A stretch of DNA of 64,000 bases from an uncultured Sphingomonadaceae bacterium (GTDB lineage Bacteria; Pseudomonadota; Alphaproteobacteria; Sphingomonadales; Sphingomonadaceae). This document shows, piece by piece, positions 1 to 64,000 of this stretch (the stretch's first letter is position 1; each line of letters starts with the position of its first letter). The stretch spans positions 1,240,001-1,304,000 of the forward strand of contig CANMFX010000001.1 of assembly GCA_947497315.1 (NCBI GenBank), given 5' to 3'. The position numbers were made by a program, and so were the translations under genes. A model generated the notes under the pieces. It was not told the origin of the DNA. It worked only from the letters and a program-made list of their open reading frames with translations, and made no database searches.

Positions 1-148
1 CGGTTCGGCGGCTGTAGCTGCGGCTCTGATATATGCGGGCCGGCATAAGATGCGCAAACTGGACGAGTTTAAGGCCGACAAGCCGAAACCGGGCACACGT
101 TATGAGAACGAACCCGTCGATGATGCAGATGAAACGGGTGAAGAATGA
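1..148 (+). CDS. Small hypothetical protein, C-terminal end only
   Basis: The reading frame is already open at the window edge (codons from base 2) and ends at TGA 146-148. The visible 48 residues begin with an Ala-rich hydrophobic stretch that could be the end of a membrane segment, then become charged and acidic (ends DETGEE). The stop overlaps the leuD start by four bases (ATGA), so it is probably translationally coupled to leuD and may sit between leuC and leuD. Family not recognised; no function assigned. Confidence 0.6.
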
Positions 149-738
149 AGCCCGTTCGCAAAGTTGAAGGTCGCGCCATTCCCTTTGGCCGGAAAAATGT
201 CGACACCGATGTCATCATTTCCGCGAAATGGTTGAAAACCATATCGCGTGACGGATTGGGTGAAGGCGCGTTTGAATCGGTTCGCGCGCAAGAAGGGAAT
301 GTTTTTGACGATCCGGAATATGCCGGGGCGCCGATCCTGATCGCTGGCGATAATTTTGGCTGTGGATCGAGCCGCGAACATGCCGCTTGGGCACTTGATG
401 ACATGGGCGTAAGGGCGATTATTGCGCCGAGTTTTTCCGATATTTTCTCCAGCAACGCCTTCAAGAACGGCCTGCTGGCAATCCCGTTACCGCAAGCAGC
501 AATTGACCGTTTGATGGAAGTCGCCAAAACCGATCCCATTGCTGTCGACATGGAAAGCATGAGTGTAACCACACCCTTTCAGGATCGCTTCACATTCGAG
601 ATGGATCCTTTCCGGCAGCAATGCCTGATGGACGGGCTTGATGAAATAGACCTGACAATGGCAAAATCCGATGCCATAGAAGCGCATGAAACGCGTGTCG
701 ATTCTGCACAATCCTGGCACAAGCCGGTGATGGCATAG
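145..738 (+). CDS. leuD: 3-isopropylmalate dehydratase small subunit
   Basis: Small subunit of isopropylmalate isomerase, which with LeuC converts 2-isopropylmalate to 3-isopropylmalate in leucine synthesis in the cytoplasm. The 197 residues match the usual LeuD length. The aconitase-swivel signature [11 protein letters not shown] is near residue 70, and the N-terminus has the family pattern [16 protein letters not shown]. The start overlaps the previous gene by ATGA, so translation is likely coupled. leuC must lie upstream, outside the window. Nothing unusual is seen. Confidence 0.95.
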
Positions 739-774
739 GGCACCTAAAATAGATTCGGGAAAGAGGAAAATAGT

Positions 775-1776
775 ATGAAAGCATTAATGTCCACAAAAGT
801 TGGTGGTCCGGAAAGCCTGGAAATGTTGGATGTCGATGATCCAAGCGCTGGCAAGGGTCAGGTGGTTATTGATGTAAAGGCTTGCTCTATCAACTATCCC
901 GATGTCCTGATCATTCAGGATATGTATCAGTTTAAACCGCCCCGCCCCTTCGCGCCTGGCGGAGAAGTATCCGGCATCATTTCCGAAGTCGGTGAGGGCG
1001 TGACTGGTCTGAAAGTGGGCGACAGGGTCGCGTCAACCACCGGTCATGGCGGTCTGGTAGAGAAAGTCGCTGTCGATCATAACAGCGTGTTCAAAATTCC
1101 GGATACCGTCAGTTTCGAAGACGCGTCGGCGCTTATCCTTACCTACGGCACATCTATTCACGCACTTGTCGATCGCGGTCACATCAAGGAAGGCGATACG
1201 CTTTTGGTATTGGGTGCCTCCGGCGGGGTAGGCATTGCGGCCGTTGAACTGGGCAAAGCTTTTGGCGCGCGCGTGGTTGCGGCGGTTTCTTCTGAAGAAA
1301 AGGCAGCCTTTGCCAAAGAGGCAGGCGCTGATGAAACGGTAATTTACGAGCGGGCACCTTTTGACAAGGACCAGTCGAAAGCACTGGCAGCGCAGTTCAA
1401 GGCAGCGGTTGGCCCCAATGGTGCGGATGTCATTTATGATGCGGTTGGCGGCGATTATAGCGAACCGGCTGTCCGGTCCATCGCCTGGGAAGGCCGGTTC
1501 CTGGTGGTCGGCTTCCCTGCTGGCATCGCCAAATTGCCGCTTAATCTGACTTTGCTCAAATCCTGCGATGTGTGCGGTGTGTTCTGGGGTGCTTATGCGA
1601 TGCGTGACCCGGCCGGTAACCGGTCTCATATCAATCGCCTGTTCAAGCTTTGGGGACAGGGGATGATTCAACCGCGTGTTTCGGAAGTTTTTGACTTTGC
1701 CGATGCCGGCAAAGCGATCAAAAAAATGGCCGATCGCGGCGCAATTGGTAAGCTGGTTGTGAAAGTTTCGGACTGA
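775..1776 (+). CDS. NADPH:quinone oxidoreductase-like MDR protein
   Basis: A 333-residue zinc-free medium-chain dehydrogenase/reductase of the quinone oxidoreductase (Qor) type, predicted to reduce a quinone or enone with NADPH in the cytoplasm. The N-terminal GroES-like domain spans about residues 1-120. The nucleotide-binding glycine motif GASGGVG is at 147-153 in the Rossmann domain. The structural zinc cysteine cluster of alcohol dehydrogenases is absent. A GAGGAAA ribosome-binding site precedes ATG 775. The physiological substrate cannot be read from the sequence. Confidence 0.88.
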   Translation: MKALMSTKVGGPESLEMLDVDDPSAGKGQVVIDVKACSINYPDVLIIQDMYQFKPPRPFAPGGEVSGIISEVGEGVTGLKVGDRVASTTGHGGLVEKVAVDHNSVFKIPDTVSFEDASALILTYGTSIHALVDRGHIKEGDTLLVLGASGGVGIAAVELGKAFGARVVAAVSSEEKAAFAKEAGADETVIYERAPFDKDQSKALAAQFKAAVGPNGADVIYDAVGGDYSEPAVRSIAWEGRFLVVGFPAGIAKLPLNLTLLKSCDVCGVFWGAYAMRDPAGNRSHINRLFKLWGQGMIQPRVSEVFDFADAGKAIKKMADRGAIGKLVVKVSD

Positions 1777-1863
1777 ACGACCCGGGCCTCTTGTCGCTGA
1801 TGCGGCCAGTGCCTATTTTATCTAGAATGATCCAGAGATGGATAATGCCAGTAAGGGAAGATT

Positions 1864-2190
1864 ATGACCGGTTTTGATGATCGTGAAAAAGCATTTGAGA
1901 CGAAGTTCGCGCGCGATGAGGAAGCACAATTCAAGATCACAGCCCGGCGCAACCGGTTGCTTGGCGAATGGGCTGCGGAGAAAATGAATCTGACGGCAGA
2001 GGAAACCGACGCCTATGCCAAAGCAGTCGTCCAGGCTGATTTTGAAGAAGCGGGTGACGAAGATGTCATTCGCAAGCTGCTGGGCGATCTGACATCGGCA
2101 GGCGTCGATATTGACGATGCCGGTATCCGCACCGTGCTGACCGACAAGATGGTGGAAGCGCGCCGGCAGTTTATCGAAGAAGCCGAATAG
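1864..2190 (+). CDS. F1-ATPase zeta inhibitor family protein (DUF1476)
   Basis: A 108-residue, charged, all-helical protein of the DUF1476 family, whose Paracoccus denitrificans member is the zeta subunit that blocks ATP hydrolysis by F1-ATPase. The characteristic start FDDREKAFETKFARDEE and the ARRNRLLGEWAAEKM helix are present; the N-terminal helix is the inhibitory element in Paracoccus. It is followed closely by bolA and grxD. Inhibitory activity in this organism is inferred from the family, and some alphaproteobacterial homologues are weak inhibitors. Confidence 0.88.
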   Translation: MTGFDDREKAFETKFARDEEAQFKITARRNRLLGEWAAEKMNLTAEETDAYAKAVVQADFEEAGDEDVIRKLLGDLTSAGVDIDDAGIRTVLTDKMVEARRQFIEEAE

Positions 2191-2201
2191 GACGATCTGC
2201 T

Positions 2202-2435
2202 ATGCCGATGGCGAGTGACGATATCAAGGCGATGATCCTGGAAGCCTTTCCCGACGCTATTGTCGAGATTCAGGACCTGGCCGGCGACGGCGATCATTAT
2301 GCGGCCAAAGTATTGGCTCCAGCATTTGCCGGCATGAACCGGGTTAAACAGCATCAGGCCGTCTATGCGGCATTGAAAGGTAAAATGGGCGGAGAGCTGC
2401 ACGCACTGCAGCTAACCACCGGAGTACCAGAATAA
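2202..2435 (+). CDS. BolA family protein
   Basis: A 77-residue protein of the BolA/IbaG family, small KH-fold proteins that form Fe-S-bridged complexes with monothiol glutaredoxins and help Fe-S trafficking or iron regulation. The family helix RVKQHQAVYAAL is near residue 47 and contains the conserved histidine. The gene starts 11 bases after the DUF1476 stop and is followed by the monothiol glutaredoxin, its usual partner. An in-frame ATG at 2208 is an alternative start. Confidence 0.9.
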   Translation: MPMASDDIKAMILEAFPDAIVEIQDLAGDGDHYAAKVLAPAFAGMNRVKQHQAVYAALKGKMGGELHALQLTTGVPE

Positions 2436-2474
2436 ACGCAGTTTCCGAAAGGAATCTCGCAAAGGAGAATGAAG

Positions 2475-2810
2475 ATGAGCGACGCAGTAAATGCAAAAAT
2501 CGACACGATGGTCACATCCAATGATGTTGTGCTTTTCATGAAAGGCACACCGTTGTTTCCGCAATGCGGGTTTTCCAGCAAAGCGGTTGCGATCCTTGAG
2601 CATCTTGGTGTCGGCTTTGAGTCTGTCGATGTGCTTCAAGACATGGAAGTGCGCCAGGGCATCAAGGAGTTTTCCGACTGGCCAACCATTCCGCAGCTTT
2701 ATGTCAAAGGCGAATTTATTGGCGGCAGCGACATCATGATGGAAATGTATGAAGCTGGTGAATTGGGCGAGTTGATGGCCGAGAAAAAGGTCGCGCCTGC
2801 AGACAGTTAG
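2475..2810 (+). CDS. grxD: Monothiol glutaredoxin Grx4-type
   Basis: A 111-residue CGFS monothiol glutaredoxin that binds and transfers a [2Fe-2S] cluster with glutathione and a BolA partner. The active site FPQCGFSSKA is near residue 35, preceded by VVLFMKGTP and followed by TIPQLYV with the cis-proline and by GGSDIMMEM, all family signatures. The ATG at 2475 is preferred over 2469 because the AGGAG at 2463-2467 is seven bases upstream of it and only one base from the other. It ends an apparent DUF1476-bolA-grxD operon. Confidence 0.95.
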   Translation: MSDAVNAKIDTMVTSNDVVLFMKGTPLFPQCGFSSKAVAILEHLGVGFESVDVLQDMEVRQGIKEFSDWPTIPQLYVKGEFIGGSDIMMEMYEAGELGELMAEKKVAPADS

Positions 2811-2863
2811 TCGACATCTGATGGACAATTGCCAACAGGCGATTTCCATCCGTGGAATCAAGA

Positions 2864-2896
2864 ACGGCCCGGACTAGGAGATCCGGGCCGTTTCTA
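2864..2896 (+). terminator. Intrinsic terminator after grxD
   Basis: A perfect 10-bp stem, ACGGCCCGGA (2864-2873) with TCCGGGCCGT (2882-2891), has an 8-base loop and is followed by TTTCTA. The U-tract is short, but stem and position fit a terminator for the bolA-grxD operon. Confidence 0.8.
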
Positions 2897-2928
2897 TGTG
2901 GGTATAGTGGGTTGTTTAAATAATTTAA

Positions 2929-3043
2929 TGAGAGGGGACGGCGGAGACCAGTACGCTGTCCCCCTCATTTGCGTTTCATGGGTGTGAAACATAGGAACAC
3001 CCGTAACCTTGCACCGGGCGTGCCAGTTCTGGCGCTATGTTAC
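2929..3043 (+). other. Structured intergenic segment, possible non-coding RNA
   Basis: The 459-base gap between grxD and the BlaI-like gene has no credible ORF but contains consecutive inverted repeats. A long imperfect hairpin at 2929-2967 (GGGGAC with GTCCCC, TGAG with CTCA) is followed by TTTG. GGGTGT/ACACCC pair at 2980-3002. GTAAC/GTTAC (3003-3043) enclose two short hairpins, GCAC/GTGC and GCCAG/CTGGC. Some arms overlap, so these may be alternative folds. The segment could be a small RNA, a second terminator plus leader, or chance. No RNA family recognised. Confidence 0.3.
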
Positions 3044-3162
3044 TTTGCAAGCACTTAGATGGTAAATGCCGCTTTAACTTATTGTCTGTTGTAAATTTTC
3101 CCGACAAATGAGGCATCGGTTCAGTCCTGTAATCAGAACAGGGTTCGCCAACCATTCATCGC

Positions 3163-3182
3163 AAATGTAAAATTTTACATTT
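3163..3182. promoter_or_regulatory. Perfect 20-bp palindrome upstream of the BlaI-like gene
   Basis: AAATGTAAAATTTTACATTT is a perfect palindrome 88 bases before the repressor start. It contains TGTA and TACA half-sites like those used by BlaI/MecI repressors, here in TGTA...TACA order. It is probably an upstream operator for autoregulation; this is inference from position and half-sites. Confidence 0.6.
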
Positions 3183-3200
3183 ACATCCGTGGTCGGAATA

Positions 3201-3214
3201 ACTACAGATGTAGT
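3201..3214. promoter_or_regulatory. BlaI/MecI-type operator
   Basis: ACTACA-GA-TGTAGT is a dyad with a 2-bp centre that contains TACA-N2-TGTA, the core spacing of BlaI and MecI operators in Gram-positive bacteria. It lies 56 bases before the BlaI-like start and 19 bases after the 20-bp palindrome. Repression of the downstream pair by its own BlaI-like product is the likely role. Confidence 0.7.
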
Positions 3215-3269
3215 CAGTAGTGAATCTTGTCTATCTACATTTGGCAATTTCATTTGGGAGAAATTGGAT

Positions 3270-3638
3270 ATGGTCGAACGTATCAGTGATGCCGAACATG
3301 AGATTATGGAGGTGCTTTGGGAAAAGGCACCGCTAACCGCTACTGAAGTGGCTGACCGAGTTGCCGATGCCAAAGGCTGGTCGCTGCAAACCGTCAAAAC
3401 CCTGCTGTCCCGTCTTGCTACCAAGGCCGTTATCGGTACACAGCGCGATGGCCGCAGGTTCCAATATTCACCACTGGTTGAGCGGGATACTTATCTGGCT
3501 GGTGTTTCACGTAAATTTGTTGACCGTCTTTTCGGAGGGAAAGTCACACCGTTGGTTGCCCATTTGGCTGAGGCTGATGAGCTGAGCGATGACGATATAA
3601 GGGAAATCGAAGAGCTTTTGAGGGAGTTGAAGGGATGA
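3270..3638 (+). CDS. BlaI/MecI/CopY family transcriptional repressor
   Basis: A 122-residue winged-helix repressor of the BlaI/MecI family, typical in length. The N-terminal sequence ISDAEHEIMEVLWEKAPLT, the helix-turn-helix at about 22-56 (TATEVADRV...SLQTVKTLLSRL) and the acidic C-terminal dimerisation helix are visible. ATG 3270 is chosen over an upstream in-frame codon because GGGAG is nine bases before it and the product then starts like other BlaI proteins. Its stop overlaps the membrane peptidase start by ATGA. In this family a cognate M56 protease relieves repression, and two dyads upstream are probable operators. The inducing signal is unknown. Confidence 0.9.
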   Translation: MVERISDAEHEIMEVLWEKAPLTATEVADRVADAKGWSLQTVKTLLSRLATKAVIGTQRDGRRFQYSPLVERDTYLAGVSRKFVDRLFGGKVTPLVAHLAEADELSDDDIREIEELLRELKG

Positions 3639-5782
3639 CCAACTGGATGATGGACACGATGGTGTCGATGACATTGCTCATGGCGCTGGTGCTGATAATC
3701 CGTAAGCCGGTGAGTCAATTTTTTGGACCACATATCGCTTATCTTCTTTGGGCCTTGCCGCTTGCGCGCCTGTTCATGCCCACACTCACCTTGAAAGCGC
3801 CAGCACCGGTTGAGACGGGCGAAGCGGCGGTCGTAACGCCGTTGCTTTCGGAAATCGCGATGGTTGCTCCCGCCGAAACGGTAGCGGTCGGCGCTCTGGC
3901 CTCCATCGATTGGATGGTGATCGCTCTGGTTGTCTGGCTTGGTGGTGCAGGCATGCTGTTCATCAGCAAACTGGCTGCCTATTTTCAGTTTCGTGAGGAT
4001 ATTGTTTCGGACGGTCGACTCGTCGGACGCCATGGACGGATCAAAATTCTGGAAACCGCTGCAGTCGGCGGACCGTTGGCGTTCGGACTTTTTGAAAAAT
4101 ATATAGCTGTTCCAACCAATTTTTTCCGTGACTATGCACCCCGCGAAAGGGAGCTGGCACTGGAACATGAAATTACCCATCATGAATCCGGTGATTTGGC
4201 AGCCAATTTCGTCGGCTTGGTTATTTTGTCGCTGCACTGGTTCAATCCGGTGGCCTGGTTTGCCTGGATTGCGTTCCGGCAGGATCAGGAAACGGCCTGC
4301 GATGCGCGCATATTGCAAAATGGCGGCCGTGATCTGCGCGCCGTTTATGGGCGGACAATTGCCAAATCAGTGTCCGGACACAAGCTTGGTCTTGCCAGTC
4401 CATTGAACCAGAAAAACAAGATCAAAGACCGGCTGAAAATGCTGGGGCAGAAAGAAAAGTCGAAGTTTCGTAAACGTATGGGAGCTTTGTTGGTCGGGGC
4501 AAGTACGGTTGTTGCCCTGCCACTCACCGCTACGGTCACCTATGCGGTGGAAACAGAGGCACATCCGCATGATGATGGCGTGATTGTGGATGATGAAATC
4601 ATGGATGATGAAAGTATTGCTGTCGATGCGAGCCCTAAGCGTAAGGGCATTAAAATTAGCCGAAAAGCCACCGGCGTTGATGTTGGTCCTGATGGTGCCG
4701 TGGTTACCGAAAAAACTGCGGATGGCTATAAATATATTGTCGAAAACGAAGAGGGCAGGGTCGAATTTCAATCAAAGCGTAAATTGACAGAAAAGCAAAT
4801 TGCCAAAAAGCTTCGGAAGATTAGCGCTTCGAAGAAAAAGACAGAAACGTCTTGGGCGCCTAAGGCACCCGTTCCACCTGTGCGGCCTGTACCGCCGGTT
4901 GCACCAGCGGACTTGGAATTTACGGCGTGGGACAAAGCCAATGGCACGATCAATATTACCATGCTCAATGGTGAAAAGGATTGGGCCAAAGTGCGCGCCA
5001 GCGGGAATGAGCATGTCCACAAGATCAAATATAATGGCCGCACAGTTGTGCTTCGGACCAACAAGCCTCTGAGCAAGAAAGAGATCAAGGAAATGGTCCG
5101 TGAGGCCGAGGAATCGCGCCGTGAAGCAGAAGAAGCTGCGCGTGAGGCGAGAATTGATCGTGAAGAGATGCAACGCGAACTTGCCGAAGCTGCACGTGAA
5201 CTGAGGGAAGCGGAGCGGGAGTGGAAACGCGAGTGGGAACAGGAACGCAAAGAGGCATCTCAGATGGAGCGCGAAGCCCAACGGGACGTTGAGCGTTCGT
5301 TGCGGGAAGCTCAGAGAGAAGTTCGCCAAGCGCAACGGGAAGCCGCAAGAGAGTTACGCGAAGCGGAAAGAGAAGCCCGTGAAGCAGAGCGTGAAGCCGA
5401 ACAAGAGGTACGCGAGGCAAAAAGCGTGGCGACAAGGATTTGGGACGTCACTCAGATTGCCTTTAAGCCCAATTTCAGGTCAGCTGTAAGCAGTTCAAAC
5501 CGTTCACGCAGCTCTCATAGCGCCAGTGGCTCGAACGCGGACTGCGCTGCCATGAACAAGAAAATTGCCTTTGCCGGACAAGGCGTCATGAATGATCAGG
5601 CATGGGCCAGTGTTGTTGGCTGTTCCGACAAGAGTCGGAAAATCACATTGCAGGTAGCATTGAAAAAGCTTGAGAAAAAGCGCGCCAAGGCAGCCGAGTG
5701 CAGCAGTAAGGACTCCCGGCAAAAGCTGAAAGCGTTTGATCGCGATATCAAGGATCTGAAAGCTCAGCTTTCCATCACCTGA
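3635..5782 (+). CDS. BlaR1-like M56 membrane metallopeptidase with long charged helix
   Basis: The probable sensor-protease partner of the overlapping BlaI-like repressor. N-terminal transmembrane segments lie at about 8-24, 32-50 and 90-112. The zinc-protease motif HEITH is at 178-182, facing the cytoplasm in BlaR1, and another membrane segment is at about 281-300. The expected C-terminal penicillin-binding domain is absent. Instead there is a region with a Pro-rich PVPPVRPVPPV stretch, then about 115 residues (482-597) of almost pure Arg/Glu/Ala repeats, predicted to form a coiled coil or single stable helix, and a Ser-rich Lys-rich tail. At 715 residues it is longer than BlaR1 (about 600). 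The signal is unlikely to be a beta-lactam bound in the usual way. Confidence 0.85.
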   Translation: MTNWMMDTMVSMTLLMALVLIIRKPVSQFFGPHIAYLLWALPLARLFMPTLTLKAPAPVETGEAAVVTPLLSEIAMVAPAETVAVGALASIDWMVIALVVWLGGAGMLFISKLAAYFQFREDIVSDGRLVGRHGRIKILETAAVGGPLAFGLFEKYIAVPTNFFRDYAPRERELALEHEITHHESGDLAANFVGLVILSLHWFNPVAWFAWIAFRQDQETACDARILQNGGRDLRAVYGRTIAKSVSGHKLGLASPLNQKNKIKDRLKMLGQKEKSKFRKRMGALLVGASTVVALPLTATVTYAVETEAHPHDDGVIVDDEIMDDESIAVDASPKRKGIKISRKATGVDVGPDGAVVTEKTADGYKYIVENEEGRVEFQSKRKLTEKQIAKKLRKISASKKKTETSWAPKAPVPPVRPVPPVAPADLEFTAWDKANGTINITMLNGEKDWAKVRASGNEHVHKIKYNGRTVVLRTNKPLSKKEIKEMVREAEESRREAEEAAREARIDREEMQRELAEAARELREAEREWKREWEQERKEASQMEREAQRDVERSLREAQREVRQAQREAARELREAEREAREAEREAEQEVREAKSVATRIWDVTQIAFKPNFRSAVSSSNRSRSSHSASGSNADCAAMNKKIAFAGQGVMNDQAWASVVGCSDKSRKITLQVALKKLEKKRAKAAECSSKDSRQKLKAFDRDIKDLKAQLSIT

Positions 5783-5801
5783 AACCCCTTAAAACTCATC
5801 G

Positions 5802-5850
5802 TCACAAGATCGGGAGCGGCCCCTTTTGCGGTTCGCTCCCGATTTTGTGA
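5802..5850 (+). terminator. Strong intrinsic terminator after the BlaR1-like gene
   Basis: A 17-bp stem pairs 5802-5818 with 5834-5850, including one G-U pair; the central part is ATCGGGAGCG with CGCTCCCGAT. A TTTTG run lies within the distal arm. Position just after the stop supports termination. Confidence 0.75.
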
Positions 5851-5896
5851 TGATATTCATGGTTGTTTTATGGCCTGAATATGCCACATCTTGATC

Positions 5897-6775
5897 ATGA
5901 ATGCAGATTTTGACCCGAGCAAATTTCCGACCGGCCTTGCGGAGCAGCTGGAACCGCTGGTCGTGCGCGTGCTGGCGGGCAACCCCAGCCCCTATACTTA
6001 TACCGGCACCCAGACCTATGTAGTGGGCAACAAAAGCGATCGGGCGGTTATTGATCCCGGTCCTGCAATTGACGACCATATTGACGCGATAATGGCGGCT
6101 GTTGGCGATGCGCGGATCAGCGCGATCATGTGCACGCATACTCACAGGGACCATAGCCCCGCCGCAAAACCGTTGGCAGCACGCACTGGCGCCCCGATCA
6201 TAGGCTGCGCGCCGCTGGTTCTGGATGATGATGGCCCGCGGGCCGACGAGAGTTTTGACAAGACTTACGGTCCCGACCGGGTGCTGGTGGACGGTGAAGC
6301 GCTGTCTGGTGACGGCTGGACCATCGAAGCGGTGGCAACGCCGGGTCATACTTCCAATCATCTTTGCCTCGCGGTGCAGGAATCCGGCGCATTGTTCACC
6401 GGCGATCATGTCATGGCCTGGTCGACCAGCGTCATTGTACCGCCCGATGGCGACATGGCGGACTATATGGCCAGCCTGCAAAAGCTCTATGAACGCGATG
6501 ATAAGGTCTATTATCCGGCTCACGGCAAAAAAGTCGATAAACCCCGGCAACTCGTCCGCGGTATGATGGGGCACCGGAAACAGCGCGAACGGCAGATTCT
6601 CAAGATACTGGAAAACGGTCCATCGGCTATTCCTGACATGGTGACACAAATGTACAAAGGGCTTGATCCGCGCCTGAAGGGCGCGGCTGGCCAATCGGTA
6701 CGCGCGCATTTGATCGACCTGCAGAACCGCGAGACTGTGGCAGTGGATGGTGATATCTGGAAAATGTCCCGGTGA
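5897..6775 (+). CDS. MBL-fold metallo-hydrolase, LACTB2-like
   Basis: A 292-residue metallo-beta-lactamase-fold hydrolase with the zinc motif HTHRDH at 81-86, a later GHTSNHL histidine and the GDHVM aspartate-histidine ligand. The C-terminal 70 residues form a winged-helix-like region, as in LACTB2 and related thioesterase/endoribonuclease proteins. The ATG at 5897 is preferred to an in-frame TTG at 5891. The stop overlaps the next gene's GTG start by four bases. RNase, thioesterase and glyoxalase II-like activities are all possible. Confidence 0.85.
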   Translation: MNADFDPSKFPTGLAEQLEPLVVRVLAGNPSPYTYTGTQTYVVGNKSDRAVIDPGPAIDDHIDAIMAAVGDARISAIMCTHTHRDHSPAAKPLAARTGAPIIGCAPLVLDDDGPRADESFDKTYGPDRVLVDGEALSGDGWTIEAVATPGHTSNHLCLAVQESGALFTGDHVMAWSTSVIVPPDGDMADYMASLQKLYERDDKVYYPAHGKKVDKPRQLVRGMMGHRKQRERQILKILENGPSAIPDMVTQMYKGLDPRLKGAAGQSVRAHLIDLQNRETVAVDGDIWKMSR

Positions 6776-7473
6776 ATCGCCGCTACGCCATTCCCATGGC
6801 GATCATGGCTGGTGTGTTGGTGATCATCGGCGCCTTGTCCTGGTTGTTACTGTCCAGGTTTGAAAGCAGCTTCACGCCTGATCCGGTGTCGATTGCCAGC
6901 GCGAGCCTTGACGGTTTGCGGGAACAGAACCGGCTGACGGTTTTTTCGGCCAGCTATAACGCGACGGTGACCACCACGGTGAGCCGCATCGGTCTGTCGG
7001 CCCGCAAGACCCTGATCATGCCGGGGTCGGTGCGCTACGAGATTGATCTGGCCAAGCTGGATGCTGAAAACGTCCGCTGGGATGAAACGACCAAAACCCT
7101 GTCGGTGGAAATGCCGCCGATCGAAATTGCGCGGCCAGAGGTGCAGATTGATCGCATCCAAAGCTACGACGATGGCGGTATATTGATGGCCTTGACCGAT
7201 GCGGAAAAAACACTGGATCAAGCCAATCGGAAGAAAGGCGTCGCAGAACTGGCAAAGCAGGCCAAAAACCCGTTACAGATGCGATTGGCGCGGGACGCCG
7301 CACGGAGAGCGGTGGAGAGCAGCTTTGTCCTGCCGCTGCGCGCTGCCGGACTGGATGCCAAAGTGGACGCTTTTTTTGCATTTGAGCGCGGCGCGGCTAA
7401 TACGGATCGCTGGGATGTATCCCGATCGATCAAGGATGTACTGGCCGACAAGGAAAAGCAGGGAGCAGAGTGA
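6772..7473 (+). CDS. DUF4230 membrane-anchored protein
   Basis: A 233-residue protein with an N-terminal transmembrane anchor at about 5-28 and a periplasmic domain resembling DUF4230 (the region from about residue 45, with FSASYNATVTTTVSR and a later KAVDAFFAF-like end). Function unknown for the family. GTG 6772 gives a 4-base overlap (GTGA) with the upstream hydrolase; ATG 6796 is possible but would shorten the anchor. The stop overlaps the next ATG by one base, so three genes from 5897 to 8561 form a tight operon. Confidence 0.7.
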   Translation: MNRRYAIPMAIMAGVLVIIGALSWLLLSRFESSFTPDPVSIASASLDGLREQNRLTVFSASYNATVTTTVSRIGLSARKTLIMPGSVRYEIDLAKLDAENVRWDETTKTLSVEMPPIEIARPEVQIDRIQSYDDGGILMALTDAEKTLDQANRKKGVAELAKQAKNPLQMRLARDAARRAVESSFVLPLRAAGLDAKVDAFFAFERGAANTDRWDVSRSIKDVLADKEKQGAE

Positions 7474-8561
7474 TGAAATTCTGGAGCAAGGCGGCCTTCG
7501 CGGGCATGGTCATGATCGTAAGCGCCTGCGGGCAGGAACCCGAAGGACAAGGGCCTGAACAGCCGGTTTCATCGACGGCCGAGTTCGAACTGCCGATCCC
7601 GATGACCAACAATGCGGTGGCGCTCGCCGAGGGGCCTGACGGGCCAACGCTCTACAGCTTCAACGGACTGAAGTCGGGCAAAGGCTGGAAAGATACCAGC
7701 AATGCCGCTTTCGCCTGTATCATCAGCATCAAGGACTGTGAGGAAATTGCCTCTGTGCCGGTGAATGAAGGACGCCTGGCCAGCGCCGCGGTCACGGTGG
7801 CGGGCAAAATCTACCTTTTCGGTGGTTATACCGTTGCCGAAAATGGCGATGAAGTATCGACGCCGGAAGTCTTCGCCTTTGACCCCAAAAACAGCGATTA
7901 CAAGCGCCTTGCCGATATGCCGACACCGGTCGATGATATGGTCGCGCTGCCCTATCGCGACCGCTATATTTATCTGGTGTCCGGTTGGCATGATGAGGGC
8001 AATGTGAGCCTGGTCCAGCTCTATGACACACAGGCCGATAGCTGGAGCATGGCGACGGAATTCCCCGGCAAGCCGGTTTTCGGCCATGCGGGCGGTTTGG
8101 CGAATGATAGCATGATTATCACCGATGGTGTGGCCGTTGCCGGGCTAGTCGATGGCAAACGCAAATTTGCCGCGGCTCCGTTTGCGTGGCGCGGCGATAT
8201 TGATCCGGCTGATCCAGAGCAGATTACGTGGCGCGCGGTGGACGCCCATCCCGGCGGCCCGCAATACCGTATGGCAGCCATGGGCGACAATGATCGCGGT
8301 TTGATCCTGTTTGCCGGCGGCGGCGACAATCCCTATAATTATGACGGAATCGGCTATGATGGAGAGCCGGCGAAACCAACGGACCGCATATTTGGCTACG
8401 ATCTGAATACCGATGAGTGGGCAGAGTTGGGCCAGCTGGCCGCGCCCAGCATGGATCATCGCGCTCTCGTAAAGTCGGGAGATGATCACTATATCATGGG
8501 TGGAATGGATGCGGATCAGGCCGTAACAGCGCGGATCATGAAATTCCGCATCGATGATTGA
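7473..8561 (+). CDS. Kelch-repeat lipoprotein
   Basis: A 362-residue exported protein with a lipobox (VSAC) ending a 17-residue hydrophobic signal, so the mature protein starts at about Cys20. The rest contains several kelch/galactose-oxidase-like blades, for example AAVTVAGKIYLFGGY, PYRDRYIYLVSGW and ALVKSGDDHYIMGGM, predicted to make a beta-propeller. ATG 7473 follows the GGGAGCAGAG ribosome-binding site and overlaps the previous stop by one base. The binding partner is unknown; catalytic galactose oxidase residues were not identified. Confidence 0.8.
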   Translation: MKFWSKAAFAGMVMIVSACGQEPEGQGPEQPVSSTAEFELPIPMTNNAVALAEGPDGPTLYSFNGLKSGKGWKDTSNAAFACIISIKDCEEIASVPVNEGRLASAAVTVAGKIYLFGGYTVAENGDEVSTPEVFAFDPKNSDYKRLADMPTPVDDMVALPYRDRYIYLVSGWHDEGNVSLVQLYDTQADSWSMATEFPGKPVFGHAGGLANDSMIITDGVAVAGLVDGKRKFAAAPFAWRGDIDPADPEQITWRAVDAHPGGPQYRMAAMGDNDRGLILFAGGGDNPYNYDGIGYDGEPAKPTDRIFGYDLNTDEWAELGQLAAPSMDHRALVKSGDDHYIMGGMDADQAVTARIMKFRIDD

Positions 8562-8615
8562 TCTTCGCCGCTGCCTCGTGGCATAGCGGTGGTAAGTTAC
8601 TTAAAGGAAAAGACA

Positions 8616-9629
8616 ATGGACGCACGTGGCGGAATTGGGGGCAGCTTGGCCGGAGTGGATGTGATCGAGGAAATTCATCGCCTGCGCAAAGAGCGCAATG
8701 CGATCATCCTGGCCCATTATTACCAGAAACCGGAGATTCAGGACATTGCCGATTTTGTCGGTGATAGCCTGGAGCTGTCCCGCAAGGCGGCGGAAACCGA
8801 TGCGGATGTGATCGCCTTTTGCGGCGTGAAATTCATGGCGGAAACGGCGAAAATCCTGTCGCCTGAAAAGATCGTCGTGCTGCCGGATATGGACGCCGGT
8901 TGCAGCCTCGAAGACAGCTGTCCGCCGGACAAGTTCAAGGCATTTCGCGATGAACATCCCGACCATATCGCGCTGACCTACATCAATTGCTCGGCCGAGG
9001 TGAAGGCGCTGTCCGACATTATCGTGACCAGCTCGTCCGCCGAGCATATTCTCTCGCAAATTCCAAAGGATCAGAAGATCATCTTTGGCCCGGACAAGCA
9101 TCTGGGCGGCTATATTGCCAAGAAAACCGGCCGCGACATGCTGTTGTGGCCCGGCGTTTGTATTGTCCATGAAGCGTTTAGCGAGACGGAGCTGCTCAAG
9201 CTGCAAACGCAGCACCCCGATGCGCCGGTGGCGGCCCATCCCGAATGCCCGGCTTATATCTTGGACCACGCAGACATGGTCGGTTCGACCAGCGCGATCC
9301 TGAAATATGCCAAGGAATTTGAAGGCGATACAATCATCATCGCGACCGAGCCACATATCATCCACCAGATGGAAAAAGCGGTCCCGGAAAAGAATTTCAT
9401 TGGCGCGCCCGGCGCGGACGGCAACTGCAATTGCAATATCTGCCCCTATATGGCGCTCAACACGATGGAAAAGCTCTATGTTGCCTTGCGCGATCTGGAA
9501 CCGCGCATCGAGATGGATGAAGAACTGCGCTTGCAGGCTCGCAAATCGATCGACAAGATGATGGAGATGGCTAGCGCGACAGTAGGACAGGGTGATCTGG
9601 GACCGGCTGATCTCGCGCATGAGGGGTGA
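8616..9629 (+). CDS. nadA: Quinolinate synthase A
   Basis: Condenses iminoaspartate with dihydroxyacetone phosphate to quinolinate, the second step of de novo NAD synthesis. The 337-residue product has the NadA hallmarks AHYYQKPEIQD, DMDAGCSLEDSCP, YINCSAEVKALSD and the C-terminal CNCNICPYM. Cysteines in AGCSL, GVCIVHE and ICPYM are positioned to bind the essential [4Fe-4S] cluster. ATG 8616, five bases after AAAGGAAA, is preferred to an upstream GTG. nadC follows after one intervening gene; nadB is at 25.6-27.2 kb on the other strand. Confidence 0.96.
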   Translation: MDARGGIGGSLAGVDVIEEIHRLRKERNAIILAHYYQKPEIQDIADFVGDSLELSRKAAETDADVIAFCGVKFMAETAKILSPEKIVVLPDMDAGCSLEDSCPPDKFKAFRDEHPDHIALTYINCSAEVKALSDIIVTSSSAEHILSQIPKDQKIIFGPDKHLGGYIAKKTGRDMLLWPGVCIVHEAFSETELLKLQTQHPDAPVAAHPECPAYILDHADMVGSTSAILKYAKEFEGDTIIIATEPHIIHQMEKAVPEKNFIGAPGADGNCNCNICPYMALNTMEKLYVALRDLEPRIEMDEELRLQARKSIDKMMEMASATVGQGDLGPADLAHEG

Positions 9630-9666
9630 CAGTTAAGCGCCAATGACCTGTTCAGGGAGGGACAGC

Positions 9667-10401
9667 ATGGTACTGCGAAAACCAATCAAGGTCATTTTGG
9701 CGTCCCTTGTAGTCGCCAGTCTTTGCGTGCCTTCTGTTACTCTTGCGATGGATGATGGAAACGTCCTGTCCTCTGCGACTTGTGAGGAGGTTTTGAATGC
9801 GCCCGATCAGTCCGAAATCCAGCGAGAGGGGCCGGTCACTATTCCGGGCGAATATCGTGATATTGCCAGCTCCACCAAATCTGCGATGAAAATCAAGACG
9901 TTAAGGGGCGGCATTACCTGCTTCGATGTCAGGGATTGGAATGTTGTCGAACAGTTTTGGATCAGCGGTGACGGACGCTTCTTTGGTTTTCATACATTTG
10001 GTTTGGAAGCAGACGGACACCATGTAATTGATCGAATCGCACCTGACACAATATTGGAAACCGGTCTCAGGCCAGTATTTTCGGATGATGCGACCATGTT
10101 CGCTGCCGCCCAGAGAACCGGAGCTGGTTGGGGAAATTTGGAAGGGCTTGGTGTTTGGCGCGTGGGGCCAGATGGTACGGAATCTGTATATAAGTTTAGC
10201 AACGGACTGCTTGACGGACTGGATTGGCGGATAGACAGCTGGATCGGGAATGATGAAGTGCGCTTATCAACCGTTCATGAGTTTGCATTGGGCGAGGACG
10301 GCGACTCTTTTGAAGAGATTCTGGCAAAATCCAAACGTTATAACTACCGGTTGATCAAACGCGGAACCAATTGGGAATTGGAAGATATTGATGAGCCATA
10401 G
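9667..10401 (+). CDS. Secreted hypothetical protein
   Basis: A 244-residue protein with a clear signal peptide (basic LRKPIK start, hydrophobic core, cleavage after about TLA at 30). The start ATG 9667 has a GGGAGGGA ribosome-binding site. The mature part is rich in acidic and aromatic residues and reads like a beta-rich periplasmic domain; no family or catalytic motif was recognised. It sits between nadA and nadC, three bases before the nadC start, and so may be co-transcribed with them, but nothing ties it to NAD synthesis. Confidence 0.7.
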   Translation: MVLRKPIKVILASLVVASLCVPSVTLAMDDGNVLSSATCEEVLNAPDQSEIQREGPVTIPGEYRDIASSTKSAMKIKTLRGGITCFDVRDWNVVEQFWISGDGRFFGFHTFGLEADGHHVIDRIAPDTILETGLRPVFSDDATMFAAAQRTGAGWGNLEGLGVWRVGPDGTESVYKFSNGLLDGLDWRIDSWIGNDEVRLSTVHEFALGEDGDSFEEILAKSKRYNYRLIKRGTNWELEDIDEP

Positions 10402-10404
10402 TTT

Positions 10405-11253
10405 ATGACCTTCACCCTGGATCGTTTCGATCTCGACGCCTTTGTCGCATCCACGCTTGCTGAAGACCTCGGCCCCACGGGCCGCGATGTCACGTCCGAA
10501 GCCGTGATCCCGGAGGATGCCATCTTTACCGGCGTGATGGATAGCCGCCACGACGCGGTTATCGTGGGCTTACCGATTGCCGAGGCGTTTTTCCGGTCGC
10601 TTGATCCTGATGTCGAAATCGAAATCCTCGCAGCTGAAGGTGAAGCAGTTGAGGCAGGCACCGATATCATGCGCCTGAAGGGCAAGGGCCGCGCGATGCT
10701 AACGGCGGAGCGCAGCGCGCTCAACACGGTGCAGCATCTCACTGGCATAGCCAGCATGACCAACGAATATGTGCGCAAGATTGTCGGCACGGGCTGTACC
10801 TTGCTTGATACGCGCAAGACGATCCCGGGCCTGCGCGTGCTGGAAAAATATGCCACCCGCATGGGCGGGGCTGAAAACCATCGCATGGGTCTATGGGACG
10901 CAGCGATGATCAAGGATAATCATGTCGCGGTTGCTGGCAATATCAGCGAAGCGGTGAAACGCGCTGTTGATGCCGGGATTGAGAGGATTATCGTCGAGGT
11001 GGACCGGGTCGATCAGATCGAACCGGCGCTGGCCGCTGGCGCGACCCATTTACTGCTCGATAATATGGAGCCGGCCACCTTGCGCGGGGCGGTGACCCTG
11101 ATCGGCGGCCGCGTGGTGACGGAAGCATCCGGCGGCGTAACGCTGGAAACGATCTTCGACAAGGCGGACACGGGTGTGGACTTTATATCAGTCGGCCGCC
11201 TCACGCAGTCGGCACCGGCAGCTGACATCGGGCTGGACTTTGCACAAGTGTAA
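10405..11253 (+). CDS. nadC: Nicotinate-nucleotide pyrophosphorylase (carboxylating)
   Basis: Quinolinate phosphoribosyltransferase, which turns quinolinate and PRPP into nicotinate mononucleotide, the third step of de novo NAD synthesis. The 282 residues match the family. Diagnostic segments are AEDLGPTGRDVTS at the N-terminus, ERSALNTVQHLTGIA, the PRPP/quinolinate-binding LLDTRKTIPGLR, GGAENHRMGL and IKDNHV, and near the end ITEASGG-like VVTEASGGV. It starts three bases after the secreted hypothetical gene. Confidence 0.96.
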   Translation: MTFTLDRFDLDAFVASTLAEDLGPTGRDVTSEAVIPEDAIFTGVMDSRHDAVIVGLPIAEAFFRSLDPDVEIEILAAEGEAVEAGTDIMRLKGKGRAMLTAERSALNTVQHLTGIASMTNEYVRKIVGTGCTLLDTRKTIPGLRVLEKYATRMGGAENHRMGLWDAAMIKDNHVAVAGNISEAVKRAVDAGIERIIVEVDRVDQIEPALAAGATHLLLDNMEPATLRGAVTLIGGRVVTEASGGVTLETIFDKADTGVDFISVGRLTQSAPAADIGLDFAQV

Positions 11254-11289
11254 GCTAGGTTCAGGGCTTCTTTGGCAAGGGAGACCATC

Positions 11290-11715
11290 ATGCGGCCAAC
11301 ATCGATCATACGGTTTGAACAACTATTCCTGACATCTTTGGCGATCGGGCTGATTAACGTTTTTCTAACCTGGGACACGACGATGGCCACTATTCAGGCG
11401 GACCCGAATTCTGCCGCTTTGGGACCTAATTTTGCTTATATCACAACCGCTTTTGGTTTCGGAATCAACATATTGCTCTGGTATCTGGTGGCCCGCAAAG
11501 CCGTTGGTTTTGTGAAATGGATATTGCTGGTGCTGATGGTTATCGGGCTTTTGGCACTACCCTCTTCGTTCGCGATATTGCCAACACTCAACCTGGCCAT
11601 CGCTCTCGTTTTGACCATCATGCAAGCCATAGCGGTCTACATGCTGTTCCGACCCGATGCGAAAAGATGGTTTGCCGGGGAAAAGACGGTGGATCTGGAA
11701 AAAACCTTTGAGTGA
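11290..11715 (+). CDS. Small four-helix membrane protein, unknown
   Basis: A 141-residue protein with four predicted transmembrane helices (about 12-32, 48-68, 75-95, 100-122 from the start). The ATG at 11290 lies behind AAGGGAGACC. It is intergenic between nadC and an RNase T2 gene on the same strand. Family not recognised, and no catalytic or ligand-binding motif was seen; an inner-membrane location is the only inference. Confidence 0.65.
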   Translation: MRPTSIIRFEQLFLTSLAIGLINVFLTWDTTMATIQADPNSAALGPNFAYITTAFGFGINILLWYLVARKAVGFVKWILLVLMVIGLLALPSSFAILPTLNLAIALVLTIMQAIAVYMLFRPDAKRWFAGEKTVDLEKTFE

Positions 11716-11745
11716 GGCGCCTTACCGTCTGCCGGGCCTGTTCAG

Positions 11746-12450
11746 ATGAAAGCCATATTTGCTCTCATTTTGCTTGTGTCGCCGACCTTGGTCCACGCCC
11801 AATCCTACCAATGCCGTGCTCCGTCGCTGGCTGACCCGGCGGCACCGGCACGCAAGCCCGCCGCTGAACCGCGGCGGATTACACCGATATCCGGCTATAC
11901 GCTGGCGATGAGCTGGTCACCCGAATTTTGCCGTCTGCGCAAGGATGATCGTCGTCACAAAGCCCAATGCAGCGGGGATGACGGCAGTTTCGGCTTCATC
12001 CTGCATGGCCTGTGGCCGGATGCGCAGGGGGCCAGCTATCCACAATGGTGCCGGGCGACCAAGGCGTTGCCGCAGGCAATTGTGAAACGCAATTTCTGCA
12101 TGATACCTGCGCCGCGTCTCATGGCGCGGCAATGGAGCAAGCACGGCACCTGTATGGCAAAGCGGCCGGAAACCTATTTCCGGATATCGCGGATCATGTT
12201 TCGCGCGGTGGAGTTTCCCAATATGGACCGGCTGTCGCGCAAACCACTGACCGCAGGCGCGCTGCGCAATGTTTTTGCAGCCGCTAATGATGGGCTGGGT
12301 TCGGATATGATACGGCTCAAGATCAACCGGCGCGGCTGGCTGGAGGAAGTGCGATTATGTCTGGGTAAAAGCTTTCGGCCCCGGCGCTGCCCACGGAATA
12401 TGAGTGCAGTTGGTGATGACAGGCCGGTCAAGATATGGCGCGGCGCATAG
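11746..12450 (+). CDS. Secreted ribonuclease T2 family protein
   Basis: A 234-residue RNase T2 with a signal peptide (cleavage near VHA-QS, 18-19). Both catalytic segments are present: CAS1 as ILHGLWP with His87 and CAS2 as WSKHGTC with His133. Cysteines suited to disulfides surround them, as expected for periplasmic RNase I-type enzymes that degrade RNA to 2',3'-cyclic and 3'-nucleotides. Basic residues are frequent. The gene stands alone after a 30-base gap. Confidence 0.92.
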   Translation: MKAIFALILLVSPTLVHAQSYQCRAPSLADPAAPARKPAAEPRRITPISGYTLAMSWSPEFCRLRKDDRRHKAQCSGDDGSFGFILHGLWPDAQGASYPQWCRATKALPQAIVKRNFCMIPAPRLMARQWSKHGTCMAKRPETYFRISRIMFRAVEFPNMDRLSRKPLTAGALRNVFAAANDGLGSDMIRLKINRRGWLEEVRLCLGKSFRPRRCPRNMSAVGDDRPVKIWRGA

Positions 12451-12465
12451 CAGGTCGGGGGATAT

Positions 12466-12496
12466 GCGGCTTTCCTACAAAGCACGCGTTGTGATA
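12466..12496 (-). repeat. 31-bp dispersed repeat, copy A
   Basis: Read on the minus strand, this segment (TATCACAACGCGT, then GCTTTGTAGGAAAGC and a short end) matches 51199-51229 at 29 of 31 positions. It lies in the convergent gap after the RNase T2 gene. The two copies are 39 kb apart and neither overlaps a gene. The role is unknown. Confidence 0.65.
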
Positions 12497-12620
12497 GCTT
12501 TATAACTGGCTCTTTCTCAGTTTTGCATATGGATGGCAGAAGCTTGCCGCGTGCGCGGGGCGTGAGAATTGTGTGAACTTTGCAGTTAAATTATCTCGCA
12601 AAAACAGCTCAAAGGACACT

Positions 12621-12639
12621 GTGCACATTGTAAACTTCG
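12621..12639 (+). repeat. 19-bp dispersed motif, copy 1
   Basis: GTGCACATTGTAAACTTCG is one mismatch from the consensus GTGCACTTTGTAAACTTCG, also found at 38636-38654 and, inverted, at 53122-53140. All three are intergenic. Just downstream TGCAAATTTC occurs twice 14 bases apart (12643 and 12657). The 220-base gap 12451-12670 otherwise shows nothing recognisable. Confidence 0.6.
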
Positions 12640-12670
12640 CCCTGCAAATTTCGCAGTGCAAATTTCTCGC

Positions 12671-13093
12671 TCAACCCTCCAGAGTGCGCGTGCCCGGATG
12701 ATGTTTGTCGAGATGTTTGCGGATTATCCGCAAATTGCGGGTGTTGGAGCGCCAGAGAAAGTCGAAAACGTCGCCTGCCAACGGAATGGCACCCAAAGCA
12801 GTATCAATCCCAACATTGGTAGCCATGCGGGTCAACTGCCATTTGGACATGCCCAGATTGCGGGCTTCCCAGACGATATAAGCGCCCATCACGGCGGTGA
12901 CGATATCGCCGACCACCGGGATCAGACCGACTAGCGAATCAAGGCCGATAGGCTTGTTTATGCCGGGAACGATAAAAGCCCGCTCGAGCACCTTTTCCAT
13001 GGCTTCGACGCGGTTACGAACGGCCTGCGGGTCGCGGCTGACGTCCGGCAATTGTTCGGCCAAGCGTTTCAACTGTTCTTCCGAAATCGCCAT
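12671..13093 (-). CDS. DUF4112 family protein
   Basis: A 140-residue protein of the DUF4112 family, unknown in function. The signature GLDSLVGLIPVVGDIVTAVMGAYI (about residues 42-65) and IDTALGAIPLAGDVFDFLWRSNTRNLRII are present and form two hydrophobic hairpins likely to lie in the membrane. The start at 13093 has GGGAGGG just upstream. An earlier in-frame ATG at 13123, two bases after the stop of the upstream gene, would allow coupled re-initiation, so the start is uncertain. Confidence 0.8.
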   Translation of the reverse strand: MAISEEQLKRLAEQLPDVSRDPQAVRNRVEAMEKVLERAFIVPGINKPIGLDSLVGLIPVVGDIVTAVMGAYIVWEARNLGMSKWQLTRMATNVGIDTALGAIPLAGDVFDFLWRSNTRNLRIIRKHLDKHHPGTRTLEG

Positions 13094-13125
13094 GCGCCCT
13101 CCCGCTATCTTACTGGTATTCATAA

Positions 13126-14643
13126 TTAAGATATAGGAATACCAACCAGCGGATTCAATGGATGCCAGCCACGGGGGTTTACCGCAAAGCCGCGCTGACC
13201 GGGCCGACTGATCGACCAGCGAACCGGTACGGCCAGCGGAATGAAGTTGTAATGCTGGACGAGAAGGACTTCGGCTTCGGCGTAGAGCCTGGCCTTGATC
13301 TCCAGATTGGTTGCGGCATTGGCCTCGGCAATTTTCGCATCGGCGTCATTCAGGCAAACCGGCGTTTCGGCGCATGTCAGGCGGGATAGAAACCATTGCG
13401 CACTGTCATAGGGGGCAATTTCATCGATCAGGCTGACATCAGCGTCTTCGCCCAAAGATACCTTGCGGGCGTCCAGTCCGACGCGCCGCAAATCTGACTT
13501 AATGCGCAGGAACAATATGTCCGCGCCCGCGGCATCGGGGATGGCGATGGCCAAGGGAAGAACAGGCCCTTCCAGCGCCTCCCATCGCTGCACATGCTCG
13601 CGCACGAATGCCTGCCGGTCTTGTATGGTCATATCCGCCCATTCCGGCCGTGCGTTGATACCGGTGGCATTTAATGCGTCCGGAATGATCTTTTGACGGC
13701 TTTGCCAGGCTGTCACCTTGGGGAAAGACGTCAGCAGAGCGGGGCGATCAATGGCCATGGACAGTACTTCCCGGTTGTCTGGCAACGACCAGAATCCGTT
13801 CATCCTCAGAAATTTGAGGCCGAACAGGCCAGCAACGGGATTAAGCCGCATGTCATTGCTGCTCACACCCGCTTCATCCACCAGCGGTAGATGATGAAAC
13901 TGCCCGTTCAGGACCAGATCCGTGTAGCCTGCAGTATAGCGGGCGAGGGCTTTTGCGGCACTTTCGCTGCGGAGCGTGACCCGCCGCGGGTCGTCAGAAG
14001 ATTCGTTTTCCTGCGCTTCCTCGTTTCCCTCCTCACCGTCTCCATCTAATGCTATCTGGTTGAATATGCCCAATGTGTAGGCTCGATTACTGTCCAGCTG
14101 GCTCATCGGTCCGGCACCATGGCCCGAGCGAAACAGACCCATTTCCGGTTGCGCCATAAGCTGCAGAAAATTCGGGCTGGGAGAATTGAGCCGGATCTCT
14201 ATAACGCGGCCGGTCATAGAAATAATCTCGTCAATGACCTTGAGGTCTTCGCCCAATCTACTGGGTTCGAGTTCGGTGACGCGTTCCTGCAGCAGCGTCG
14301 CTATCCGTTCGGAGGTAACCTGACGACCATCGTCCCATTTCGCTTCGTTGAGGCGGAAAATATAACTGAGGCCATCATCTGTAACGATCCAGCGGGCAGC
14401 GAGAGCCGGCACAACCCGGCCCTGTTCATCAAACGTAACCAACCCTCTTGCGATCGCTGCACGCGCCGTCGCAGATGCATAGTTCAGCCTGATCCCGACA
14501 GGTTTAATGACAGGCTCGCCATCCTCGATCACCGTAACCCGCGCGCGGTCTTCATCTCCCGCAACGCTGCAGGATGCAAGAGCGAGCGGTCCCGCGAAGA
14601 GAGCGACAAAGACTTTGAACCAAGAGTACCGATTATGACTCAT
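13126..14643 (-). CDS. Peptide ABC transporter substrate-binding lipoprotein
   Basis: A 505-residue member of solute-binding family 5 (OppA/DppA type). The signal peptide ends in a lipobox (LASC), so the protein is probably anchored at the periplasmic face of the membrane. The sequence is more diverged than its neighbour and carries an acidic insert (GDGEEGNEEAQENESSDD) near residue 200. It begins four bases inside the end of the upstream paralogue. No permease or ATPase genes are near, so partner and ligand are unknown. Confidence 0.82.
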   Translation of the reverse strand: MSHNRYSWFKVFVALFAGPLALASCSVAGDEDRARVTVIEDGEPVIKPVGIRLNYASATARAAIARGLVTFDEQGRVVPALAARWIVTDDGLSYIFRLNEAKWDDGRQVTSERIATLLQERVTELEPSRLGEDLKVIDEIISMTGRVIEIRLNSPSPNFLQLMAQPEMGLFRSGHGAGPMSQLDSNRAYTLGIFNQIALDGDGEEGNEEAQENESSDDPRRVTLRSESAAKALARYTAGYTDLVLNGQFHHLPLVDEAGVSSNDMRLNPVAGLFGLKFLRMNGFWSLPDNREVLSMAIDRPALLTSFPKVTAWQSRQKIIPDALNATGINARPEWADMTIQDRQAFVREHVQRWEALEGPVLPLAIAIPDAAGADILFLRIKSDLRRVGLDARKVSLGEDADVSLIDEIAPYDSAQWFLSRLTCAETPVCLNDADAKIAEANAATNLEIKARLYAEAEVLLVQHYNFIPLAVPVRWSISRPGQRGFAVNPRGWHPLNPLVGIPIS

Positions 14644-16184
14644 TTTTTGCTTATACGCAGAGTCCGGCTGGGATGCACATTGGAAATATTATCCTGCCAT
14701 CCCTCAATCCGTTCGCTGACCAGAGAGCGGGTTACGTAAAAATAGAGCGGCAATATCGGCATATCACCGATCAATATCTCATCGGCTCGGCGCATAAGTG
14801 CATTTCTCTCGTCCGGATTGGCCGTTCTGATCGCTTGCGCTACAATCGCATCATAAGCCGGGTTATCATATCCCGAATAGTTACCGGTACCGTTGGCGGC
14901 TTGATGTACTGTCAGGAAATTTTCGGCAATTGGCAAATCAGCTATCCAGCCAGATCGTGCCAGCGTATAATCGTGGCTTCTGAGCGCAGCAAAATGGAGT
15001 GCTGCTTCGCTGTTGAAGAGGCTGGCTTGCACATTCAGGGGTTTCCACATCGCGGCCATCGCCACGGAAACACGGCGATGTTCGGCGGAACTGTTGAACC
15101 GGATTTCAAATTTCAACGGATTGGTCGAATTGTAGCCGGCTGCCTCCAATAGTGTTCGCGCAGTGGCAAGGCGTCTTTCGCGAGGCCAATCGGCCCACAC
15201 GGGCTTTGCACTGACGCCTCCGGTCAGATCAGCTGGCAACAGATTCCACGCCGGTAGATTGCCAATGCCGATCACTTTGTCGGCGATCCATGCTCTTTCC
15301 ACGGCCATCGACAGGGCAGTTCGAACACGGCTGTCATCAAAGGGTGCCTTGCGGGTGTTGAATGCAAAATAGTAGCTGCCGAGATAGGGTATGCTGCGTG
15401 CCAGACCGGGGTGGTTTTCGTTCAGCCAATGATGTCGGCTCGCCGGATAATCGGCAGCGATATCGGCGCCGCCGGCCAGGATGAGCCGCATAGCGGACAG
15501 GCTGTCATCCATCGGTTTCCATATGATGTTTGCCGTGGGTGCCGGCTCGTCATGCCATTCAGGATTGCGTATCATGCGCGCATGATCGTTCAATTTCCAG
15601 GTTGCGAGCTGATAGGGACCGCTGGTGACCATGGGGCGCTCGCTGGTCCACTTGTCACCTTTCTGTTCGACCAGGTGCAGTGGCAAGGCCGCTATCGCCG
15701 GATGAGCCAACAGAACCGGCAGAGAAGGGGCGGGTGCGCGCAGTGTCACTATAACCGTGGAATCGCCATCCGCTACCAATGCTGTGATATTGTCAAACAG
15801 CGCCTTGGTGGGCGAGGCAGTCTCGGGGGCCTGAAGTCGATCCCATATCCGGGGGAAAATGGCCGCATTAAAGCCAGTACCATCGGAAAATCGCAGGCCA
15901 CCGCGTAGCTGGAAGCTCCATTGCAATCCGTCCTCTGAAACATTCCAGCTTTCGGCCAGTCCCGGTTCTGCATCACCGGCGGCGTTCAGTCGTGTCAGCC
16001 CTTCGAACTGATCGGATGCTACACGAAGCGATGACAGGTCAGAGATTTTCTGTGGATCGAGACCTTTTATCTCTGAATCGGACAGCCGGACAATCTGATC
16101 TGATCCAGGCATAGTATCGGCATTGTCCCGGCTACCGCATCCGGCAAGCAAAAGGATAAACCCTAAAAAAGCGAGTAAGCGCAT
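14640..16184 (-). CDS. Peptide ABC transporter substrate-binding lipoprotein
   Basis: A 514-residue family 5 solute-binding protein for peptides or similar solutes. The signal peptide ends in LAGC, a good lipobox. The family pattern is clear: an N-terminal RLSDSEIKGLDPQ segment, the FQLRGGLRFSDGTGFNA signature at about 80-100, and a C-terminal half with RVRTALSMAVERAWI. It overlaps a second binding protein by four bases; the pair is the whole transcription unit, with only DUF4112 following. Confidence 0.88.
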   Translation of the reverse strand: MRLLAFLGFILLLAGCGSRDNADTMPGSDQIVRLSDSEIKGLDPQKISDLSSLRVASDQFEGLTRLNAAGDAEPGLAESWNVSEDGLQWSFQLRGGLRFSDGTGFNAAIFPRIWDRLQAPETASPTKALFDNITALVADGDSTVIVTLRAPAPSLPVLLAHPAIAALPLHLVEQKGDKWTSERPMVTSGPYQLATWKLNDHARMIRNPEWHDEPAPTANIIWKPMDDSLSAMRLILAGGADIAADYPASRHHWLNENHPGLARSIPYLGSYYFAFNTRKAPFDDSRVRTALSMAVERAWIADKVIGIGNLPAWNLLPADLTGGVSAKPVWADWPRERRLATARTLLEAAGYNSTNPLKFEIRFNSSAEHRRVSVAMAAMWKPLNVQASLFNSEAALHFAALRSHDYTLARSGWIADLPIAENFLTVHQAANGTGNYSGYDNPAYDAIVAQAIRTANPDERNALMRRADEILIGDMPILPLYFYVTRSLVSERIEGWQDNISNVHPSRTLRISKK

Positions 16185-16262
16185 CCCATTACCAGTAAAT
16201 GTTTTTACTGGATCGACAAATAGTAACTCTTATGGTCACGCTAGTTTTTTGGAGATTCTCAG

Positions 16263-17447
16263 ATGACCGGTTTGCAATATGATATCAGCGGAATTGGCGG
16301 CGACACCGGCGCAGCGTTATTATCGCTTCTGCCGGAAATCGCAGATCGGGCGGCGGAAACCGAAGAAGCACGCCGCCTTCCGGCTGATCTAGCACAGAAA
16401 ATGGCTGCTGCTGGTGCGTTTAACCTCTCCAAGCCGTCATCGCTGGGTGGTTTGCAATTGCCGCCGTTGGAATTCATGCAATTGATCGAAACGATTGCGG
16501 AAGCCGATGCCAGCGCTGGCTGGTGTGCGATGATTGCGGTTACCTCTACCCTAGGCGCAGCTTATCTGGACGAAACACCGGCCAAGGATATTTTTGGGCC
16601 GGATGATGTGATTACCGGCGGTGTTTTTGCTCCGATGGGTAAAGCAGAAGATATGGGTGATCATTATCTGCTTTCCGGTCAGTGGCAATGGGGATCCGGT
16701 TCGGCCAATTGCAGCTGGCTTGGCGGCGGCGCAATGATCACCAGGGATGGTGAGCTACAGAAATTTGATAATGGCGCGCCTTATCATCGCATGCTGTTCT
16801 TTCCGGTGAGCGAAGTAGCCTTTATCGACAGTTGGCATGTAGCCGGCATGAAAGGCACAGGTTCCGGTGATTTCAGCGTGGAAAACATCAAAGTTCCGAA
16901 GGATCGCTCTGTATCCTTTATAGCGGATCGTCCTCGCGATAGCGGCGCGCTTTACAAATTTCCCCTGTTCGGTCTGCTGGCATTGGGTGTTTCTTCTGTT
17001 GCTCTGGGTAATGCCAGAGCTGCTTTGGAAGAAATACGGTTGTTAGCGATTAACAAGAAAACACCAGGCGGTGGTCGCAGCATGGCTCAGCGGGCTACGG
17101 TTCAGGCTGATATTGCCCGCGCCACGGCACAGCTGGGCGGCGCGTTCAGCTTTCTGGAAGACGCCGTTGGAAAGTCCTGGAAAGAAGCACAGGGAAATGG
17201 GGATATTTCGGCGGAAGCTCGAGCAAATTTGCGGCTGGCCTGTGCCCATGCGACGGAGGCATCAGCTGAAGTCTGCAAGATCGCCTACACATTGGGCGGC
17301 GGCGGTGCGGTTTATTCCATTAGCAGTCTTCAACGCCGTTTCCGCGATGCTCATGTGGCGACCCAGCATATTGCCACCGCGCCCGCCGTGTTCGAGCTTG
17401 CCGGGCGCGTGTTGCTGGATCAGCCGGTTGATATGGCGATGCTATGA
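16263..17447 (+). CDS. Acyl-CoA dehydrogenase/flavin monooxygenase family protein
   Basis: A 394-residue acyl-CoA dehydrogenase-fold flavoprotein. The sequence resembles the class D flavin-dependent monooxygenase and hydroxylase side (HsaA, isobutylamine N-hydroxylase) more than beta-oxidation enzymes: the middle domain has SGQWQWGSGSANCSWLGGGA, and the C-terminus has HATEASAEVCKIAYTLGGGGAVY. If so it would use reduced flavin from a separate reductase and oxygen. The substrate is unknown. The gene is alone between divergent and convergent minus-strand genes. Confidence 0.75.
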   Translation: MTGLQYDISGIGGDTGAALLSLLPEIADRAAETEEARRLPADLAQKMAAAGAFNLSKPSSLGGLQLPPLEFMQLIETIAEADASAGWCAMIAVTSTLGAAYLDETPAKDIFGPDDVITGGVFAPMGKAEDMGDHYLLSGQWQWGSGSANCSWLGGGAMITRDGELQKFDNGAPYHRMLFFPVSEVAFIDSWHVAGMKGTGSGDFSVENIKVPKDRSVSFIADRPRDSGALYKFPLFGLLALGVSSVALGNARAALEEIRLLAINKKTPGGGRSMAQRATVQADIARATAQLGGAFSFLEDAVGKSWKEAQGNGDISAEARANLRLACAHATEASAEVCKIAYTLGGGGAVYSISSLQRRFRDAHVATQHIATAPAVFELAGRVLLDQPVDMAML

Positions 17448-17490
17448 TAGCGGTCTGAAATCAGTGTTTCATGCGGGTCGTTTTATGACC

Positions 17491-18729
17491 TTATACATCG
17501 TCCGCTGAGATCATTTCCTCGACATCGATCTCGCCGGTCATCACGGCAACTGTTGTCGCAATGGCTGCGTCGCCTGATACATTGGTCGTCGTGCGCATCA
17601 TGTCCATGATCCGGTCAACACCAGCAACAAAAGCGATGGTTTCGAGCGGAACGCCGACACTACCGAAGACGAGCGCCATCATGATGAGGCCAGCACCCGG
17701 AATGCCCGCCGCACCGATTGCGCCGAGTGTAGAGGTGATGGCGATTAGGACATAGTCACCGAAGCTCAGGTCCACGCCGAAAATCTGTGCGCCGAACAAG
17801 GTCGCCAGCCCCAGATACATGGCCGTGCCGTTCATGTTGATTGTTGCGCCCAGCGACACAACAAAGCTGGCTACGGAGTTGCTGACACCCAGATTGCGCT
17901 CCACACAGCGTAGTGTCACCGGCAGAGTCGCGTTGGACGAGGCCGTGGAATAGCTGACCGCAATTGCGTCAATAATACCGCGGAAGAAATCGATCACCGG
18001 CAGCTTGGCAACAAATTTGATCATTGCAGAATACATGACACCAATGATCAGCAAGCAGCCGAGATAGTTGAGGCCGACAAGCTGCGCCAGCGAGATAAGA
18101 GCATCGGGACCCAAAGTACCTGCGACCCATGCCATCAGGGCAAAGACGCCAAAGGGCGTCAGTTCCATGACGATCATTGTGACCTTTTGCATGACAATGG
18201 CACCACTGTCGAAAATCTTGGCAAGCGGTTTGCCATCCTCTTTGGCCATTAAAATGCCGATACCGATTAGCAGCGCGAATACGATCAACGGCAAAACCCG
18301 CACATCGGCCATGACCTGTACCGGACTGTCGGGAACGATCGAGAGGATCATATCAACAGCGGTGGTTTCATTGGGAGCCGGCGTTTCGCCTTTCTGGATG
18401 GCTGTGGTGTCGACACCTTTGCCGGGCGCAAAAAACGTGCCCAATGCCAGACCAAGCCATGCCGCAATCTGGCCGGTTATGATGAATAATATCATGGCGC
18501 GGCCGCCGACACTGCCCAGTTTTCTGAGGTCACCAAGCGCAGCGACACCTGCAACAAGCGAGAAGAAGATCAAGGGAACGACCAGCATCTTGATCGCCTT
18601 GATGAAGAAATCGCCGATCCATTTAATGGTTTCTGATTCCGGCCCCCAGATCAAACCGGTGATAACACCAAGAACCAGAGCTGCGATAACCCGCTGCCAA
18701 AGCGGTATTTTGAACCAGAATGACAGCAT
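17491..18729 (-). CDS. Dicarboxylate/amino acid:cation symporter (DAACS family)
   Basis: A 412-residue sodium- or proton-coupled symporter of the GltP/DctA family in the inner membrane. Family signatures are the serine-rich hairpin AVSYSTASSNATLPVTLRCVE, the NMNGTAMYLGLA helix and the ILTSTLGAIGAAGIPGAG-type hairpin, plus the MMRTTTNVSGDAA segment that binds substrate and sodium. The start at 18729 follows AGGGGTGG; an earlier in-frame ATG at 18759 lacks one. Glutamate, aspartate or C4-dicarboxylates are likely ligands. Confidence 0.93.
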   Translation of the reverse strand: MLSFWFKIPLWQRVIAALVLGVITGLIWGPESETIKWIGDFFIKAIKMLVVPLIFFSLVAGVAALGDLRKLGSVGGRAMILFIITGQIAAWLGLALGTFFAPGKGVDTTAIQKGETPAPNETTAVDMILSIVPDSPVQVMADVRVLPLIVFALLIGIGILMAKEDGKPLAKIFDSGAIVMQKVTMIVMELTPFGVFALMAWVAGTLGPDALISLAQLVGLNYLGCLLIIGVMYSAMIKFVAKLPVIDFFRGIIDAIAVSYSTASSNATLPVTLRCVERNLGVSNSVASFVVSLGATINMNGTAMYLGLATLFGAQIFGVDLSFGDYVLIAITSTLGAIGAAGIPGAGLIMMALVFGSVGVPLETIAFVAGVDRIMDMMRTTTNVSGDAAIATTVAVMTGEIDVEEMISADDV

Positions 18730-18804
18730 GTCACCACCCCTATTTATATTTTGCATCAACCTATCGTCGCAACCCAGTTACGGCAAGTGATTAGCGGCAA
18801 GTTG

Positions 18805-20604
18805 TCACATCGTGGAACTGATGGCCAGACAAGTGGCCAGCCCGACCCCAAAGGTAAGCGGGATACCGGCCTTGAAGAAATCGGTGAACCGGTAGTTGCC
18901 TGCCGCATAGACCAATGTGTTGGTTTGATAACCAATTGGCGTTGCGAAGCTGGCGGAGGCGGCGAACATCACTGCGATTACCAGCGGTCTTGGGTCCACG
19001 CCCAGATCCTGACCGAGCGCTATCACTATCGGTGTGATGATAATCGCAACGGCATTATTCGTAACAATCTCCGTCATGAATACTGACAGTACATAGATCG
19101 CAAAAACCAACGCCCATGGCGGCAGATCGCGAAGCCAGGGTGTAAGCTGATTAACGATCAAATCTACGCTGCCCGCCTGCTGCAAACCAAGGCCGACCGC
19201 CAGCATACCAAAAATCAGTACCAGCACATTGCCGTCAATCGACCCCCAGGCTTCCTCTGCATCAATACAGCGCGCAAGCAGGATCGCGCCCACTGCCAAT
19301 ATGGCTGCTACCGCAAGAGGAATGATGTTGAGCGCGGCCAAGGCAACCACAGCGACCAAAGCGCCAATCGCAATCGGGGCTCGATCTCGGCGAAAAGCAC
19401 GGATTTTGGTCTGACCCACACCAAAGAGATTGGGGTTTTCATACATCCGCTGAATATCCTTGCTGGACCCTGTCACCAGCAGGCGGTCAGCGGCGTGGAT
19501 GCGGGCGTTGGTAAGGTCCGATCGCGGCAAATTGCGATAGCGGGTCATGCCCAATATGCGGACGTTTAGCTGCCCAAGAAACGGAATATCGAACAGGCGG
19601 TTGCCGATACTGGGGTGGCCCGGGGCAACTGTTGCTTCCACCAGTTCCTCACCCAGTGGCCCAACATCACCAGACCGCACGATGCCGATTTTAAAGTCCT
19701 CTGAAGACCGCAGCGATATCAGTTCGGCGAGATCGAGCCGGACAACTATGCGATCACCGGCGCGCAATTCATGATGGTCGAGATCATGGCGGATATAGCT
19801 GCTGAGCCGTTTCACTGCGGAAACATTTACACTGGTCCGGCGAATAATCGGAACCTCCGAGAGCATTTTGCCAATCGCTGTTGATCGATTGCGGACAGTC
19901 AATTCGGTGAGAAAATCACTCTCATCGCTGCTCGAAAATTCCCCGCTTGCTTCTCCTTTTGGAAGCAGCCAGCTGCTGAACAAAACCATCATGATGGTGC
20001 CGGCAACAGCGGCAATCAGGCCATAAGGCGTAATTTCAAAAATGCCGAAGCCATCCATTCCGGTGTCACGGGCAACGGCGTCAACGATCAGGTTGGTGGA
20101 AGTACCGATAAGGGTAGTGGTCCCGCCCAATATGCAAATGAAGCTCAAAGGGATAAGCAGTTTTTTGGAAGATATGCCGGTCGCACGGGACAGGCGGATG
20201 ATGATCGGAATGAGTACCAGCACAACCGGCGTATTGTTCATGAAGGCAGAAGCGACAAATGCTCCCAGAAACATCTCTACAACCGCCAGTTTAGGGTGCT
20301 TTTTGGCGCGTTCGATAATGAAACCGGCGATCGCGTCAATCGTGCCCGTTCTCAGCAGCGCGCCGGAGAGTATGAACATGGCGGCAATAGTGATCGGTGC
20401 GGTGTTCGAAAAGACCGAGAATAGACCGTCTGAATCGATGATACCCAAAAAGAGAAAGGTGCAGGCTCCCAGCACGGCAACCACCGCGGCGGGAAAACGT
20501 TCCATGATGAAGCCGGCGAACAGAAAGCCCAATATGACAAGACCGATAATCGCCTTATGCGCTTGAATATAGTCATCAATGACATGAAGGACAAGGTCGA
20601 TCAT
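18805..20604 (-). CDS. SLC13/DASS-type permease with two RCK-C domains
   Basis: A 599-residue inner-membrane transporter. An N-terminal membrane half contains the NNTPVVLVLIPIII motif, and ILGGTTTLIGTSTNLI is the SLC13 helix-hairpin signature. Between the halves (about residues 205-380) sit two TrkA_C-like regulatory domains, then the second half with TEIVTNNAVAIIITPI and FATPIGYQTNTLVY. Uptake of sulfate, citrate or another anion is typical of this subgroup. It starts 18 bases after aroC. Confidence 0.9.
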   Translation of the reverse strand: MIDLVLHVIDDYIQAHKAIIGLVILGFLFAGFIMERFPAAVVAVLGACTFLFLGIIDSDGLFSVFSNTAPITIAAMFILSGALLRTGTIDAIAGFIIERAKKHPKLAVVEMFLGAFVASAFMNNTPVVLVLIPIIIRLSRATGISSKKLLIPLSFICILGGTTTLIGTSTNLIVDAVARDTGMDGFGIFEITPYGLIAAVAGTIMMVLFSSWLLPKGEASGEFSSSDESDFLTELTVRNRSTAIGKMLSEVPIIRRTSVNVSAVKRLSSYIRHDLDHHELRAGDRIVVRLDLAELISLRSSEDFKIGIVRSGDVGPLGEELVEATVAPGHPSIGNRLFDIPFLGQLNVRILGMTRYRNLPRSDLTNARIHAADRLLVTGSSKDIQRMYENPNLFGVGQTKIRAFRRDRAPIAIGALVAVVALAALNIIPLAVAAILAVGAILLARCIDAEEAWGSIDGNVLVLIFGMLAVGLGLQQAGSVDLIVNQLTPWLRDLPPWALVFAIYVLSVFMTEIVTNNAVAIIITPIVIALGQDLGVDPRPLVIAVMFAASASFATPIGYQTNTLVYAAGNYRFTDFFKAGIPLTFGVGLATCLAISSTM

Positions 20605-20622
20605 CTGATCAGGGCATCCACA

Positions 20623-21696
20623 TTACGCCAGGCCGCATTGCGCGCGATGCAACAGTTTTTGATCTGCGAGCACCAGCGCCATCATCGCCTCTACCACCGG
20701 CACGCCGCGTATGCCCACGCACGGGTCGTGGCGGCCTTTGGTGGTAATCTCGGTCGCTTCGCCATCGCGGGTGATCGTATCCACTGGTGTCAGGATAGAG
20801 CTGGTCGGTTTGAATGCCACACGGCAAAACACAGGTTGCCCTGTGGAAATGCCGCCCGCCGTTCCCCCGGCATGGTTGGATTCAAACCGCGGTCCTTCAT
20901 TTCCCGGGCGCATGGCGTCGGCATTATCTTCGCCGCGCAGGCGTGCAGCTGCAAAGCCGTCGCCTATCTCCACACCTTTTGTGGCGTTTATGGTCATCAT
21001 GGCAGCGGCGATTTCGCTGTCGAGCTTTGCATAGACGGGTGCGCCCCATCCGGCAGGAACGCCGGTTGCCTCACAAGCGATGATCGCGCCAAGGCTGCTG
21101 CCATCCTTGCGCGCGCCATCGACCAAAGCTTCCCACCGCTTGGCGGCGGCGGCATCAGGACAGAAAAACGGGTTATTGCCTATTTCTTGCGTCTCAAAAT
21201 TCGCCATATCAATTGCGTCACCGCCAATTTCGGCAACCCATGCGCGAACCGATACTTCCGGAATGGCAAGACGGGCGATTGCGCCTGCGGCCACACGCGC
21301 CGCTGTTTCGCGCGCGCTTGACCGGCCTCCGCCACGATAATCGCGAAAGCCATATTTGGCATCATAGGCATAATCAGCATGGCCGGGGCGATAGGCTTTG
21401 GCGACTTCGCTATAATCCTTGGACCGCTGGTCGACATTTTCGATCATCAGCGAAACAGGCGTGCCCGTGGTTTTGCCTTCGAATACGCCGGACAGAATTT
21501 TGACCTGATCGGGTTCCTGCCGCTGCGTCGTATATTTGGATTGGCCAGGGCGCCGGGCATCCAGAAACGGCTGGATGTCCGCTTCGCTCAGTTCCAGTCC
21601 AGGAGGACAGCCATCAACGACTGCGCCCAGCGCAGGCCCATGACTTTCCCCCCAAGTGGAAAAGCGAAATACACGGCCGAAACTGTTAAAACTCAT
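20623..21696 (-). CDS. aroC: Chorismate synthase
   Basis: Converts 5-enolpyruvylshikimate-3-phosphate to chorismate using reduced FMN, the last shikimate step. The 357 residues fit the short bacterial form. The three family signatures are visible: [18 protein letters not shown] at about 16, [20 protein letters not shown] at about 120 and a C-terminal [29 protein letters not shown]-type end, with both catalytic-site histidines in place. Short spacing to GNAT upstream and SLC13 downstream suggests co-transcription. Confidence 0.97.
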
Positions 21697-21728
21697 ATAC
21701 CCTCATCTATTGGCCCACTTTTTTGTTT

Positions 21729-22232
21729 TTACAGGCGACCAAAGGCGGGCGCATATTCTGCTCGCCCTGACTGCGGCTTTTGGGCCGTCTCGTCAAGCCA
21801 GAGTGCTTGAAAATACGGACCGGCAAAAGGCGAGGCAAATGGCTTTGCATCCTCGACAGAAAAGCCGAAGCGTGAATAGTAGCCGGGGTTTCCAAGCAAT
21901 ATGATCAACTGCCAGTCCTGCGATTGCGCCCAACGAATGGCGGCTTGAACAAGCTGTGATCCTATACCTTCATGCTGACGATTGGGCGCGACAGCAACCG
22001 GCCCAAGGCCCAATGCCTTCATTGGCTGTTCGTCGGCTATGGTATCCATGGGACTAAGCGCTATGTGGCCGATTATCGCGCCATCCTCCTCGGCTACCTG
22101 AGAGAAGTATAGATCACCATCTTCCCGCAGCATATCGACAAGCCGTGCTTCAGCATCAGTTGCAAAAGCGGCTGCGTTTACAGCAAAGATGGATTTCTCG
22201 TCGCCAGGCTCCTCGGCTCTTAAAAGCATCAA
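21729..22232 (-). CDS. GNAT family N-acetyltransferase
   Basis: A 167-residue acetyl-CoA-dependent N-acetyltransferase. Motif A for acetyl-CoA binding is GLGPVAVAPNRQHEGIGSQLVQAAI at about 70-94 (the Q/RxxGxG/A loop as QHEGIG), with the helix LIILLGNPGYYSRFGF after it, a form common in the YhbS-like subgroup. Substrate unknown. The start lies four bases inside the fabI stop, so translation is probably coupled. Confidence 0.85.
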   Translation of the reverse strand: MMLLRAEEPGDEKSIFAVNAAAFATDAEARLVDMLREDGDLYFSQVAEEDGAIIGHIALSPMDTIADEQPMKALGLGPVAVAPNRQHEGIGSQLVQAAIRWAQSQDWQLIILLGNPGYYSRFGFSVEDAKPFASPFAGPYFQALWLDETAQKPQSGRAEYAPAFGRL

Positions 22233-23032
22233 TCCAGCGCGATATCCGGCGCATCTTCCTGTTTCATTCCGATCGTGTGATAACCTGCATCGACATGATG
22301 TGTCTCACCAGTGACGCCGGTTGATAGATCGGACAGGAAATAGAGCGCAGAAGATCCGACATCATCAATCGTCACATTGCGGCGCATAGGGGAGTTTAGC
22401 TCATTCCATTTCAGGATATAGCGAAAATCCCCGATGCCGGATGCGGCCAGGGTCTTGATCGGTCCCGCAGAAATCGCATTCACGCGGATACCATCTGGGC
22501 CAACATCATTGGCAAGATATTGCACCGATGTTTCCAGCGCCGCTTTGGCCACGCCCATGACGTTATAGTGCGGAATAACCTTTTCCGCGCCGTAATAGGA
22601 TAATGTAAGCATTGATCCACCGGGATTCATCATCGCGGCAGCACGCTTGGCAACGGCGGTAAAGCTGTAAACACTGATATTCATCGTCATCAGGAAATCA
22701 TCGAGGGTTACGTCAAAATATTTGCCGCGCAGGGCTTCTTTGTTGGTGAAGCCGATGGCGTGAACGACAAAGTCAATCGTGGGCCATTTTTCGGCCAGTT
22801 CAGCGAAAGTCTTGTCGAGCTGATCCATATCAGACACATCGCAATCCAACAGGAAATCACAGCCCAGTTCTTCGGCCAGCGGTTTGACACGCTTGGCCAT
22901 GACTTCACCCTGATAGCTGATCGCCAGTTCGGCCCCGGCTTCGGAGAGCTTTTTTGCAATGCCCCAGGCGAGCGATTTGTTATTCGCCAGACCCATGATC
23001 AGGCCGCGTTTGCCTTTCATCAGTTCATTCAT
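22229..23032 (-). CDS. fabI: Enoyl-[acyl-carrier-protein] reductase (NADH)
   Basis: Reduces trans-2-enoyl-ACP in the last step of each fatty-acid elongation cycle. The 267 residues carry the FabI N-terminal nucleotide fold GKRGLIMGLANNKSLAWGIAK and the catalytic Tyr-x6-Lys as YNVMGVAK, followed by SVQYLANDVGPDGIRVNAISAGPIKTLAASGI. The length and absence of a classic TGxxxGIG motif separate it from ordinary SDRs. A GNAT gene overlaps its end and aroC follows. Confidence 0.96.
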   Translation of the reverse strand: MNELMKGKRGLIMGLANNKSLAWGIAKKLSEAGAELAISYQGEVMAKRVKPLAEELGCDFLLDCDVSDMDQLDKTFAELAEKWPTIDFVVHAIGFTNKEALRGKYFDVTLDDFLMTMNISVYSFTAVAKRAAAMMNPGGSMLTLSYYGAEKVIPHYNVMGVAKAALETSVQYLANDVGPDGIRVNAISAGPIKTLAASGIGDFRYILKWNELNSPMRRNVTIDDVGSSALYFLSDLSTGVTGETHHVDAGYHTIGMKQEDAPDIALD

Positions 23033-23112
23033 TGCCAGTCCTTTTCACATGTAAAATTTGACCATCAATAGCGCTCATGCCGCTGATATTCCAGAAAATC
23101 ATCATCGCTTGT

Positions 23113-24057
23113 TCACAAGTCCGGTTCTTCGTGCTGCGGCCGGTCAGCCAGTGCGGCATTGAGCTCGGACCCGATAACCATGCCAAGGCCGATGAGATAG
23201 AAAAAAATCAACGTGATCATAACACCGGCAAGACTGCCATAGGTGAGTTGATAGTTGGCGGCATATTTCAGGAAGAGCGGCAGAAAGCCGGTGATAAGCA
23301 GCCACCAGCCGCTGATGAATACCGCGCCGGGCCATTTGGGATAAGCGCGCGGCCGATATTGGCGGGGCGTAAGAAGTCGGAACAAGAGATAGAGCGTGAT
23401 AAACAGGACCAGGAAGGGCAGGGCGCTGGACAGCGAAAACCATGTCGTGCTTTCCGCCAGATCCGGGAAATATCCTCCAAGAAATTCGCTAATCCCCGCC
23501 ACGACAAACTGCGCGCTAAGCGCCAACATTGCAAAAAACACTGACAGGATGATGAGACCGATGGAGGTCAGGCGATATTCCCAAAAAGCTCGCTGGGCCG
23601 TTACACCATAGGCGCGGTGCAGGATTTCACGGATGGTTTCGATCAGACTCGCCGTGGTCCACAGCCCAACCGCGGCACTGAACCACAATAACGGCCCGGT
23701 TCGCGCGCCCATCGCATCCTGGATCGGATCGTGCAGCGCGCCGGCGACAGAAGGTGGAACTGTCCTTAGAAACGCTTCGACAAAATCGATACCGATGGCG
23801 GTTTGGCCGATGCTGCCAGCAATGGCGGCTGCGACGATGAAGAAGGAAAATACGGCCAATAGCGCAAGATAGGCAAAATTCCCGGCGAAAGTGAAGCCAT
23901 CGGTATAGACACCCACCGCCGTCCGCTCGATGACGGAAACAACCCGGCGCAGTAAATGGCCCTCCGCCAGTGTCTTGGCTGCTTTCTCACTTTTCCGACC
24001 GGGCCGCGATGGCTCCTCACGCCGTGCTTCGGGGGAAAGAGGCGACGGGTCAGACAT
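23113..24057 (-). CDS. YihY/UPF0761 family membrane protein
   Basis: A 314-residue inner-membrane protein of the YihY/virulence factor BrkB family. Five or six transmembrane segments are visible between about 55 and 300, with family segments AGNFAYLALLAVFSFF, LIETIREILHRAYG and YGSLAGVMITLIFFYLIGLGMVIGSELNAAL. Formerly annotated as RNase BN, a role now considered wrong. The first 40 residues are polar and cytoplasmic. Function unknown. Confidence 0.9.
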   Translation of the reverse strand: MSDPSPLSPEARREEPSRPGRKSEKAAKTLAEGHLLRRVVSVIERTAVGVYTDGFTFAGNFAYLALLAVFSFFIVAAAIAGSIGQTAIGIDFVEAFLRTVPPSVAGALHDPIQDAMGARTGPLLWFSAAVGLWTTASLIETIREILHRAYGVTAQRAFWEYRLTSIGLIILSVFFAMLALSAQFVVAGISEFLGGYFPDLAESTTWFSLSSALPFLVLFITLYLLFRLLTPRQYRPRAYPKWPGAVFISGWWLLITGFLPLFLKYAANYQLTYGSLAGVMITLIFFYLIGLGMVIGSELNAALADRPQHEEPDL

Positions 24058-24075
24058 GAAAATATTCAGCCAAAA

Positions 24076-24996
24076 TCACACACCCATATCTGCGCGCGGG
24101 TTTTCACCATTTTCCCAGTCTTTCACAAACTCCGCCAGCTTTGAATCATCTTTCGGCAATGTGATCATCAATGTTACCAAATGGTCGCCGCGCCCGCCGG
24201 ATTTCTTGTGAAAACCTTTGTTCTTTAGACGCAGCGTCTTACCAGAGTCAGAGCCAGCGGGAATTGAAAGCATGACCGGACCATCTACGGTTGGCACTTT
24301 GATTTTGGCCCCTTCAACCGCTTCCTTCAGACTGATCGGCAGCTCCAGTTTCACATTGTCGCCATCACGCTCGTAAAAGGGGTGGCTGTTGATATGGATG
24401 GTCACAATGGCATCGCCATTGCCACCCGGACCTTGCCGTCCTTTGCCGCCAAGCCGCATTTGCGTGCCTTCCTCAACGCCTTTCGGCAGGCTGAGGTCAA
24501 TCGTCTTACCGTCTTCCAGAGTTATCCGCTGTTTTTCAAGCGTTGCGGCCGCAATGAACTCCACTTTCAATCGATAGGAAACATTGGCCCCTTTGGGTGG
24601 CGGCGCACTGCGTTGGCGAGAGCCGAATGGGCTGGAACTGCGTCCTCCGCCGCCAAACAACCCTTCAAATATGTCACCGAAATCTGCACCGCCATTGCCG
24701 AAATCAAATTGCTGACCCCCGGCGCCGCGTGAATAGGTGCCGCCGGGCCCGCCGCCGAAGCCAAAACCCGCAGGATTGCCATCAGCATCTATCTCTCCGC
24801 GATCAAATTGCGCGCGCTTGTCCTTGTCCAGCAGCAGGTCATAAGCCTTGGTGACGTCGGAAAACCTTTCCGTCGCCTTGGGGTTGTCCTTGTTACGGTC
24901 AGGATGCAGCTCTTTGGCAAGCTTGCGATAGGCGCTCTTAATCTCCTTCTCGCTTGCGCCCTTGGCCACGCCCAATGCCTGATACGGATCTGCCAT
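24076..24996 (-). CDS. DnaJ C-terminal domain co-chaperone (CbpA-like)
   Basis: A 306-residue Hsp40. The J domain occupies residues 1-67 with the HPD motif as LHPDRNKDNP; a Gly/Phe-rich linker at about 75-135 contains GFGFGGGPGG; the client-binding beta domains follow. The Cys-rich zinc finger of DnaJ is missing, so this is a type II/CbpA-like co-chaperone that stimulates DnaK. It stands between an ABA4-like gene and a YihY gene on the same strand. Confidence 0.93.
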   Translation of the reverse strand: MADPYQALGVAKGASEKEIKSAYRKLAKELHPDRNKDNPKATERFSDVTKAYDLLLDKDKRAQFDRGEIDADGNPAGFGFGGGPGGTYSRGAGGQQFDFGNGGADFGDIFEGLFGGGGRSSSPFGSRQRSAPPPKGANVSYRLKVEFIAAATLEKQRITLEDGKTIDLSLPKGVEEGTQMRLGGKGRQGPGGNGDAIVTIHINSHPFYERDGDNVKLELPISLKEAVEGAKIKVPTVDGPVMLSIPAGSDSGKTLRLKNKGFHKKSGGRGDHLVTLMITLPKDDSKLAEFVKDWENGENPRADMGV

Positions 24997-25066
24997 TATT
25001 TACCCTTTTCAATTCCTTATCTCTATCAAGATTGGAACCATATGCTGCTATTTCAACTTCAGTGTC

Positions 25067-25534
25067 TTATTGAGGTACTACGGCATCCGCAACTCTATTG
25101 TGACGCGAGAAACGCAGCAAAAGATAGAGGACGAGCCCCAAAGGCCCCAACATCAATACGAAAAACAATATGGGAACCTGAATCCAGCGGGCAAATCCGT
25201 ATTTATCCGCGTTGCGCGCAACCCAAATGCCGACGAACAGATCGAAAGCAAGAAAATGGATCCAGCCAATGGTCGCGCCGCCATCACTGGATAAAAGGGC
25301 CTGCACGCCGGCCAGACTGCTGAAACTTCCTTCACTGCTGCCGCCTTCTATCATGCCGGTCATCAGCGGGATGACGATAAGAGCATAAGTCAGCGCGAGT
25401 AAGCTTACCCCGCCATAGAAGACGCCCTTCATCACGATATCTCCGCCAAAATATTGACGCGGCGCAAAGGCGAGGATCAGCCACATGAGCAAGGCCCAAT
25501 TATTGCTTACGGTAAAGATTAGTTCCCAGCTCAT
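25067..25534 (-). CDS. ABA4-like membrane protein (DUF4281)
   Basis: A 155-residue membrane protein with four hydrophobic segments. The segment IGWIHFLAFDLFVGIWVARNAD and the ending LMLGPLGLVLYLLLRF are typical of the ABA4-like family, named after the plant protein needed for neoxanthin synthesis. The start at 25534 has GGGGG nine bases before; two earlier in-frame ATGs are less well placed. Whether it acts on carotenoids in this organism is not known from the sequence. Confidence 0.78.
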   Translation of the reverse strand: MSWELIFTVSNNWALLMWLILAFAPRQYFGGDIVMKGVFYGGVSLLALTYALIVIPLMTGMIEGGSSEGSFSSLAGVQALLSSDGGATIGWIHFLAFDLFVGIWVARNADKYGFARWIQVPILFFVLMLGPLGLVLYLLLRFSRHNRVADAVVPQ

Positions 25535-25616
25535 GATATGCATCCCCCTTTGTGCGATGGGGGAGGGGATTAGCATGAAAAACAGCACAGGGCTATTTCA
25601 TGTGCTGTCGCGGGTT

Positions 25617-27197
25617 TTAAGGAGTCAGAACCGTATCCTCAGCCTCTGGCAACAGGTCTGGATAGTCGGTAATATAATGTAATCCCCGGCTTTCCTTACG
25701 CGCGAGCGCCGATTTGACGATCAGATCAGCGACCTCAATCAGGTTGCGTAGCTCGATCAAATCCTGGGTGACCCGGAAATGGCCGTAATATTCCTCAACC
25801 TCACCGCGCAGCAGGTCGATGCGGTGCTGGGCGCGCTCCAGCCTTTTGGTGGTCCGGACGATGCCGACATAATTCCACATGAAACGGCGGATTTCGGTCC
25901 ATGTCTGCTTGATGACGACCTCTTCATCACTGTCCGTAACGCGGCTTTCATCCCACGGGCGGATCGCTGGCGGTTCCGGCATGTCGTCCCAATGCGCGGC
26001 GATGTCGCGGGCAGCCGCATCGCCGAACACGAAACATTCAAGCAAGCTGTTGGAGGCGAGGCGATTGGCGCCATGGAGCCCGCTTTCACTAGCTTCACCG
26101 GCGGCGTAGAGGCCGGGCAAATCAGTGCGGCCGTTGAGGTCAATCAATATCCCGCCGCAGGTATAATGCTGCGCAGGGACGACCGGGATCGGTCCGGTGG
26201 TCATATCAATGCCCAACCCGATCAGCTTGTCATAGATGTTCGGAAAATGGTTTTTCACAAATTCCGGGGTTTCGTGGCTGATATCCAGATGGACATAATC
26301 GAGGCCAAATTGCTTGATCTCGGCATCATTGGCGCGGGCGACAATGTCCCGGGGGGCTAGTTCCATTCGCTTGCTGTCGTAAAATTCCATGAACCGCTTG
26401 CCGGTCCGAGGGTTTAGCAAATGCCCGCCTTCGCCGCGCACGGCCTCGGTAATCAGGAAATTCTTGACTTCGAGATTATATAGGCAGGTCGGATGAAACT
26501 GCATCATTTCCATATTGGAAACCCGCGCACCGGCCCGCCAGGCCATGGCGATGCCGTCGCCGGTTGCGCCGCGCGGTGCGGTGGAGAAGAGATAGGTGCG
26601 GCCCGCGCCGCCGCTCGCCATGATCGTGGCACGCGAGGTCAGCGTTTCGACGCGGCCGGTTGCATTGTTCAGCGCATAAACGCCCCAGACATTTTTGGTG
26701 CCTGTCGATGTCTCGGCGTGCCGGTCGGCAATCAGGTCAATCGCCACCATATTTGGTTGCATGGTGATATTGGGATGGGCGGCCGCCGTTTTTTGCAGCG
26801 CATCCTGTACTGCCCAGCCGGTGGCGTCATCGACATGGACGATCCGGCGGTGGCTATGGCCCCCTTCGCGGGTCAGGTGCAGGACTTCGGCTTCCTTGTT
26901 GAACGGTACGCCCATTTCTTCCAGCCGTTCGATCGCGGCGGGCGCATTTTCAACGACAAACTCAACAGTTTCGCGGCGATTGAGGCCCGCACCGGCAACC
27001 ATCGTATCATCGATATGATTTTCAAACGTATCGCCGGCATCCAGTACGGCGGCAATGCCGCCCTGCGCCCAGGCCGTTGAGCCACCGGCGAGATCGCCCT
27101 TGGCGAGCACGAGCACTTTATGTGTCCGCGCCAATGTGATCGCGGCGCTCAGTCCTGCCGCGCCGGAGCCGACGATGATAACGTCGAAATTGCTCAT
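25617..27197 (-). CDS. nadB: L-aspartate oxidase
   Basis: FAD-dependent oxidation of L-aspartate to iminoaspartate, the substrate of NadA. The 526 residues begin with the FAD-binding loop VGSGAAGLSAAI. Family segments are LAGGSTAWAQGGIAAVL, MVAGAGLNRRETVEFV, the active-site MEMMQFHPTCLYN and GLYAAGEASESGLHGANRLASNSLLE. The C-terminal domain is shared with fumarate reductase/SdhA. Its start overlaps the stop of an ABC ATPase gene by four bases; nadA and nadC lie more than 14 kb away on the other strand. Confidence 0.96.
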   Translation of the reverse strand: MSNFDVIIVGSGAAGLSAAITLARTHKVLVLAKGDLAGGSTAWAQGGIAAVLDAGDTFENHIDDTMVAGAGLNRRETVEFVVENAPAAIERLEEMGVPFNKEAEVLHLTREGGHSHRRIVHVDDATGWAVQDALQKTAAAHPNITMQPNMVAIDLIADRHAETSTGTKNVWGVYALNNATGRVETLTSRATIMASGGAGRTYLFSTAPRGATGDGIAMAWRAGARVSNMEMMQFHPTCLYNLEVKNFLITEAVRGEGGHLLNPRTGKRFMEFYDSKRMELAPRDIVARANDAEIKQFGLDYVHLDISHETPEFVKNHFPNIYDKLIGLGIDMTTGPIPVVPAQHYTCGGILIDLNGRTDLPGLYAAGEASESGLHGANRLASNSLLECFVFGDAAARDIAAHWDDMPEPPAIRPWDESRVTDSDEEVVIKQTWTEIRRFMWNYVGIVRTTKRLERAQHRIDLLRGEVEEYYGHFRVTQDLIELRNLIEVADLIVKSALARKESRGLHYITDYPDLLPEAEDTVLTP

Positions 27198-28129
27198 GCG
27201 GCTTTGCGCGTCAAGTTCAGGAACACGTCTTCCAGATCCGCTTCCCGCGTGGTGACATCGACAATCTGATAGCCGCGTTTCTGCACGGCCTGCATCACGC
27301 CGCCGGCATTGGTGCGATCCTTGTTATACGTCACGGCAACGGTGCGCGGGCCGATAATATCGGCTTTCAGGAACTGATCATCGGCAAAGGTAACCGCATC
27401 GGATTCTTCGGAAATATCCCGGTCCAGGGTCAGTTCGACCAGCTTTTCCCGGGCCATGTCCACCAGCTCCGGTGTTGTCTTGAGCGCAATCAGCTTGCCA
27501 TGATTGATAATCGCAATCCTGTCGCAGAGGTTTTCCGCCTCTTCCAGATAGTGGGTGGTGAGAACGATGGTCACGCCGGATGCATTGAGCTGCTCGACAT
27601 ATTCCCAAAGCTGTTGACGCAATTCGATATCCACGCCTGCGGTCGGCTCGTCCAGAACCAGTATCGGCGGAGAATGGACCATCGCCTTGGCCACCAGCAG
27701 GCGGCGCTTCATGCCGCCGGATAATGTGCGCGAATAGGCATGCGCCTTGTCTTCCAGATGGACGGCGCGCAGCAATTCCATCGTCCGGCGTTCGGATTTC
27801 TTGATCCCGTACAGTCCGGCCACAACCTCCAGGGATTCTGCTGGCGTGAAGAACGGGTCGAACATGATCTCCTGCGGGACAATACCGATGGATGCCTTGG
27901 CATTGCGATGGTCTGCATCAATATCAAAGCCCCAGATATTGGCGGTGCCACCGCTTTTGCTGACCATACCGGACAAGATGTTGATTAGCGTGGATTTCCC
28001 CGCGCCGTTGGGGCCCAAAAGCCCGAAAATTTCTCCCCGTTTTACGTCAAAAGTGACGTCATCCAGCGCTTTTTTGCCGCCGGCATAGGTTTTGGAGAGA
28101 TGTTGGATGGATATAGCAGCTTCAGTCAT
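27194..28129 (-). CDS. ABC transporter ATP-binding protein
   Basis: A 311-residue ATPase of the drug/polysaccharide exporter type (CcmA/DrrA-like). Walker A is GPNGAGKST, the signature is LSGGMKRRL, Walker B ILVLDEPTAGVD and the switch histidine is in LTTHYLEEAE. A C-terminal extension of about 80 residues follows the catalytic domain, as in this subfamily. No membrane subunit is adjacent: upstream is the divergent DUF4402 gene and downstream nadB, which it overlaps by four bases. A permease elsewhere must be assumed. Confidence 0.92.
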   Translation of the reverse strand: MTEAAISIQHLSKTYAGGKKALDDVTFDVKRGEIFGLLGPNGAGKSTLINILSGMVSKSGGTANIWGFDIDADHRNAKASIGIVPQEIMFDPFFTPAESLEVVAGLYGIKKSERRTMELLRAVHLEDKAHAYSRTLSGGMKRRLLVAKAMVHSPPILVLDEPTAGVDIELRQQLWEYVEQLNASGVTIVLTTHYLEEAENLCDRIAIINHGKLIALKTTPELVDMAREKLVELTLDRDISEESDAVTFADDQFLKADIIGPRTVAVTYNKDRTNAGGVMQAVQKRGYQIVDVTTREADLEDVFLNLTRKAA

Positions 28130-28274
28130 GGCAACCGCATAACCATCTTGCCCCCCACAATCAAAGGCTTTGCATCGATCAGGATACAGAATGTGACAGC
28201 GTTTAACGAAAAATTAGGCATGATATTAAACATATTTTTGTGCTGTTGCCGCTAGTTGGGGCAGTGTGGAACAA

Positions 28275-28814
28275 ATGAGGGACCAGAAACGGACGTTTAA
28301 GTCCGGACTTGCGCGTGCGGCAATCATGCTGTGCGTCCTGCCTTTTATTGGGCTGGCTGGACCCGTGCAGGCGCAATCGGCCAGCGGCGATGCGACCGTA
28401 GTCGTCAACCAGGGCGTCAACATGGTCAAGAATTCCGATCTGCACTTTGGCGACTTTATTGCGGGCACGGTCCGATCAGTATTCCGGATGAACCCGACAA
28501 CCAGCGCGCTTAATCAACGCAACGGTGATGCCATATCTATCGGCGGGGCGCCAACGGTGGCCTCCTTCACAGCTTTCGGGACGCCGCTGACCAGCGTCCG
28601 GATCACTGTGGCGGAAAATCTTATCGACATTGTCCGCGACGGCGGGACGGAAACGATGCGGGTGAACCGGTTCCGGTTCGATGGGCCGCGCAACCGCTTT
28701 TTGGATGCGAGTGGCGAAACCACCTATCAGATTGGCGGTCAGTTACGGATTGGTGCCAATCAAGTCGGCGGCACTTATCGCGGGGCGTTTAATGTGACGA
28801 TTGATTATCAGTAA
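28275..28814 (+). CDS. DUF4402 secreted protein, copy 1
   Basis: A 179-residue exported protein with a signal peptide (cleavage after about PVQA, 32) and a DUF4402 domain covering nearly all of the mature part. Typical pattern: an early LHFGDFIAG segment, a middle strand region, and a C-terminal QIGGQLRIGANQVGGTYRGAFNVTIDYQ ending close to the usual V-x-Y. DUF4402 proteins resemble pilin-like or surface beta-sandwich domains of unknown role. ATG 28275 is chosen; a GTG nine bases earlier is possible. A paralogue follows. Confidence 0.8.
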   Translation: MRDQKRTFKSGLARAAIMLCVLPFIGLAGPVQAQSASGDATVVVNQGVNMVKNSDLHFGDFIAGTVRSVFRMNPTTSALNQRNGDAISIGGAPTVASFTAFGTPLTSVRITVAENLIDIVRDGGTETMRVNRFRFDGPRNRFLDASGETTYQIGGQLRIGANQVGGTYRGAFNVTIDYQ

Positions 28815-28894
28815 ATGAAGTAAGTGGCGGACAGGCTGATGGGGATCAGCCGGGACGCATAGAAAATGTTTAGAATTTGTGGGTAGTGAGTAAG

Positions 28895-29440
28895 ATGATG
28901 ACCAGAGACCAGATTATTTCGCGGCTGATTGGCTGCCTGTTGACCGTGCTTGTGGGGATAACAAGTGCGCCAGCAGCTTTCGCGCAAACGGCTGATGCCG
29001 ATGCCAGAGCGGTAACCATTGGCCCGCTTTCCGTTGTCAATATTGCCGATCTGGAATTTGGCAGGATCATTCCGTCACCTGCCGCCGGTACCGTGTTTAT
29101 GGATACGCGTAATGGCAATCGTACCAGCAATGGCGGTGTTACACTTGCCGGAGGCCCTTCGGGACGCGGTAATTTCATTATCTATGGCGGGCCGAACCAG
29201 ATCGTTGAAGTTTCCATTCCCGGAACCATGACGGTGACGCATACCAACGGATCCGACAATATGAACATCGACCAGATGGCAATTGGTAACGGGAACCGGA
29301 ATTTTGGCACCTTTGTTCGCGGCTTTTTGGGGACGCTTGGCATATATCAGCTGACTGTTGGCGGTCGTCTTAATGTTGATGCTGATCAGGAAGCCGGCGT
29401 TTACACGGGCACGTTCACAATGACGGTCGATTATCTCTAG
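28895..29440 (+). CDS. DUF4402 secreted protein, copy 2
   Basis: A 181-residue paralogue of the preceding gene: signal peptide (cleavage after about AFA, 32), LEFGRIIPSPAAGTVFM early, and a C-terminal LTVGGRLNVDADQEAGVYTGTFTMTVDYL nearly parallel to copy 1. A Gly/Asn-rich segment is in the middle. Start ATG at 28895 or 28898. The two genes are 80 bases apart and probably share a transcript. No chaperone-usher genes are adjacent. Confidence 0.8.
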   Translation: MMTRDQIISRLIGCLLTVLVGITSAPAAFAQTADADARAVTIGPLSVVNIADLEFGRIIPSPAAGTVFMDTRNGNRTSNGGVTLAGGPSGRGNFIIYGGPNQIVEVSIPGTMTVTHTNGSDNMNIDQMAIGNGNRNFGTFVRGFLGTLGIYQLTVGGRLNVDADQEAGVYTGTFTMTVDYL

Positions 29441-29505
29441 ACTGTCAGACCTAAAGACTGCGGTAATATATTGCGCCGGCGAGTGACTGTTGCTAATCGC
29501 GCGAC

Positions 29506-29718
29506 ATGAACGACGCACCTGAAATTGTCCGCACGTCCAAAAAACGCAATGCCTGTGACGGCGCATCGGATATTCCCGGTGGCGCGGCGCTGGGCCATCC
29601 CCGTGTCTGGCTGGAAATAGATGAAAAAGGCTATGTCGATTGCGGCTATTGTGATCGCCGTTTCATTTTGATCGGCGGGCCGGCTGATGTTTCTGCAGAA
29701 GCGCCTTCAGGCGAATAA
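29506..29718 (+). CDS. Zinc-finger domain protein (CHCC, NDUFS6-like)
   Basis: A 70-residue protein with the CHCC zinc-finger pattern of the mitochondrial complex I subunit NDUFS6: Cys17 in NACDG, the GHPRVWLEI segment with His, and CGYCDRRF supplying two cysteines. Bacterial homologues are short and uncharacterised, but are thought to bind zinc. It lies upstream of tldD on the same strand with a 49-base gap. Confidence 0.88.
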   Translation: MNDAPEIVRTSKKRNACDGASDIPGGAALGHPRVWLEIDEKGYVDCGYCDRRFILIGGPADVSAEAPSGE

Positions 29719-29767
29719 TCTGACCTAAGGGGGTGCGCAGCCCTGATTTCGTTTCTATATAGTAGAA

Positions 29768-31198
29768 ATGATGAAAAATTTGGACCCTCGCTCGTTTCTT
29801 TATCGCCCAGACGGATTGGACCCGGAACGGGCCAAGGCCCTTGTATCGGGCAGTCTTTCGGCCTGTGATGACGGAGAACTTTACCTGCAATATAGCGCGG
29901 TGGAGAGTTTCGGTTTTGACGATGGTCGCCTGAAAACCGCTGACTATAGCACCGACAGCGGCTTTGGCCTGCGCGGTGTATCTGGCGAAATGACAGGTTT
30001 CTCGCATAGTAACGAGATTAGCGAAGCGGCGATCAAGCGCGCGGCTCAAACCCTGCAATTGCTGGACCCGGCCAAGGGGGATCCGTCCCCGCCGCCACGC
30101 GGATCCAACCAGCATCTTTATGGCGAAGCCAATCCGCTCGAAGCCATTCCGTTCGCGAAAAAAGTCGCCCTGTGTCAAGAAATTGACGCTGCGGCCCGCG
30201 CCCGTGATCCGCGCGTTGCGCAGGTTTCTGTTGGTTTGTCCGGCAGCTGGAGCGTGGTCGAAATTGTTCGTCCCGATGGCTTCGTGGCGACCGATGTGCG
30301 GCCTCTGGTGCGGCTAAATGTCTCTATTGTCGCTGAACAAAATGGCCGCCGCGAAACCGGCAGTTTTGGGATGGGTGGGCGTTATCTTTATGACCAGCTG
30401 TTCGAAGAAACGCGCTGGAATCGCGCGATTGATGAGGCGCTCAATCAGGCGTTGATCAATCTCGAAAGCGTTGATGCTCCTGCAGGTGAACAGACGGTTC
30501 TGCTTGGCCCGGGCTGGCCTGGCATCATCTTGCATGAAGCCATTGGGCATGGCCTCGAGGGCGATTTCAACCGCAAGGGTACGAGCGCTTTTTCCGGTCG
30601 GATCGGTGAGCGGGTAGCTGCGCCGGGCGTCACTGTCGTGGACGATGGTTCGATCAACGAACGGCGCGGATCGCTAAGCATTGATGACGAAGGCACGCCG
30701 ACGCAGGAAAATGTCCTGATCGAGGATGGCATATTGAAATGTTACATGCAGGACCGGCTTAACGCCCGCCTGATGGGCGTTCCCGCAACCGGCAATGGCC
30801 GCCGCGAAAGCTATGCCCATGCCCCGATGCCGCGGATGACCAACACATTCATGCGGGGCGGCAAGGATGATCCGGACGAGCTTATGGGCCGCGTGAAAAA
30901 CGGTATCTATGCCAAGAGCTTCGGCGGCGGGCAGGTGGACATCGTCTCCGGCAAATTCGTTTTCTCCTGCACCGAGGCTTACGAGATCGAAAATGGCAAA
31001 CTGGGCGCGCCGATCAAAGGGGCGACGCTGATCGGTGATGGTCCGACCGCGCTGACCAAGGTGACCGGCATCGGCAATGACATGGCGCTGGACGAAGGCA
31101 TCGGCGTGTGCGGCAAGGGCGGGCAATCTGTGCCTGCGGGTGTCGGGCAGCCAACGTTGCTGGTAGATGGCCTCACAGTGGGGGGAACGGCTGCTTGA
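29768..31198 (+). CDS. tldD: TldD/PmbA family metalloprotease
   Basis: A 476-residue TldD, the catalytic partner of PmbA/TldE in a zinc protease that degrades unfolded peptides and processes modified peptides such as microcins. The motif HEAIGHGLEGD (HExxxH) near residue 256 binds the zinc, and a distal cysteine-containing CTEAYEI and GNDMALDEGIGVCGKGGQ close the family signature. An in-frame ATG directly follows at 29771. The stop overlaps the next gene by one base. No tldE is in the window. Confidence 0.95.
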   Translation: MMKNLDPRSFLYRPDGLDPERAKALVSGSLSACDDGELYLQYSAVESFGFDDGRLKTADYSTDSGFGLRGVSGEMTGFSHSNEISEAAIKRAAQTLQLLDPAKGDPSPPPRGSNQHLYGEANPLEAIPFAKKVALCQEIDAAARARDPRVAQVSVGLSGSWSVVEIVRPDGFVATDVRPLVRLNVSIVAEQNGRRETGSFGMGGRYLYDQLFEETRWNRAIDEALNQALINLESVDAPAGEQTVLLGPGWPGIILHEAIGHGLEGDFNRKGTSAFSGRIGERVAAPGVTVVDDGSINERRGSLSIDDEGTPTQENVLIEDGILKCYMQDRLNARLMGVPATGNGRRESYAHAPMPRMTNTFMRGGKDDPDELMGRVKNGIYAKSFGGGQVDIVSGKFVFSCTEAYEIENGKLGAPIKGATLIGDGPTALTKVTGIGNDMALDEGIGVCGKGGQSVPAGVGQPTLLVDGLTVGGTAA

Positions 31199-31743
31199 TG
31201 GCCGGCAATTGGTCAGCCGAAATCCTTCATTTCTGGTTTGAAGAACTGGATTCGGATGACTGGTTCGGTTCCAGTGCGGAGATTGACGCACAGATAATCG
31301 AGCGCTTTGCCGAGCTGTTGGAAGAGCAAAAAGCCGGGGTCGCCACTGATTTCCTGGAAAACCCAGAAACAGCCCTTGCTGCGATAATATTGTTCGACCA
31401 GTTTCCGCGAAACATGTTCCGGGACAGCGCCGAGGCCTTTGCCACCGACCATCTGGCGTTGCAAATTGCCAAACAGGCGGTCGATCGCGAGCTGGATCAT
31501 CAGCTGACCGAAGATCAAATGATGTTCGTCTATATGCCCTTCATGCACAGTGAGGAGCTCGATGACCAGACTCGCTCACTGGGTCTGTTTACGGCATTGG
31601 GGATTGAGAATAATATCAAATTTGCCAAGGCGCATCGTGACGTTATCGTCAAATTTGGCCGCTTTCCGCATCGCAATGCAGTGCTCGGCCGTGAAACCCG
31701 GCCCGAGGAGCAGGTTGCATTAGATGAAGGCGCAAGCTGGTAG
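31198..31743 (+). CDS. DUF924 family protein
   Basis: A 181-residue all-helical DUF924 protein, a TPR-like fold of unknown function common in proteobacteria. Typical segments are EILHFWFEEL at the N-terminus, AAIILFDQFPRNMFRDSAEAFATD at about 63-86 and MMFVYMPFMHSE. ATG 31198 overlaps the tldD stop by one base and gives the conventional N-terminus; in-frame sequence further upstream lies inside tldD. Confidence 0.9.
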   Translation: MAGNWSAEILHFWFEELDSDDWFGSSAEIDAQIIERFAELLEEQKAGVATDFLENPETALAAIILFDQFPRNMFRDSAEAFATDHLALQIAKQAVDRELDHQLTEDQMMFVYMPFMHSEELDDQTRSLGLFTALGIENNIKFAKAHRDVIVKFGRFPHRNAVLGRETRPEEQVALDEGASW

Positions 31744-31746
31744 ATT

Positions 31747-32250
31747 GTGAAGATAGAGTTTCAGCAAACATGGGCTGCGCTCAATACATGGCCTGAGGCT
31801 AAACAATGGATCGCGGCTTTGCGTCTTGCCATTCCGTCCTTGGCGGTTGTCGCTTTGCTGGGCCTTCTCGCGGAATGGCTGGCGTGGGCGCCGGTCACGG
31901 ATGTCACCGCTCTGCTGGTCGCCGCTGCATTTCTGTTTTTTGTCCCTGCCTTGGTCGAGGAAATTGTCTTCCGCGGCGCGCTGTTGTCTTGGCTGACCCG
32001 GTTGACCCCGCGTTGGGGAGCATGGCTATCGACGTTGTTGTTCGTCGCCTGGCATCCGCTGCAGGCGCTTACCGTCGGTCCGCCTTGGGCCGATATGTTC
32101 CTGCGCCCGACATTCTGGATCGCCACTTTGATCCTCGGCATCATATTGGCGCATGTACGGATTGTTTCCCGGTCGCTCTGGCCCGTGATTTTGATACATT
32201 GGTTTGCTGTTCTGATCTGGAAATCTCTGTTAGGAGGGCCTTTCTATTGA
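31747..32250 (+). CDS. CPBP family intramembrane metalloprotease
   Basis: A 167-residue membrane protein of the CPBP (CAAX protease/bacteriocin-processing) family. Motif 1 is EEIVFRGALLSWL at about 72-84 with the paired glutamates, and motif 2 is FVAWHPLQA with the histidine. Four or five transmembrane segments cover the protein. The GTG start is three bases after the DUF924 stop. Substrate unknown; it belongs to the tldD-DUF924 transcription unit by spacing. Confidence 0.88.
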   Translation: MKIEFQQTWAALNTWPEAKQWIAALRLAIPSLAVVALLGLLAEWLAWAPVTDVTALLVAAAFLFFVPALVEEIVFRGALLSWLTRLTPRWGAWLSTLLFVAWHPLQALTVGPPWADMFLRPTFWIATLILGIILAHVRIVSRSLWPVILIHWFAVLIWKSLLGGPFY

Positions 32251-32265
32251 ATAGGAATATTGACC

Positions 32266-32826
32266 ATGGCCGAATTTTTTGATGCACTGAATGATGATCA
32301 CACCGCTTTTATCGCGAAGCAGCCTGTATTCTTTGTAGCGACGGCAGCGCCTGATGCGCGGATCAACCTCTCGCCCAAAGGCTATGATGCCTTTCGTGTT
32401 CTCGGACCAAAGCGCGTTGCTTATCTCGACCTTGCCGGATCCGGCAATGAAACCCACGCGCATCTGATTGCCGATGGACGAGTTACGATCATGTTCAACA
32501 ATTTTGCCAATCCTGCCCTGATCATGCGGCTCTACGGGACCGGGAAGCCGGTCTTGCCACAGGATGATGGTTGGGAGGAGCTTGCTGCTCATTTCGAGAT
32601 TTTGCCGGGGACGCGGCAGATATTCGATATCACCGTGGATAATGTGCAAACCAGCTGCGGCTGGGGCGTGCCGCAGATGGAATTGAAGGCCGAGCGCGAG
32701 ACGCTGGTCAAATATCATCGTCAGGCTGATCCCGAAAAATGGATGGAGAAGACAGCAGGGCGCGTGCAGAGCATTGACGGCCTGCCAACCCGCGCGACCG
32801 ACCGTTATCTGAGCGGGAATGGCTAG
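32266..32826 (+). CDS. Pyridoxamine 5'-phosphate oxidase-fold protein
   Basis: A 186-residue split-barrel flavoprotein related to pyridoxamine phosphate oxidase. The N-terminal domain has PVFFVATAAPDARINLSPKGYDAFRVL, GNETHAHLI and GRVTIMFNNFANPALIMRLYG, characteristic of a group that probably binds FMN or F420. No PNPOx C-terminal dimerisation motif for pyridoxal synthesis is evident. ATG 32266 is preferred; AGGAATATTGACC precedes it. Confidence 0.88.
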   Translation: MAEFFDALNDDHTAFIAKQPVFFVATAAPDARINLSPKGYDAFRVLGPKRVAYLDLAGSGNETHAHLIADGRVTIMFNNFANPALIMRLYGTGKPVLPQDDGWEELAAHFEILPGTRQIFDITVDNVQTSCGWGVPQMELKAERETLVKYHRQADPEKWMEKTAGRVQSIDGLPTRATDRYLSGNG

Positions 32827-32828
32827 CG

Positions 32829-33041
32829 ATGAGCCTGGTTGAACTGTCCCGCCATATGCATGGTTATGAAGCGGAGATCATTCGCGGCCGGTTGGAGGCA
32901 GCTGGCATCGGGGCGGTCTGTTTCGATAGCGGGGTGAATATTGTCGAAGGCGCGGGAATTGCATTGCCTGCACGCGTGATGGTGCTGAAAGAGGATCTGG
33001 ATGAAGCCAAGGCGGTGCTGGCAGAGGATGTATCGCTGTGA
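32829..33041 (+). CDS. DUF2007 domain protein
   Basis: A 70-residue DUF2007 protein. The pattern LVELSRHMHGYEAEIIRGRLEAAGI followed by ALPARVMVLKEDLDEAKAVL matches the family, which has a ferredoxin-like signal-transducing fold. It begins two bases after the oxidase-like gene and overlaps the patatin gene start by four bases (GTGA), so it is part of the same operon. Function unknown. Confidence 0.85.
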   Translation: MSLVELSRHMHGYEAEIIRGRLEAAGIGAVCFDSGVNIVEGAGIALPARVMVLKEDLDEAKAVLAEDVSL

Positions 33042-33856
33042 AGCTGTCCCTTGCCTTGGGTGGCGGCGCAGGTTTGGGCTGGACCCATATCGGTGTGCTG
33101 CGCGCTATTGAGGATTCGCCCTTGGAGATAGCGGCCATATCCGGCACGTCCATCGGCGCAATTACCGGTGCCAGCTTTGCTGCCGGAAAGCTCGATTATC
33201 TCGAAGAAACTGCGCGCACCGCAAATTTGCGGACCTTGATCCGCTTCATGGACCCGCATTTCAAACGCGGCGCGGTCATGGGCGCGCGGATGATCGAGAA
33301 AGAGCTGGAAGAACAGCTTGGCAGCCTTACCTTTGCCGACTTGTCCATTCCGGTGGCTGCCGTCGCAGCGGACCTTAGAACTGGCGATACCATCATCATG
33401 AACAGCGGCAAGCTGGTTCCCGCCATCCGTGCCTCCATGTCTTTGCCGGGAATTTTCAAGCCGGTGGAATATGACGGCCGGCTGCTCGTCGATGGCGGTG
33501 CGGCACTGCCCGTGCCCGTGTCCCCGGCGCGCGATATGGCGCCTGATGCCCTGTGCCTGTCCGTGAACCTGCAGGATGATTTTATCAACCGCGCGGAAAT
33601 GGCGGGGATCAGCCGGGATGATGGCAAATATCCCAATAGCATTGCGATTGTGAAAGCCTCCATCGGCCTGTCCCTGCGCAATCTGGGGCGCTATTCGCTG
33701 GCGCTCGACCCACCGGATTTTTCACTATCCCCGCCTGTCGGCCATATCGACATGCAGAATTTCACCAAGGCTGAAGAGTTGATCGAAATCGGCCACCGGG
33801 AGACCGCAGCGATCATTCCCGACATATTGGCGAGAATGGAAAAAGGTGCTGCCTAA
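33038..33856 (+). CDS. Patatin-like phospholipase family protein
   Basis: A 272-residue patatin-like serine hydrolase (NTE/RssA-like). The oxyanion loop is GGGAGLGW at 8-15; the nucleophile elbow is GTSIG with Ser38; the dyad aspartate is in VDGGAALP, Asp152. It is cytoplasmic with no signal peptide, expected to act on lysophospholipids or related lipids. GTG start overlaps DUF2007. It ends the 29.8-33.9 kb plus-strand unit before the nitrogen genes. Confidence 0.92.
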   Translation: MKLSLALGGGAGLGWTHIGVLRAIEDSPLEIAAISGTSIGAITGASFAAGKLDYLEETARTANLRTLIRFMDPHFKRGAVMGARMIEKELEEQLGSLTFADLSIPVAAVAADLRTGDTIIMNSGKLVPAIRASMSLPGIFKPVEYDGRLLVDGGAALPVPVSPARDMAPDALCLSVNLQDDFINRAEMAGISRDDGKYPNSIAIVKASIGLSLRNLGRYSLALDPPDFSLSPPVGHIDMQNFTKAEELIEIGHRETAAIIPDILARMEKGAA

Positions 33857-33948
33857 ATTTTAGGCAGCGCTGCTGCGCTGCACAATATTTACACTTTTTT
33901 CAGAGTTCAAGAATCAGTTTTCTGTTTGAATACAGTGACTTGTGATTC

Positions 33949-33963
33949 TGGCACGCGCTTTGC
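33949..33963 (+). promoter_or_regulatory. Sigma-54 promoter for glnK-amtB
   Basis: TGGCAC-N5-TTGC has the invariant GG and GC separated by ten bases, a near-perfect RpoN -24/-12 element. It ends 34 bases before the glnK ATG. Expression from NtrC-activated sigma-54 polymerase under nitrogen limitation is the expected mode for this operon. An NtrC enhancer site was not clearly identified in the short gap upstream. Confidence 0.85.
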
Positions 33964-33997
33964 GATGATGACCTCCGTAACAAAAAAAGGGGGCATA

Positions 33998-34336
33998 ATG
34001 AAATTTATCGTTGCCATAATTAAGCCATTCAAACTCGATGATGTGCGGGACGCACTGACGGAAGTCGGCGTCGCGGGCATGACTGTGTCTGAAGTAAAGG
34101 GCTTTGGCCGTCAAAAAGGACAGACCGAGGTTTATCGCGGGGCTGAATATACCACCAACATGGTTCCGAAAGTGAAGCTGGAGATTGCTTGCGGCAGCGA
34201 CGTAGCCGCGCAGGCAATTGAAGCCATCCAGAACGCAGCGGGCACTGAATCCATCGGTGACGGAAAGATATTCGTCATGGGGCTGGAAAATGCCGTTCGT
34301 ATTCGCACCGGCGAAACCGGCGATACTGCGATTTAA
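33998..34336 (+). CDS. glnK: Nitrogen regulatory protein P-II (GlnK)
   Basis: A 112-residue P-II signal protein. The T-loop YRGAEYTTNM carries the tyrosine (Y51 position) modified by uridylylation, and the ADP/ATP-binding GFGRQKG and C-loop RIRTGE are conserved. The link to amtB immediately downstream makes it GlnK rather than GlnB: when nitrogen is plentiful, de-modified GlnK binds AmtB and blocks it. A strong GGGGGCATA precedes ATG 33998, and a sigma-54 promoter lies upstream. Confidence 0.95.
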   Translation: MKFIVAIIKPFKLDDVRDALTEVGVAGMTVSEVKGFGRQKGQTEVYRGAEYTTNMVPKVKLEIACGSDVAAQAIEAIQNAAGTESIGDGKIFVMGLENAVRIRTGETGDTAI

Positions 34337-34371
34337 ACAGGCCAGATTTAGACAGGCCAGATTTGGACAGG
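34337..34371 (+). repeat. 15-bp-period short tandem repeat in glnK-amtB spacer
   Basis: ACAGGCCAGATTT occurs at 34337-34349 and again 15 bases on at 34352-34364, with a third partial copy (ACAGG) at 34367. The array fills most of the spacer between the glnK stop and the amtB start. It may be slippage or a translational spacer. Confidence 0.5.
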
Positions 34372-34383
34372 GAAGCGTATATA

Positions 34384-35718
34384 ATGAGAAAAATTCTAAC
34401 ACTATCTGCGGGATTGGCAGCCATGGGGATGGCATCACCCGCGCTGGCACAGGAAGCAGCCGAAGTGGCTGATCCAAGTGCCAATGTCGCCTATATTTTC
34501 AACACGCTGCTGTTCCTGATCGGTGGTTTCCTGGTCATGTGGATGGCAGCAGGCTTTGCGATGCTTGAGGCCGGGCTGGTGCGCTCGAAAAATGTCTCCA
34601 TGCAGTGCCTGAAAAACATCAGTCTATATTCGCTTGCCGGGATCATGTTCTGGGTCACCGGTTATAACCTGATGTACACGGATGTGACGAGCTGGATTGG
34701 AACTTTCGGCCCTTATGGCATGCAAGCCGTGGGCGAGGCGGATGTCGAAACGGGTTACTCCGTCGCATCGGACTGGTTCTTCCAGATGGTATTCTGCGCG
34801 ACAACAGCCTCGATCGTTTCGGGCACCATTGCGGAACGCGTAAAATTCTGGCCTTTCATGATCTTTGTCCTGATCCTGACCGGCTTCATCTATCCGATCA
34901 CCGGTAGCTGGGAATGGGGTACAGGCTGGCTTGATCAGCGTGGCTTCAGTGACTTTGCCGGATCTACGCTGGTTCACTCTGTCGGCGGCTGGGCGGCCTT
35001 GGCTGGTGCGCTTATCATCGGTCCCCGTCTCGGACGCTATGTGAATGGCAAGCTCACGGTGATGCCGGGTTCCAATATTCCGCTTGCTACACTGGGTACT
35101 TTCATCCTGTGGCTCGGCTGGTTCGGTTTCAACGGAGCGTCACAGCTTGCCATGGGTACGATTGGTGATGTCAGTGATGTGTCCAAAATTTTCGTGAACA
35201 CCAACATGGCTGCTGCTGGCGGTGTGGTGACGGCGATCATCCTGACACAGATCCTCTACAAGAAGATTGATGTCACCATGGCGCTGAACGGCGCGCTGGC
35301 TGGCCTGGTCTCGATCACGGCGGAGCCACTGACCCCGTCAGTTCCCGCTTCCATCCTTATCGGTAGTGTTGGCGGCCTGATTGTAGTGTTCGCAGTGCCA
35401 CTGCTCGACAAGCTGAAAATTGACGATGTCGTGGGCGCTATTCCTGTCCACCTCCTGGCCGGTATCTGGGGCACGTTGATCGTTGCCTGGAACACCCAGT
35501 CAGAGGTTGACGGTGTTACGTTGAGCGTAGGCGAGCAACTGGGCGTACAGGCTCTGGGTGTGGTGTCGATCGGTGCCTTCACCTTCGTGCTTAGCGCCAT
35601 CGTCTGGACTATTTTGAAATTCACCATTGGTGTTCGTCCTTCCGAGGAAGACGAGCGACTGGGTATGGATATCGCAGAAGTCGGTGTCGAAGCTTACCCG
35701 GAGTTCGCCAAGGGTTAA
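34384..35718 (+). CDS. amtB: Ammonium transporter
   Basis: A 444-residue AmtB with a cleavable signal peptide (MASPALA near 23) and about eleven membrane helices. Conserved features include the MWMAAGFAMLEAGLVRSKN helix near the N-terminus, the pore residues in DFAGSTLVHSVGGWAAL (twin histidine region) and the AIPVHLLAGIWGTL second histidine. It moves ammonium and is gated by GlnK. The ATG at 34384 leaves the usual signal start MRKILTLSAG. Downstream UTR carries two anti-SD hairpins (see 35726-35832). Confidence 0.95.
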   Translation: MRKILTLSAGLAAMGMASPALAQEAAEVADPSANVAYIFNTLLFLIGGFLVMWMAAGFAMLEAGLVRSKNVSMQCLKNISLYSLAGIMFWVTGYNLMYTDVTSWIGTFGPYGMQAVGEADVETGYSVASDWFFQMVFCATTASIVSGTIAERVKFWPFMIFVLILTGFIYPITGSWEWGTGWLDQRGFSDFAGSTLVHSVGGWAALAGALIIGPRLGRYVNGKLTVMPGSNIPLATLGTFILWLGWFGFNGASQLAMGTIGDVSDVSKIFVNTNMAAAGGVVTAIILTQILYKKIDVTMALNGALAGLVSITAEPLTPSVPASILIGSVGGLIVVFAVPLLDKLKIDDVVGAIPVHLLAGIWGTLIVAWNTQSEVDGVTLSVGEQLGVQALGVVSIGAFTFVLSAIVWTILKFTIGVRPSEEDERLGMDIAEVGVEAYPEFAKG

Positions 35719-35725
35719 ACAGTTT

Positions 35726-35832
35726 GGTGCCGACCATCTCCTCCCAAAACTGAGGTCGGCACCTCCACTTGTTCCTCCTGAGAACAACAACTTTATGGCC
35801 GGTGATGTGAAAACATCCCGGCCCTTTTTTTT
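35726..35832 (+). ncRNA. Candidate 3' UTR sRNA of amtB with anti-Shine-Dalgarno loops
   Basis: Three hairpins stand in series after the amtB stop. Hairpin 1 (35726-35763) is a perfect 10-bp stem, GGTGCCGACC with GGTCGGCACC, whose 18-base loop holds CTCCTCCC (35738-35745). Hairpin 2 (35769-35787) is TTGTTC/GAACAA with a loop CTCCTGA. Hairpin 3 is a terminator ending in eight T. CU-rich loops complementary to Shine-Dalgarno sequences are the mark of CcsR/cuckoo-type sRNAs in Alphaproteobacteria. Processing from the amtB mRNA is inferred. The rest of the 314-base gap to 36033 shows nothing. Confidence 0.6.
35797..35832 (+). terminator. Intrinsic terminator of glnK-amtB
   Basis: GGCCGG-T-GATGT pairs with ACATC-CCGGCC (one bulged T) around a GAAA loop, followed by eight T at 35824-35831. 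This ends the nitrogen operon and the candidate sRNA. Confidence 0.92.
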
Positions 35833-36032
35833 GTCCGGATCGGATGAATAGGTCCGATATGTGACTAATTCGACACAGAAAAACACCCCCTGTCAAAAAT
35901 ACTAGTGAAAACGCGAGTTTGGTCTTCACTTAATGTAAAATCGCATTTTAAAGCGGTTGTAGGCCACAGAGCCGCAGTTGTGGATTTGACCATAATGGTC
36001 ATCGCAGCAGAACATATTGAGAGGGTTTAGCT

Positions 36033-38411
36033 ATGAAATCAGTAAAATTTGCAAGTCTGTCCGCATTGGCTTTTGCCATGGCATCACAGCCTGCATTGGC
36101 TCAAGATGCTGAGGAAGCGGCAGAGGCGGATGACAATATTATCATTGTCACGGCGACAAAACGCGACGCCAATCTTCAAGATATTCCATTTTCCATAAAT
36201 GCACAGACAGCGGCGGATATTCAAAAGAGCGGGGCGGTCACATTGGAGGACATTTCCCGTAACGTAGCGGGGCTCAGCATCCAAAACCTTGGTCCCGGCC
36301 AAAGCCAGGTTGCCATTCGCGGCGTATCGGCCGGTCAGATCGTGCGTGACCAACCCGGTGTGAAAGAACAGGTTGGCATATATCTCGACGAGTCCGTCAT
36401 CTCGCTATCGCTGTTCACTCCTGACCTCGATCTATTTGATCTCAATCGGCTTGAGACGCTTCGCGGACCGCAAGGAACGCTGTTCGGCTCTGGATCTATC
36501 GGCGGCACCATTCGTTATATAACCAATCAACCCAATCTGAATGAGGTTGAGGGGCTTGTAGAAGGAGATGTCCAGCTAGTCGATGGTGATGATCTTGGTT
36601 ACAGCCTCAAAGGTGCGGTGAATGTCCCCTTGTCCGAAGATAGGGCCGCCATCCGCGCTGTTGGATATTATACCCAGTTTGGCGGTTTCATTGATGCATT
36701 GGGCGAAGGCGGTACGGTAACCGAGGATGTCAATAGCGGGGAACGCTATGGTGGACGTTTAGCGCTGACATTGAAGCCATTGGAAAACTTAACCATCACA
36801 CCAAGGATCGTGTATCAGGAGATCAAGGCTGACGGCTTCAATCGTCAGGAAAGATTTAGCATTTTTGCCAATCCTTTCACCACTACCCGTCCGGCGATTA
36901 CATTGGGGGAGCGCCAGCAATATTTGCTACAACGGGAAGAATTTCGCGATGAAACCTTGATTGCCGATCTCGTCATTAACGCTGAATTTGGAGGTGTGAC
37001 ACTAACATCCGTATCCAGTTACAGTGATCGATCAATATTGGTCAGCCGGGATGCGAGTGCACTCACAGGATCGGTTTCGGTCGATCTGGCGCTGGGCGAT
37101 GCGGCGGTGTTGATTCCATCCAATCTTCGCGACAACACGGAACTGGAAACCTTTACACAGGAAGTACGGTTGGCTTCTAACAATGACAGTCCTTTTCAAT
37201 GGGTCTTTGGCGGCTTCTATTCGGATGTCAGTCGGGTTTATGCTCAACGTCTTCCGACACCGGGTTATGATGCTGCGGTCGATGCCGTTTTGGGCGCCGG
37301 GACGTCCGCTGCGGTGGCAAATGGTTTTGGTGCAGATTCACCGTTTAACTCTGACCTTGCCTTCGACTTTGAACAATATGCGCTATTCGGTGAAGCAAGC
37401 TTTGATTTGACGGACCAGCTGACATTTACAGCCGGTGGTCGCTATTACGACTTTTCAGAAGATCGCGTGATTACGAGTGGCGGTCTGTTTGCCAACGGTG
37501 ACACCAATGCTGCGGCGAACACCTCATCCAGTGGATTTACGCCCCGCTTTCTGCTGAGTTATGAAGTTGCAGATGATGTGACGCTTAATGCGCAAGCATC
37601 CAGGGGCTTTCGTCTGGGAGGGGTGAATGACCCGCTTAATGTGGGTATCTGCAATGCTGCCGATATAGCGACATTTAGCCCATTCCAGGAATTTGAAGAT
37701 GAGAAATCATGGAACTATGAAGCAGGCGTGAAGGCGCAGTTCGGCAGTTTTACTTTCAATGCTGCCGGTTTCTACACCGACATCAGCAATCTTCAAGCCA
37801 ATCTTGACGCAGGATCATGCTCGTCTCGCGTTACCGTAAATGCCGATGCCCATACGCTTGGGCTTGAATTTGAACTTTCCGGCGAAGTGGTTGAGGGACT
37901 GGACATTGGCATATCGGGTTCCGTTCTGGAATCAGAGTTTGACGAGACGCTTCTGGATACCACAGGCGCGGTGGTTCAGGGTGTTCGTGATGGAAATCGT
38001 CTGCCTACGGTTCCCAAATTCCAGATTTCGGGCGATGCCACCTACTCTTGGCCGGTCAGTATCGGTGAAGCGTTTGTAACAGGTACATTCCAGCATGTTG
38101 GCAACCGGATTACACAGCCCGGTGACCAGGAGCTGGGCGTCGGTATAGCCACGACTTCCGGTTTGCCATTTGGCGGCGCAACCGGAAATGAGCCATTGAG
38201 CACTGATTTGATTTTACCGTCCTATCAGCTGGTTAATTTCAGCGCGGGTGTAAAGCTGGAAAACCAACTGGACATCACCCTCTATGTTCGCAATGTGTTC
38301 GATGTAAACGCATTGCAATCCTTTGACCGGGAACGTGGCGGGCGGGCTCGCACTGGCTTCAGGGTTGGTCAGCCCAGAACATTTGGTTTGACCGTTCGTA
38401 AGGGCTTCTGA
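36033..38411 (+). CDS. TonB-dependent receptor
   Basis: A 792-residue outer-membrane receptor. The signal peptide ends near ALAQDA (24); a TonB-box-like IIIVTATKR follows at about 35; the plug domain (SGAVTLEDISRNVAGLSIQNLGPG...RGPQGTLFGSGSIGGTIRYIT) is at about 55-165; the rest is a 22-strand barrel ending in the aromatic TVRKGF. The ligand is not evident; in sphingomonads many such proteins take up siderophores or plant-derived organics. A GAGAGGG ribosome-binding site precedes ATG. A single-gene unit with its own terminator. Confidence 0.93.
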   Translation: MKSVKFASLSALAFAMASQPALAQDAEEAAEADDNIIIVTATKRDANLQDIPFSINAQTAADIQKSGAVTLEDISRNVAGLSIQNLGPGQSQVAIRGVSAGQIVRDQPGVKEQVGIYLDESVISLSLFTPDLDLFDLNRLETLRGPQGTLFGSGSIGGTIRYITNQPNLNEVEGLVEGDVQLVDGDDLGYSLKGAVNVPLSEDRAAIRAVGYYTQFGGFIDALGEGGTVTEDVNSGERYGGRLALTLKPLENLTITPRIVYQEIKADGFNRQERFSIFANPFTTTRPAITLGERQQYLLQREEFRDETLIADLVINAEFGGVTLTSVSSYSDRSILVSRDASALTGSVSVDLALGDAAVLIPSNLRDNTELETFTQEVRLASNNDSPFQWVFGGFYSDVSRVYAQRLPTPGYDAAVDAVLGAGTSAAVANGFGADSPFNSDLAFDFEQYALFGEASFDLTDQLTFTAGGRYYDFSEDRVITSGGLFANGDTNAAANTSSSGFTPRFLLSYEVADDVTLNAQASRGFRLGGVNDPLNVGICNAADIATFSPFQEFEDEKSWNYEAGVKAQFGSFTFNAAGFYTDISNLQANLDAGSCSSRVTVNADAHTLGLEFELSGEVVEGLDIGISGSVLESEFDETLLDTTGAVVQGVRDGNRLPTVPKFQISGDATYSWPVSIGEAFVTGTFQHVGNRITQPGDQELGVGIATTSGLPFGGATGNEPLSTDLILPSYQLVNFSAGVKLENQLDITLYVRNVFDVNALQSFDRERGGRARTGFRVGQPRTFGLTVRKGF

Positions 38412-38430
38412 ACCTTCTGAATACTGAATG

Positions 38431-38466
38431 AAAGGCCGGGGGTGGAAGCACCTTCGGCCTTTTTTG
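38431..38466 (+). terminator. Intrinsic terminator after the TonB receptor
   Basis: AAGGCCG (38432-38438) pairs with CGGCCTT, with an inner GGTG/CACC pair, followed by TTTTTT to 38465. Confidence 0.85.
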
Positions 38467-38816
38467 ATTGCATGATCGATATGGCGATAGACGGCTGTCC
38501 TACATGGGCCGGTTTGTGATATTGTTAGCGCTTGCCTTGGGATCGCAATCCGATTCTGCACGATTGATGAATCTCCAAAGGAGATTTTGCAATTTCACCT
38601 GATTCCGGTTTGTCATGAAAGCCCATAAGAAGGGTGTTCACTTTGTAAACTTCGCATCTATCTGTTGGAAAACCGGCAATTATTGCGTTCATAAAAGTCG
38701 ATGTTAACCTGAACGGCTGCTGACAAGAGGGTTCAGTCTCCACTCAACCGCGATCCCCTAAAAAGGTTTCGCAAGCTCGAAAATAGTTCTCGAGTGTGAG
38801 TAAAAGGAACGTGGAG
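38467..38816 (+). other. Intergenic leader region of a small secreted protein
   Basis: About 350 bases hold no credible gene. It contains one copy of the 19-bp dispersed motif at 38636-38654 (GTTCACTTTGTAAACTTCG). The Shine-Dalgarno AAAAGGAAC for the next gene is at 38802-38809. No promoter could be placed with confidence. Confidence 0.5.
38636..38654 (+). repeat. 19-bp dispersed motif, copy 2
   Basis: GTTCACTTTGTAAACTTCG differs at one position from the consensus GTGCACTTTGTAAACTTCG. It lies 163 bases upstream of the secreted-protein gene at 38817. The other copies are at 12621 and 53122. Confidence 0.6.
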
Positions 38817-39332
38817 ATGAACAGTCTTAAAACAGCATTGGTCGGAACTGCTGCCGCAACTGCGATGGCCGTTTCTGCAACGCCTGCGATGGCGAAAGAT
38901 TATGACCGGGGCGGTATCAGCGCCGGCGAAGTGATAGCCGGAGCCGTCGTGCTGGGCGGACTGGCCGCGATATTGTCCTCAGGCAAGAAGGACAAGTATA
39001 GCAGCAGCTATTATGACGATGATTATCGTGACCGCCGTTATCGTGATGGCCGTTATGGTTATGGTGATCGCAAGCGGATCAGACCGCGTCGGGCAGTGAA
39101 CAAATGTGTTCGGGCTGCGGAGCGCAAGGCAAGCTATTATGGCCGGGCTGACGTAACCCAGATCCGCGACGTCAAGCGGACCCGCTATGGTTACAAGGTG
39201 AAGGGCCGGATCGTCGTGAAAGACGGTCATCGCGGATATCGCCGGAGTTACGACCGCGGCAAGTTTACCTGCTACGTTGAAGGCCGCCGGGTGTCCGGAG
39301 TACGTCTGAAAGACCTTAGACATCGTTACTAA
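38817..39332 (+). CDS. Secreted basic protein, paralogue 1
   Basis: A 171-residue exported protein of unknown family. Signal peptide ending near ATPAMA (28); a glycine-rich hydrophobic segment AGEVIAGAVVLGGLAAILSSGKK (35-57); an Arg/Tyr/Asp-rich linker; and a C-terminal domain with AVNKCVRAAERKA, VTQIRDVKRTRYGYKVKGRIVV and KFTCYVEGRRVSGVRL that may contain one disulfide (two cysteines). ATG 38817 has AAAAGGAAC eight bases upstream. Paralogue 39446-40105 shares every segment. Function unknown. Confidence 0.75.
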   Translation: MNSLKTALVGTAAATAMAVSATPAMAKDYDRGGISAGEVIAGAVVLGGLAAILSSGKKDKYSSSYYDDDYRDRRYRDGRYGYGDRKRIRPRRAVNKCVRAAERKASYYGRADVTQIRDVKRTRYGYKVKGRIVVKDGHRGYRRSYDRGKFTCYVEGRRVSGVRLKDLRHRY

Positions 39333-39353
39333 GGTTACAGGATATAAGAATAT

Positions 39354-39379
39354 GGTTCAGCCTGGCGACAGGCTGAACC
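39354..39379 (+). terminator. Hairpin between the two paralogues
   Basis: A perfect 10-bp stem, GGTTCAGCCT with AGGCTGAACC, around a 6-base loop. The following sequence (AACTATTTATGG) is not a true U-tract, so it may be a partial terminator, an attenuator or an mRNA-stabilising hairpin. Confidence 0.45.
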
Positions 39380-39445
39380 AACTATTTATGGTATATGGCT
39401 GGAGTCTAGGGTACAGAATCTGGTAAATCTTTGGGGGTATGAGTT

Positions 39446-40105
39446 ATGAGTTTTCAAAAGAAAGTTTCCGCCGCTGTGGCATCCACAGCATTGGTATTTA
39501 CCGGATTTGCGCCTGCGATGGCAGCACCGGTCAATCCTGCACCAGCACCAGTTACTCTTATAGATCTGGATAGACTTGGGTGGACAGCCGATAGCGATAA
39601 GGCTGAGGGCTGGCGCGGTTACCGTGGCTATCGAGGGTATCGCGGCTATGGCTATGGTCGTGGTTACCGACGGCACCGGAACCGGGTGGATGCCGGGGAT
39701 GTTCTCGCAGGTGTTTTGATCATCGGCGGCATTGCGGCAATTGCCAGCGCAGCTTCGAAGAACAAGCGGGATCGCCGTTATGATGATCGCGACTATCGTT
39801 CTGATCGGCGCAGCGACGACCGCCGCTATGATGATCGGCGCTCAGACAGTCGCAGAGATGGCAGCAGGGATCGTGGCACTGGATCGATGGATACGGCCAT
39901 CAACGTCTGCTCCAACGCTGCCGAGCGTCAGGCAGGGGACGATGCCCGTGTTTCTCAAATTCAGTCGGTTGCCCGCGATGGTGCTGGCTGGCGCGTCGAA
40001 GGCAATCTGTCCGGCAAAGCGCAAACAACTTTCCTGTGTGGAACAACAAATGGCCGGGTAGACTTTGTCCAGCTGGGAGAGGGTGAGCTCGCTTTCGCGA
40101 ACTAG
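39446..40105 (+). CDS. Secreted basic protein, paralogue 2
   Basis: A 219-residue paralogue of the upstream gene: signal peptide (ending near PAMA, 27), a proline-rich stretch, the RGYRGYRGYRGYGYGRGYRRHR repeat, a VDAGDVLAGVLIIGGIAAIAS hydrophobic segment, a longer Arg/Asp/Ser linker (DRRYDDRDYRSDRR type) and the same C-terminal domain (INVCSNAAERQA, VSQIQSVARDGAGWRVEG, TTFLCGTTNGRVDFVQL). GGGGG lies eight bases before ATG 39446. A cell-envelope role is likely but unproven. Confidence 0.75.
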   Translation: MSFQKKVSAAVASTALVFTGFAPAMAAPVNPAPAPVTLIDLDRLGWTADSDKAEGWRGYRGYRGYRGYGYGRGYRRHRNRVDAGDVLAGVLIIGGIAAIASAASKNKRDRRYDDRDYRSDRRSDDRRYDDRRSDSRRDGSRDRGTGSMDTAINVCSNAAERQAGDDARVSQIQSVARDGAGWRVEGNLSGKAQTTFLCGTTNGRVDFVQLGEGELAFAN

Positions 40106-40108
40106 CCG

Positions 40109-40903
40109 CTAGACCGCAGTACGGCCAAATTCCTGACGGGTGACCGGATGCGAAGCGCTTAGTCCCCCGTCTACGGCAATCGCCTGTCCATTGACATAGG
40201 ATGACCTATCGGATGCCAGGAACAAGGCAACTTCCGCCATCTCGATCGGATTGGCCCCGCGGCGCAAGGGATTAAGGTAACCAAGCCGGTCTTCTTTGCC
40301 TTTTTCCCGCGCTTTGTCATAGATAAACTGGGTCATGCCGGTCTCTGTAATACCGGGACAAATGGCATTGCAGCGGACATTGGCAGTAGCAAATTGTTGC
40401 GCGGCAACTTTGACAAGATTGATCACACCCGCTTTGGATGCCGAATAAGCCGGGCCGCCCGCGCCAGACCGGATACCGGCCACACTGGCGGTACAGATAA
40501 TCGATCCGCCGTGCCCGCTATCGGCAATGACCTTTCCGGCATATTTTGCCGCCAGAAACGGCCCAATCAGATTGACACGCAGCACCTCTTGCCACTCGGC
40601 AACACTGCTATCGAAAATCCCTTCAAAGCCGCCGCCAATGCCGGCATTGGCAAAAAAGACGTGCAGGTCGCCAAATTTCTGCTCCGCCGCATCGACAAGC
40701 ATTTCAATATCGCCTTCCGAACCAGCATCGGCCTTGATCGCGATGATATCGCCATTCGAGCCCTTGGCAGTTTCTTCCACTGCATCGGTTACGTCACTGG
40801 CGATCACTTTTGCGCCATGCTCGGCAAATAACAGCGCCGAGGCCCTGCCAATACCGCTGCCTGCGCCGGTTACGATGGCCACTTTATCTTGGAGATCCGC
40901 CAT
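40109..40903 (-). CDS. SDR family oxidoreductase
   Basis: A 264-residue classical short-chain dehydrogenase with cofactor motif TGAGSGIG at about 12-19, the NNAG-equivalent ANAGIGG near 88, and the catalytic Tyr-x3-Lys as YSASK near 155. The terminus [22 protein letters not shown] is typical. It follows the kinase-like gene on the same strand with a 24-base gap, so it is the last gene of the minus-strand half of the catabolic cluster. The substrate is probably a hydroxy intermediate of the acyl-CoA pathway. Confidence 0.9.
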
Positions 40904-40927
40904 GTTCGTGCTCCTGTTAGCTTGTTT

Positions 40928-41989
40928 TTAGGCGCCAGCGCGTTTTGCCGCTTCCCATCCGGCCTGGGCCAGGGGTGTTACGCGGTCAGACATTTCGGCC
41001 GCGGCAGCACTGTTCGCCGTACCATCTACTACACGCTTCTGGATGCCTTGCAAAATAGCAGCAATCCGGAACAGGTTATAAGCGAGATACCAGTCCATTG
41101 GCGGCAGATCCTTGATACCAGATTTTTCACAATAACGGACGATGGCTTCTTCCCGCGTCGGGATACCGAGGGCTTCCAGATCAACGCCCTTCAAACCGCT
41201 GCGGCCCTCAGGCTCCATTTCATAAGCCATCAGCCAATAAGCAAAATCGGCAATCGGATCGCCTAGCGTGGACAGCTCCCAATCAAGCACAGCTATGACT
41301 TTGGGTTCGTCATGAGCAAAGATCATATTGTCGAGACGGTAATCGCCATGCACAATGCCGAAGCTCTTCTGCTCCGGTATGGTCTTCGTGAGCCATTCAA
41401 TAAGCTGATCCATCTCCGGAATTGTTTCGAGTTCGGATAACTTATACTGCTGTGTCCACCGGGAAATCTGGCGTTCACAGTAATTTCCAGGCTTGCCATG
41501 CTTTTCCAGGCCCAGTTCAGCAGGATCATAGCTGTGGAGTAAGGCAAGCGTATCGATCATCTCATGATAAATCGCCTGTCGCTCATCTGGCTCCATGCCT
41601 GGCAGGGTGCCGTCCCAAAGGGTCCGGCCGTCAGCCATGCCCATGATATAGAACATCGTGCCAATGACATCGTCATCTTCGCAAAGGCCGTAGGGTTTTG
41701 CGACGGGAAAGCCCGCCGGGTGAAGTCCGGCAATAACTCTGAACTCGCGGTCAACGGCGTGAGCCGATGGCAATAACTTGCCAAATGGCTTCTTGCGCAG
41801 GACATAGTCGGTGCCGGGGGTTTCAATTTTGTATGTAGGATTGGACTGACCACCCTTGAACTTGGTAATCGTCATGGGGCCAGTAAAGGCCTCAACATTG
41901 GCCTCCATCCAATTGGCGAGGCTTGCCTCGTCCAGCTTGTCTTTTTCTGGCACCGCCATGGTACCAGTCATGTCTTCTTGTGGATTCAT
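40928..41989 (-). CDS. APH-family kinase, like the ACAD10/11 N-terminal domain
   Basis: A 353-residue aminoglycoside-phosphotransferase-fold kinase. The catalytic loop is GIVHGDYRLDNMIF at about 213-226 and the metal-binding segment VLDWELSTLGDP with Asp near 238. In human ACAD10/ACAD11 and bacterial LvaA, this kinase type phosphorylates 4-hydroxyacyl-CoA. The neighbouring acyl-CoA dehydrogenase is the matching partner. GAGGGAA precedes the start. Not an antibiotic-resistance enzyme on present evidence. Confidence 0.85.
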   Translation of the reverse strand: MNPQEDMTGTMAVPEKDKLDEASLANWMEANVEAFTGPMTITKFKGGQSNPTYKIETPGTDYVLRKKPFGKLLPSAHAVDREFRVIAGLHPAGFPVAKPYGLCEDDDVIGTMFYIMGMADGRTLWDGTLPGMEPDERQAIYHEMIDTLALLHSYDPAELGLEKHGKPGNYCERQISRWTQQYKLSELETIPEMDQLIEWLTKTIPEQKSFGIVHGDYRLDNMIFAHDEPKVIAVLDWELSTLGDPIADFAYWLMAYEMEPEGRSGLKGVDLEALGIPTREEAIVRYCEKSGIKDLPPMDWYLAYNLFRIAAILQGIQKRVVDGTANSAAAAEMSDRVTPLAQAGWEAAKRAGA

Positions 41990-42008
41990 GGAAGTTCCCT
42001 CTTCCTAT

Positions 42009-43094
42009 TTAGTTGAAAGTGATGACGGAGCGTGCCGCATCACCCTTTTTCATTTTTTCAAAGCCGTCATTAATCTGCTCAAGTGGAATCGTCTCCGCAA
42101 CGATACTATCCAAATCCAGCAAGCCGCGCAGGTAGAAATCGACCAAGCGCGGAATATCCACCGGAAACCGGTTTTCGCCCATGAGCACGCCCTGCAATTT
42201 CTTGCCAGATAGCAAGTCCATGGCGCTGAGGCCTACTTGATGGTCCAGGGGCATCATGCCGAGGATTGTTGCGGTGCCGCCCCGTTTTAGCGAGCCAACT
42301 GCGAGTTCGCCGGATGCTGGACGCCCAACTGCCTCGATTGCATGATCGACGCCTCCCTTGGTAAGGTCCAAAATTTGCTGTGCCGCGTCATCAGCCATGG
42401 CATCAACAGTATCAGTCGCTCCGAGTTTCATTGCGAGGTCTCGTTTTTCTGGAACAGGGTCGGCGGCAATGATACGCCCTGCACCGGCAATTTTGGCCGC
42501 GTTAATTGTTGCCAATCCGACACCGCCGCAGCCGACTACTGCAACAGTTTCTCCGGGTGTGACAGCACAGGCATTAAATATGGTTCCTGCTCCGGTCGTA
42601 ACCGCGCAGCCAATAACTGCGGCACGATCAAGCGGCATGTCGGGATCAATCCGCGTGCAGGCATGCTCATGTATCAGCATCTGCTCGGCAAAAGCTGATA
42701 GATTGAGCATTTGTGCAACTGCTGAACCATCAGGGCGTGTAATTCGCGGCGCTTCGCCTTCCGCTCGCCGTGTATCGGCCCCAAGGCAGAGTGACATGCG
42801 GCCAGAAACACAGAATTCGCAATGGCCGCAAAAGGCTGACAAGCAAGAAATGACGGCATCGCCAACGGCGACAGTGCGAACTTCGCTGCCAACCGCTTCT
42901 ACAATACCAGCCGCTTCATGACCCGGTATGGCGGGCAGAGGATGCGGATAGCTGCCATCAATGAAATGAAGATCCGAATGGCACAGCCCGCAGGCGGCCG
43001 TTCGGATCAGCACTTCGTGCGGTCCCGGCTTGGAGATGGTTACATCTTCGATTTCGAGCGGTTTTCCCGCTTCAACCAGGACTGCTGCTTTCAT
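42009..43094 (-). CDS. Zinc-dependent alcohol dehydrogenase (class III-like)
   Basis: A 361-residue medium-chain alcohol dehydrogenase. Catalytic zinc ligands are in AACGLCHSDLHF and GHEAAGIVEAVG; the structural zinc cysteines are in SAFCGHCEFCVSGRMSLC; the NAD loop is GCGGVGLATINAAKIAGA. The sequence resembles S-(hydroxymethyl)glutathione or long-chain alcohol dehydrogenases. It lies between the acyl-CoA dehydrogenase and the kinase-like gene with 15- to 19-base gaps. Confidence 0.92.
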   Translation of the reverse strand: MKAAVLVEAGKPLEIEDVTISKPGPHEVLIRTAACGLCHSDLHFIDGSYPHPLPAIPGHEAAGIVEAVGSEVRTVAVGDAVISCLSAFCGHCEFCVSGRMSLCLGADTRRAEGEAPRITRPDGSAVAQMLNLSAFAEQMLIHEHACTRIDPDMPLDRAAVIGCAVTTGAGTIFNACAVTPGETVAVVGCGGVGLATINAAKIAGAGRIIAADPVPEKRDLAMKLGATDTVDAMADDAAQQILDLTKGGVDHAIEAVGRPASGELAVGSLKRGGTATILGMMPLDHQVGLSAMDLLSGKKLQGVLMGENRFPVDIPRLVDFYLRGLLDLDSIVAETIPLEQINDGFEKMKKGDAARSVITFN

Positions 43095-43109
43095 CTAATC
43101 GGTCCTCTC

Positions 43110-44411
43110 TTATCGCGTGACGGCAAGGTCGCCTGATGATATTTCTTCCTTCATTTTGCTGCCATCAGCGGTCTCGGCATATTTGCCATATTCCATTTTC
43201 GCGATTGTCCGGTTGTGCACTTCATCGGGGCCGTCCGCAAGACGCAGGGTGCGTTGATGCGCATAAGCGCTGGCCAGTCCGAAGTCATTGCTGACACCGC
43301 CGCCGCCATGCGCCTGGATGGCATCATCAATGATTTTCAACGCCATGGTTGGGGCTTGAACCTTGATCATTGCGATTTCCGCTTTTGCATACTTGTTACC
43401 GACCTTGTCCATCATATCAGCCGCTTTCAGGCAAAGCAGGCGGCTCATGTCAATATCGATACGTGCCCGAGCAACGCGCTCATCCCAAACGCTATGCTCA
43501 GAAATACGTTTACCGAACGCGATGCGCGATTGCAGGCGCTTGACCATTTTTTCAAGTGCCTCTTCCGCGACACCGATGGTACGCATACAGTGGTGAATAC
43601 GGCCAGGTCCAAGGCGCCCCTGAGCGATCTCAAAACCACGTCCTTCACCCAAGATGATATTGGACGCAGGAACACGCACATCTTTCATCTCGACTTCCAT
43701 ATGACCATGTGGTGCATCGTCATAACCAAAGACCGGGAGGTGACGGACGATATTCACGCCCGGCGCGTCTGTTGGCATCAGAATCTGGGATTGCTGTGTG
43801 TAACGGCTGCCCTCAAAGGAGGTTTTGCCCATAACGATGGCGATTTTGCAGCGCGGATCGCCGAGACCGGAAGACCACCATTTTCGGCCGTTGATAACAT
43901 ATTCATCACCATCGCGAACGATAGCGGTTTCGATGTTGGTTGCATCGGATGAAGCCACAGCGGGTTCTGTCATCAAAAAGGCTGATCGAATCTCACCATT
44001 CATCAGCGGACGAAGATACTGCTCCTTCTGCTCCAATGTGCCATAGCGATGGAAGACTTCCATATTTCCGGTATCTGGCGCGGAGCAGTTGAATACTTCG
44101 GATGAAAAACCGACGCGGCCCATTTCTTCGGCGCAAAGGGCATATTCTAGGTTCGTCAGGCCAGGACCTTCAAATTCAAAACTATCATCAATATGAGGAA
44201 GGTTCGGATTGGAGGGCGGCATGAAGAGATTCCAGATGCCCTTCTCTTTCGCTTTGGCTTTTTCTTCTTCGACGACTTGAAGGACTTTCCAGCGATCTCC
44301 GGATTCGTCTTCCGCCTGATAATCAGCAACGCGGGGGCGCACATGATTCTCGATATGCTCACGCACCTGATTGCGCCAATATTCCTGTTTCTCCGTGAGA
44401 TCAAAATCCAT
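43110..44411 (-). CDS. Acyl-CoA dehydrogenase, ACAD11-like
   Basis: A 433-residue acyl-CoA dehydrogenase. The sequence parallels the dehydrogenase half of ACAD11, with [46 protein letters not shown] and [21 protein letters not shown]. With the neighbouring kinase it suggests 4-hydroxy acid catabolism. Start 44411 is used because AAGGA is seven bases before it; an ATG two codons earlier is only one base from it. An acyl-CoA substrate of medium or long chain is likely. Confidence 0.88.
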
Positions 44412-44514
44412 GCTCATGTCCTTTTTTGAAAGATTTTCGATTTAACTATGCAATTAACTTATCAGAGCCGCGACAGCTTTGCCACAGGGAAACGTGTCCG
44501 AATTCGGAAAAATT

Positions 44515-45930
44515 CTACTCCGCCGCGCGGGCAGACATCCGTTCCTCATGATCCTTTTCTCCGAGCGGAAACAATGTGTAGGCCCAAGCCCCGATCAACG
44601 CGATCACTGTGGCAAGAACCACATAGAAAAGTGCCAGATTGTCGACGATTTCTGGATCAACCGTGCCACTCGCGGCACCCTGTGGTAGGCCGACGAGAGC
44701 GATGATCAATCCAGATAGCAGAATGCCTAGTCCGTTGACGACTTTTTGCATGAAAAACATGCCGGAAGAGAACAGTCCCTCGGTCCGTTTTCCGGTATCA
44801 TGTTCATATTGGTCCGACACATCGGCGATCATCGACATGGTCAAAATCATGGCCGAGATTCCGGCAGCAGTAGAACTGATCAGGAAAGCGAATAGCATAG
44901 GCACCATCACTGGATCTCCGGGTTCTGGAAACAGGCCGGCAAAACGCAGCCAGTAGGGGGCCGTGCCGAGCACCAGAGTTACGAGGGCGAGCCACGCCGC
45001 GGCATGTGCCTTGCCGAGCTTTTTCGAAATCGGGGTGACCATGATGAAGGCCACGATAGCAGCGACAAGCAGCAAGGCCGAATAGGCGGTGAAATTGGCC
45101 TGGCTAAACTCCCAAACATGGGTGAACAGATAGATAGAGAGCGCGAAAATCAGCCACTGGTTGGTAAAGGCAAAAACGCCTGCGAACATCAAGAGTAGAA
45201 AAGGTCGATAGCGGAAAGCCTGCAGGATCTCGCCGAAGCTCTCGGCGGATTGTGGATATTCGGTGGCTGCCCGATACTGACCAACAATCCTCTTGTGGGT
45301 GCCAATGGCAGATGACAGCGCGGCAATGATCATGATGCACGCTCCGAAAAGTGCATAAATGCTGTACCCGTCCGGATTGAGCTGGCCATCCGCATATGTC
45401 GCAGTGGGAGTGAGGAAAAAGGCATAAGCCAGGAACATCACAAAAATGCCGCCGCCCCAGCCAAAAAGAAATCGGTATCGCATGATGGCTGTCCGGTCAT
45501 GATAATCCCGGCTCAGTTCGGGCAGCAAGGCCAGCGCAGGCACCTCATAGGCCGAAAACGCCATGCGGACGGCCATGGCGATGAAAAACAGATAGGCAAA
45601 TGTGCCCCATTCGCTGAGTTCCGGGGGGTGCCAGAGGGCGATCCAGATGAAGGCGATGGGAATGACCGCGCCGTATAGCCACGGGTGGCGCCGGCCAATC
45701 TTGGTCCGGGTGCGATCACTCATCTGTCCGACCGCCGGATCGATAAAGGCGTCGGCAATAAGGGCGAGAGCGATGGCAAGACTTACCAGATCTGCTCGCA
45801 GTCCGACAACCTGATTATAGTAGAACAGCAGGAAGGTAGCGAAGCCATTATCCTTGATGCCATAGGCAACGGATCCGAATCCGTAGGCCATTTTCGATTT
45901 CAATGGCAATGTTTCCGAAGCGGCGTTCAT
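44515..45930 (-). CDS. MFS/GPH-type sugar or organic cation symporter
   Basis: A 471-residue inner-membrane transporter of the MelB/GPH family with about twelve helices. Family segments are KMAYGFGSVAYGIKDNGFATFLLFYYNQVVGL at the start, DPAVGQMSDRTRTKIGRRHPWLYGAVIPIA in the first cytoplasmic loop and SDQYEHDTGKRTEGLFSSGMFFMQK later. GGGGAAACGTCC precedes the ATG. Being first in the minus-strand catabolic run, it may import the compound degraded by it; this is inference. Confidence 0.88.
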   Translation of the reverse strand: MNAASETLPLKSKMAYGFGSVAYGIKDNGFATFLLFYYNQVVGLRADLVSLAIALALIADAFIDPAVGQMSDRTRTKIGRRHPWLYGAVIPIAFIWIALWHPPELSEWGTFAYLFFIAMAVRMAFSAYEVPALALLPELSRDYHDRTAIMRYRFLFGWGGGIFVMFLAYAFFLTPTATYADGQLNPDGYSIYALFGACIMIIAALSSAIGTHKRIVGQYRAATEYPQSAESFGEILQAFRYRPFLLLMFAGVFAFTNQWLIFALSIYLFTHVWEFSQANFTAYSALLLVAAIVAFIMVTPISKKLGKAHAAAWLALVTLVLGTAPYWLRFAGLFPEPGDPVMVPMLFAFLISSTAAGISAMILTMSMIADVSDQYEHDTGKRTEGLFSSGMFFMQKVVNGLGILLSGLIIALVGLPQGAASGTVDPEIVDNLALFYVVLATVIALIGAWAYTLFPLGEKDHEERMSARAAE

Positions 45931-46079
45931 GGACGTTTCCCCTTAAGATGGTGCGCTATACGCTGTATCAGCGGGAAAACTGATTCGGGTTTCGCTTCCC
46001 AATTCCAGTCATTTTCACGCATCCAGTCCTGCTCCCGTTTTGTCTCTTGCATAGGCTTCGCACGAAAAGTTCGTCAATC

Positions 46080-46115
46080 GATTCCGTTGCGTTGTCTTGT
46101 TTACGTTACGGAATC
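46080..46115. promoter_or_regulatory. Inverted repeat in the divergent catabolic promoter region
   Basis: GATTCCGT (46080-46087) and ACGGAATC (46108-46115) are perfect inverted copies separated by 20 bases. They lie in the 298-base gap between the divergent transporter and acyl-CoA dehydrogenase genes, where a shared operator would be expected. No regulator gene is adjacent. No other signal was recognised in the gap. Confidence 0.4.
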
Positions 46116-46228
46116 CGATGCCGGGTTTGGCCGGAAAAAATTCTGTCGGGAAATGCGAGGCGATCGTTGAACCTTGGGGCTGTCCTATGTTAGTTTGATC
46201 TTAATCAATCAATTAAAGGAACACAATC

Positions 46229-47422
46229 ATGTCCGATCTTGAAAGCTTCCGCGCAGAGACAGCTGCTTGGCTCGAAGCCAACTGTCCGCCAGAAATGCGC
46301 CGGCCCGTTGTCGATGAAAGCGACATTTGCTGGGGTGGGAAAAATCCGACCTTCAAACCCGGTCAGAAAGAATGGATGGACAAAATGGCGGCCAAAGGTT
46401 GGACCGTTCCCGATTGGCCGAAGGAATATGGTGGTGGGGGGCTGTCACGCGCTGAAACCAAAATTCTGCTTCAGGAAATGGGACGCCTGAAGATTCGTTC
46501 GCCGCTGTCGAGCTTTGGGATCTGGATGCTTGGTCCCGCATTGCTGCATTTTGGTACCGAAGAACAGAAGCTGCATTTCCTGCCGCCGATCGCTCGCGGT
46601 GAAGTACGCTGGTGTCAGGGGTATTCGGAGCCCGGATCCGGCTCAGACCTGGCCTCGCTGCAAACTTCCGCCGAAGACAAAGGTGATCACTATCTGATCA
46701 ACGGTCAGAAAATCTGGACGAGTTACGCTGACAAGGCAGACTGGATTTTCTGTCTGACCCGGACCGATAAATCGACCAAGCATAAAGGCATTAGCTTCAT
46801 GCTGTTCGATATGACGAACCAAGGCGTAGAGACGAAACCCATCGTTCTGATTTCCGGACAATCCGCATTTTGTGAGACATTCTTTACGGATGTGGAAGTG
46901 CCAAAAACTTATGGTGATGACGTTTCGTCCGTGGTGGGTGAAGTAAACCGCGGCTGGGATGTTGCCAAATATCTGCTGGGGCATGAGCGCAGCATGATTT
47001 CCGGTGACGGCTCTTCCGGGGCAACGTCGCTCGGCTCCAAATTTGCCGATCAATATGGCCGCGATGAAATGGGCCGGCTGGATGATCCAATGCTTCGCGC
47101 CCAGATGGCGGAGATGGATATCGATGTGCTTGCCTTCAGGGCCATGGCGGAGCGTTTTGGAGATACGTTTAAGGCGAATCTTTGCCATCCAGCGCAGCCG
47201 AATATGATGAAATATGCTGGCACGGAAATTAACAAACGCCGCCACGAATTGATTATGTCTGCTGGTGGCAGTGAAGTACTGGAATGGGAGAGTGACGCCT
47301 CCAATGGAGGGCTCACCGCGCGCGGTTGGCTTAGGACCAAGGCCAACAGCATTGAAGGCGGAACCAGCGAAGTTATGCTGAACGTCGTTTCTAAACAGAT
47401 ATTGCAATTGCCCAACGCCTAA
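46229..47422 (+). CDS. Acyl-CoA dehydrogenase
   Basis: A 397-residue acyl-CoA dehydrogenase, middle-domain signatures WCQGYSEPGSGSDLASLQT at about 130 and NGQKIWTSYADKADWIF, and a C-terminal GTSEVMLNVVSKQIL. The C-terminal part differs from the ACAD11-like gene, and this type often pairs with a second partner subunit. AAAGGAACACAATC precedes the start. It is followed after 42 bases by another acyl-CoA dehydrogenase gene. Confidence 0.9.
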   Translation: MSDLESFRAETAAWLEANCPPEMRRPVVDESDICWGGKNPTFKPGQKEWMDKMAAKGWTVPDWPKEYGGGGLSRAETKILLQEMGRLKIRSPLSSFGIWMLGPALLHFGTEEQKLHFLPPIARGEVRWCQGYSEPGSGSDLASLQTSAEDKGDHYLINGQKIWTSYADKADWIFCLTRTDKSTKHKGISFMLFDMTNQGVETKPIVLISGQSAFCETFFTDVEVPKTYGDDVSSVVGEVNRGWDVAKYLLGHERSMISGDGSSGATSLGSKFADQYGRDEMGRLDDPMLRAQMAEMDIDVLAFRAMAERFGDTFKANLCHPAQPNMMKYAGTEINKRRHELIMSAGGSEVLEWESDASNGGLTARGWLRTKANSIEGGTSEVMLNVVSKQILQLPNA

Positions 47423-47464
47423 CCGCGCAGGCAGTTAAACAACCATATTAGAAGGATAAAAGCG

Positions 47465-48601
47465 ATGCCGCTTTACTTGAATGACGACCAGAAAATGCTA
47501 CAGGACAGCGCAGCTGACTTTATGAAGGGCGAAGGCAATGTCGCTCATTTCCGCGAGTTTCGTGACAAAAACTGCAAGGATGGTTTTTCCCACGCACTGT
47601 GGAAACAGTTCGCCGAAATGGGTTTCACGGGGATATTGGTTTCTGAAGACGAAGGCGGATTGGGCCTTGGTCATACTGAAGCTGGTGTTGTTCTCGAAGA
47701 GATCGGCCGCAATCTTACACCATCACCCTTCCTTACGACTGCGGTTGCCGGTGTAGAGGCGCTGAATGCTGGCGGTAAGGCACTACGCGACAAATATTTC
47801 CCAGGGATATTGTCGGGTGATAGCGTTTTGGCGCTCGCAATCGACGAAGGCCCGAAACACCGGCCGGATCAGATAACCATGGCCGCGACCCGCGAAGGCA
47901 ATGGCTTTAAGCTTGATGGCAAGAAGCAATTTGTCGTTCAAGGTGGCTCTGCGGATACGCTTGTCGTCGCGGCTAGGACAAGCGGCAGTGCTGGCGAAGA
48001 TAAAGGCCTGACCCTATTTGCTGTCGATACCAGCGCTAGTGGATTGTCGAGAGATAGTGTTCGTCTGGTTGATAGCGCAATGGCAGCGCATGTCGAATTT
48101 GACGGCGTAGTTGTCGACGCTGATGCGGTTATCGGTGAAGTGGATGAAGGCAGCGCATTGCTTCAACGGATGCTGAATGCCGGTCGGGCAGGTTCGGCTG
48201 CAGAGACGCTGGGTGTTGGTGCTGGCGCGATGGATATTACCGTCGAGTATATTAAAGGCCGCAAGCAGTTTGACACGATCATTGGAACGTTTCAGGCACT
48301 TCAGCACCGCGCAGCGCATCTGTATAGCGAGATGGAGATTGCCCGCGCCACTGTGTTGAAAGCACAACAGATGCTCGATGAAGGTTCCTCGAAAGCTGAG
48401 ATGATGGTTTCTGTCGCCAAGGCCAAGGCCAGCAAGGCGACGTCGCTCTCGGTCAAAGAGGGCGTGCAAATGCACGGCGGCGTAGGGATGACCGATGAAT
48501 ATGATATTGGTCTTTACATGAAGCGCGATCGCGCGCTGTCGGAATTTATGGGCGACGCCAATTATCACACCAATCTCGTTGCGGAAATGCACGGTTACTA
48601 A
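47465..48601 (+). CDS. Acyl-CoA dehydrogenase, second subunit-like
   Basis: A 378-residue acyl-CoA dehydrogenase-fold protein, less conserved than its neighbour, with the N-terminal helical part LNDDQKMLQDSAADFMKGEG and a C-terminal GVQMHGGVGMTDEYDIGLYMKR. Tandem unlike acyl-CoA dehydrogenase genes are common where a heteromeric enzyme acts on bulky side-chain substrates such as sterols, which suggests an alpha2-beta2 enzyme here. The catalytic-base residue could not be assigned confidently. An SDR gene follows after 12 bases. Confidence 0.87.
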   Translation: MPLYLNDDQKMLQDSAADFMKGEGNVAHFREFRDKNCKDGFSHALWKQFAEMGFTGILVSEDEGGLGLGHTEAGVVLEEIGRNLTPSPFLTTAVAGVEALNAGGKALRDKYFPGILSGDSVLALAIDEGPKHRPDQITMAATREGNGFKLDGKKQFVVQGGSADTLVVAARTSGSAGEDKGLTLFAVDTSASGLSRDSVRLVDSAMAAHVEFDGVVVDADAVIGEVDEGSALLQRMLNAGRAGSAAETLGVGAGAMDITVEYIKGRKQFDTIIGTFQALQHRAAHLYSEMEIARATVLKAQQMLDEGSSKAEMMVSVAKAKASKATSLSVKEGVQMHGGVGMTDEYDIGLYMKRDRALSEFMGDANYHTNLVAEMHGY

Positions 48602-48613
48602 AAGGATTTCATA

Positions 48614-49405
48614 ATGGATTTTAACAAGCTATTCTCGCTTGAAGGTCGGGTTGCGCTGGTAACCGGCGGGCATCGGGGCATTGGCCGGATGATCTCGGAA
48701 GGTTTTCTGGCTCAAGGTGCCAAGGTTTACATTTCCGGGCGCAAGGCCGAAGCATGTGACGCTGCGGCCGCTGAAATGGGCGATAACTGTATATCTGTGC
48801 CCGGTGATGTCAGCACGGTCGAGGGTTGTAGAGCCCTTGCTGCAGAGCTTGCAAACCATGAGGAAAAGCTCGACATATTGATCAACAATGCCGGCGTTGC
48901 CTGGGGCGAGGAATATCTCAGCTTCCCTGAAGCGGGTTGGGACAAGGTCATGGATACCAATGTCAAAGGGCTGTTCTTCCTCACACAGGCACTGCATCCG
49001 CAATTGAAAGCCGCGGCCAGCTTTGATCGCCCGGCCAAGGTCGTGAATATTGCTTCGATCGATGGCTTCAAGGTCAACCCCTGGGAGACCTACAGCTATC
49101 AGGCATCGAAAGCGGCTGTGGTTCACTTGACCCGCAAGATGGCATCCAAGCTGGTTTCCGACGACATCATCATGTCCGGCATCGCACCGGGTGCTTTTGC
49201 ATCCAACATGAATAAAGCGGCGCGCGATCATGAAGGTGCGGTCGAAAAAGGTATCCCGGCAAAACGCATCGGCCGACCTGAGGATATGGCAGCTGCGGCG
49301 ATATATCTGTCGAGCAGCGCAGGCGACTATGTTGTGGGTACGACCCTCATCGTTGACGGGGGCGTCGTCAATGCGGCTAATCCCGGCGCAACCATAGAGC
49401 CTTAA
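48614..49405 (+). CDS. SDR family oxidoreductase
   Basis: A 263-residue short-chain dehydrogenase. Cofactor motif TGGHRGIGRMISEGF at 18-31, NNAGVAW near 90 and catalytic Tyr-x3-Lys as YQASK near 157. The N-terminus FNKLFSLEGRVALVTGG is typical of a 3-hydroxyacyl or polyol-type SDR group. AAAGGATTTCATA precedes ATG. Third gene of the plus-strand half of the catabolic cluster. Confidence 0.9.
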   Translation: MDFNKLFSLEGRVALVTGGHRGIGRMISEGFLAQGAKVYISGRKAEACDAAAAEMGDNCISVPGDVSTVEGCRALAAELANHEEKLDILINNAGVAWGEEYLSFPEAGWDKVMDTNVKGLFFLTQALHPQLKAAASFDRPAKVVNIASIDGFKVNPWETYSYQASKAAVVHLTRKMASKLVSDDIIMSGIAPGAFASNMNKAARDHEGAVEKGIPAKRIGRPEDMAAAAIYLSSSAGDYVVGTTLIVDGGVVNAANPGATIEP

Positions 49406-49426
49406 ACCTCTGCCTTGACCTGATGG

Positions 49427-49462
49427 CTCCATACTGTATTATTACAACAATACAGTATGGAG
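49427..49462 (+). promoter_or_regulatory. 14-bp hairpin sequestering the next gene's Shine-Dalgarno
   Basis: CTCCATACTGTATT (49427-49440) and AATACAGTATGGAG (49449-49462) are perfectly complementary around an 8-base loop. The GGAG at 49459-49462, seven bases before ATG 49470, is the ribosome-binding site, and it forms the end of the right arm. The stem could hide the site from ribosomes, acting as a thermosensor, RNA-binding target or attenuator. As DNA, the same dyad could be a repressor operator. No U-tract follows, so it is not a simple terminator. Confidence 0.65.
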
Positions 49463-49469
49463 ATTCCTG

Positions 49470-50003
49470 ATGACCAACAAATATCTTGTCGCGCTTGCAG
49501 CTGTTCCGTTGATCTTGACTGCCTGTTCTGGCGGCGGCGAGAGTGAGCAGGGCGACGGCTTTGAAATGTCAATCGAAACCGATGGTGAGGGAACCGGTAG
49601 ATCGGACAAAGTGTCGATCGGCGGTAAAGACGGCGACAGCAAATTCTCGATCAAGACAGACGGTTTTTCCATGGACGTCGACTTGCCCCAGATATCTCTC
49701 GACAGCGATGATTTCGATCTGAACAATGTTTCCCTATACCCGGGTTCGAAAGTGACGGGCCTGAATGTCGAAGACAAGGACGGGCAGGGCGGCAAGGTCA
49801 TTTTAAGTTTCGACGCGCCGACCAATACCGATGATCTCGTATCCTGGTTCGAACAGAAAATGACTGACGAGAATTTCGTTGTGCAAAAGGACGGTAACAA
49901 GCTTTCGGGGCAAACCGATGAAGGTGATCCTTTTCTGCTCGAACTGACCGAGAAGGGTGCAGAGGAAACCAGTGGCAAGCTTGAATTCTCTGAGAGTAAA
50001 TAA
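49470..50003 (+). CDS. Hypothetical lipoprotein
   Basis: A 177-residue acidic lipoprotein: signal with lipobox LTAC (mature from about Cys19), a Gly/Glu-rich linker (GGGESEQGDG) and a beta-rich domain with VSLYPGSKVTGLNVEDKDGQGGKVILSFDAPT in the second half. The second half resembles a small domain seen in Gram-negative lipoproteins but no named family was recognised. Translation start lies next to a 14-bp hairpin, so output is likely controlled. Confidence 0.75.
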   Translation: MTNKYLVALAAVPLILTACSGGGESEQGDGFEMSIETDGEGTGRSDKVSIGGKDGDSKFSIKTDGFSMDVDLPQISLDSDDFDLNNVSLYPGSKVTGLNVEDKDGQGGKVILSFDAPTNTDDLVSWFEQKMTDENFVVQKDGNKLSGQTDEGDPFLLELTEKGAEETSGKLEFSESK

Positions 50004-50119
50004 CCGGCAGCTGCTGGCCCATCGCGGTACAACTATTTACAAAATTTGGTGAACCTGTTCAGCTTCCCGGCAAAATGCTATGCTATTGTCGTCTGACATA
50101 ACATAGCAGGAGCGGGATA

Positions 50120-50806
50120 ATGCGGAACACAGCCAAGAAATTGAAACTGACGGTGGCAGCGGCCATATTGGCGGTCCCATTATCCATGACCCCGCTATTT
50201 TCGGCCCCGGCTCATGCACAATCTACCGGTGTCAAAAGCCTGCTCGGCGATGCCTCGGATGGGGCGCTCGATAAATTGTCTCAGCCCGGCGCCTTTTATG
50301 CAGATAAAGCGGTGCGGGTATTATTGCCTGGCCCATTGAAAAACGCGACCAAGATATTGCGCTTCACCAGCAAGGCGGGCTTGACCAAAGATATTACCAA
50401 GAACCTCAATGATGCGGCGGGCAAGGCGGCACTCGAAGCCAAGCCGATATTCCGCTCTGCCATCGATAATCTGACGTTGACTGACGGTGTCGGCATCGTG
50501 ACCGGTGGCGGCACTGGTGGCACTGACTATTTGCGCAAAACGTCGGGCGAGGAGCTGGCTGTGAAAGTCCGGCCGCTGGTTGAAAAGGCTCTGGGTGAGG
50601 TTGGCGCCTATAAACAGGTCGAAAGCCTTGGCTCGCTTTCGGCCCTTTCGTCAATCGGTGGCCTGGACCTCTCTCGCGATGGATTAACCGATAGCGTTAC
50701 CGAGCAAGCGATGGATGGTATCTTCTCCTATATCGGTGCGGAAGAAACCAAATTTCGCAAGAACCCTTTGAAAAAGGGCAAAAAACTCCTCGACGGCATC
50801 TTTTAG
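50120..50806 (+). CDS. DUF4197 family periplasmic protein
   Basis: A 228-residue DUF4197 protein. Signal peptide ending near PAHAQS (34); then the family core: GALDKLSQPGAFYADKAVRVLLPGPL at about 53-78, LTLTDGVGIVTGGGTGGTDYLRKTS at about 115-140 and a GIFSYIGAEETKFRKNP end. Function unknown; all-alpha mature domain. AGGAGCGGG precedes ATG 50120. TGCTATG/CATAGCA (50076-50108) form a weak hairpin before it. Confidence 0.88.
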   Translation: MRNTAKKLKLTVAAAILAVPLSMTPLFSAPAHAQSTGVKSLLGDASDGALDKLSQPGAFYADKAVRVLLPGPLKNATKILRFTSKAGLTKDITKNLNDAAGKAALEAKPIFRSAIDNLTLTDGVGIVTGGGTGGTDYLRKTSGEELAVKVRPLVEKALGEVGAYKQVESLGSLSALSSIGGLDLSRDGLTDSVTEQAMDGIFSYIGAEETKFRKNPLKKGKKLLDGIF

Positions 50807-50903
50807 GAGCCACTACGCGGTTGCAAAATATGCAACTAATCAATCTCCGTTTTCAATTGAAACTTAACCGTTTGAGGACCATTTCCTGACTATCAGTTAG
50901 ACA

Positions 50904-50928
50904 GGAAAAGTGATGTTTGATCGGCGTT
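50904..50928 (+). promoter_or_regulatory. Candidate EcfG general-stress promoter
   Basis: GGAAA-N16-CGTT matches the alphaproteobacterial EcfG (sigma-EcfG) consensus GGAAC-N16/17-CGTT with one mismatch. It lies 25-50 bases upstream of the 24-codon ORF at 50953 and would drive the ORF and its sRNA-like 3' end. The -35 falls in a TTTCCTG/CAGGAAA inverted repeat (50882-50908). Dependence on stress sigma factor is inference. Confidence 0.55.
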
Positions 50929-50952
50929 TTTAACAAAACAGGAGTTTGTCCC

Positions 50953-51027
50953 ATGAAAACGCTTTTCAATATAGTAGCCGCCCTGACCGTTAGCAGCATC
51001 ATAATGATGACTACCGTTCAGGTTTAA
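50953..51027 (+). CDS. 24-residue hydrophobic peptide
   Basis: A tiny ORF with a good ribosome-binding site: AGGAG at 50940-50944, nine bases before ATG 50953. The peptide starts MKTLFNIVAALTVSSII, a charged start then a hydrophobic stretch, so it may be a single-span membrane peptide, and it ends at TAA 51025-51027. Promoter match upstream and the anti-SD hairpins with terminator downstream make it a discrete small transcription unit. No family recognised; the ORF may be mainly a leader for the RNA. Confidence 0.55.
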   Translation: MKTLFNIVAALTVSSIIMMTTVQV

Positions 51028-51048
51028 TCGCTACAAATTTTTTTCAGT

Positions 51049-51153
51049 CCCGGTTGCCGCTAATCCTCCTCCCGATAGGCACCGGGATTGTACCGACGGT
51101 CCGGCCCTTTCAGAATATCCCCCTCCCGAAAGGCCGGACCAACGGTTTTTTTT
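51049..51153 (+). ncRNA. Cuckoo/CcsR-like sRNA with CCUCCUCCC loops
   Basis: Two hairpins follow the tiny ORF. Hairpin 1 (51049-51086) has stem CCCGGT-GCC/GGC-ACCGGG with one bulged T and a loop containing CCTCCTCCC (51065-51073). Hairpin 2 (51098-51140) has stem GGTCCGGCC-TTTC/GAAA-GGCCGGACC with one bulged C and a loop containing CCCCCTCCC (51119-51127), then eight T (51146-51153). CCUCCUCCC loops in tandem hairpins behind a small stress-induced ORF are the defining layout of Rhodobacter CcsR and of the wider alphaproteobacterial cuckoo RNA family. Confidence 0.8.
51097..51153 (+). terminator. Intrinsic terminator ending the small RNA
   Basis: Stem pairing 51098-51111 with 51128-51140, followed by AACGG and eight T at 51146-51153. 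One of the best terminators in the window. Confidence 0.9.
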
Positions 51154-51198
51154 GCTTCTGGATCGCTATTCAAGACTGAGAGATAGCCAATAAAGAAA

Positions 51199-51229
51199 TA
51201 TCACAACGCGTCCTTTGTAGGAAAGCGGC
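51199..51229 (+). repeat. 31-bp dispersed repeat, copy B
   Basis: TATCACAACGCGTCC continuing through TTTGTAGGAAAGCGGC matches the inverted segment 12466-12496 at 29 of 31 positions. It sits just downstream of the sRNA terminator and 13 bases before the DnaA-box cluster. Confidence 0.65.
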
Positions 51230-51241
51230 TTCTTTCTGCCC

Positions 51242-51296
51242 TTGTCCACAATCCGGCAACTGTTTTTCCACAAGAAAGATCGACATCTGTGGATAA
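51242..51296. other. Cluster of three DnaA-box-like sequences
   Basis: TTGTCCACA (51242-51250) and TTTTCCACA (51264-51272) are near-consensus DnaA boxes; TGTGGATAA (51288-51296) is a perfect one in the other orientation (TTATCCACA). Three in 55 bases is dense. No AT-rich unwinding element or replication gene lies next to them, so whether this is an origin, a DnaA-titration site or chance is open. Confidence 0.45.
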
Positions 51297-51770
51297 CTGC
51301 ACCGGATCCATTTGGAGCGACTCGCAAACCCGTGTCATATAAAAGTCATCGGACGGAGTTTGAATGGAACCGGCGACCAGTCAGCAATGACCCGCTGGAA
51401 CGATCTAAAACCTGAAGATAGTCGAAACGAGCATGTTGTTTTTCGCAAGAAAGATAAAATGATCTTTCGATTGATGATTGGAAAAAACCCGCGAAGCGGA
51501 GGCGCAAGCCAAAGTGGAGCAGATGGACAACAATCATCGGGTGACTGGACCAATATCGGGTTTGAAACCGAAACATGATCGCGCAAGCGGAAATGTGGAC
51601 AACCGATAACCGCTAACGATATTGGCCCGGAAACCGGACGCCGGAAACGCGGACATTGAAATCGCAAGAGGACAATGGCCCAGATCAGGCGCAGTGGGAG
51701 CCGAAATCCGGACTTGTTCGGAGATCGACTCCCATTTTTTTTGCCTGCTATCATGTTGCGGTCCGGCGGA
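51297..51770. other. Gene-free spacer before the phage-like genes
   Basis: About 470 bases with several short ORFs on both strands, none with a recognisable domain, good start or normal codon use. Short GGAAAC/CCGGAAAC-like words recur at about 51530-51660. It may be degraded mobile DNA. Confidence 0.4.
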
Positions 51771-52361
51771 TCATTCCGTCGCCCCCATATGGTCTTCAAT
51801 CATCGTCTCGACATCCTCGATCGAAGCGCAGCTTTTGGAGAAATCGTCACACATGGCAACAAACGCATCTTCATCAACCTGCCGCCGCTGCCAAACAGTA
51901 ACCTCTGGTCGCTCGATCTGCTCGATCGCTGCCAGTGCACTTTGATCCAGACTATAGGTTTTCGCAGCAACAGTTTCGGCCAGCTCAGCATCATAATCCG
52001 CGACAATGTCCCAGCGCGGGCCGGCATAGTAAACCGCCGCGTACATGATCCGTGCCTTTGCGCCGCTGACTTTCGATGTCCGCATGGCTTCGTAAAACAT
52101 CCGGTGCGTCGCTTTCCATTCACGGGTGCGGATATCGCAATACCAGTCATGCACGACCGATGCCTTGCGATAGCGACCGACAAACGGGCTGCCAAGGATC
52201 GACCAGGCAAATTTCGGGATCGACGCGCCGTCCACCCGCACCATCGCTGGTACGCTCCACACCAGCTGCGCATCATCGACAAAGGCAAACCGGTTGAGCA
52301 GGGTCATGATCCGGCCATCCTCATCCCATTCAAATCGCGGTCGTCCGGTATAATGCGCCAT
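51771..52361 (-). CDS. DUF1353 phage-related protein
   Basis: A 196-residue DUF1353 protein, a family common in prophages and gene-transfer-agent-like regions. The core is VDGASIPKFAWSILGSPFVGRYRKASVVHDWYCDIR at about 50-85 with the conserved histidine-aspartate. The start at 52361 has AAAGGACAATCC upstream; a more distal in-frame ATG lacks one. Role unknown; possibly in phage particle maturation or lysis. Confidence 0.82.
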   Translation of the reverse strand: MAHYTGRPRFEWDEDGRIMTLLNRFAFVDDAQLVWSVPAMVRVDGASIPKFAWSILGSPFVGRYRKASVVHDWYCDIRTREWKATHRMFYEAMRTSKVSGAKARIMYAAVYYAGPRWDIVADYDAELAETVAAKTYSLDQSALAAIEQIERPEVTVWQRRQVDEDAFVAMCDDFSKSCASIEDVETMIEDHMGATE

Positions 52362-52614
52362 GGATTGTCCTTTCCGCCGCGTTTTCAATGCTCTCGCGGC
52401 CTGTATCGGGGCCTATCATAACATATTTGTCCTTTTCTTTGCCGACCAGTGACCGTCGTCACAAAGGGGCATGGAATCAGCCGCTACTACAATGAAGCGA
52501 TGCCGCTAATTCACAAAAAATTGTGGGGGGCGGCGGTGTCGCACCTCCACGGGAGCTTCGGCCTCGTGGTGGTTCTTCCCTTTTGGGAGCGCCCCAGTAA
52601 CTGGGCATTCCTCT

Positions 52615-52653
52615 GGAAGTCCGATGGTATAGCGACCCGGCCATCGGACTTCC
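52615..52653. repeat. 13-bp perfect hairpin, first of a related pair
   Basis: GGAAGTCCGATGG (52615-52627) pairs perfectly with CCATCGGACTTCC (52641-52653). The loop TATAGCGACCCGG ends like the loop of the hairpin at 52827-52862, TTGGCGACCCGG, and the stems are close relatives, so the two came from one duplicated element. Confidence 0.65.
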
Positions 52654-52785
52654 TAGGGAACGCGCCGTAACATCCTGAAATTTTTTTGATATTTCTGTCA
52701 TATTTTACCCAGAAACGTTGTGATTTCTCCATAATTGTGGCGCTGGTCACACTTAATTCACCGGCGTCGTCTATATTACGACCCT

Positions 52786-52868
52786 CGGCACCTTAAGCTT
52801 TGAGCTGTAATGCCGTAGATTTAATGGAAGTCCGGTGGTTGGCGACCCGGCCGCCGGGCTTCTTTTTT
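52786..52868 (+). ncRNA. Candidate small RNA with terminator
   Basis: A hairpin CGGCA/TGCCG with an inner AGC/GCT (52786-52815) is followed by a terminator: GAAGTCCGGTGG (52827-52838) pairs with CCGCCGGGCTTC (52851-52862, two G-U pairs), then six T (52863-52868). The same terminator arm is duplicated at 52615. No coding gene lies upstream on this strand to need a terminator. No clear promoter; a TATATT at 52772-52777 is possible. Confidence 0.45.
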
Positions 52869-53121
52869 ATTCCCTCAAGCGCCGGGCGGGCACATCCGTG
52901 CCCTTGGCTTCCCTCGCATAAGCTCGGGCGCGCGGTCGCGCTTGCCTCCGCTTCGCGTCGGATTAGCGCGACCTTTTACGCAACGTCTGTGAGCATCGTC
53001 CGAGCATAGCGAGGCAAGGCCGACTGGCCGCCGCGCCTTATGGCGCGATAGCCAAGCGGGCGGATGCCCGCGCCCGGCGCCTGAGGTTAAATAAAGAAGC
53101 CTCCCTCCCTCCTTTCCACCA

Positions 53122-53140
53122 CGAAGTTTACAAAGTGCAC
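53122..53140 (-). repeat. 19-bp dispersed motif, copy 3
   Basis: On the minus strand this reads GTGCACTTTGTAAACTTCG, taken here as the consensus. It lies 27 bases beyond the 3' end of the HTH/terminase-like gene. Confidence 0.6.
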
Positions 53141-53167
53141 AGCCTCCTTATGCGCTTCTGGCCCCGG

Positions 53168-54031
53168 TCATTTCTGATCAGCCATCCGCTGCGCACCGGA
53201 TGTCACGACGGCGGCCATGAAGGCGGGGTCATCCATCGCGACTTGCCTGGTTTTTACCTGGGGATGGTCGCTGCACATCTGTGCTGCGTCTTCCGGTAAC
53301 ATTCGCCAATATTCCAGCTCCTTGTCATCGCCCCAATCCACTTCATGCATCGGTCCGTGTCTCGCCTCTGCTGTAGCCAATGGATCCGGTTCCGCAGAGT
53401 GGGCTTTATGACCGTCCATCCTGTCATCGGCCGCATCATTCTGTTGCCGCAGGCAAGCGCCCTCCACCTGCCGTATTGTTGCCTCTGCCTCAACCTCCGC
53501 GATGATCCCGACAATCTCATCGGTGGTTGGCTCGCTGATCAGCGCAGCGGTATCTTCTTCGGCCGCAATCGCATTCATCATGTCGTCAAAGCGCGCTGCA
53601 CCCCGGCTGACCGAAACGCGCTCGGCCAGCTTGTCGAGCCGGGCTATGTGGGCGAGCAGCAGGCGGCTGTCATAACGTCGCCGCGTACCGACCACTTCGC
53701 CCTGATGATAGACATCCTCTTCAATGCCGTTAATGGCGCGCTCCTGCAGAAAGTCGGTCGCGACGTCCCGAGCGAGCAGCAGCGCCGCATCCCAGCCCCG
53801 CGAAAAGTTCACATCCCGCCGCTTCAGGCTATAGGCCGATGTTCGCGAGCGTTGCACAAAGGCTGCCGCTGTCGAGATATTCCCGCAATTGGCCAGCGCT
53901 TCCAGAAACTTGACCCTTGTTTCGGGTGTCCAGCCATCGTGGCGCGGGGCGGGGGAGTGGCCACTATCGTCAACGCCATACCCGGTCTTTCTTTCATCAA
54001 TATTTTTTGCAATTTTCTTATCATGGATCAT
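53168..54031 (-). CDS. Phage-like HTH protein, terminase small subunit-like
   Basis: A 287-residue protein. Residues about 30-125 (WTPETRVKFLEALANCGNISTAAAFVQRSRTSAY and following helices) look like the helix-turn-helix DNA-recognition part of small terminase or related phage proteins. The C-terminal half is acidic and low in similarity. Start 54031 has GAGGA eight bases before; upstream in-frame ATG and TTG are alternatives. No large terminase, portal or capsid genes accompany it, so it is probably a remnant or moron. Confidence 0.65.
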   Translation of the reverse strand: MIHDKKIAKNIDERKTGYGVDDSGHSPAPRHDGWTPETRVKFLEALANCGNISTAAAFVQRSRTSAYSLKRRDVNFSRGWDAALLLARDVATDFLQERAINGIEEDVYHQGEVVGTRRRYDSRLLLAHIARLDKLAERVSVSRGAARFDDMMNAIAAEEDTAALISEPTTDEIVGIIAEVEAEATIRQVEGACLRQQNDAADDRMDGHKAHSAEPDPLATAEARHGPMHEVDWGDDKELEYWRMLPEDAAQMCSDHPQVKTRQVAMDDPAFMAAVVTSGAQRMADQK

Positions 54032-54123
54032 CAGCACTATCCTCATTGCCAACCGCTCGCCGCAGATATGGCAAGCGACCGTCCGACCATCGGGCGGCTG
54101 TAATTGGTTTGTGTGATGATCAT

Positions 54124-54144
54124 ATATAACCTATATGGTTATAT
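54124..54144. promoter_or_regulatory. Inverted repeat upstream of the phage-like gene
   Basis: ATATAACC-TATAT-GGTTATAT is a perfect 8-bp dyad with 5-base centre, 93 bases upstream of the start of the 53168-54031 gene. It could be a repressor operator. The sequence is AT-rich, so chance is not excluded. Confidence 0.4.
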
Positions 54145-54223
54145 GTAGGAAAAGGTGCTGAAAAGACGCAATGGCGCTGTTCATCCCGATAGAGAATAGT
54201 GGAACTTTCGAGCAGTGCCCGCT

Positions 54224-54946
54224 CTACAGGCTAACCTTACCGGTGGATACGCCCGCCAGCACCGCGCCGATCTTGTTATGGACGCCAAATTTGGCGTAGA
54301 TACGCCGCGTATAGCTGTCGATGGTCGTGGGCTGAACGCCCAATATGGTGGAAATGTCGGTGATGCTTTTGCCGAAGGCAAGCCATTGCAGTACCTCTGT
54401 TTCCCGTTTTGAAAGTTCAATTCTCTCCATCTTGTCTGCAAAGCAAGCCACGATTTTGATGTGCGAGACGCTGGCGAGAGCCTCCAGCTGGCAAGTAATG
54501 CCCGCTTCCAGAGAATGGATGTCCTGTTCAAACCCGAAACACATGCAACCTTCGATTTTATAGGGTCCATATACGGGAATGATATATTCATCGACAATCC
54601 CGTTGCTTGCCACCCTCGTTTGAATTTTTTCTGCAAATTTTTTGTTTATGATGCTTTCTCCCGCCATGAGCGAAAGATAGTTGGAGGGCGTTCCGAGTGA
54701 TATTATCAGATCGTGGATATTCTCGATCTGCTTTTGTAGCCCTATATTTTGCGAAGCGGTTTTATTTGGCCAGGCATTGCTGAATAACAGCCGTGGTATT
54801 TTGGTTGTCGGTGAGTGCACCGACGGTGCAATATGATAGGTGAACGAGACGGACCCCAGGGATTGCGAAACTCTCAGGATGCGTTTTACCATACTGAATG
54901 GAGAACGGGCAGATTTTGTCGTCGCGATTTTGGGTTCAAACTTCAT
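54224..54946 (-). CDS. LuxR family transcriptional regulator
   Basis: A 240-residue LuxR-type regulator. The C-terminal HTH (ELSKRETEVLQWLAFGKSITDISTILGVQPTTIDSYTRRIYAKFGV) is at about 175-220. The N-terminal 160 residues resemble the autoinducer-binding domain in length, but the conserved ligand residues are not clear. No luxI-type synthase is nearby, so it may be a solo regulator. Start 54946 is chosen as giving MKFEPKIATTK; GGAGG is 12 bases upstream. Confidence 0.85.
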   Translation of the reverse strand: MKFEPKIATTKSARSPFSMVKRILRVSQSLGSVSFTYHIAPSVHSPTTKIPRLLFSNAWPNKTASQNIGLQKQIENIHDLIISLGTPSNYLSLMAGESIINKKFAEKIQTRVASNGIVDEYIIPVYGPYKIEGCMCFGFEQDIHSLEAGITCQLEALASVSHIKIVACFADKMERIELSKRETEVLQWLAFGKSITDISTILGVQPTTIDSYTRRIYAKFGVHNKIGAVLAGVSTGKVSL

Positions 54947-55199
54947 CGCCGGACCTGGCCTCCACAATTGTACATGATAGCATATCCAATATACTGATTA
55001 TGGTTTTTGCCGCTGTCACGCGAATGCGCGACAGGGTTACCTTTTGCAACGGGATATATGTCCCAGCGGTGTAAAATCCGCTTGCGGATCATCGCTGACC
55101 CTAACAGAAACGATAATGTTAAGGCTCCGTCCCACGAACCCTTTGCCATCGTCCAATCATTGATGATACAAAGAGGAGAATCCCAACGAAAGGTAAGTT

Positions 55200-55772
55200 A
55201 TGAATACCCCCATGAAATTGCTTCTAGCGACCGCTGCATTGGCAACTGTCACCGCCTGTTCCTCTGAAATGAGTGAAGACGAACAAGCCATTTATGATGC
55301 ACGATTGGAAGAAGAAGCCAAGAAACCAACCAACCTTACTGCCATTGTTCAGGGCAATCCCGACCTGTCCACGGCCAGCACCATGGTCGCAATATCGGGT
55401 ATTGCCGTCGATCTTAAAGATGACGGGCCATTCACGGTATTTATCGCCAATAATGATGCGTTCAACAAGATGGATCCGGATGAACTTAACGGCCTGATGA
55501 CGGCCGAAGACAAGACCGAGCTCGCCAGCATGGCAAGATTTGGCCTGGTCGAAGGCGATATGAAGAGTGCCGATATTGCGAAGGCGATCGCCGATGGCGG
55601 CGGGACAGCCAGCCTGACCACTTTGCAAGGTGGAGCCATCAAGGTGAGCCTGGATGGTGAAAAACTCGTTCTCGAAGATGGCGCCGGCAACAAGGTCAAT
55701 GTGGTTGAAGCTGATATTGATTCAAGCAACGGCACCGTTCACATCATCGATACTGTGTTGAGACCAAAATAG
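55200..55772 (+). CDS. Fasciclin (FAS1) domain lipoprotein
   Basis: A 190-residue lipoprotein: signal peptide with lipobox VTAC, a charged linker, and one FAS1 domain at about 42-188 with conserved DGPFTVFIANNDAF (H1 region) and a terminal GTVHIIDTVLRPK. Bacterial FAS1 proteins act in adhesion or biofilm surfaces. ATG 55200 is used, with GAAAGG before it. A hairpin follows at 55804. Confidence 0.9.
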   Translation: MNTPMKLLLATAALATVTACSSEMSEDEQAIYDARLEEEAKKPTNLTAIVQGNPDLSTASTMVAISGIAVDLKDDGPFTVFIANNDAFNKMDPDELNGLMTAEDKTELASMARFGLVEGDMKSADIAKAIADGGGTASLTTLQGGAIKVSLDGEKLVLEDGAGNKVNVVEADIDSSNGTVHIIDTVLRPK

Positions 55773-55803
55773 TCGATATTCACCAGATTTGAAATTCGCA
55801 CTT

Positions 55804-55840
55804 TTTGAACGGGCGCCCCTTTTCCGGACGCCCGTTCAAA
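55804..55840. terminator. Hairpin after the fasciclin gene
   Basis: TTTGAACGGGCG (55804-55815) and CGCCCGTTCAAA (55829-55840) form a perfect 12-bp stem with a 13-base loop. No U-tract follows on the plus strand, so the hairpin may end transcription inefficiently or protect the 3' end. The gap 55841-56025 shows nothing further. Confidence 0.5.
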
Positions 55841-56025
55841 GAAATGCCTGTCGGCCAGCCAAAGCTGAACAGCTATGCTGCTGCGTGCCATAGGCAATTT
55901 GTTGGAAGCGGGTCTTGCGAACCAATTCTCGGCCACGGACAGATGGACGATCTGCATCATATTCCGGATAGTTTGCGCAGTCTTTTGGAATTGATGGCGG
56001 GATTGCAAAGCTGTAGGCTTTCTTC

Positions 56026-56952
56026 ATGGATATCCTCAACGACATTCTCGACACGCTCGATCTGAACGGCGCCCTGTATTTCCGGACTGATTTTTCCGCA
56101 CCCTGGTCGGTAACGGTGCCGGTACTTGAGGGCGCAGCTCGTTTTCACCTTGTTGTTCAGGGGCAGTGCACGGTCACTTTGCCCGGCAATCGGGTGATGA
56201 CGCTTAATCCGGGTGACTTGATCCTGATCCCGCGCGGACAGACACATATGTTATCGGACAGCCCGGTAGAAAACGCGCCTCCGCTCGAAACAGTGCTTGA
56301 GCAAGCCGAATATGATGGCGAAGGCGTACTTGTTGTCGGCGATGGTGATCAGGTTGCCAATACGCAACTAATCTGTGGCCATTTCACATTTCGCAAGAAT
56401 GCCGACCATCCAATGCTTCGTGCATTGCCGGATTATCTGCTGACAACCTCTTCCATGCGGGCGCAAAACCCCTGGCTTGATGAAATTCTGCGTCTGATTT
56501 CGCGGCAGATGTTTTCCGAACATGTCGGTTCCGATGCTTCGGTGCGGCGGCTGTCCGAGGTCATGTTTATCGAATTGCTAAGGATGGGTATCGAGGAACA
56601 GGAACAGATGGAGCCTTTGCTCTCGGGTTTTCAGGATCCTCATGTCGGTCAGGCGCTGGAGCTTTTGCACAAACAGCCGTCGTCGCCCTGGACCGTTCAA
56701 AGTCTGGCCCGTGAAGTGGGAATGTCGCGGAGCAGTTTTGCCGACCGCTTTGCCGAGCTCATTGGGCAAGGGCCGATGTCCTATCTTTCCGACTGGAGGC
56801 TCCAGAAGGCACTCTCCCTGCTGGATGAAAGCAATATCACCGTCCAACAGGTTGCCGCTCAAACCGGATATCAATCTCCCGCGGCTTTTACACGCGCCTT
56901 TGCTGGAAAATTCGGTGTTGCGCCTACAAAATATCGACAGGAATTGATATAA
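56026..56952 (+). CDS. AraC family transcriptional regulator
   Basis: A 308-residue AraC-family regulator with an N-terminal cupin-type (cupin_6) effector domain at about 10-150 (RFHLVVQGQCTVTLPGNRVMTLNPGDLILIPRGQTHML) and a C-terminal double HTH at about 217-305 (SLAREVGMSRSSFADRFAELIGQGPMSYLSDWRLQKALSLL...GYQSPAAFTRAFAGKFGVAPTKYRQ). The two TTGC/CATATCG-type repeats between it and the next gene are likely DNA targets. It probably controls the 57.0-58.6 kb genes. Confidence 0.92.
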   Translation: MDILNDILDTLDLNGALYFRTDFSAPWSVTVPVLEGAARFHLVVQGQCTVTLPGNRVMTLNPGDLILIPRGQTHMLSDSPVENAPPLETVLEQAEYDGEGVLVVGDGDQVANTQLICGHFTFRKNADHPMLRALPDYLLTTSSMRAQNPWLDEILRLISRQMFSEHVGSDASVRRLSEVMFIELLRMGIEEQEQMEPLLSGFQDPHVGQALELLHKQPSSPWTVQSLAREVGMSRSSFADRFAELIGQGPMSYLSDWRLQKALSLLDESNITVQQVAAQTGYQSPAAFTRAFAGKFGVAPTKYRQELI

Positions 56953-56955
56953 ATA

Positions 56956-57021
56956 TTGCATATCGTCCAGACATCTTTGCAGCAAGTCGCTATATAGCTT
57001 AGTTATATTGCCATATCGTCC
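56956..57021. promoter_or_regulatory. Direct repeat CATATCGTCC spaced 53 bp
   Basis: CATATCGTCC occurs at 56959-56968 and 57012-57021. The 53-bp spacing is about five helical turns, placing both on the same face of DNA, as typical for AraC-family half-sites. A related TTGCATATCG is found again at 59233-59242 before the GFA gene on the other strand. Binding by the adjacent AraC protein is inference. Confidence 0.5.
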
Positions 57022-57069
57022 GAAACGCATATTCATTGCTCCCACGATAAATTTGTCAAAGGAGCTAAC

Positions 57070-57621
57070 ATGCAACGTATCAATATCATCGACCCTTCTG
57101 TCACCTCTGCTGAAACAACAGAGCTACTGGCGGGCGTGAAATCCGGCATGGGGATGATCCCCAACATCGTCGCCACGATGGCCAATTCAAAGACCTTGCT
57201 GAAAGGGTATCTTGATCTCTCCGGCACGCTGGCTGGCGGAACATTGTCCAATGGCCTGACCGAACAGATTGCGCTTGCTGTCGCCGGTGCAAATCAATGT
57301 GACTATTGCGCCTCGGCGCACACAGCGCTCGGTTCAATGGCCGGTATCGATGAAGAAGAGCTGGCTGACAATCTTCGCGGTGGCTCCAGCGATCCAAAAA
57401 CCAAACTGGTTCTGGATTTCGCCAATGAAGTGGTGCGCACCAAAGGCCGGGTCAGCGATACCAGCCTGGTGCTCATGCACAGTAACGGATTCTCCGACGA
57501 GGAGATACTCGAGATATTCGGTCATGTGATGCTGAATATCTTCACCAACTATTTCAACCATCTGGTTGGAACAGAAATCGACTTCCCAGTCGTGAATTCC
57601 CGGGACGCTTTGGCGGCCTGA
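57070..57621 (+). CDS. Carboxymuconolactone decarboxylase/AhpD-like protein
   Basis: A 183-residue member of the CMD/AhpD family. The redox-active motif CDYCASAH (Cys77, Cys80, His84) is complete and places it with the AhpD-like alkylhydroperoxidases rather than true decarboxylases. All-helical and cytoplasmic. Probably detoxifies peroxides or similar with a thiol partner. GGAGCTAAC precedes ATG. YHS and MAPEG genes follow on the same strand. Confidence 0.9.
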   Translation: MQRINIIDPSVTSAETTELLAGVKSGMGMIPNIVATMANSKTLLKGYLDLSGTLAGGTLSNGLTEQIALAVAGANQCDYCASAHTALGSMAGIDEEELADNLRGGSSDPKTKLVLDFANEVVRTKGRVSDTSLVLMHSNGFSDEEILEIFGHVMLNIFTNYFNHLVGTEIDFPVVNSRDALAA

Positions 57622-57654
57622 TTCCCTAAAATACTAAACTCAAAGGAAATATTT

Positions 57655-58134
57655 ATGTTCAAACAAATCACTCTTGCATCTGCTGTTGCTCTGGCTGTTC
57701 TGGCCACCCCCGCAATGGCTGCTGATGAATATAACGTCTCATCAGGCCTCACCGCAGCCAGTGCTCCCCTTGCTTTGCATGGCGTTGACACTGTTGCCTT
57801 CATCAATACCGGTAACCGTATTCAGGGCACCGCAAAATTCACTGCGGTCCATGACGGCGTCGCTTATTATTTCTCTACCCAGGAAAACCTGGATGCTTTC
57901 AAGGCCGCTCCTGCGCGGTACATGCCTCAAAATGGTGGTTTCTGCACCTTTGGCGTTTCGGTCGGCAAAAAATTTGATGGCGACCCACGCTGGGCTGATG
58001 TTCGCAATGGCAAGCTCTATGTCTTCCTGAGTGAGGCTATTTTCAACGCCTATCAGAAAGACCCTGAAGGCGCGATCGCGAAAGCCGACGCCAAGTGGAA
58101 GAATATCCGGCACACCGCTGCGACGGAACTTTAA
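57655..58134 (+). CDS. YHS domain periplasmic protein
   Basis: A 159-residue exported protein with signal peptide (cleavage near AMA-ADE, 22) and a YHS domain at about 45-105 (LALHGVDTVAFINTG...GVAYYFSTQENLDAFKAAPARYMPQNGGFC). YHS domains bind metals such as copper or iron. The spacing of 33 bases from the AhpD-like gene suggests co-transcription. GGAAA precedes the start. Confidence 0.87.
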   Translation: MFKQITLASAVALAVLATPAMAADEYNVSSGLTAASAPLALHGVDTVAFINTGNRIQGTAKFTAVHDGVAYYFSTQENLDAFKAAPARYMPQNGGFCTFGVSVGKKFDGDPRWADVRNGKLYVFLSEAIFNAYQKDPEGAIAKADAKWKNIRHTAATEL

Positions 58135-58142
58135 TAGCTGAG

Positions 58143-58166
58143 GGAGCGGAGCTTGCGCTCCGTTCC
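58143..58166 (+). terminator. Hairpin between YHS and MAPEG genes
   Basis: GGAGCGGAGC (58143-58152) pairs with GCTCCGTTCC (58157-58166) around TTGC, with one G-U pair. No U-tract follows, so it is likelier to be an mRNA-processing or partial-termination hairpin within the operon. Confidence 0.4.
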
Positions 58167-58193
58167 CCATAATCCTGACAATAAGAGGAAATC

Positions 58194-58604
58194 ATGGAAA
58201 CCGCATATTATTATCTTGCCCTGAGCGGCATTCTCACCGTCCTTTTGTGGACACCCTATATTGCCGGTCGATTGTTTGTCTGGGGTCTGCCGACATTCCT
58301 GACCAACTATCCGGAAGGCTTTCCCAAACAGGAACCGGAAACCCCGCTTTGGATGGATCGCGCAAAACGCGCGCATCTCAACATGGTGGAAACCATGCCG
58401 GCTTTTATCGCAGTGGTCGTTGCCGCCGGCCTGCTGGGTGATGGCAGCAATGGCGCTACTGTCGCGCAATGGGCTCAGATATTCTTCTTTGCCCGGATCG
58501 TGCATGCCATTGTCTATATCCTGGCCATTCCGGCTTTGCGGACGCCGGTATATCTTGTTTCATGGGCAGCAATACTCGTTATCGGAGCACAAGTCGTTCT
58601 GTAA
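58194..58604 (+). CDS. MAPEG family membrane protein
   Basis: A 136-residue membrane protein of the MAPEG family (microsomal glutathione transferases and eicosanoid enzymes). Four helices; family segment DRAKRAHLNMVETMPAFIAVVV with the conserved RAxxNxxE pattern. Bacterial members are thought to act in detoxification. Last of the AraC-linked run. AAGAGGAAATC precedes ATG. Confidence 0.88.
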   Translation: METAYYYLALSGILTVLLWTPYIAGRLFVWGLPTFLTNYPEGFPKQEPETPLWMDRAKRAHLNMVETMPAFIAVVVAAGLLGDGSNGATVAQWAQIFFFARIVHAIVYILAIPALRTPVYLVSWAAILVIGAQVVL

Positions 58605-58764
58605 CAAGCTATCGATGAAACCACTTGATGAGGTTCGTAATGCAACCAAAACCATCCCCCTGAACCTGAGCTTTGCGAACCTTATCAAGACAATCAAGAC
58701 CGGCGATATGCGCGCTAGTCTAACGTCGGGGCCAAAACCAATATTTCAATTTAACGACAGATGT

Positions 58765-59202
58765 TCATTTCCCCTCCAGCCAGGAACCATCCGGGGGAGC
58801 GGTATCGAACACCTGTGCATCTTCGGGAAATACAAACCATTTCTGGGCGCTGCGGGCAAAGATGTGATGGGTCGGTTTCAGCCAGCTGGTGTCGTCCAGC
58901 GTCCCGGGTTTTAGGCTGAGATGATCGGGATTGAAGCTGGCATGATGATGAATGCGTGTACCGCAATTCGCGCAGAATGAATTGGTGAAAACCTGGCCGC
59001 TCTCCGCCTGCCTGGTAAAGCTTTGCAATTCACCCGACGATATCTGAAAATCCTTGGCATGGAAGCGCATGGCCAGACCAAAAGCGCTTCCCGATTGTGA
59101 CTGGCAGATGGTGCAATGGCAGACAAATGTGACAATTGGTTTGCCCGTGGTGACATATCGGACATTTCCGCATTGGCATCCGCCGTGGTGATCTTTGCTC
59201 AT
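58765..59202 (-). CDS. GFA/CENP-V family zinc-binding protein
   Basis: A 145-residue member of the GFA family (named after glutathione-dependent formaldehyde-activating enzyme). Zinc-binding cysteines lie in GGCQCGNVRY and CHCTICQSQSG near the N-terminus and in FCANCGTRI later. ATG 59202 is used, with GGGAGATGAC before it. Formaldehyde activity is unproven for most members. A TTGCATATCG motif lies 31 bases upstream of the start. Confidence 0.9.
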   Translation of the reverse strand: MSKDHHGGCQCGNVRYVTTGKPIVTFVCHCTICQSQSGSAFGLAMRFHAKDFQISSGELQSFTRQAESGQVFTNSFCANCGTRIHHHASFNPDHLSLKPGTLDDTSWLKPTHHIFARSAQKWFVFPEDAQVFDTAPPDGSWLEGK

Positions 59203-59381
59203 GTCATCTCCCGACCTGCAGTGCCCTGAATTTTGCATATCGCTATATCATATCTGCAATTGTTGCAGAGAACCGGCCTGTGTTACGCCTCACGGTCTGA
59301 GCTTATCCGGTCTCGCGTCACCGGAGCAATAGGGGAGTTGCAAGTGTCTAATATCGGCTGTGATTTTGAGTATATCAAGCG

Positions 59382-60263
59382 ATGAACAGTCTTAGCGAAC
59401 TGGGCTCGCTTGTCGGATTGTCAGAGCCTGTCTCGCCACCGGAAAGTCTTTCATTTAAAAGGGCAGATGGCGGTCATCTCCATGCGCAGCGATGGAGTAA
59501 CAGCGGACCACCGGTACTCCTTTTGCATGGTGGCGGACAATCGAGTCAGACCTGGACGCTTTGCGCCATGCTACTGAAAGACGATTATCAATGCGTTGCC
59601 CTTGATTTGCGCGGACATGGCGACAGCGACTGGGCTGATGATTATTCCATCCAGGCTCATGTCGAGGATGTTGGTCACGCCATGACGCAGCTCGGTTGGT
59701 CGCGGGCGCATCTGGTGGGCATGTCGCTTGGCGGTGTGGTTGCGGCGCATTACACCCTGTCCAATGAAAAACCGGCAACCAGGTCTCTTGCGCTGGTTGA
59801 TGTTGCACCTGGCGTGTCCTTCTCGGACATCAGCAAGCTGCGCGAATTTATGGGCGCGGATACGGTGACCCAAGGTGTGGATGCGCTGGTAGCCGAGGCA
59901 CGGCGGCTTGGCGCCCATCAGTCTGATGCAGAGCTCCATTATCGATATGCGTCGTTGACGCTAAGGACGAAAAGCGGGGCATGGCGCTGGAAAAGGGACG
60001 AGCGGAAGCCTGTAGACTACGCCCATATCCTCAGTCATATAGAGCTGCTGCGCGAGCACGCATCAAAACTCCATTGCCCTTGTCTGATTGCGCGCGGCGG
60101 TCGCAGCCGGATTCTCAGCGATCAGGCCGCAATCGAATTTGCAGATCTTTGTCCAAGGGCATCAGTGGTTACAATCGAACGTGCAGGACATTCGGTGCAA
60201 GAGGATAACCCGATCCGCCTGACCCATGAATTGCGAAGGTTCTGGAAAGAGCCGGATGAGTGA
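59382..60263 (+). CDS. Alpha/beta hydrolase
   Basis: A 293-residue alpha/beta hydrolase with the nucleophile elbow GMSLGG at 113-118 (Ser115), the oxyanion region LLLHGGGQSSQTW near 47-59 and the catalytic-histidine region RAGHSVQED near 270. Substrate unknown; the family includes esterases, lactonases and C-C hydrolases. No ribosome-binding site is strong upstream of ATG 59382. Confidence 0.88.
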   Translation: MNSLSELGSLVGLSEPVSPPESLSFKRADGGHLHAQRWSNSGPPVLLLHGGGQSSQTWTLCAMLLKDDYQCVALDLRGHGDSDWADDYSIQAHVEDVGHAMTQLGWSRAHLVGMSLGGVVAAHYTLSNEKPATRSLALVDVAPGVSFSDISKLREFMGADTVTQGVDALVAEARRLGAHQSDAELHYRYASLTLRTKSGAWRWKRDERKPVDYAHILSHIELLREHASKLHCPCLIARGGRSRILSDQAAIEFADLCPRASVVTIERAGHSVQEDNPIRLTHELRRFWKEPDE

Positions 60264-60307
60264 CAACAGAGCTGAACCAAGGTTCGCGCCTGAAACGGTC
60301 TGGGCAG

Positions 60308-60710
60308 TTACCACCACCCGGTAAGCTCCATCCCCAGCACCACAAACGCATAGCCCAGCGCCCCGTATATCAGCGCGCGGAACACCGGATAGGGGATGCG
60401 CGCCTTTTCGGGATGACCTTCGGGGTAGATAATTTCAATCATTTCGCCAATGACCGGTTTGGGAAAGGGCAAGTAGACAGAGTCGCGCACTTCGACAAAT
60501 GTGCCGCGCTCGTCGGCGAAACGAAAGACCGGCTGATAGACAGGTGCGCCGTCTTCATAGCGGCGGTCGTGGCGGACAATTTTGGCGGATGTGCGGCGGA
60601 CGGGGTTGCGCAGAAACGGCAGATCGCTGCGCAGCGTGAGCGCCAGTCCTGTTGCCGCCAGGGCCAGGCAAATCGAGAGAATGAAGGTTTCGATCGCGCG
60701 GGGCTAGCAT
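60308..60710 (-). pseudogene. DUF3592 membrane protein, apparent frameshift near the start
   Basis: The frame ending at 60308 is open back to 60703 and encodes a DUF3592-like sequence: an N-terminal hydrophobic helix, then NPVRRTSAKIVRHDRRYEDG, VYQPVFRFADERG and RDSVYLPFPKPVIGEMIEIIYPEGHP, then a second helix. Its only usable in-frame start is an internal GTG at 60490. The plausible ATG at 60710 is one base out of frame; removing one G from the CGCGCG at 60695-60700 would join it, giving MLAPRIETFILSICLALA. So this is a pseudogene, a sequencing error or a rare start. Confidence 0.65.
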
Positions 60711-60789
60711 TGTTTTTCGGGCTTGTTAAGGTGATCATCATCAAGGCCTCCGCCGGTTCGGGAGAAGGGGCCAACAGGAGGAAAACAAC

Positions 60790-61179
60790 ATGACCGCATT
60801 TCGTATCGCGACGATATTATTCGCCTTCATTCCACTATTTTTCGGTGTCCTTGGCATATTTGCTGGCGCCGCCGGCGCTGTGCCCGAGCCGGAGCTTTAC
60901 GAGCTGCCCGAGATTACTGCGCTCGACAATCAATATCGCTATCTCTCTGGCGTCTATATCGGCATTGCGGCGATGCTGTTTTACTCCGCTGGCGATGTCG
61001 CGGGACGGGCCTTGGTGTTTCGTATGGCGGTGCTGGCCGTTTTTATCGGCGGGTTGGGGCGCGTCGTATCCTATCTCAGCGTGGGTGAACCTCCGGTCTG
61101 GCAGCTGGGGGGCATGGCGCTGGAACTGATCGCGCCGGTTTTCATTCTGTGGCAGGCCAAGGTGATCAAGAACGCCTGA
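60790..61179 (+). CDS. DUF4345 membrane protein
   Basis: A 129-residue four-helix membrane protein of the DUF4345 family: LDNQYRYLSGVYIGIAAMLF at about 47-66 and LAVFIGGLGRVVSYLSVGEPP at about 84-104 are the family core. Function unknown. AGGAGGAAAACAAC precedes ATG 60790. Confidence 0.86.
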   Translation: MTAFRIATILFAFIPLFFGVLGIFAGAAGAVPEPELYELPEITALDNQYRYLSGVYIGIAAMLFYSAGDVAGRALVFRMAVLAVFIGGLGRVVSYLSVGEPPVWQLGGMALELIAPVFILWQAKVIKNA

Positions 61180-61226
61180 TTGCCCGGCTGTCCCGTCCTT
61201 ACGGAAACGCTCTAGTTTGAAGGCGG

Positions 61227-61259
61227 GATTTGACGCCCGATTTGACGCCCGATTTGACG
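61227..61259 (+). repeat. 12-bp tandem repeat
   Basis: GATTTGACGCCC is repeated at 61227-61238 and 61239-61250, with a third partial copy (GATTTGACG) at 61251-61259. It is intergenic between DUF4345 and dodecin. Confidence 0.55.
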
Positions 61260-61356
61260 GGGGCGACCTAAAGGCGCATCTTCATACCTGCCGCTGCAAC
61301 AGGGAATGGAAGCAGGGCGGCATTTTCCAAGGGGGGCTAACCCAAAGGAGAGTGTA

Positions 61357-61560
61357 ATGGCTGTAGCAAGAGTGACCGAGATTATTTCGGCATCAACCAG
61401 TTCGATCGAAGATGCGGTGAAAGATGGCGTGTCCCGCGCGTCGCAGACGCTAACCAACGTCCAGTCCGCCTGGGTCAAGGATATCAAGACGGTGGTAGCC
61501 GATGGCAAGGTGACCGAATGGCGCACAACGCTGGCGGTGACTTTCTTGTTGGAAGAGTAG
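61357..61560 (+). CDS. Dodecin family flavin-binding protein
   Basis: A 67-residue dodecin. Sequence MAVARVTEIISASTSSIEDAVKDG with VQSAWVKDIKTVV and WRTTLAVTFLLEE matches the family, dodecameric shells that store FMN, riboflavin or lumichrome; the flavin-stacking tryptophan is in SAWVK. ATG 61357 is chosen because AAGGAG is six bases upstream and the product is then full-length without an odd N-terminal tail. Confidence 0.95.
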   Translation: MAVARVTEIISASTSSIEDAVKDGVSRASQTLTNVQSAWVKDIKTVVADGKVTEWRTTLAVTFLLEE

Positions 61561-61582
61561 CCGGATTCGCTGACGGACGGCG

Positions 61583-62056
61583 CTAGCCGACAATTCCGTT
61601 CTGATAAACGGTTGTGCGCCGGCCATTGCGGACGACGCGCTTGGCGGTCAGTTCCTGATTGCGATAGGGTTCACGGTAAGACACGTGAACCCATCCGCTG
61701 GCCGGCACGCCGCGCTCGTAAAATTCCAGGATCAGCTGGTCATAATTGAGCCGCCGTTCCATCCATTGGCAGATGCGCAGATTGTCGATGCCGGCAATTT
61801 CAAAATCCGCGGCTTCGCCCTTCGCATGCTGCGAGGTGCGCGATCCGCGAATGGCGCGGTTGACGGCGGGTGAGCGATAGCCCGAAGAGATCAGCACCGG
61901 GCGGCTGTAATTTTCCCGCACGGGTTCCAGCACTTTTTCACACAGCAATTTCAGCGCGGCGATCTCCGCTGGTCCGGGTGTGTTGTCCAGCATCAACCGC
62001 GTCGCCGTCTGCGATTGCGTAAACTCGCTGAGGTGGAAATTCGGACTGAGTTTCAT
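61583..62056 (-). CDS. M15 family peptidase (D-Ala-D-Ala carboxypeptidase-like)
   Basis: A 157-residue peptidoglycan hydrolase-like protein of peptidase family M15A. Zinc-ligand pattern SSGYRSPAVN, SQHAKGEAADFEIAG (His, Asp) and WVHVSYR (second His) is complete. No signal peptide, and it resembles phage endolysins of similar size, so a prophage source is possible, but it stands alone beside uvrA. Confidence 0.88.
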   Translation of the reverse strand: MKLSPNFHLSEFTQSQTATRLMLDNTPGPAEIAALKLLCEKVLEPVRENYSRPVLISSGYRSPAVNRAIRGSRTSQHAKGEAADFEIAGIDNLRICQWMERRLNYDQLILEFYERGVPASGWVHVSYREPYRNQELTAKRVVRNGRRTTVYQNGIVG

Positions 62057-62160
62057 GGGTGCGAGTGTGTGGGCGGGGCAGGTACCGTGTCAAGAGGATG
62101 GCCGTCAGGACCCGCTATGCTGAAAGGCATTCAGGATGATACGGGGTCTGGGGTCTGTAT

Positions 62161-64000
62161 CTACTTCGCCAGCATATCCTTCAGATATTGCCCGGTAAAG
62201 CTGCCTTTGACCTTGGCCACGTCTTCTGGCGTACCCTCGGCGACAATCTGGCCGCCGCGCACGCCGCCTTCGGGGCCGAGATCGAGAATATGATCGGCTG
62301 TCTTGATGACGTCGAGATTATGCTCGATCACCACCACGCTATTGCCCTGTTCCACCAACTGATGAAGCACTTGCAGCAATTTGCGGACATCTTCGAAATG
62401 GAGGCCGGTGGTTGGCTCATCCAATATGTAGAGCGTCTGTCCGGTCGAGCGTTTGGACAGTTCCTTGGCCAGTTTTACACGCTGGGCTTCGCCGCCCGAT
62501 AGCGTCGTCGCCTGCTGGCCGACCTTGATATAGCCGAGGCCCACCTCATAGAGCATCGCCATCTTGTCGCGGATTGGCGGCACCGCCTTGAAGAAGCTCA
62601 CGGCATCCTCGACCGTCATGTCGAGTATGTCGGCGATAGACTTGCCCTTGAACTTCACTTCCAGCGTCTCGCGATTATAGCGTTTGCCGCCACATTCCTC
62701 GCAAGTCACATAGACATCGGGCAGGAAGTGCATCTCAATCTTGATCAGTCCGTCACCGCGGCACGCTTCGCAGCGTCCGCCCTTGACGTTGAAGGAAAAG
62801 CGCCCCGGTTTATATCCTCGCGCCTCGGCCTCGGGCAGACCGGCAAACCAGTCGCGGATATTCGTGAAAGCGCCGGTATAGGTTGCAGGGTTCGATCGCG
62901 GTGTGCGGCCGATGGGCGACTGGTCAATGTCGATGACCTTGTCGCAATATTGCAAGCCGGTGATCTTGTCATGCTTGCCCGCAATCACCCGCGCGCCATT
63001 GAGCGCACGCGCCGCCGATGCATAAAGCGTATCAATGGTCAGCGATGATTTGCCGGAACCGGATAGCCCCGTGATACAGGTAAAGGTGCCGAGCGGAATG
63101 GAAGCAGTGACATTTTGCAGGTTATTCGCGGTCGCGCCATGCACGGTCAGCTTCTTGCCATTGCCCTTGCGGTGCTTAGTTGGAACCTCTATCTCGCGCG
63201 AACCATTTAGGTACGCTGCGGTGAGTGACTTTTTCGATTTCAGGATCTGTTTGAGCGTTCCTGCGGCGACAACATCGCCACCATGAACGCCGGCACCTGG
63301 CCCCATATCAACGACATGATCCGCTGTACGTATAGCATCTTCGTCATGTTCGACGACAATCACGGTATTGCCGAGATCGCGCAGGCGCTTGAGCGTGGTC
63401 AGCAACCGATCATTGTCACGTTGATGCAAGCCAATGCTCGGTTCGTCCAACACGTAAAGAACACCGCTCAATCCTGAACCTATTTGGCTCGCCAGGCGGA
63501 TGCGCTGGCTCTCACCGCCGGATAATGTACCGCTGGTCCGGTCAAGATTGAGATAGTCGAGGCCGACATTATTCAAAAAGCCCAGCCGTTCGATAATTTC
63601 CTTCAGGATCGGTTCGGCAATCTGGCGCTGGGTCTTGTCGAGCTGATCAGCCAGACCATTGAAAAAGTCGAGCGCATCGCCGACACTGCGGCGGGTCGGG
63701 ATGCTAATATCCTCTCCGGCAATCTTGACCGCCAGTGCTTCGGGCTTGAGCCGGGCGCCGTGGCAGACTTCGCAAGGAGCCGCGGCCTGAAACTTGGCGA
63801 GCTCTTCGCGCATCCAGGTGCTTTCGGTTTGCAGCATCCGGCGGGTCAGATTGCCGACCACGCCTTCAAACGGCTTCTTCACCTCATAGCTTTTGCGTCC
63901 GTCCTGAAACCGCAGAGTCACCGGCAAGCCCTGCGTGCCGTTCAGGATGATATCGCGGTGATGCTCGGACAGATCCTGCCACGGCGTGTCCAGCGAGAAT
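62161..64000 (-). CDS. uvrA: Excinuclease ABC subunit A, C-terminal two thirds
   Basis: UvrA recognises DNA damage in nucleotide excision repair. About 613 residues are visible; the N-terminus lies beyond 64000. Seen are [20 protein letters not shown] with [14 protein letters not shown] (first ATPase signature and Walker B), second Walker [10 protein letters not shown], the zinc-finger [14 protein letters not shown]...CEECGG and the second [15 protein letters not shown] with [12 protein letters not shown]. Ends at TAG-type stop 62161. Expected to be SOS-controlled, but its promoter is out of view. Confidence 0.97.

Follow-up and report, generated by a model that had tools for sequence, protein, structure and literature searches.

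A conserved micropeptide gene and a two-hairpin RNA form a putative CcsR-like unit in Parasphingorhabdus

The window, a stretch of 64,000 nucleotides from the genome of an uncultured member of the Sphingomonadaceae, contains a compact locus in which a very short ORF is followed by two RNA hairpins. The promoter-like motif GGAAA-N16-CGTT, the ORF with its AGGAG, the hairpins and the T8 tail all lie where a preliminary description, made from the sequence alone, had placed them. The features are listed below, with counts over the 30 loci that we compared.

50820-50836, no strand assigned: inverted repeat GTTGCA-N5-TGCAAC, about 60 bases before the inferred transcription start, found as a loose pattern in 27/30 loci; a possible activator site, judging from its sequence
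50857-50884, plus strand: candidate RpoH-type promoter TTGAAA-N16-CCATTT, lying within CTCCGTTTTCAATTGAAAC...GACCATYT, a conserved block
50904-50928, plus strand: GGAAA (50904-50908)-N16-CGTT (50925-50928), first described as a stress promoter; invariant in 30/30 loci, with CGTT in the predicted leader stem
50912-50972, plus strand: predicted leader hairpin, in which 50912-50931 pairs with codons 1-7 (50953-50972); folds in 30/30 loci
50940-50944, plus strand: Shine-Dalgarno sequence AGGAG, read in the sequence
50953-51027, plus strand: 24-codon ORF encoding the hydrophobic micropeptide MKTLFNIVAALTVSSIIMMTTVQV, recognized by its fixed length and codon change pattern
51045-51090, plus strand: hairpin 1, with loop CCUCCUCCC and sequence CCTCCTCCC at 51065-51073, based on covariation and loop motif counts
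51098-51140, plus strand: hairpin 2, with loop CCCCCUCCC and sequence CCCCCTCCC at 51119-51127, based on covariation and CTCC in 22/30 loci
51146-51153, plus strand: T8 terminator tail, with a T run of at least five in 8/30 loci

The ORF is exactly 24 codons long in all 30 loci. Pairwise comparison of the 28 distinct ORFs over codons 8-24 gave mean differences of 0.278 at the first codon position, 0.044 at the second and 0.383 at the third, and the low value at the second position is the pattern expected of a translated hydrophobic sequence. The 22 distinct peptides share the invariant residues M1, T3, L4, F5, N6, A9 and Q23 and have one hydrophobic stretch, with a mean hydropathy of 1.93 over 19 residues. 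No family in Pfam or NCBIfam matched the peptide at E-values up to 1, in agreement with the earlier statement that this ORF is not the DUF1127 protein. It had also been called a novel leader peptide. The short hydrophobic ORF without a family match is indeed there, but it is better described as a conserved 24-residue hydrophobic protein than as a leader. The proposed check of peptide conservation, run as a profile search of the family genomes, showed conservation within the genus (E < 1e-13 in 10 genus genomes), but elsewhere the E-values were 0.0135 or worse.

Among 60 relatives searched at the nucleotide level, 30 carried the locus. All 30 belong to Parasphingorhabdus (30/32 genus genomes), and none of the 28 genomes from other genera had a match. 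R1, a covariance model trained on these 30 loci, likewise detected it in 30/32 genus genomes, including all 24 that are near-complete (completeness of 90% or more, contamination of 5% or less). The genome that contains the window has a single R1 copy, the next match having an E-value of 3.3. When R1 was run across 397 family genomes, with ten candidates scored per genome, it matched 10 genus genomes, this one included, and one genome outside the genus. The outside match (G084; 33.1 bits, E 0.004) was rejected as a homolog; it overlaps long reading frames, and the best peptide match in that genome reached only E 3.2. With R1 and the peptide profile together, no convincing relative outside the genus was found among the 397 family genomes. 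A pattern scan of named records returned 44 stretches, 23 from sphingomonads and 21 from unrelated organisms, the latter taken as chance. Rfam gave no family at gathering level in the whole window, and none in five loci (this one and four relatives). At a lax threshold, seven matches fell within 50880-51200, among which the bacterial sRNA families were Atu_C10 (18.8 bits, cut-off 60) and ar14 (13.0 bits, gathering cut-off 58.8). The conserved micro-ORF and two-hairpin RNA, which probably form one unit, appear to be specific to Parasphingorhabdus among the genomes searched. Our literature search, for which subscription journals were mostly outside coverage, found no paper treating at least three of Parasphingorhabdus, Sphingorhabdus, small RNAs and transcriptomes together, leaving novelty in print unproven.

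The unit also has a fixed genomic position in the seven regions compared. A DUF4197-type gene lies directly upstream in each of them, identified by a Pfam match in the window and by a BLAST cluster in the six relatives. In these relatives, and also in the window, it is preceded by a gene that we labeled by eye as lipoprotein-like, which an overlapping frame masked in the window's gene calls. An SDR-like gene was masked in the same way in the window and in two relatives (L161 and L164). The protein genes to the right of the unit differ among the regions compared. In other genera, a simple hairpin and ORF scan over 700 nt found the unit behind DUF4197 in 0/29 loci, a count that omits 5/35 DUF4197 genomes and for which the end of the gene had been placed wrongly in two loci, L216 and L217. 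Single CTCC-loop hairpins were present behind DUF4197 in 4/29 of those loci.

This distribution bears on the idea that the ORF encodes a hydrophobic peptide in the style of type I toxins, restrained by the leader hairpin, with the 3' hairpins serving only as stability or termination elements. A peptide of 24 residues with a single hydrophobic stretch would fit such a toxin, as would a start region placed within a predicted hairpin. However, the unit is present in one copy in its own genome, in 30/32 genus genomes and in the same place in 7/7 regions. Mobile toxin-antitoxin pairs are unlike such a single-copy distribution at a fixed place, and a role in stability would not require conserved C-rich loops. 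We consider a toxin improbable.

The fold of 51040-51156 has a predicted energy of -49.7 kcal/mol (z = -5.35), which none of 200 shuffles equaled. Covariation was scored over 24 pairs in the 30 loci, which give 28 distinct rows. Across these rows, 97.8% of the hairpin cells pair, versus 95.0% in shuffles, and 10/24 pairs show double changes, versus 2.6 in shuffles, where the pair counts refer to sequences and not to evolutionary events. The covariation score was 0.241, compared with 0.181 for shuffles. Sliding the partners by 1-3 columns left 25-57% of cells paired and lowered the score to 0.04-0.12, with the caveat that the +1 slide still gives nine pairs with double changes. By this comparison of sequences, both hairpins covary.

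The loops are rich in C. Loop 1 reads CCTCCTCCC in 22/30 loci, CTCCTCCC in 26/30 and CTCC in all 30, while CCTCCTCCC by itself is unremarkable, occurring at 10 places in the genome versus 12 for the reversed pattern. Loop 2 contains CTCC in 22/30 loci. Of the eight without it, seven carry at least five consecutive C, while L036 lacks both. A T run of at least five follows hairpin 2 in eight loci (L009-L015 and L024), which are close relatives of the window, and is absent from the other 22. An intrinsic terminator is therefore not genus-wide. The two hairpins with C-rich loops of anti-Shine-Dalgarno type and the T8 tail that had been described are thus present, the T run being confined to these eight loci.

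Upstream of the hairpins, the sequence starting at AGGAAA and running through codon 8 was folded for all 30 loci. Every fold contained an identical inner stem, in which GGCGTT(TTT) pairs with the first codons, ATGARRACGC, and which is extended by GATGTTTGA pairing with TTCAATAT. UCC or CUC stands between the Shine-Dalgarno sequence and the AUG in 30/30 loci. Predicted unpaired probabilities ranged from 0.33 to 0.80 for the AUG and from 0.03 to 0.78 for the Shine-Dalgarno sequence, with values of 0.36 and 0.78 in the window. In these models, occlusion of the start region is partial. The leader fold energies are modestly below those of shuffles (z -1.2 to -3.3 in the 12/30 loci folded for this comparison), and covariation is silent on the leader stem because both strands are nearly invariant. 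Synonymous difference was 1.8% in codons 3-6, which were picked out after inspection of the data, versus 36% in codons 8-24. Codons 2 and 7 are more variable (0.16 and 0.53), and some later codons are slow too (codons 10, 14-16, 22 and 23, at 0.08-0.17). Start-proximal codons may also be conserved for other reasons.

Two further readings of the leader were considered. The hairpin could be an RNA thermometer acting with an RpoH-like promoter, since it is AU-rich and holds the start codon and Shine-Dalgarno sequence in one predicted structure. Warming from 15 to 55 C, modeled for 10/30 loci, raised the predicted accessibility of the AUG by 0.06-0.29. The rise was gradual, however, and accessibility of the Shine-Dalgarno sequence in the same 10 loci shifted by at most 0.10. 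Considering that the predicted change is small and gradual, we make no thermometer claim and rate this reading as very unlikely. Alternatively, a short upstream ORF (AGGA at 50903, ATG at 50913) could be translated and thereby open the leader hairpin, as in translation attenuation. Its Shine-Dalgarno-like AGGA and ATG occur at a fixed spacing in 30/30 loci, but the residues vary and the frame runs on into the main ORF in 7/30. A selected upstream peptide was rejected, as both residues and stops vary among loci, and attenuation of this kind has a very slight probability.

The predicted leader hairpin changes how GGAAA-N16-CGTT is read. In all 30 leader folds, CGTT seems to supply one arm of an RNA hairpin. 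If the 5' strand (50912-50931) is within the RNA, transcription must start upstream of the promoter first proposed. That promoter, of the EcfG or another ECF-sigma type, would start a short peptide-sRNA transcript near 50934, and the conserved block further upstream would then be an activator site. The GGAAA, the N16 spacing and the CGTT are invariant in 30/30 loci, and a start at this position would leave a short leader with the AGGAG. Several observations argue against it. All 30 loci read GGAAA at -35, never GGAAC, and the EcfG regulon motif GGAAC-N16-CGTT is found in 0/30 loci. According to the accessible text of a study on Sphingopyxis granuli, the AAC triplet of the -35 is almost invariant, with one mismatch in 3/79 boxes (PMC7083833). 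GGAAM-N16/17-CGTT is not enriched genome-wide, being rarer than its reversed control (108 versus 220). The spacer GATGTTTG is nearly invariant and able to pair with the ORF start, and codons 3-6 are frozen. The stress-type (EcfG) promoter of the preliminary description is thus doubtful, and leader RNA is the more likely identity of this segment. We regard a short transcript from an ECF-type promoter as unlikely, although on sequence grounds the site may be kept as a rival or second promoter.

The candidate promoter further upstream reads TTGAAA-N16-CCATYT in 26/30 loci, and TTG(A/C)A-N17-CCATYT in 29/30, the exception being L025. The RpoH-like pattern occurs at 10 places in the genome versus one for the reversed control, several of them inside genes or palindromes. 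For RpoH1, the motif CTTGAA-N15-16-CCTATAT has been published (Barnett et al. 2012, cited in PMC4843759), and the latter source gives rpoH1 as the sole rpoH in Sphingomonadales. CTTGAC-N15-CCCATAT stands in front of groES in the window's genome and in two close relatives. In the remaining 8/11 genus groES loci inspected, CTTGAC precedes TACATG instead, which makes the comparison useful for the window's own clade only. The -10 of our candidate (CCATTT) matches the consensus partially. From these sequence matches, we judge the chances that TTGAAA-N16-CCATTT is an RpoH-type promoter to be about even.

CcsR RNAs are known to carry CCUCCUCCC loops. Here, consecutive hairpins with loops of this type are present, with the exact 9-mer in loop 1 in 22/30 loci and a weaker loop 2. 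The resemblance to a cuckoo/CcsR-like unit noted in the preliminary description thus holds for the layout, a small-protein gene followed by tandem anti-Shine-Dalgarno hairpins. It does not extend to DUF1127 or to Rfam ar14, the latter failing the covariance search that had been proposed (see above). A DUF1127 search of 20 genomes, comprising 12 from Parasphingorhabdus and eight from other families of the order, gave no match, and among its 14 control genomes only E. coli gave one. Because this feature is missing, we describe the unit as CcsR-like but do not assign it to the CIN1 locus.

The closest comparison is with Rhodobacter sphaeroides. As described in the available text on that species, CcsR1-4 are products of the ccaF1 3'UTR matured by RNase E (PMC8307010, PMC8625941), and CIN1 is associated with DUF1127 and an RpoHI/RpoHII promoter (PMC10253847). 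The last was the only paper found to treat at least three of CIN1, DUF1127, sRNAs and Sphingomonadales together, in a search with partial coverage of subscription journals. Both systems place sRNA sequence, putative in the unit described here, in the 3'UTR of a small-protein gene, and the RpoHI/RpoHII promoter has a possible counterpart in the candidate RpoH-like site. They differ in that, as far as these sources extend, CcaF1 is a 71-residue DUF1127 protein and CcsR comprises four sRNAs, whereas Parasphingorhabdus has a 24-residue peptide without a family match and two hairpins. The Parasphingorhabdus unit also has a predicted leader hairpin on codons 1-7 and was found in a single genus only.

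Other anti-Shine-Dalgarno RNAs are also comparable. The ar14 family, which presumably models RNAs of the SmelA075, SmelA099 and RS0680a type, gave no profile match here (13 bits). To our knowledge, no ORF stands in front of GsrN of Caulobacter. The available text of PMC3927594 describes three hairpins carrying CCUCCUCCC in SmelA075, four in SmelA099 (both from Rhizobiales) and two in the shorter RS0680a of R. sphaeroides. Our unit shares such loops in consecutive hairpins, and its number of hairpins with RS0680a, but these RNAs occur in several copies per genome, compared with one in the window's genome. GsrN is a stress sRNA whose C-rich loop pairs with G-rich mRNA sites (PMC5869019). A C-rich loop is common to both, but GsrN is under sigma-EcfG control, whereas the EcfG box of the Parasphingorhabdus unit is off-consensus.

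Taken by analogy, the locus is probably, though by no means certainly, a genus-specific CcsR-like unit of a micropeptide gene, a structured leader and an anti-Shine-Dalgarno sRNA in the 3'UTR, working like the ccaF1-CcsR transcript. An upstream promoter, perhaps read by RpoH, would produce one short transcript, whose leader would fold onto the first seven codons and make translation of the single-span hydrophobic peptide low or conditional. The 3' part, perhaps after cleavage behind the stop codon, would act in trans as an sRNA whose loops may pair with the ribosome-binding sites of mRNA targets. What the comparisons show is a conserved ORF of fixed length, two covarying hairpins whose loops are rich in C, a leader with the potential to pair, and restriction to the genus among the genomes searched. 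Counting against it are a protein other than DUF1127, the poor ar14 score, the modest leader z-scores and the 22/30 loci without a T run. It also leaves the invariant GGAAA without account, and its RpoH-like part is weakened by the partial -10 match and the 8/11 groES loci that lack it. If the explanation is true, anti-Shine-Dalgarno hairpin sRNAs of Alphaproteobacteria can partner an unrelated hydrophobic micropeptide and not just an RNA-binding DUF1127 protein, and the recurring feature would be the arrangement of small protein plus sRNA, not the protein. The unit would also be a compact case of mutual constraint between a leader and the codons that open its ORF, perhaps with a promoter box involved too, for which the genetics are simple.

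It is rather improbable, but conceivable, that the RpoH-like and GGAAA-N16-CGTT promoters share the locus and decide the meaning of the RNA. The long transcript from the RpoH-like promoter would contain the strand that folds over the start and would mainly be an sRNA, whereas the short transcript from GGAAA-N16-CGTT would begin behind that strand and, lacking it, yield the peptide. If so, the same bases would act as the -10 box in the DNA and as the ORF-restraining strand in the RNA, giving a bacterial analog of a long non-translated transcript isoform.

Downstream of the unit lies a second conserved RNA-like element of about 400 nt (51290-51740, plus strand), which is GNRA-rich and has a terminator-like hairpin and T8. 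By nucleotide search, it occurs in 30/32 genus genomes, the same 30 as the unit. Rfam gave sub-threshold matches only (best E 0.78), and the single-base indels that separate relatives speak against coding. For its 3' end, GATCAGGCGCAGTGGG, a 25-nt match (96%) exists in a further genus of the family, where it directly precedes a strong terminator-like hairpin (L270; G032:C1:782400-784900), and this match suggests that the RNA may belong to a wider family. Ahead of the RNA (51245-51345) are sites resembling DnaA boxes, together with GANTC sites and a TATA-like box. In the 350 nt that follow the unit, three or four DnaA-like boxes are present in 24/30 loci, two in two loci and none in four. A replication origin beside the unit was rejected, as GC skew over 20 stretches of one relative showed no sharp switch. 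DUF1353 is a phage-type family, and a DUF1353 protein is encoded at 51771-52388 on the minus strand, where the protein genes of relatives differ. In two genomes (G031 and G006; loci L271 and L272), about 0.6 kb of extra DNA separates the unit from the 400-nt RNA, and in L272 the opposite strand of this DNA contains a reading frame of 190 codons.
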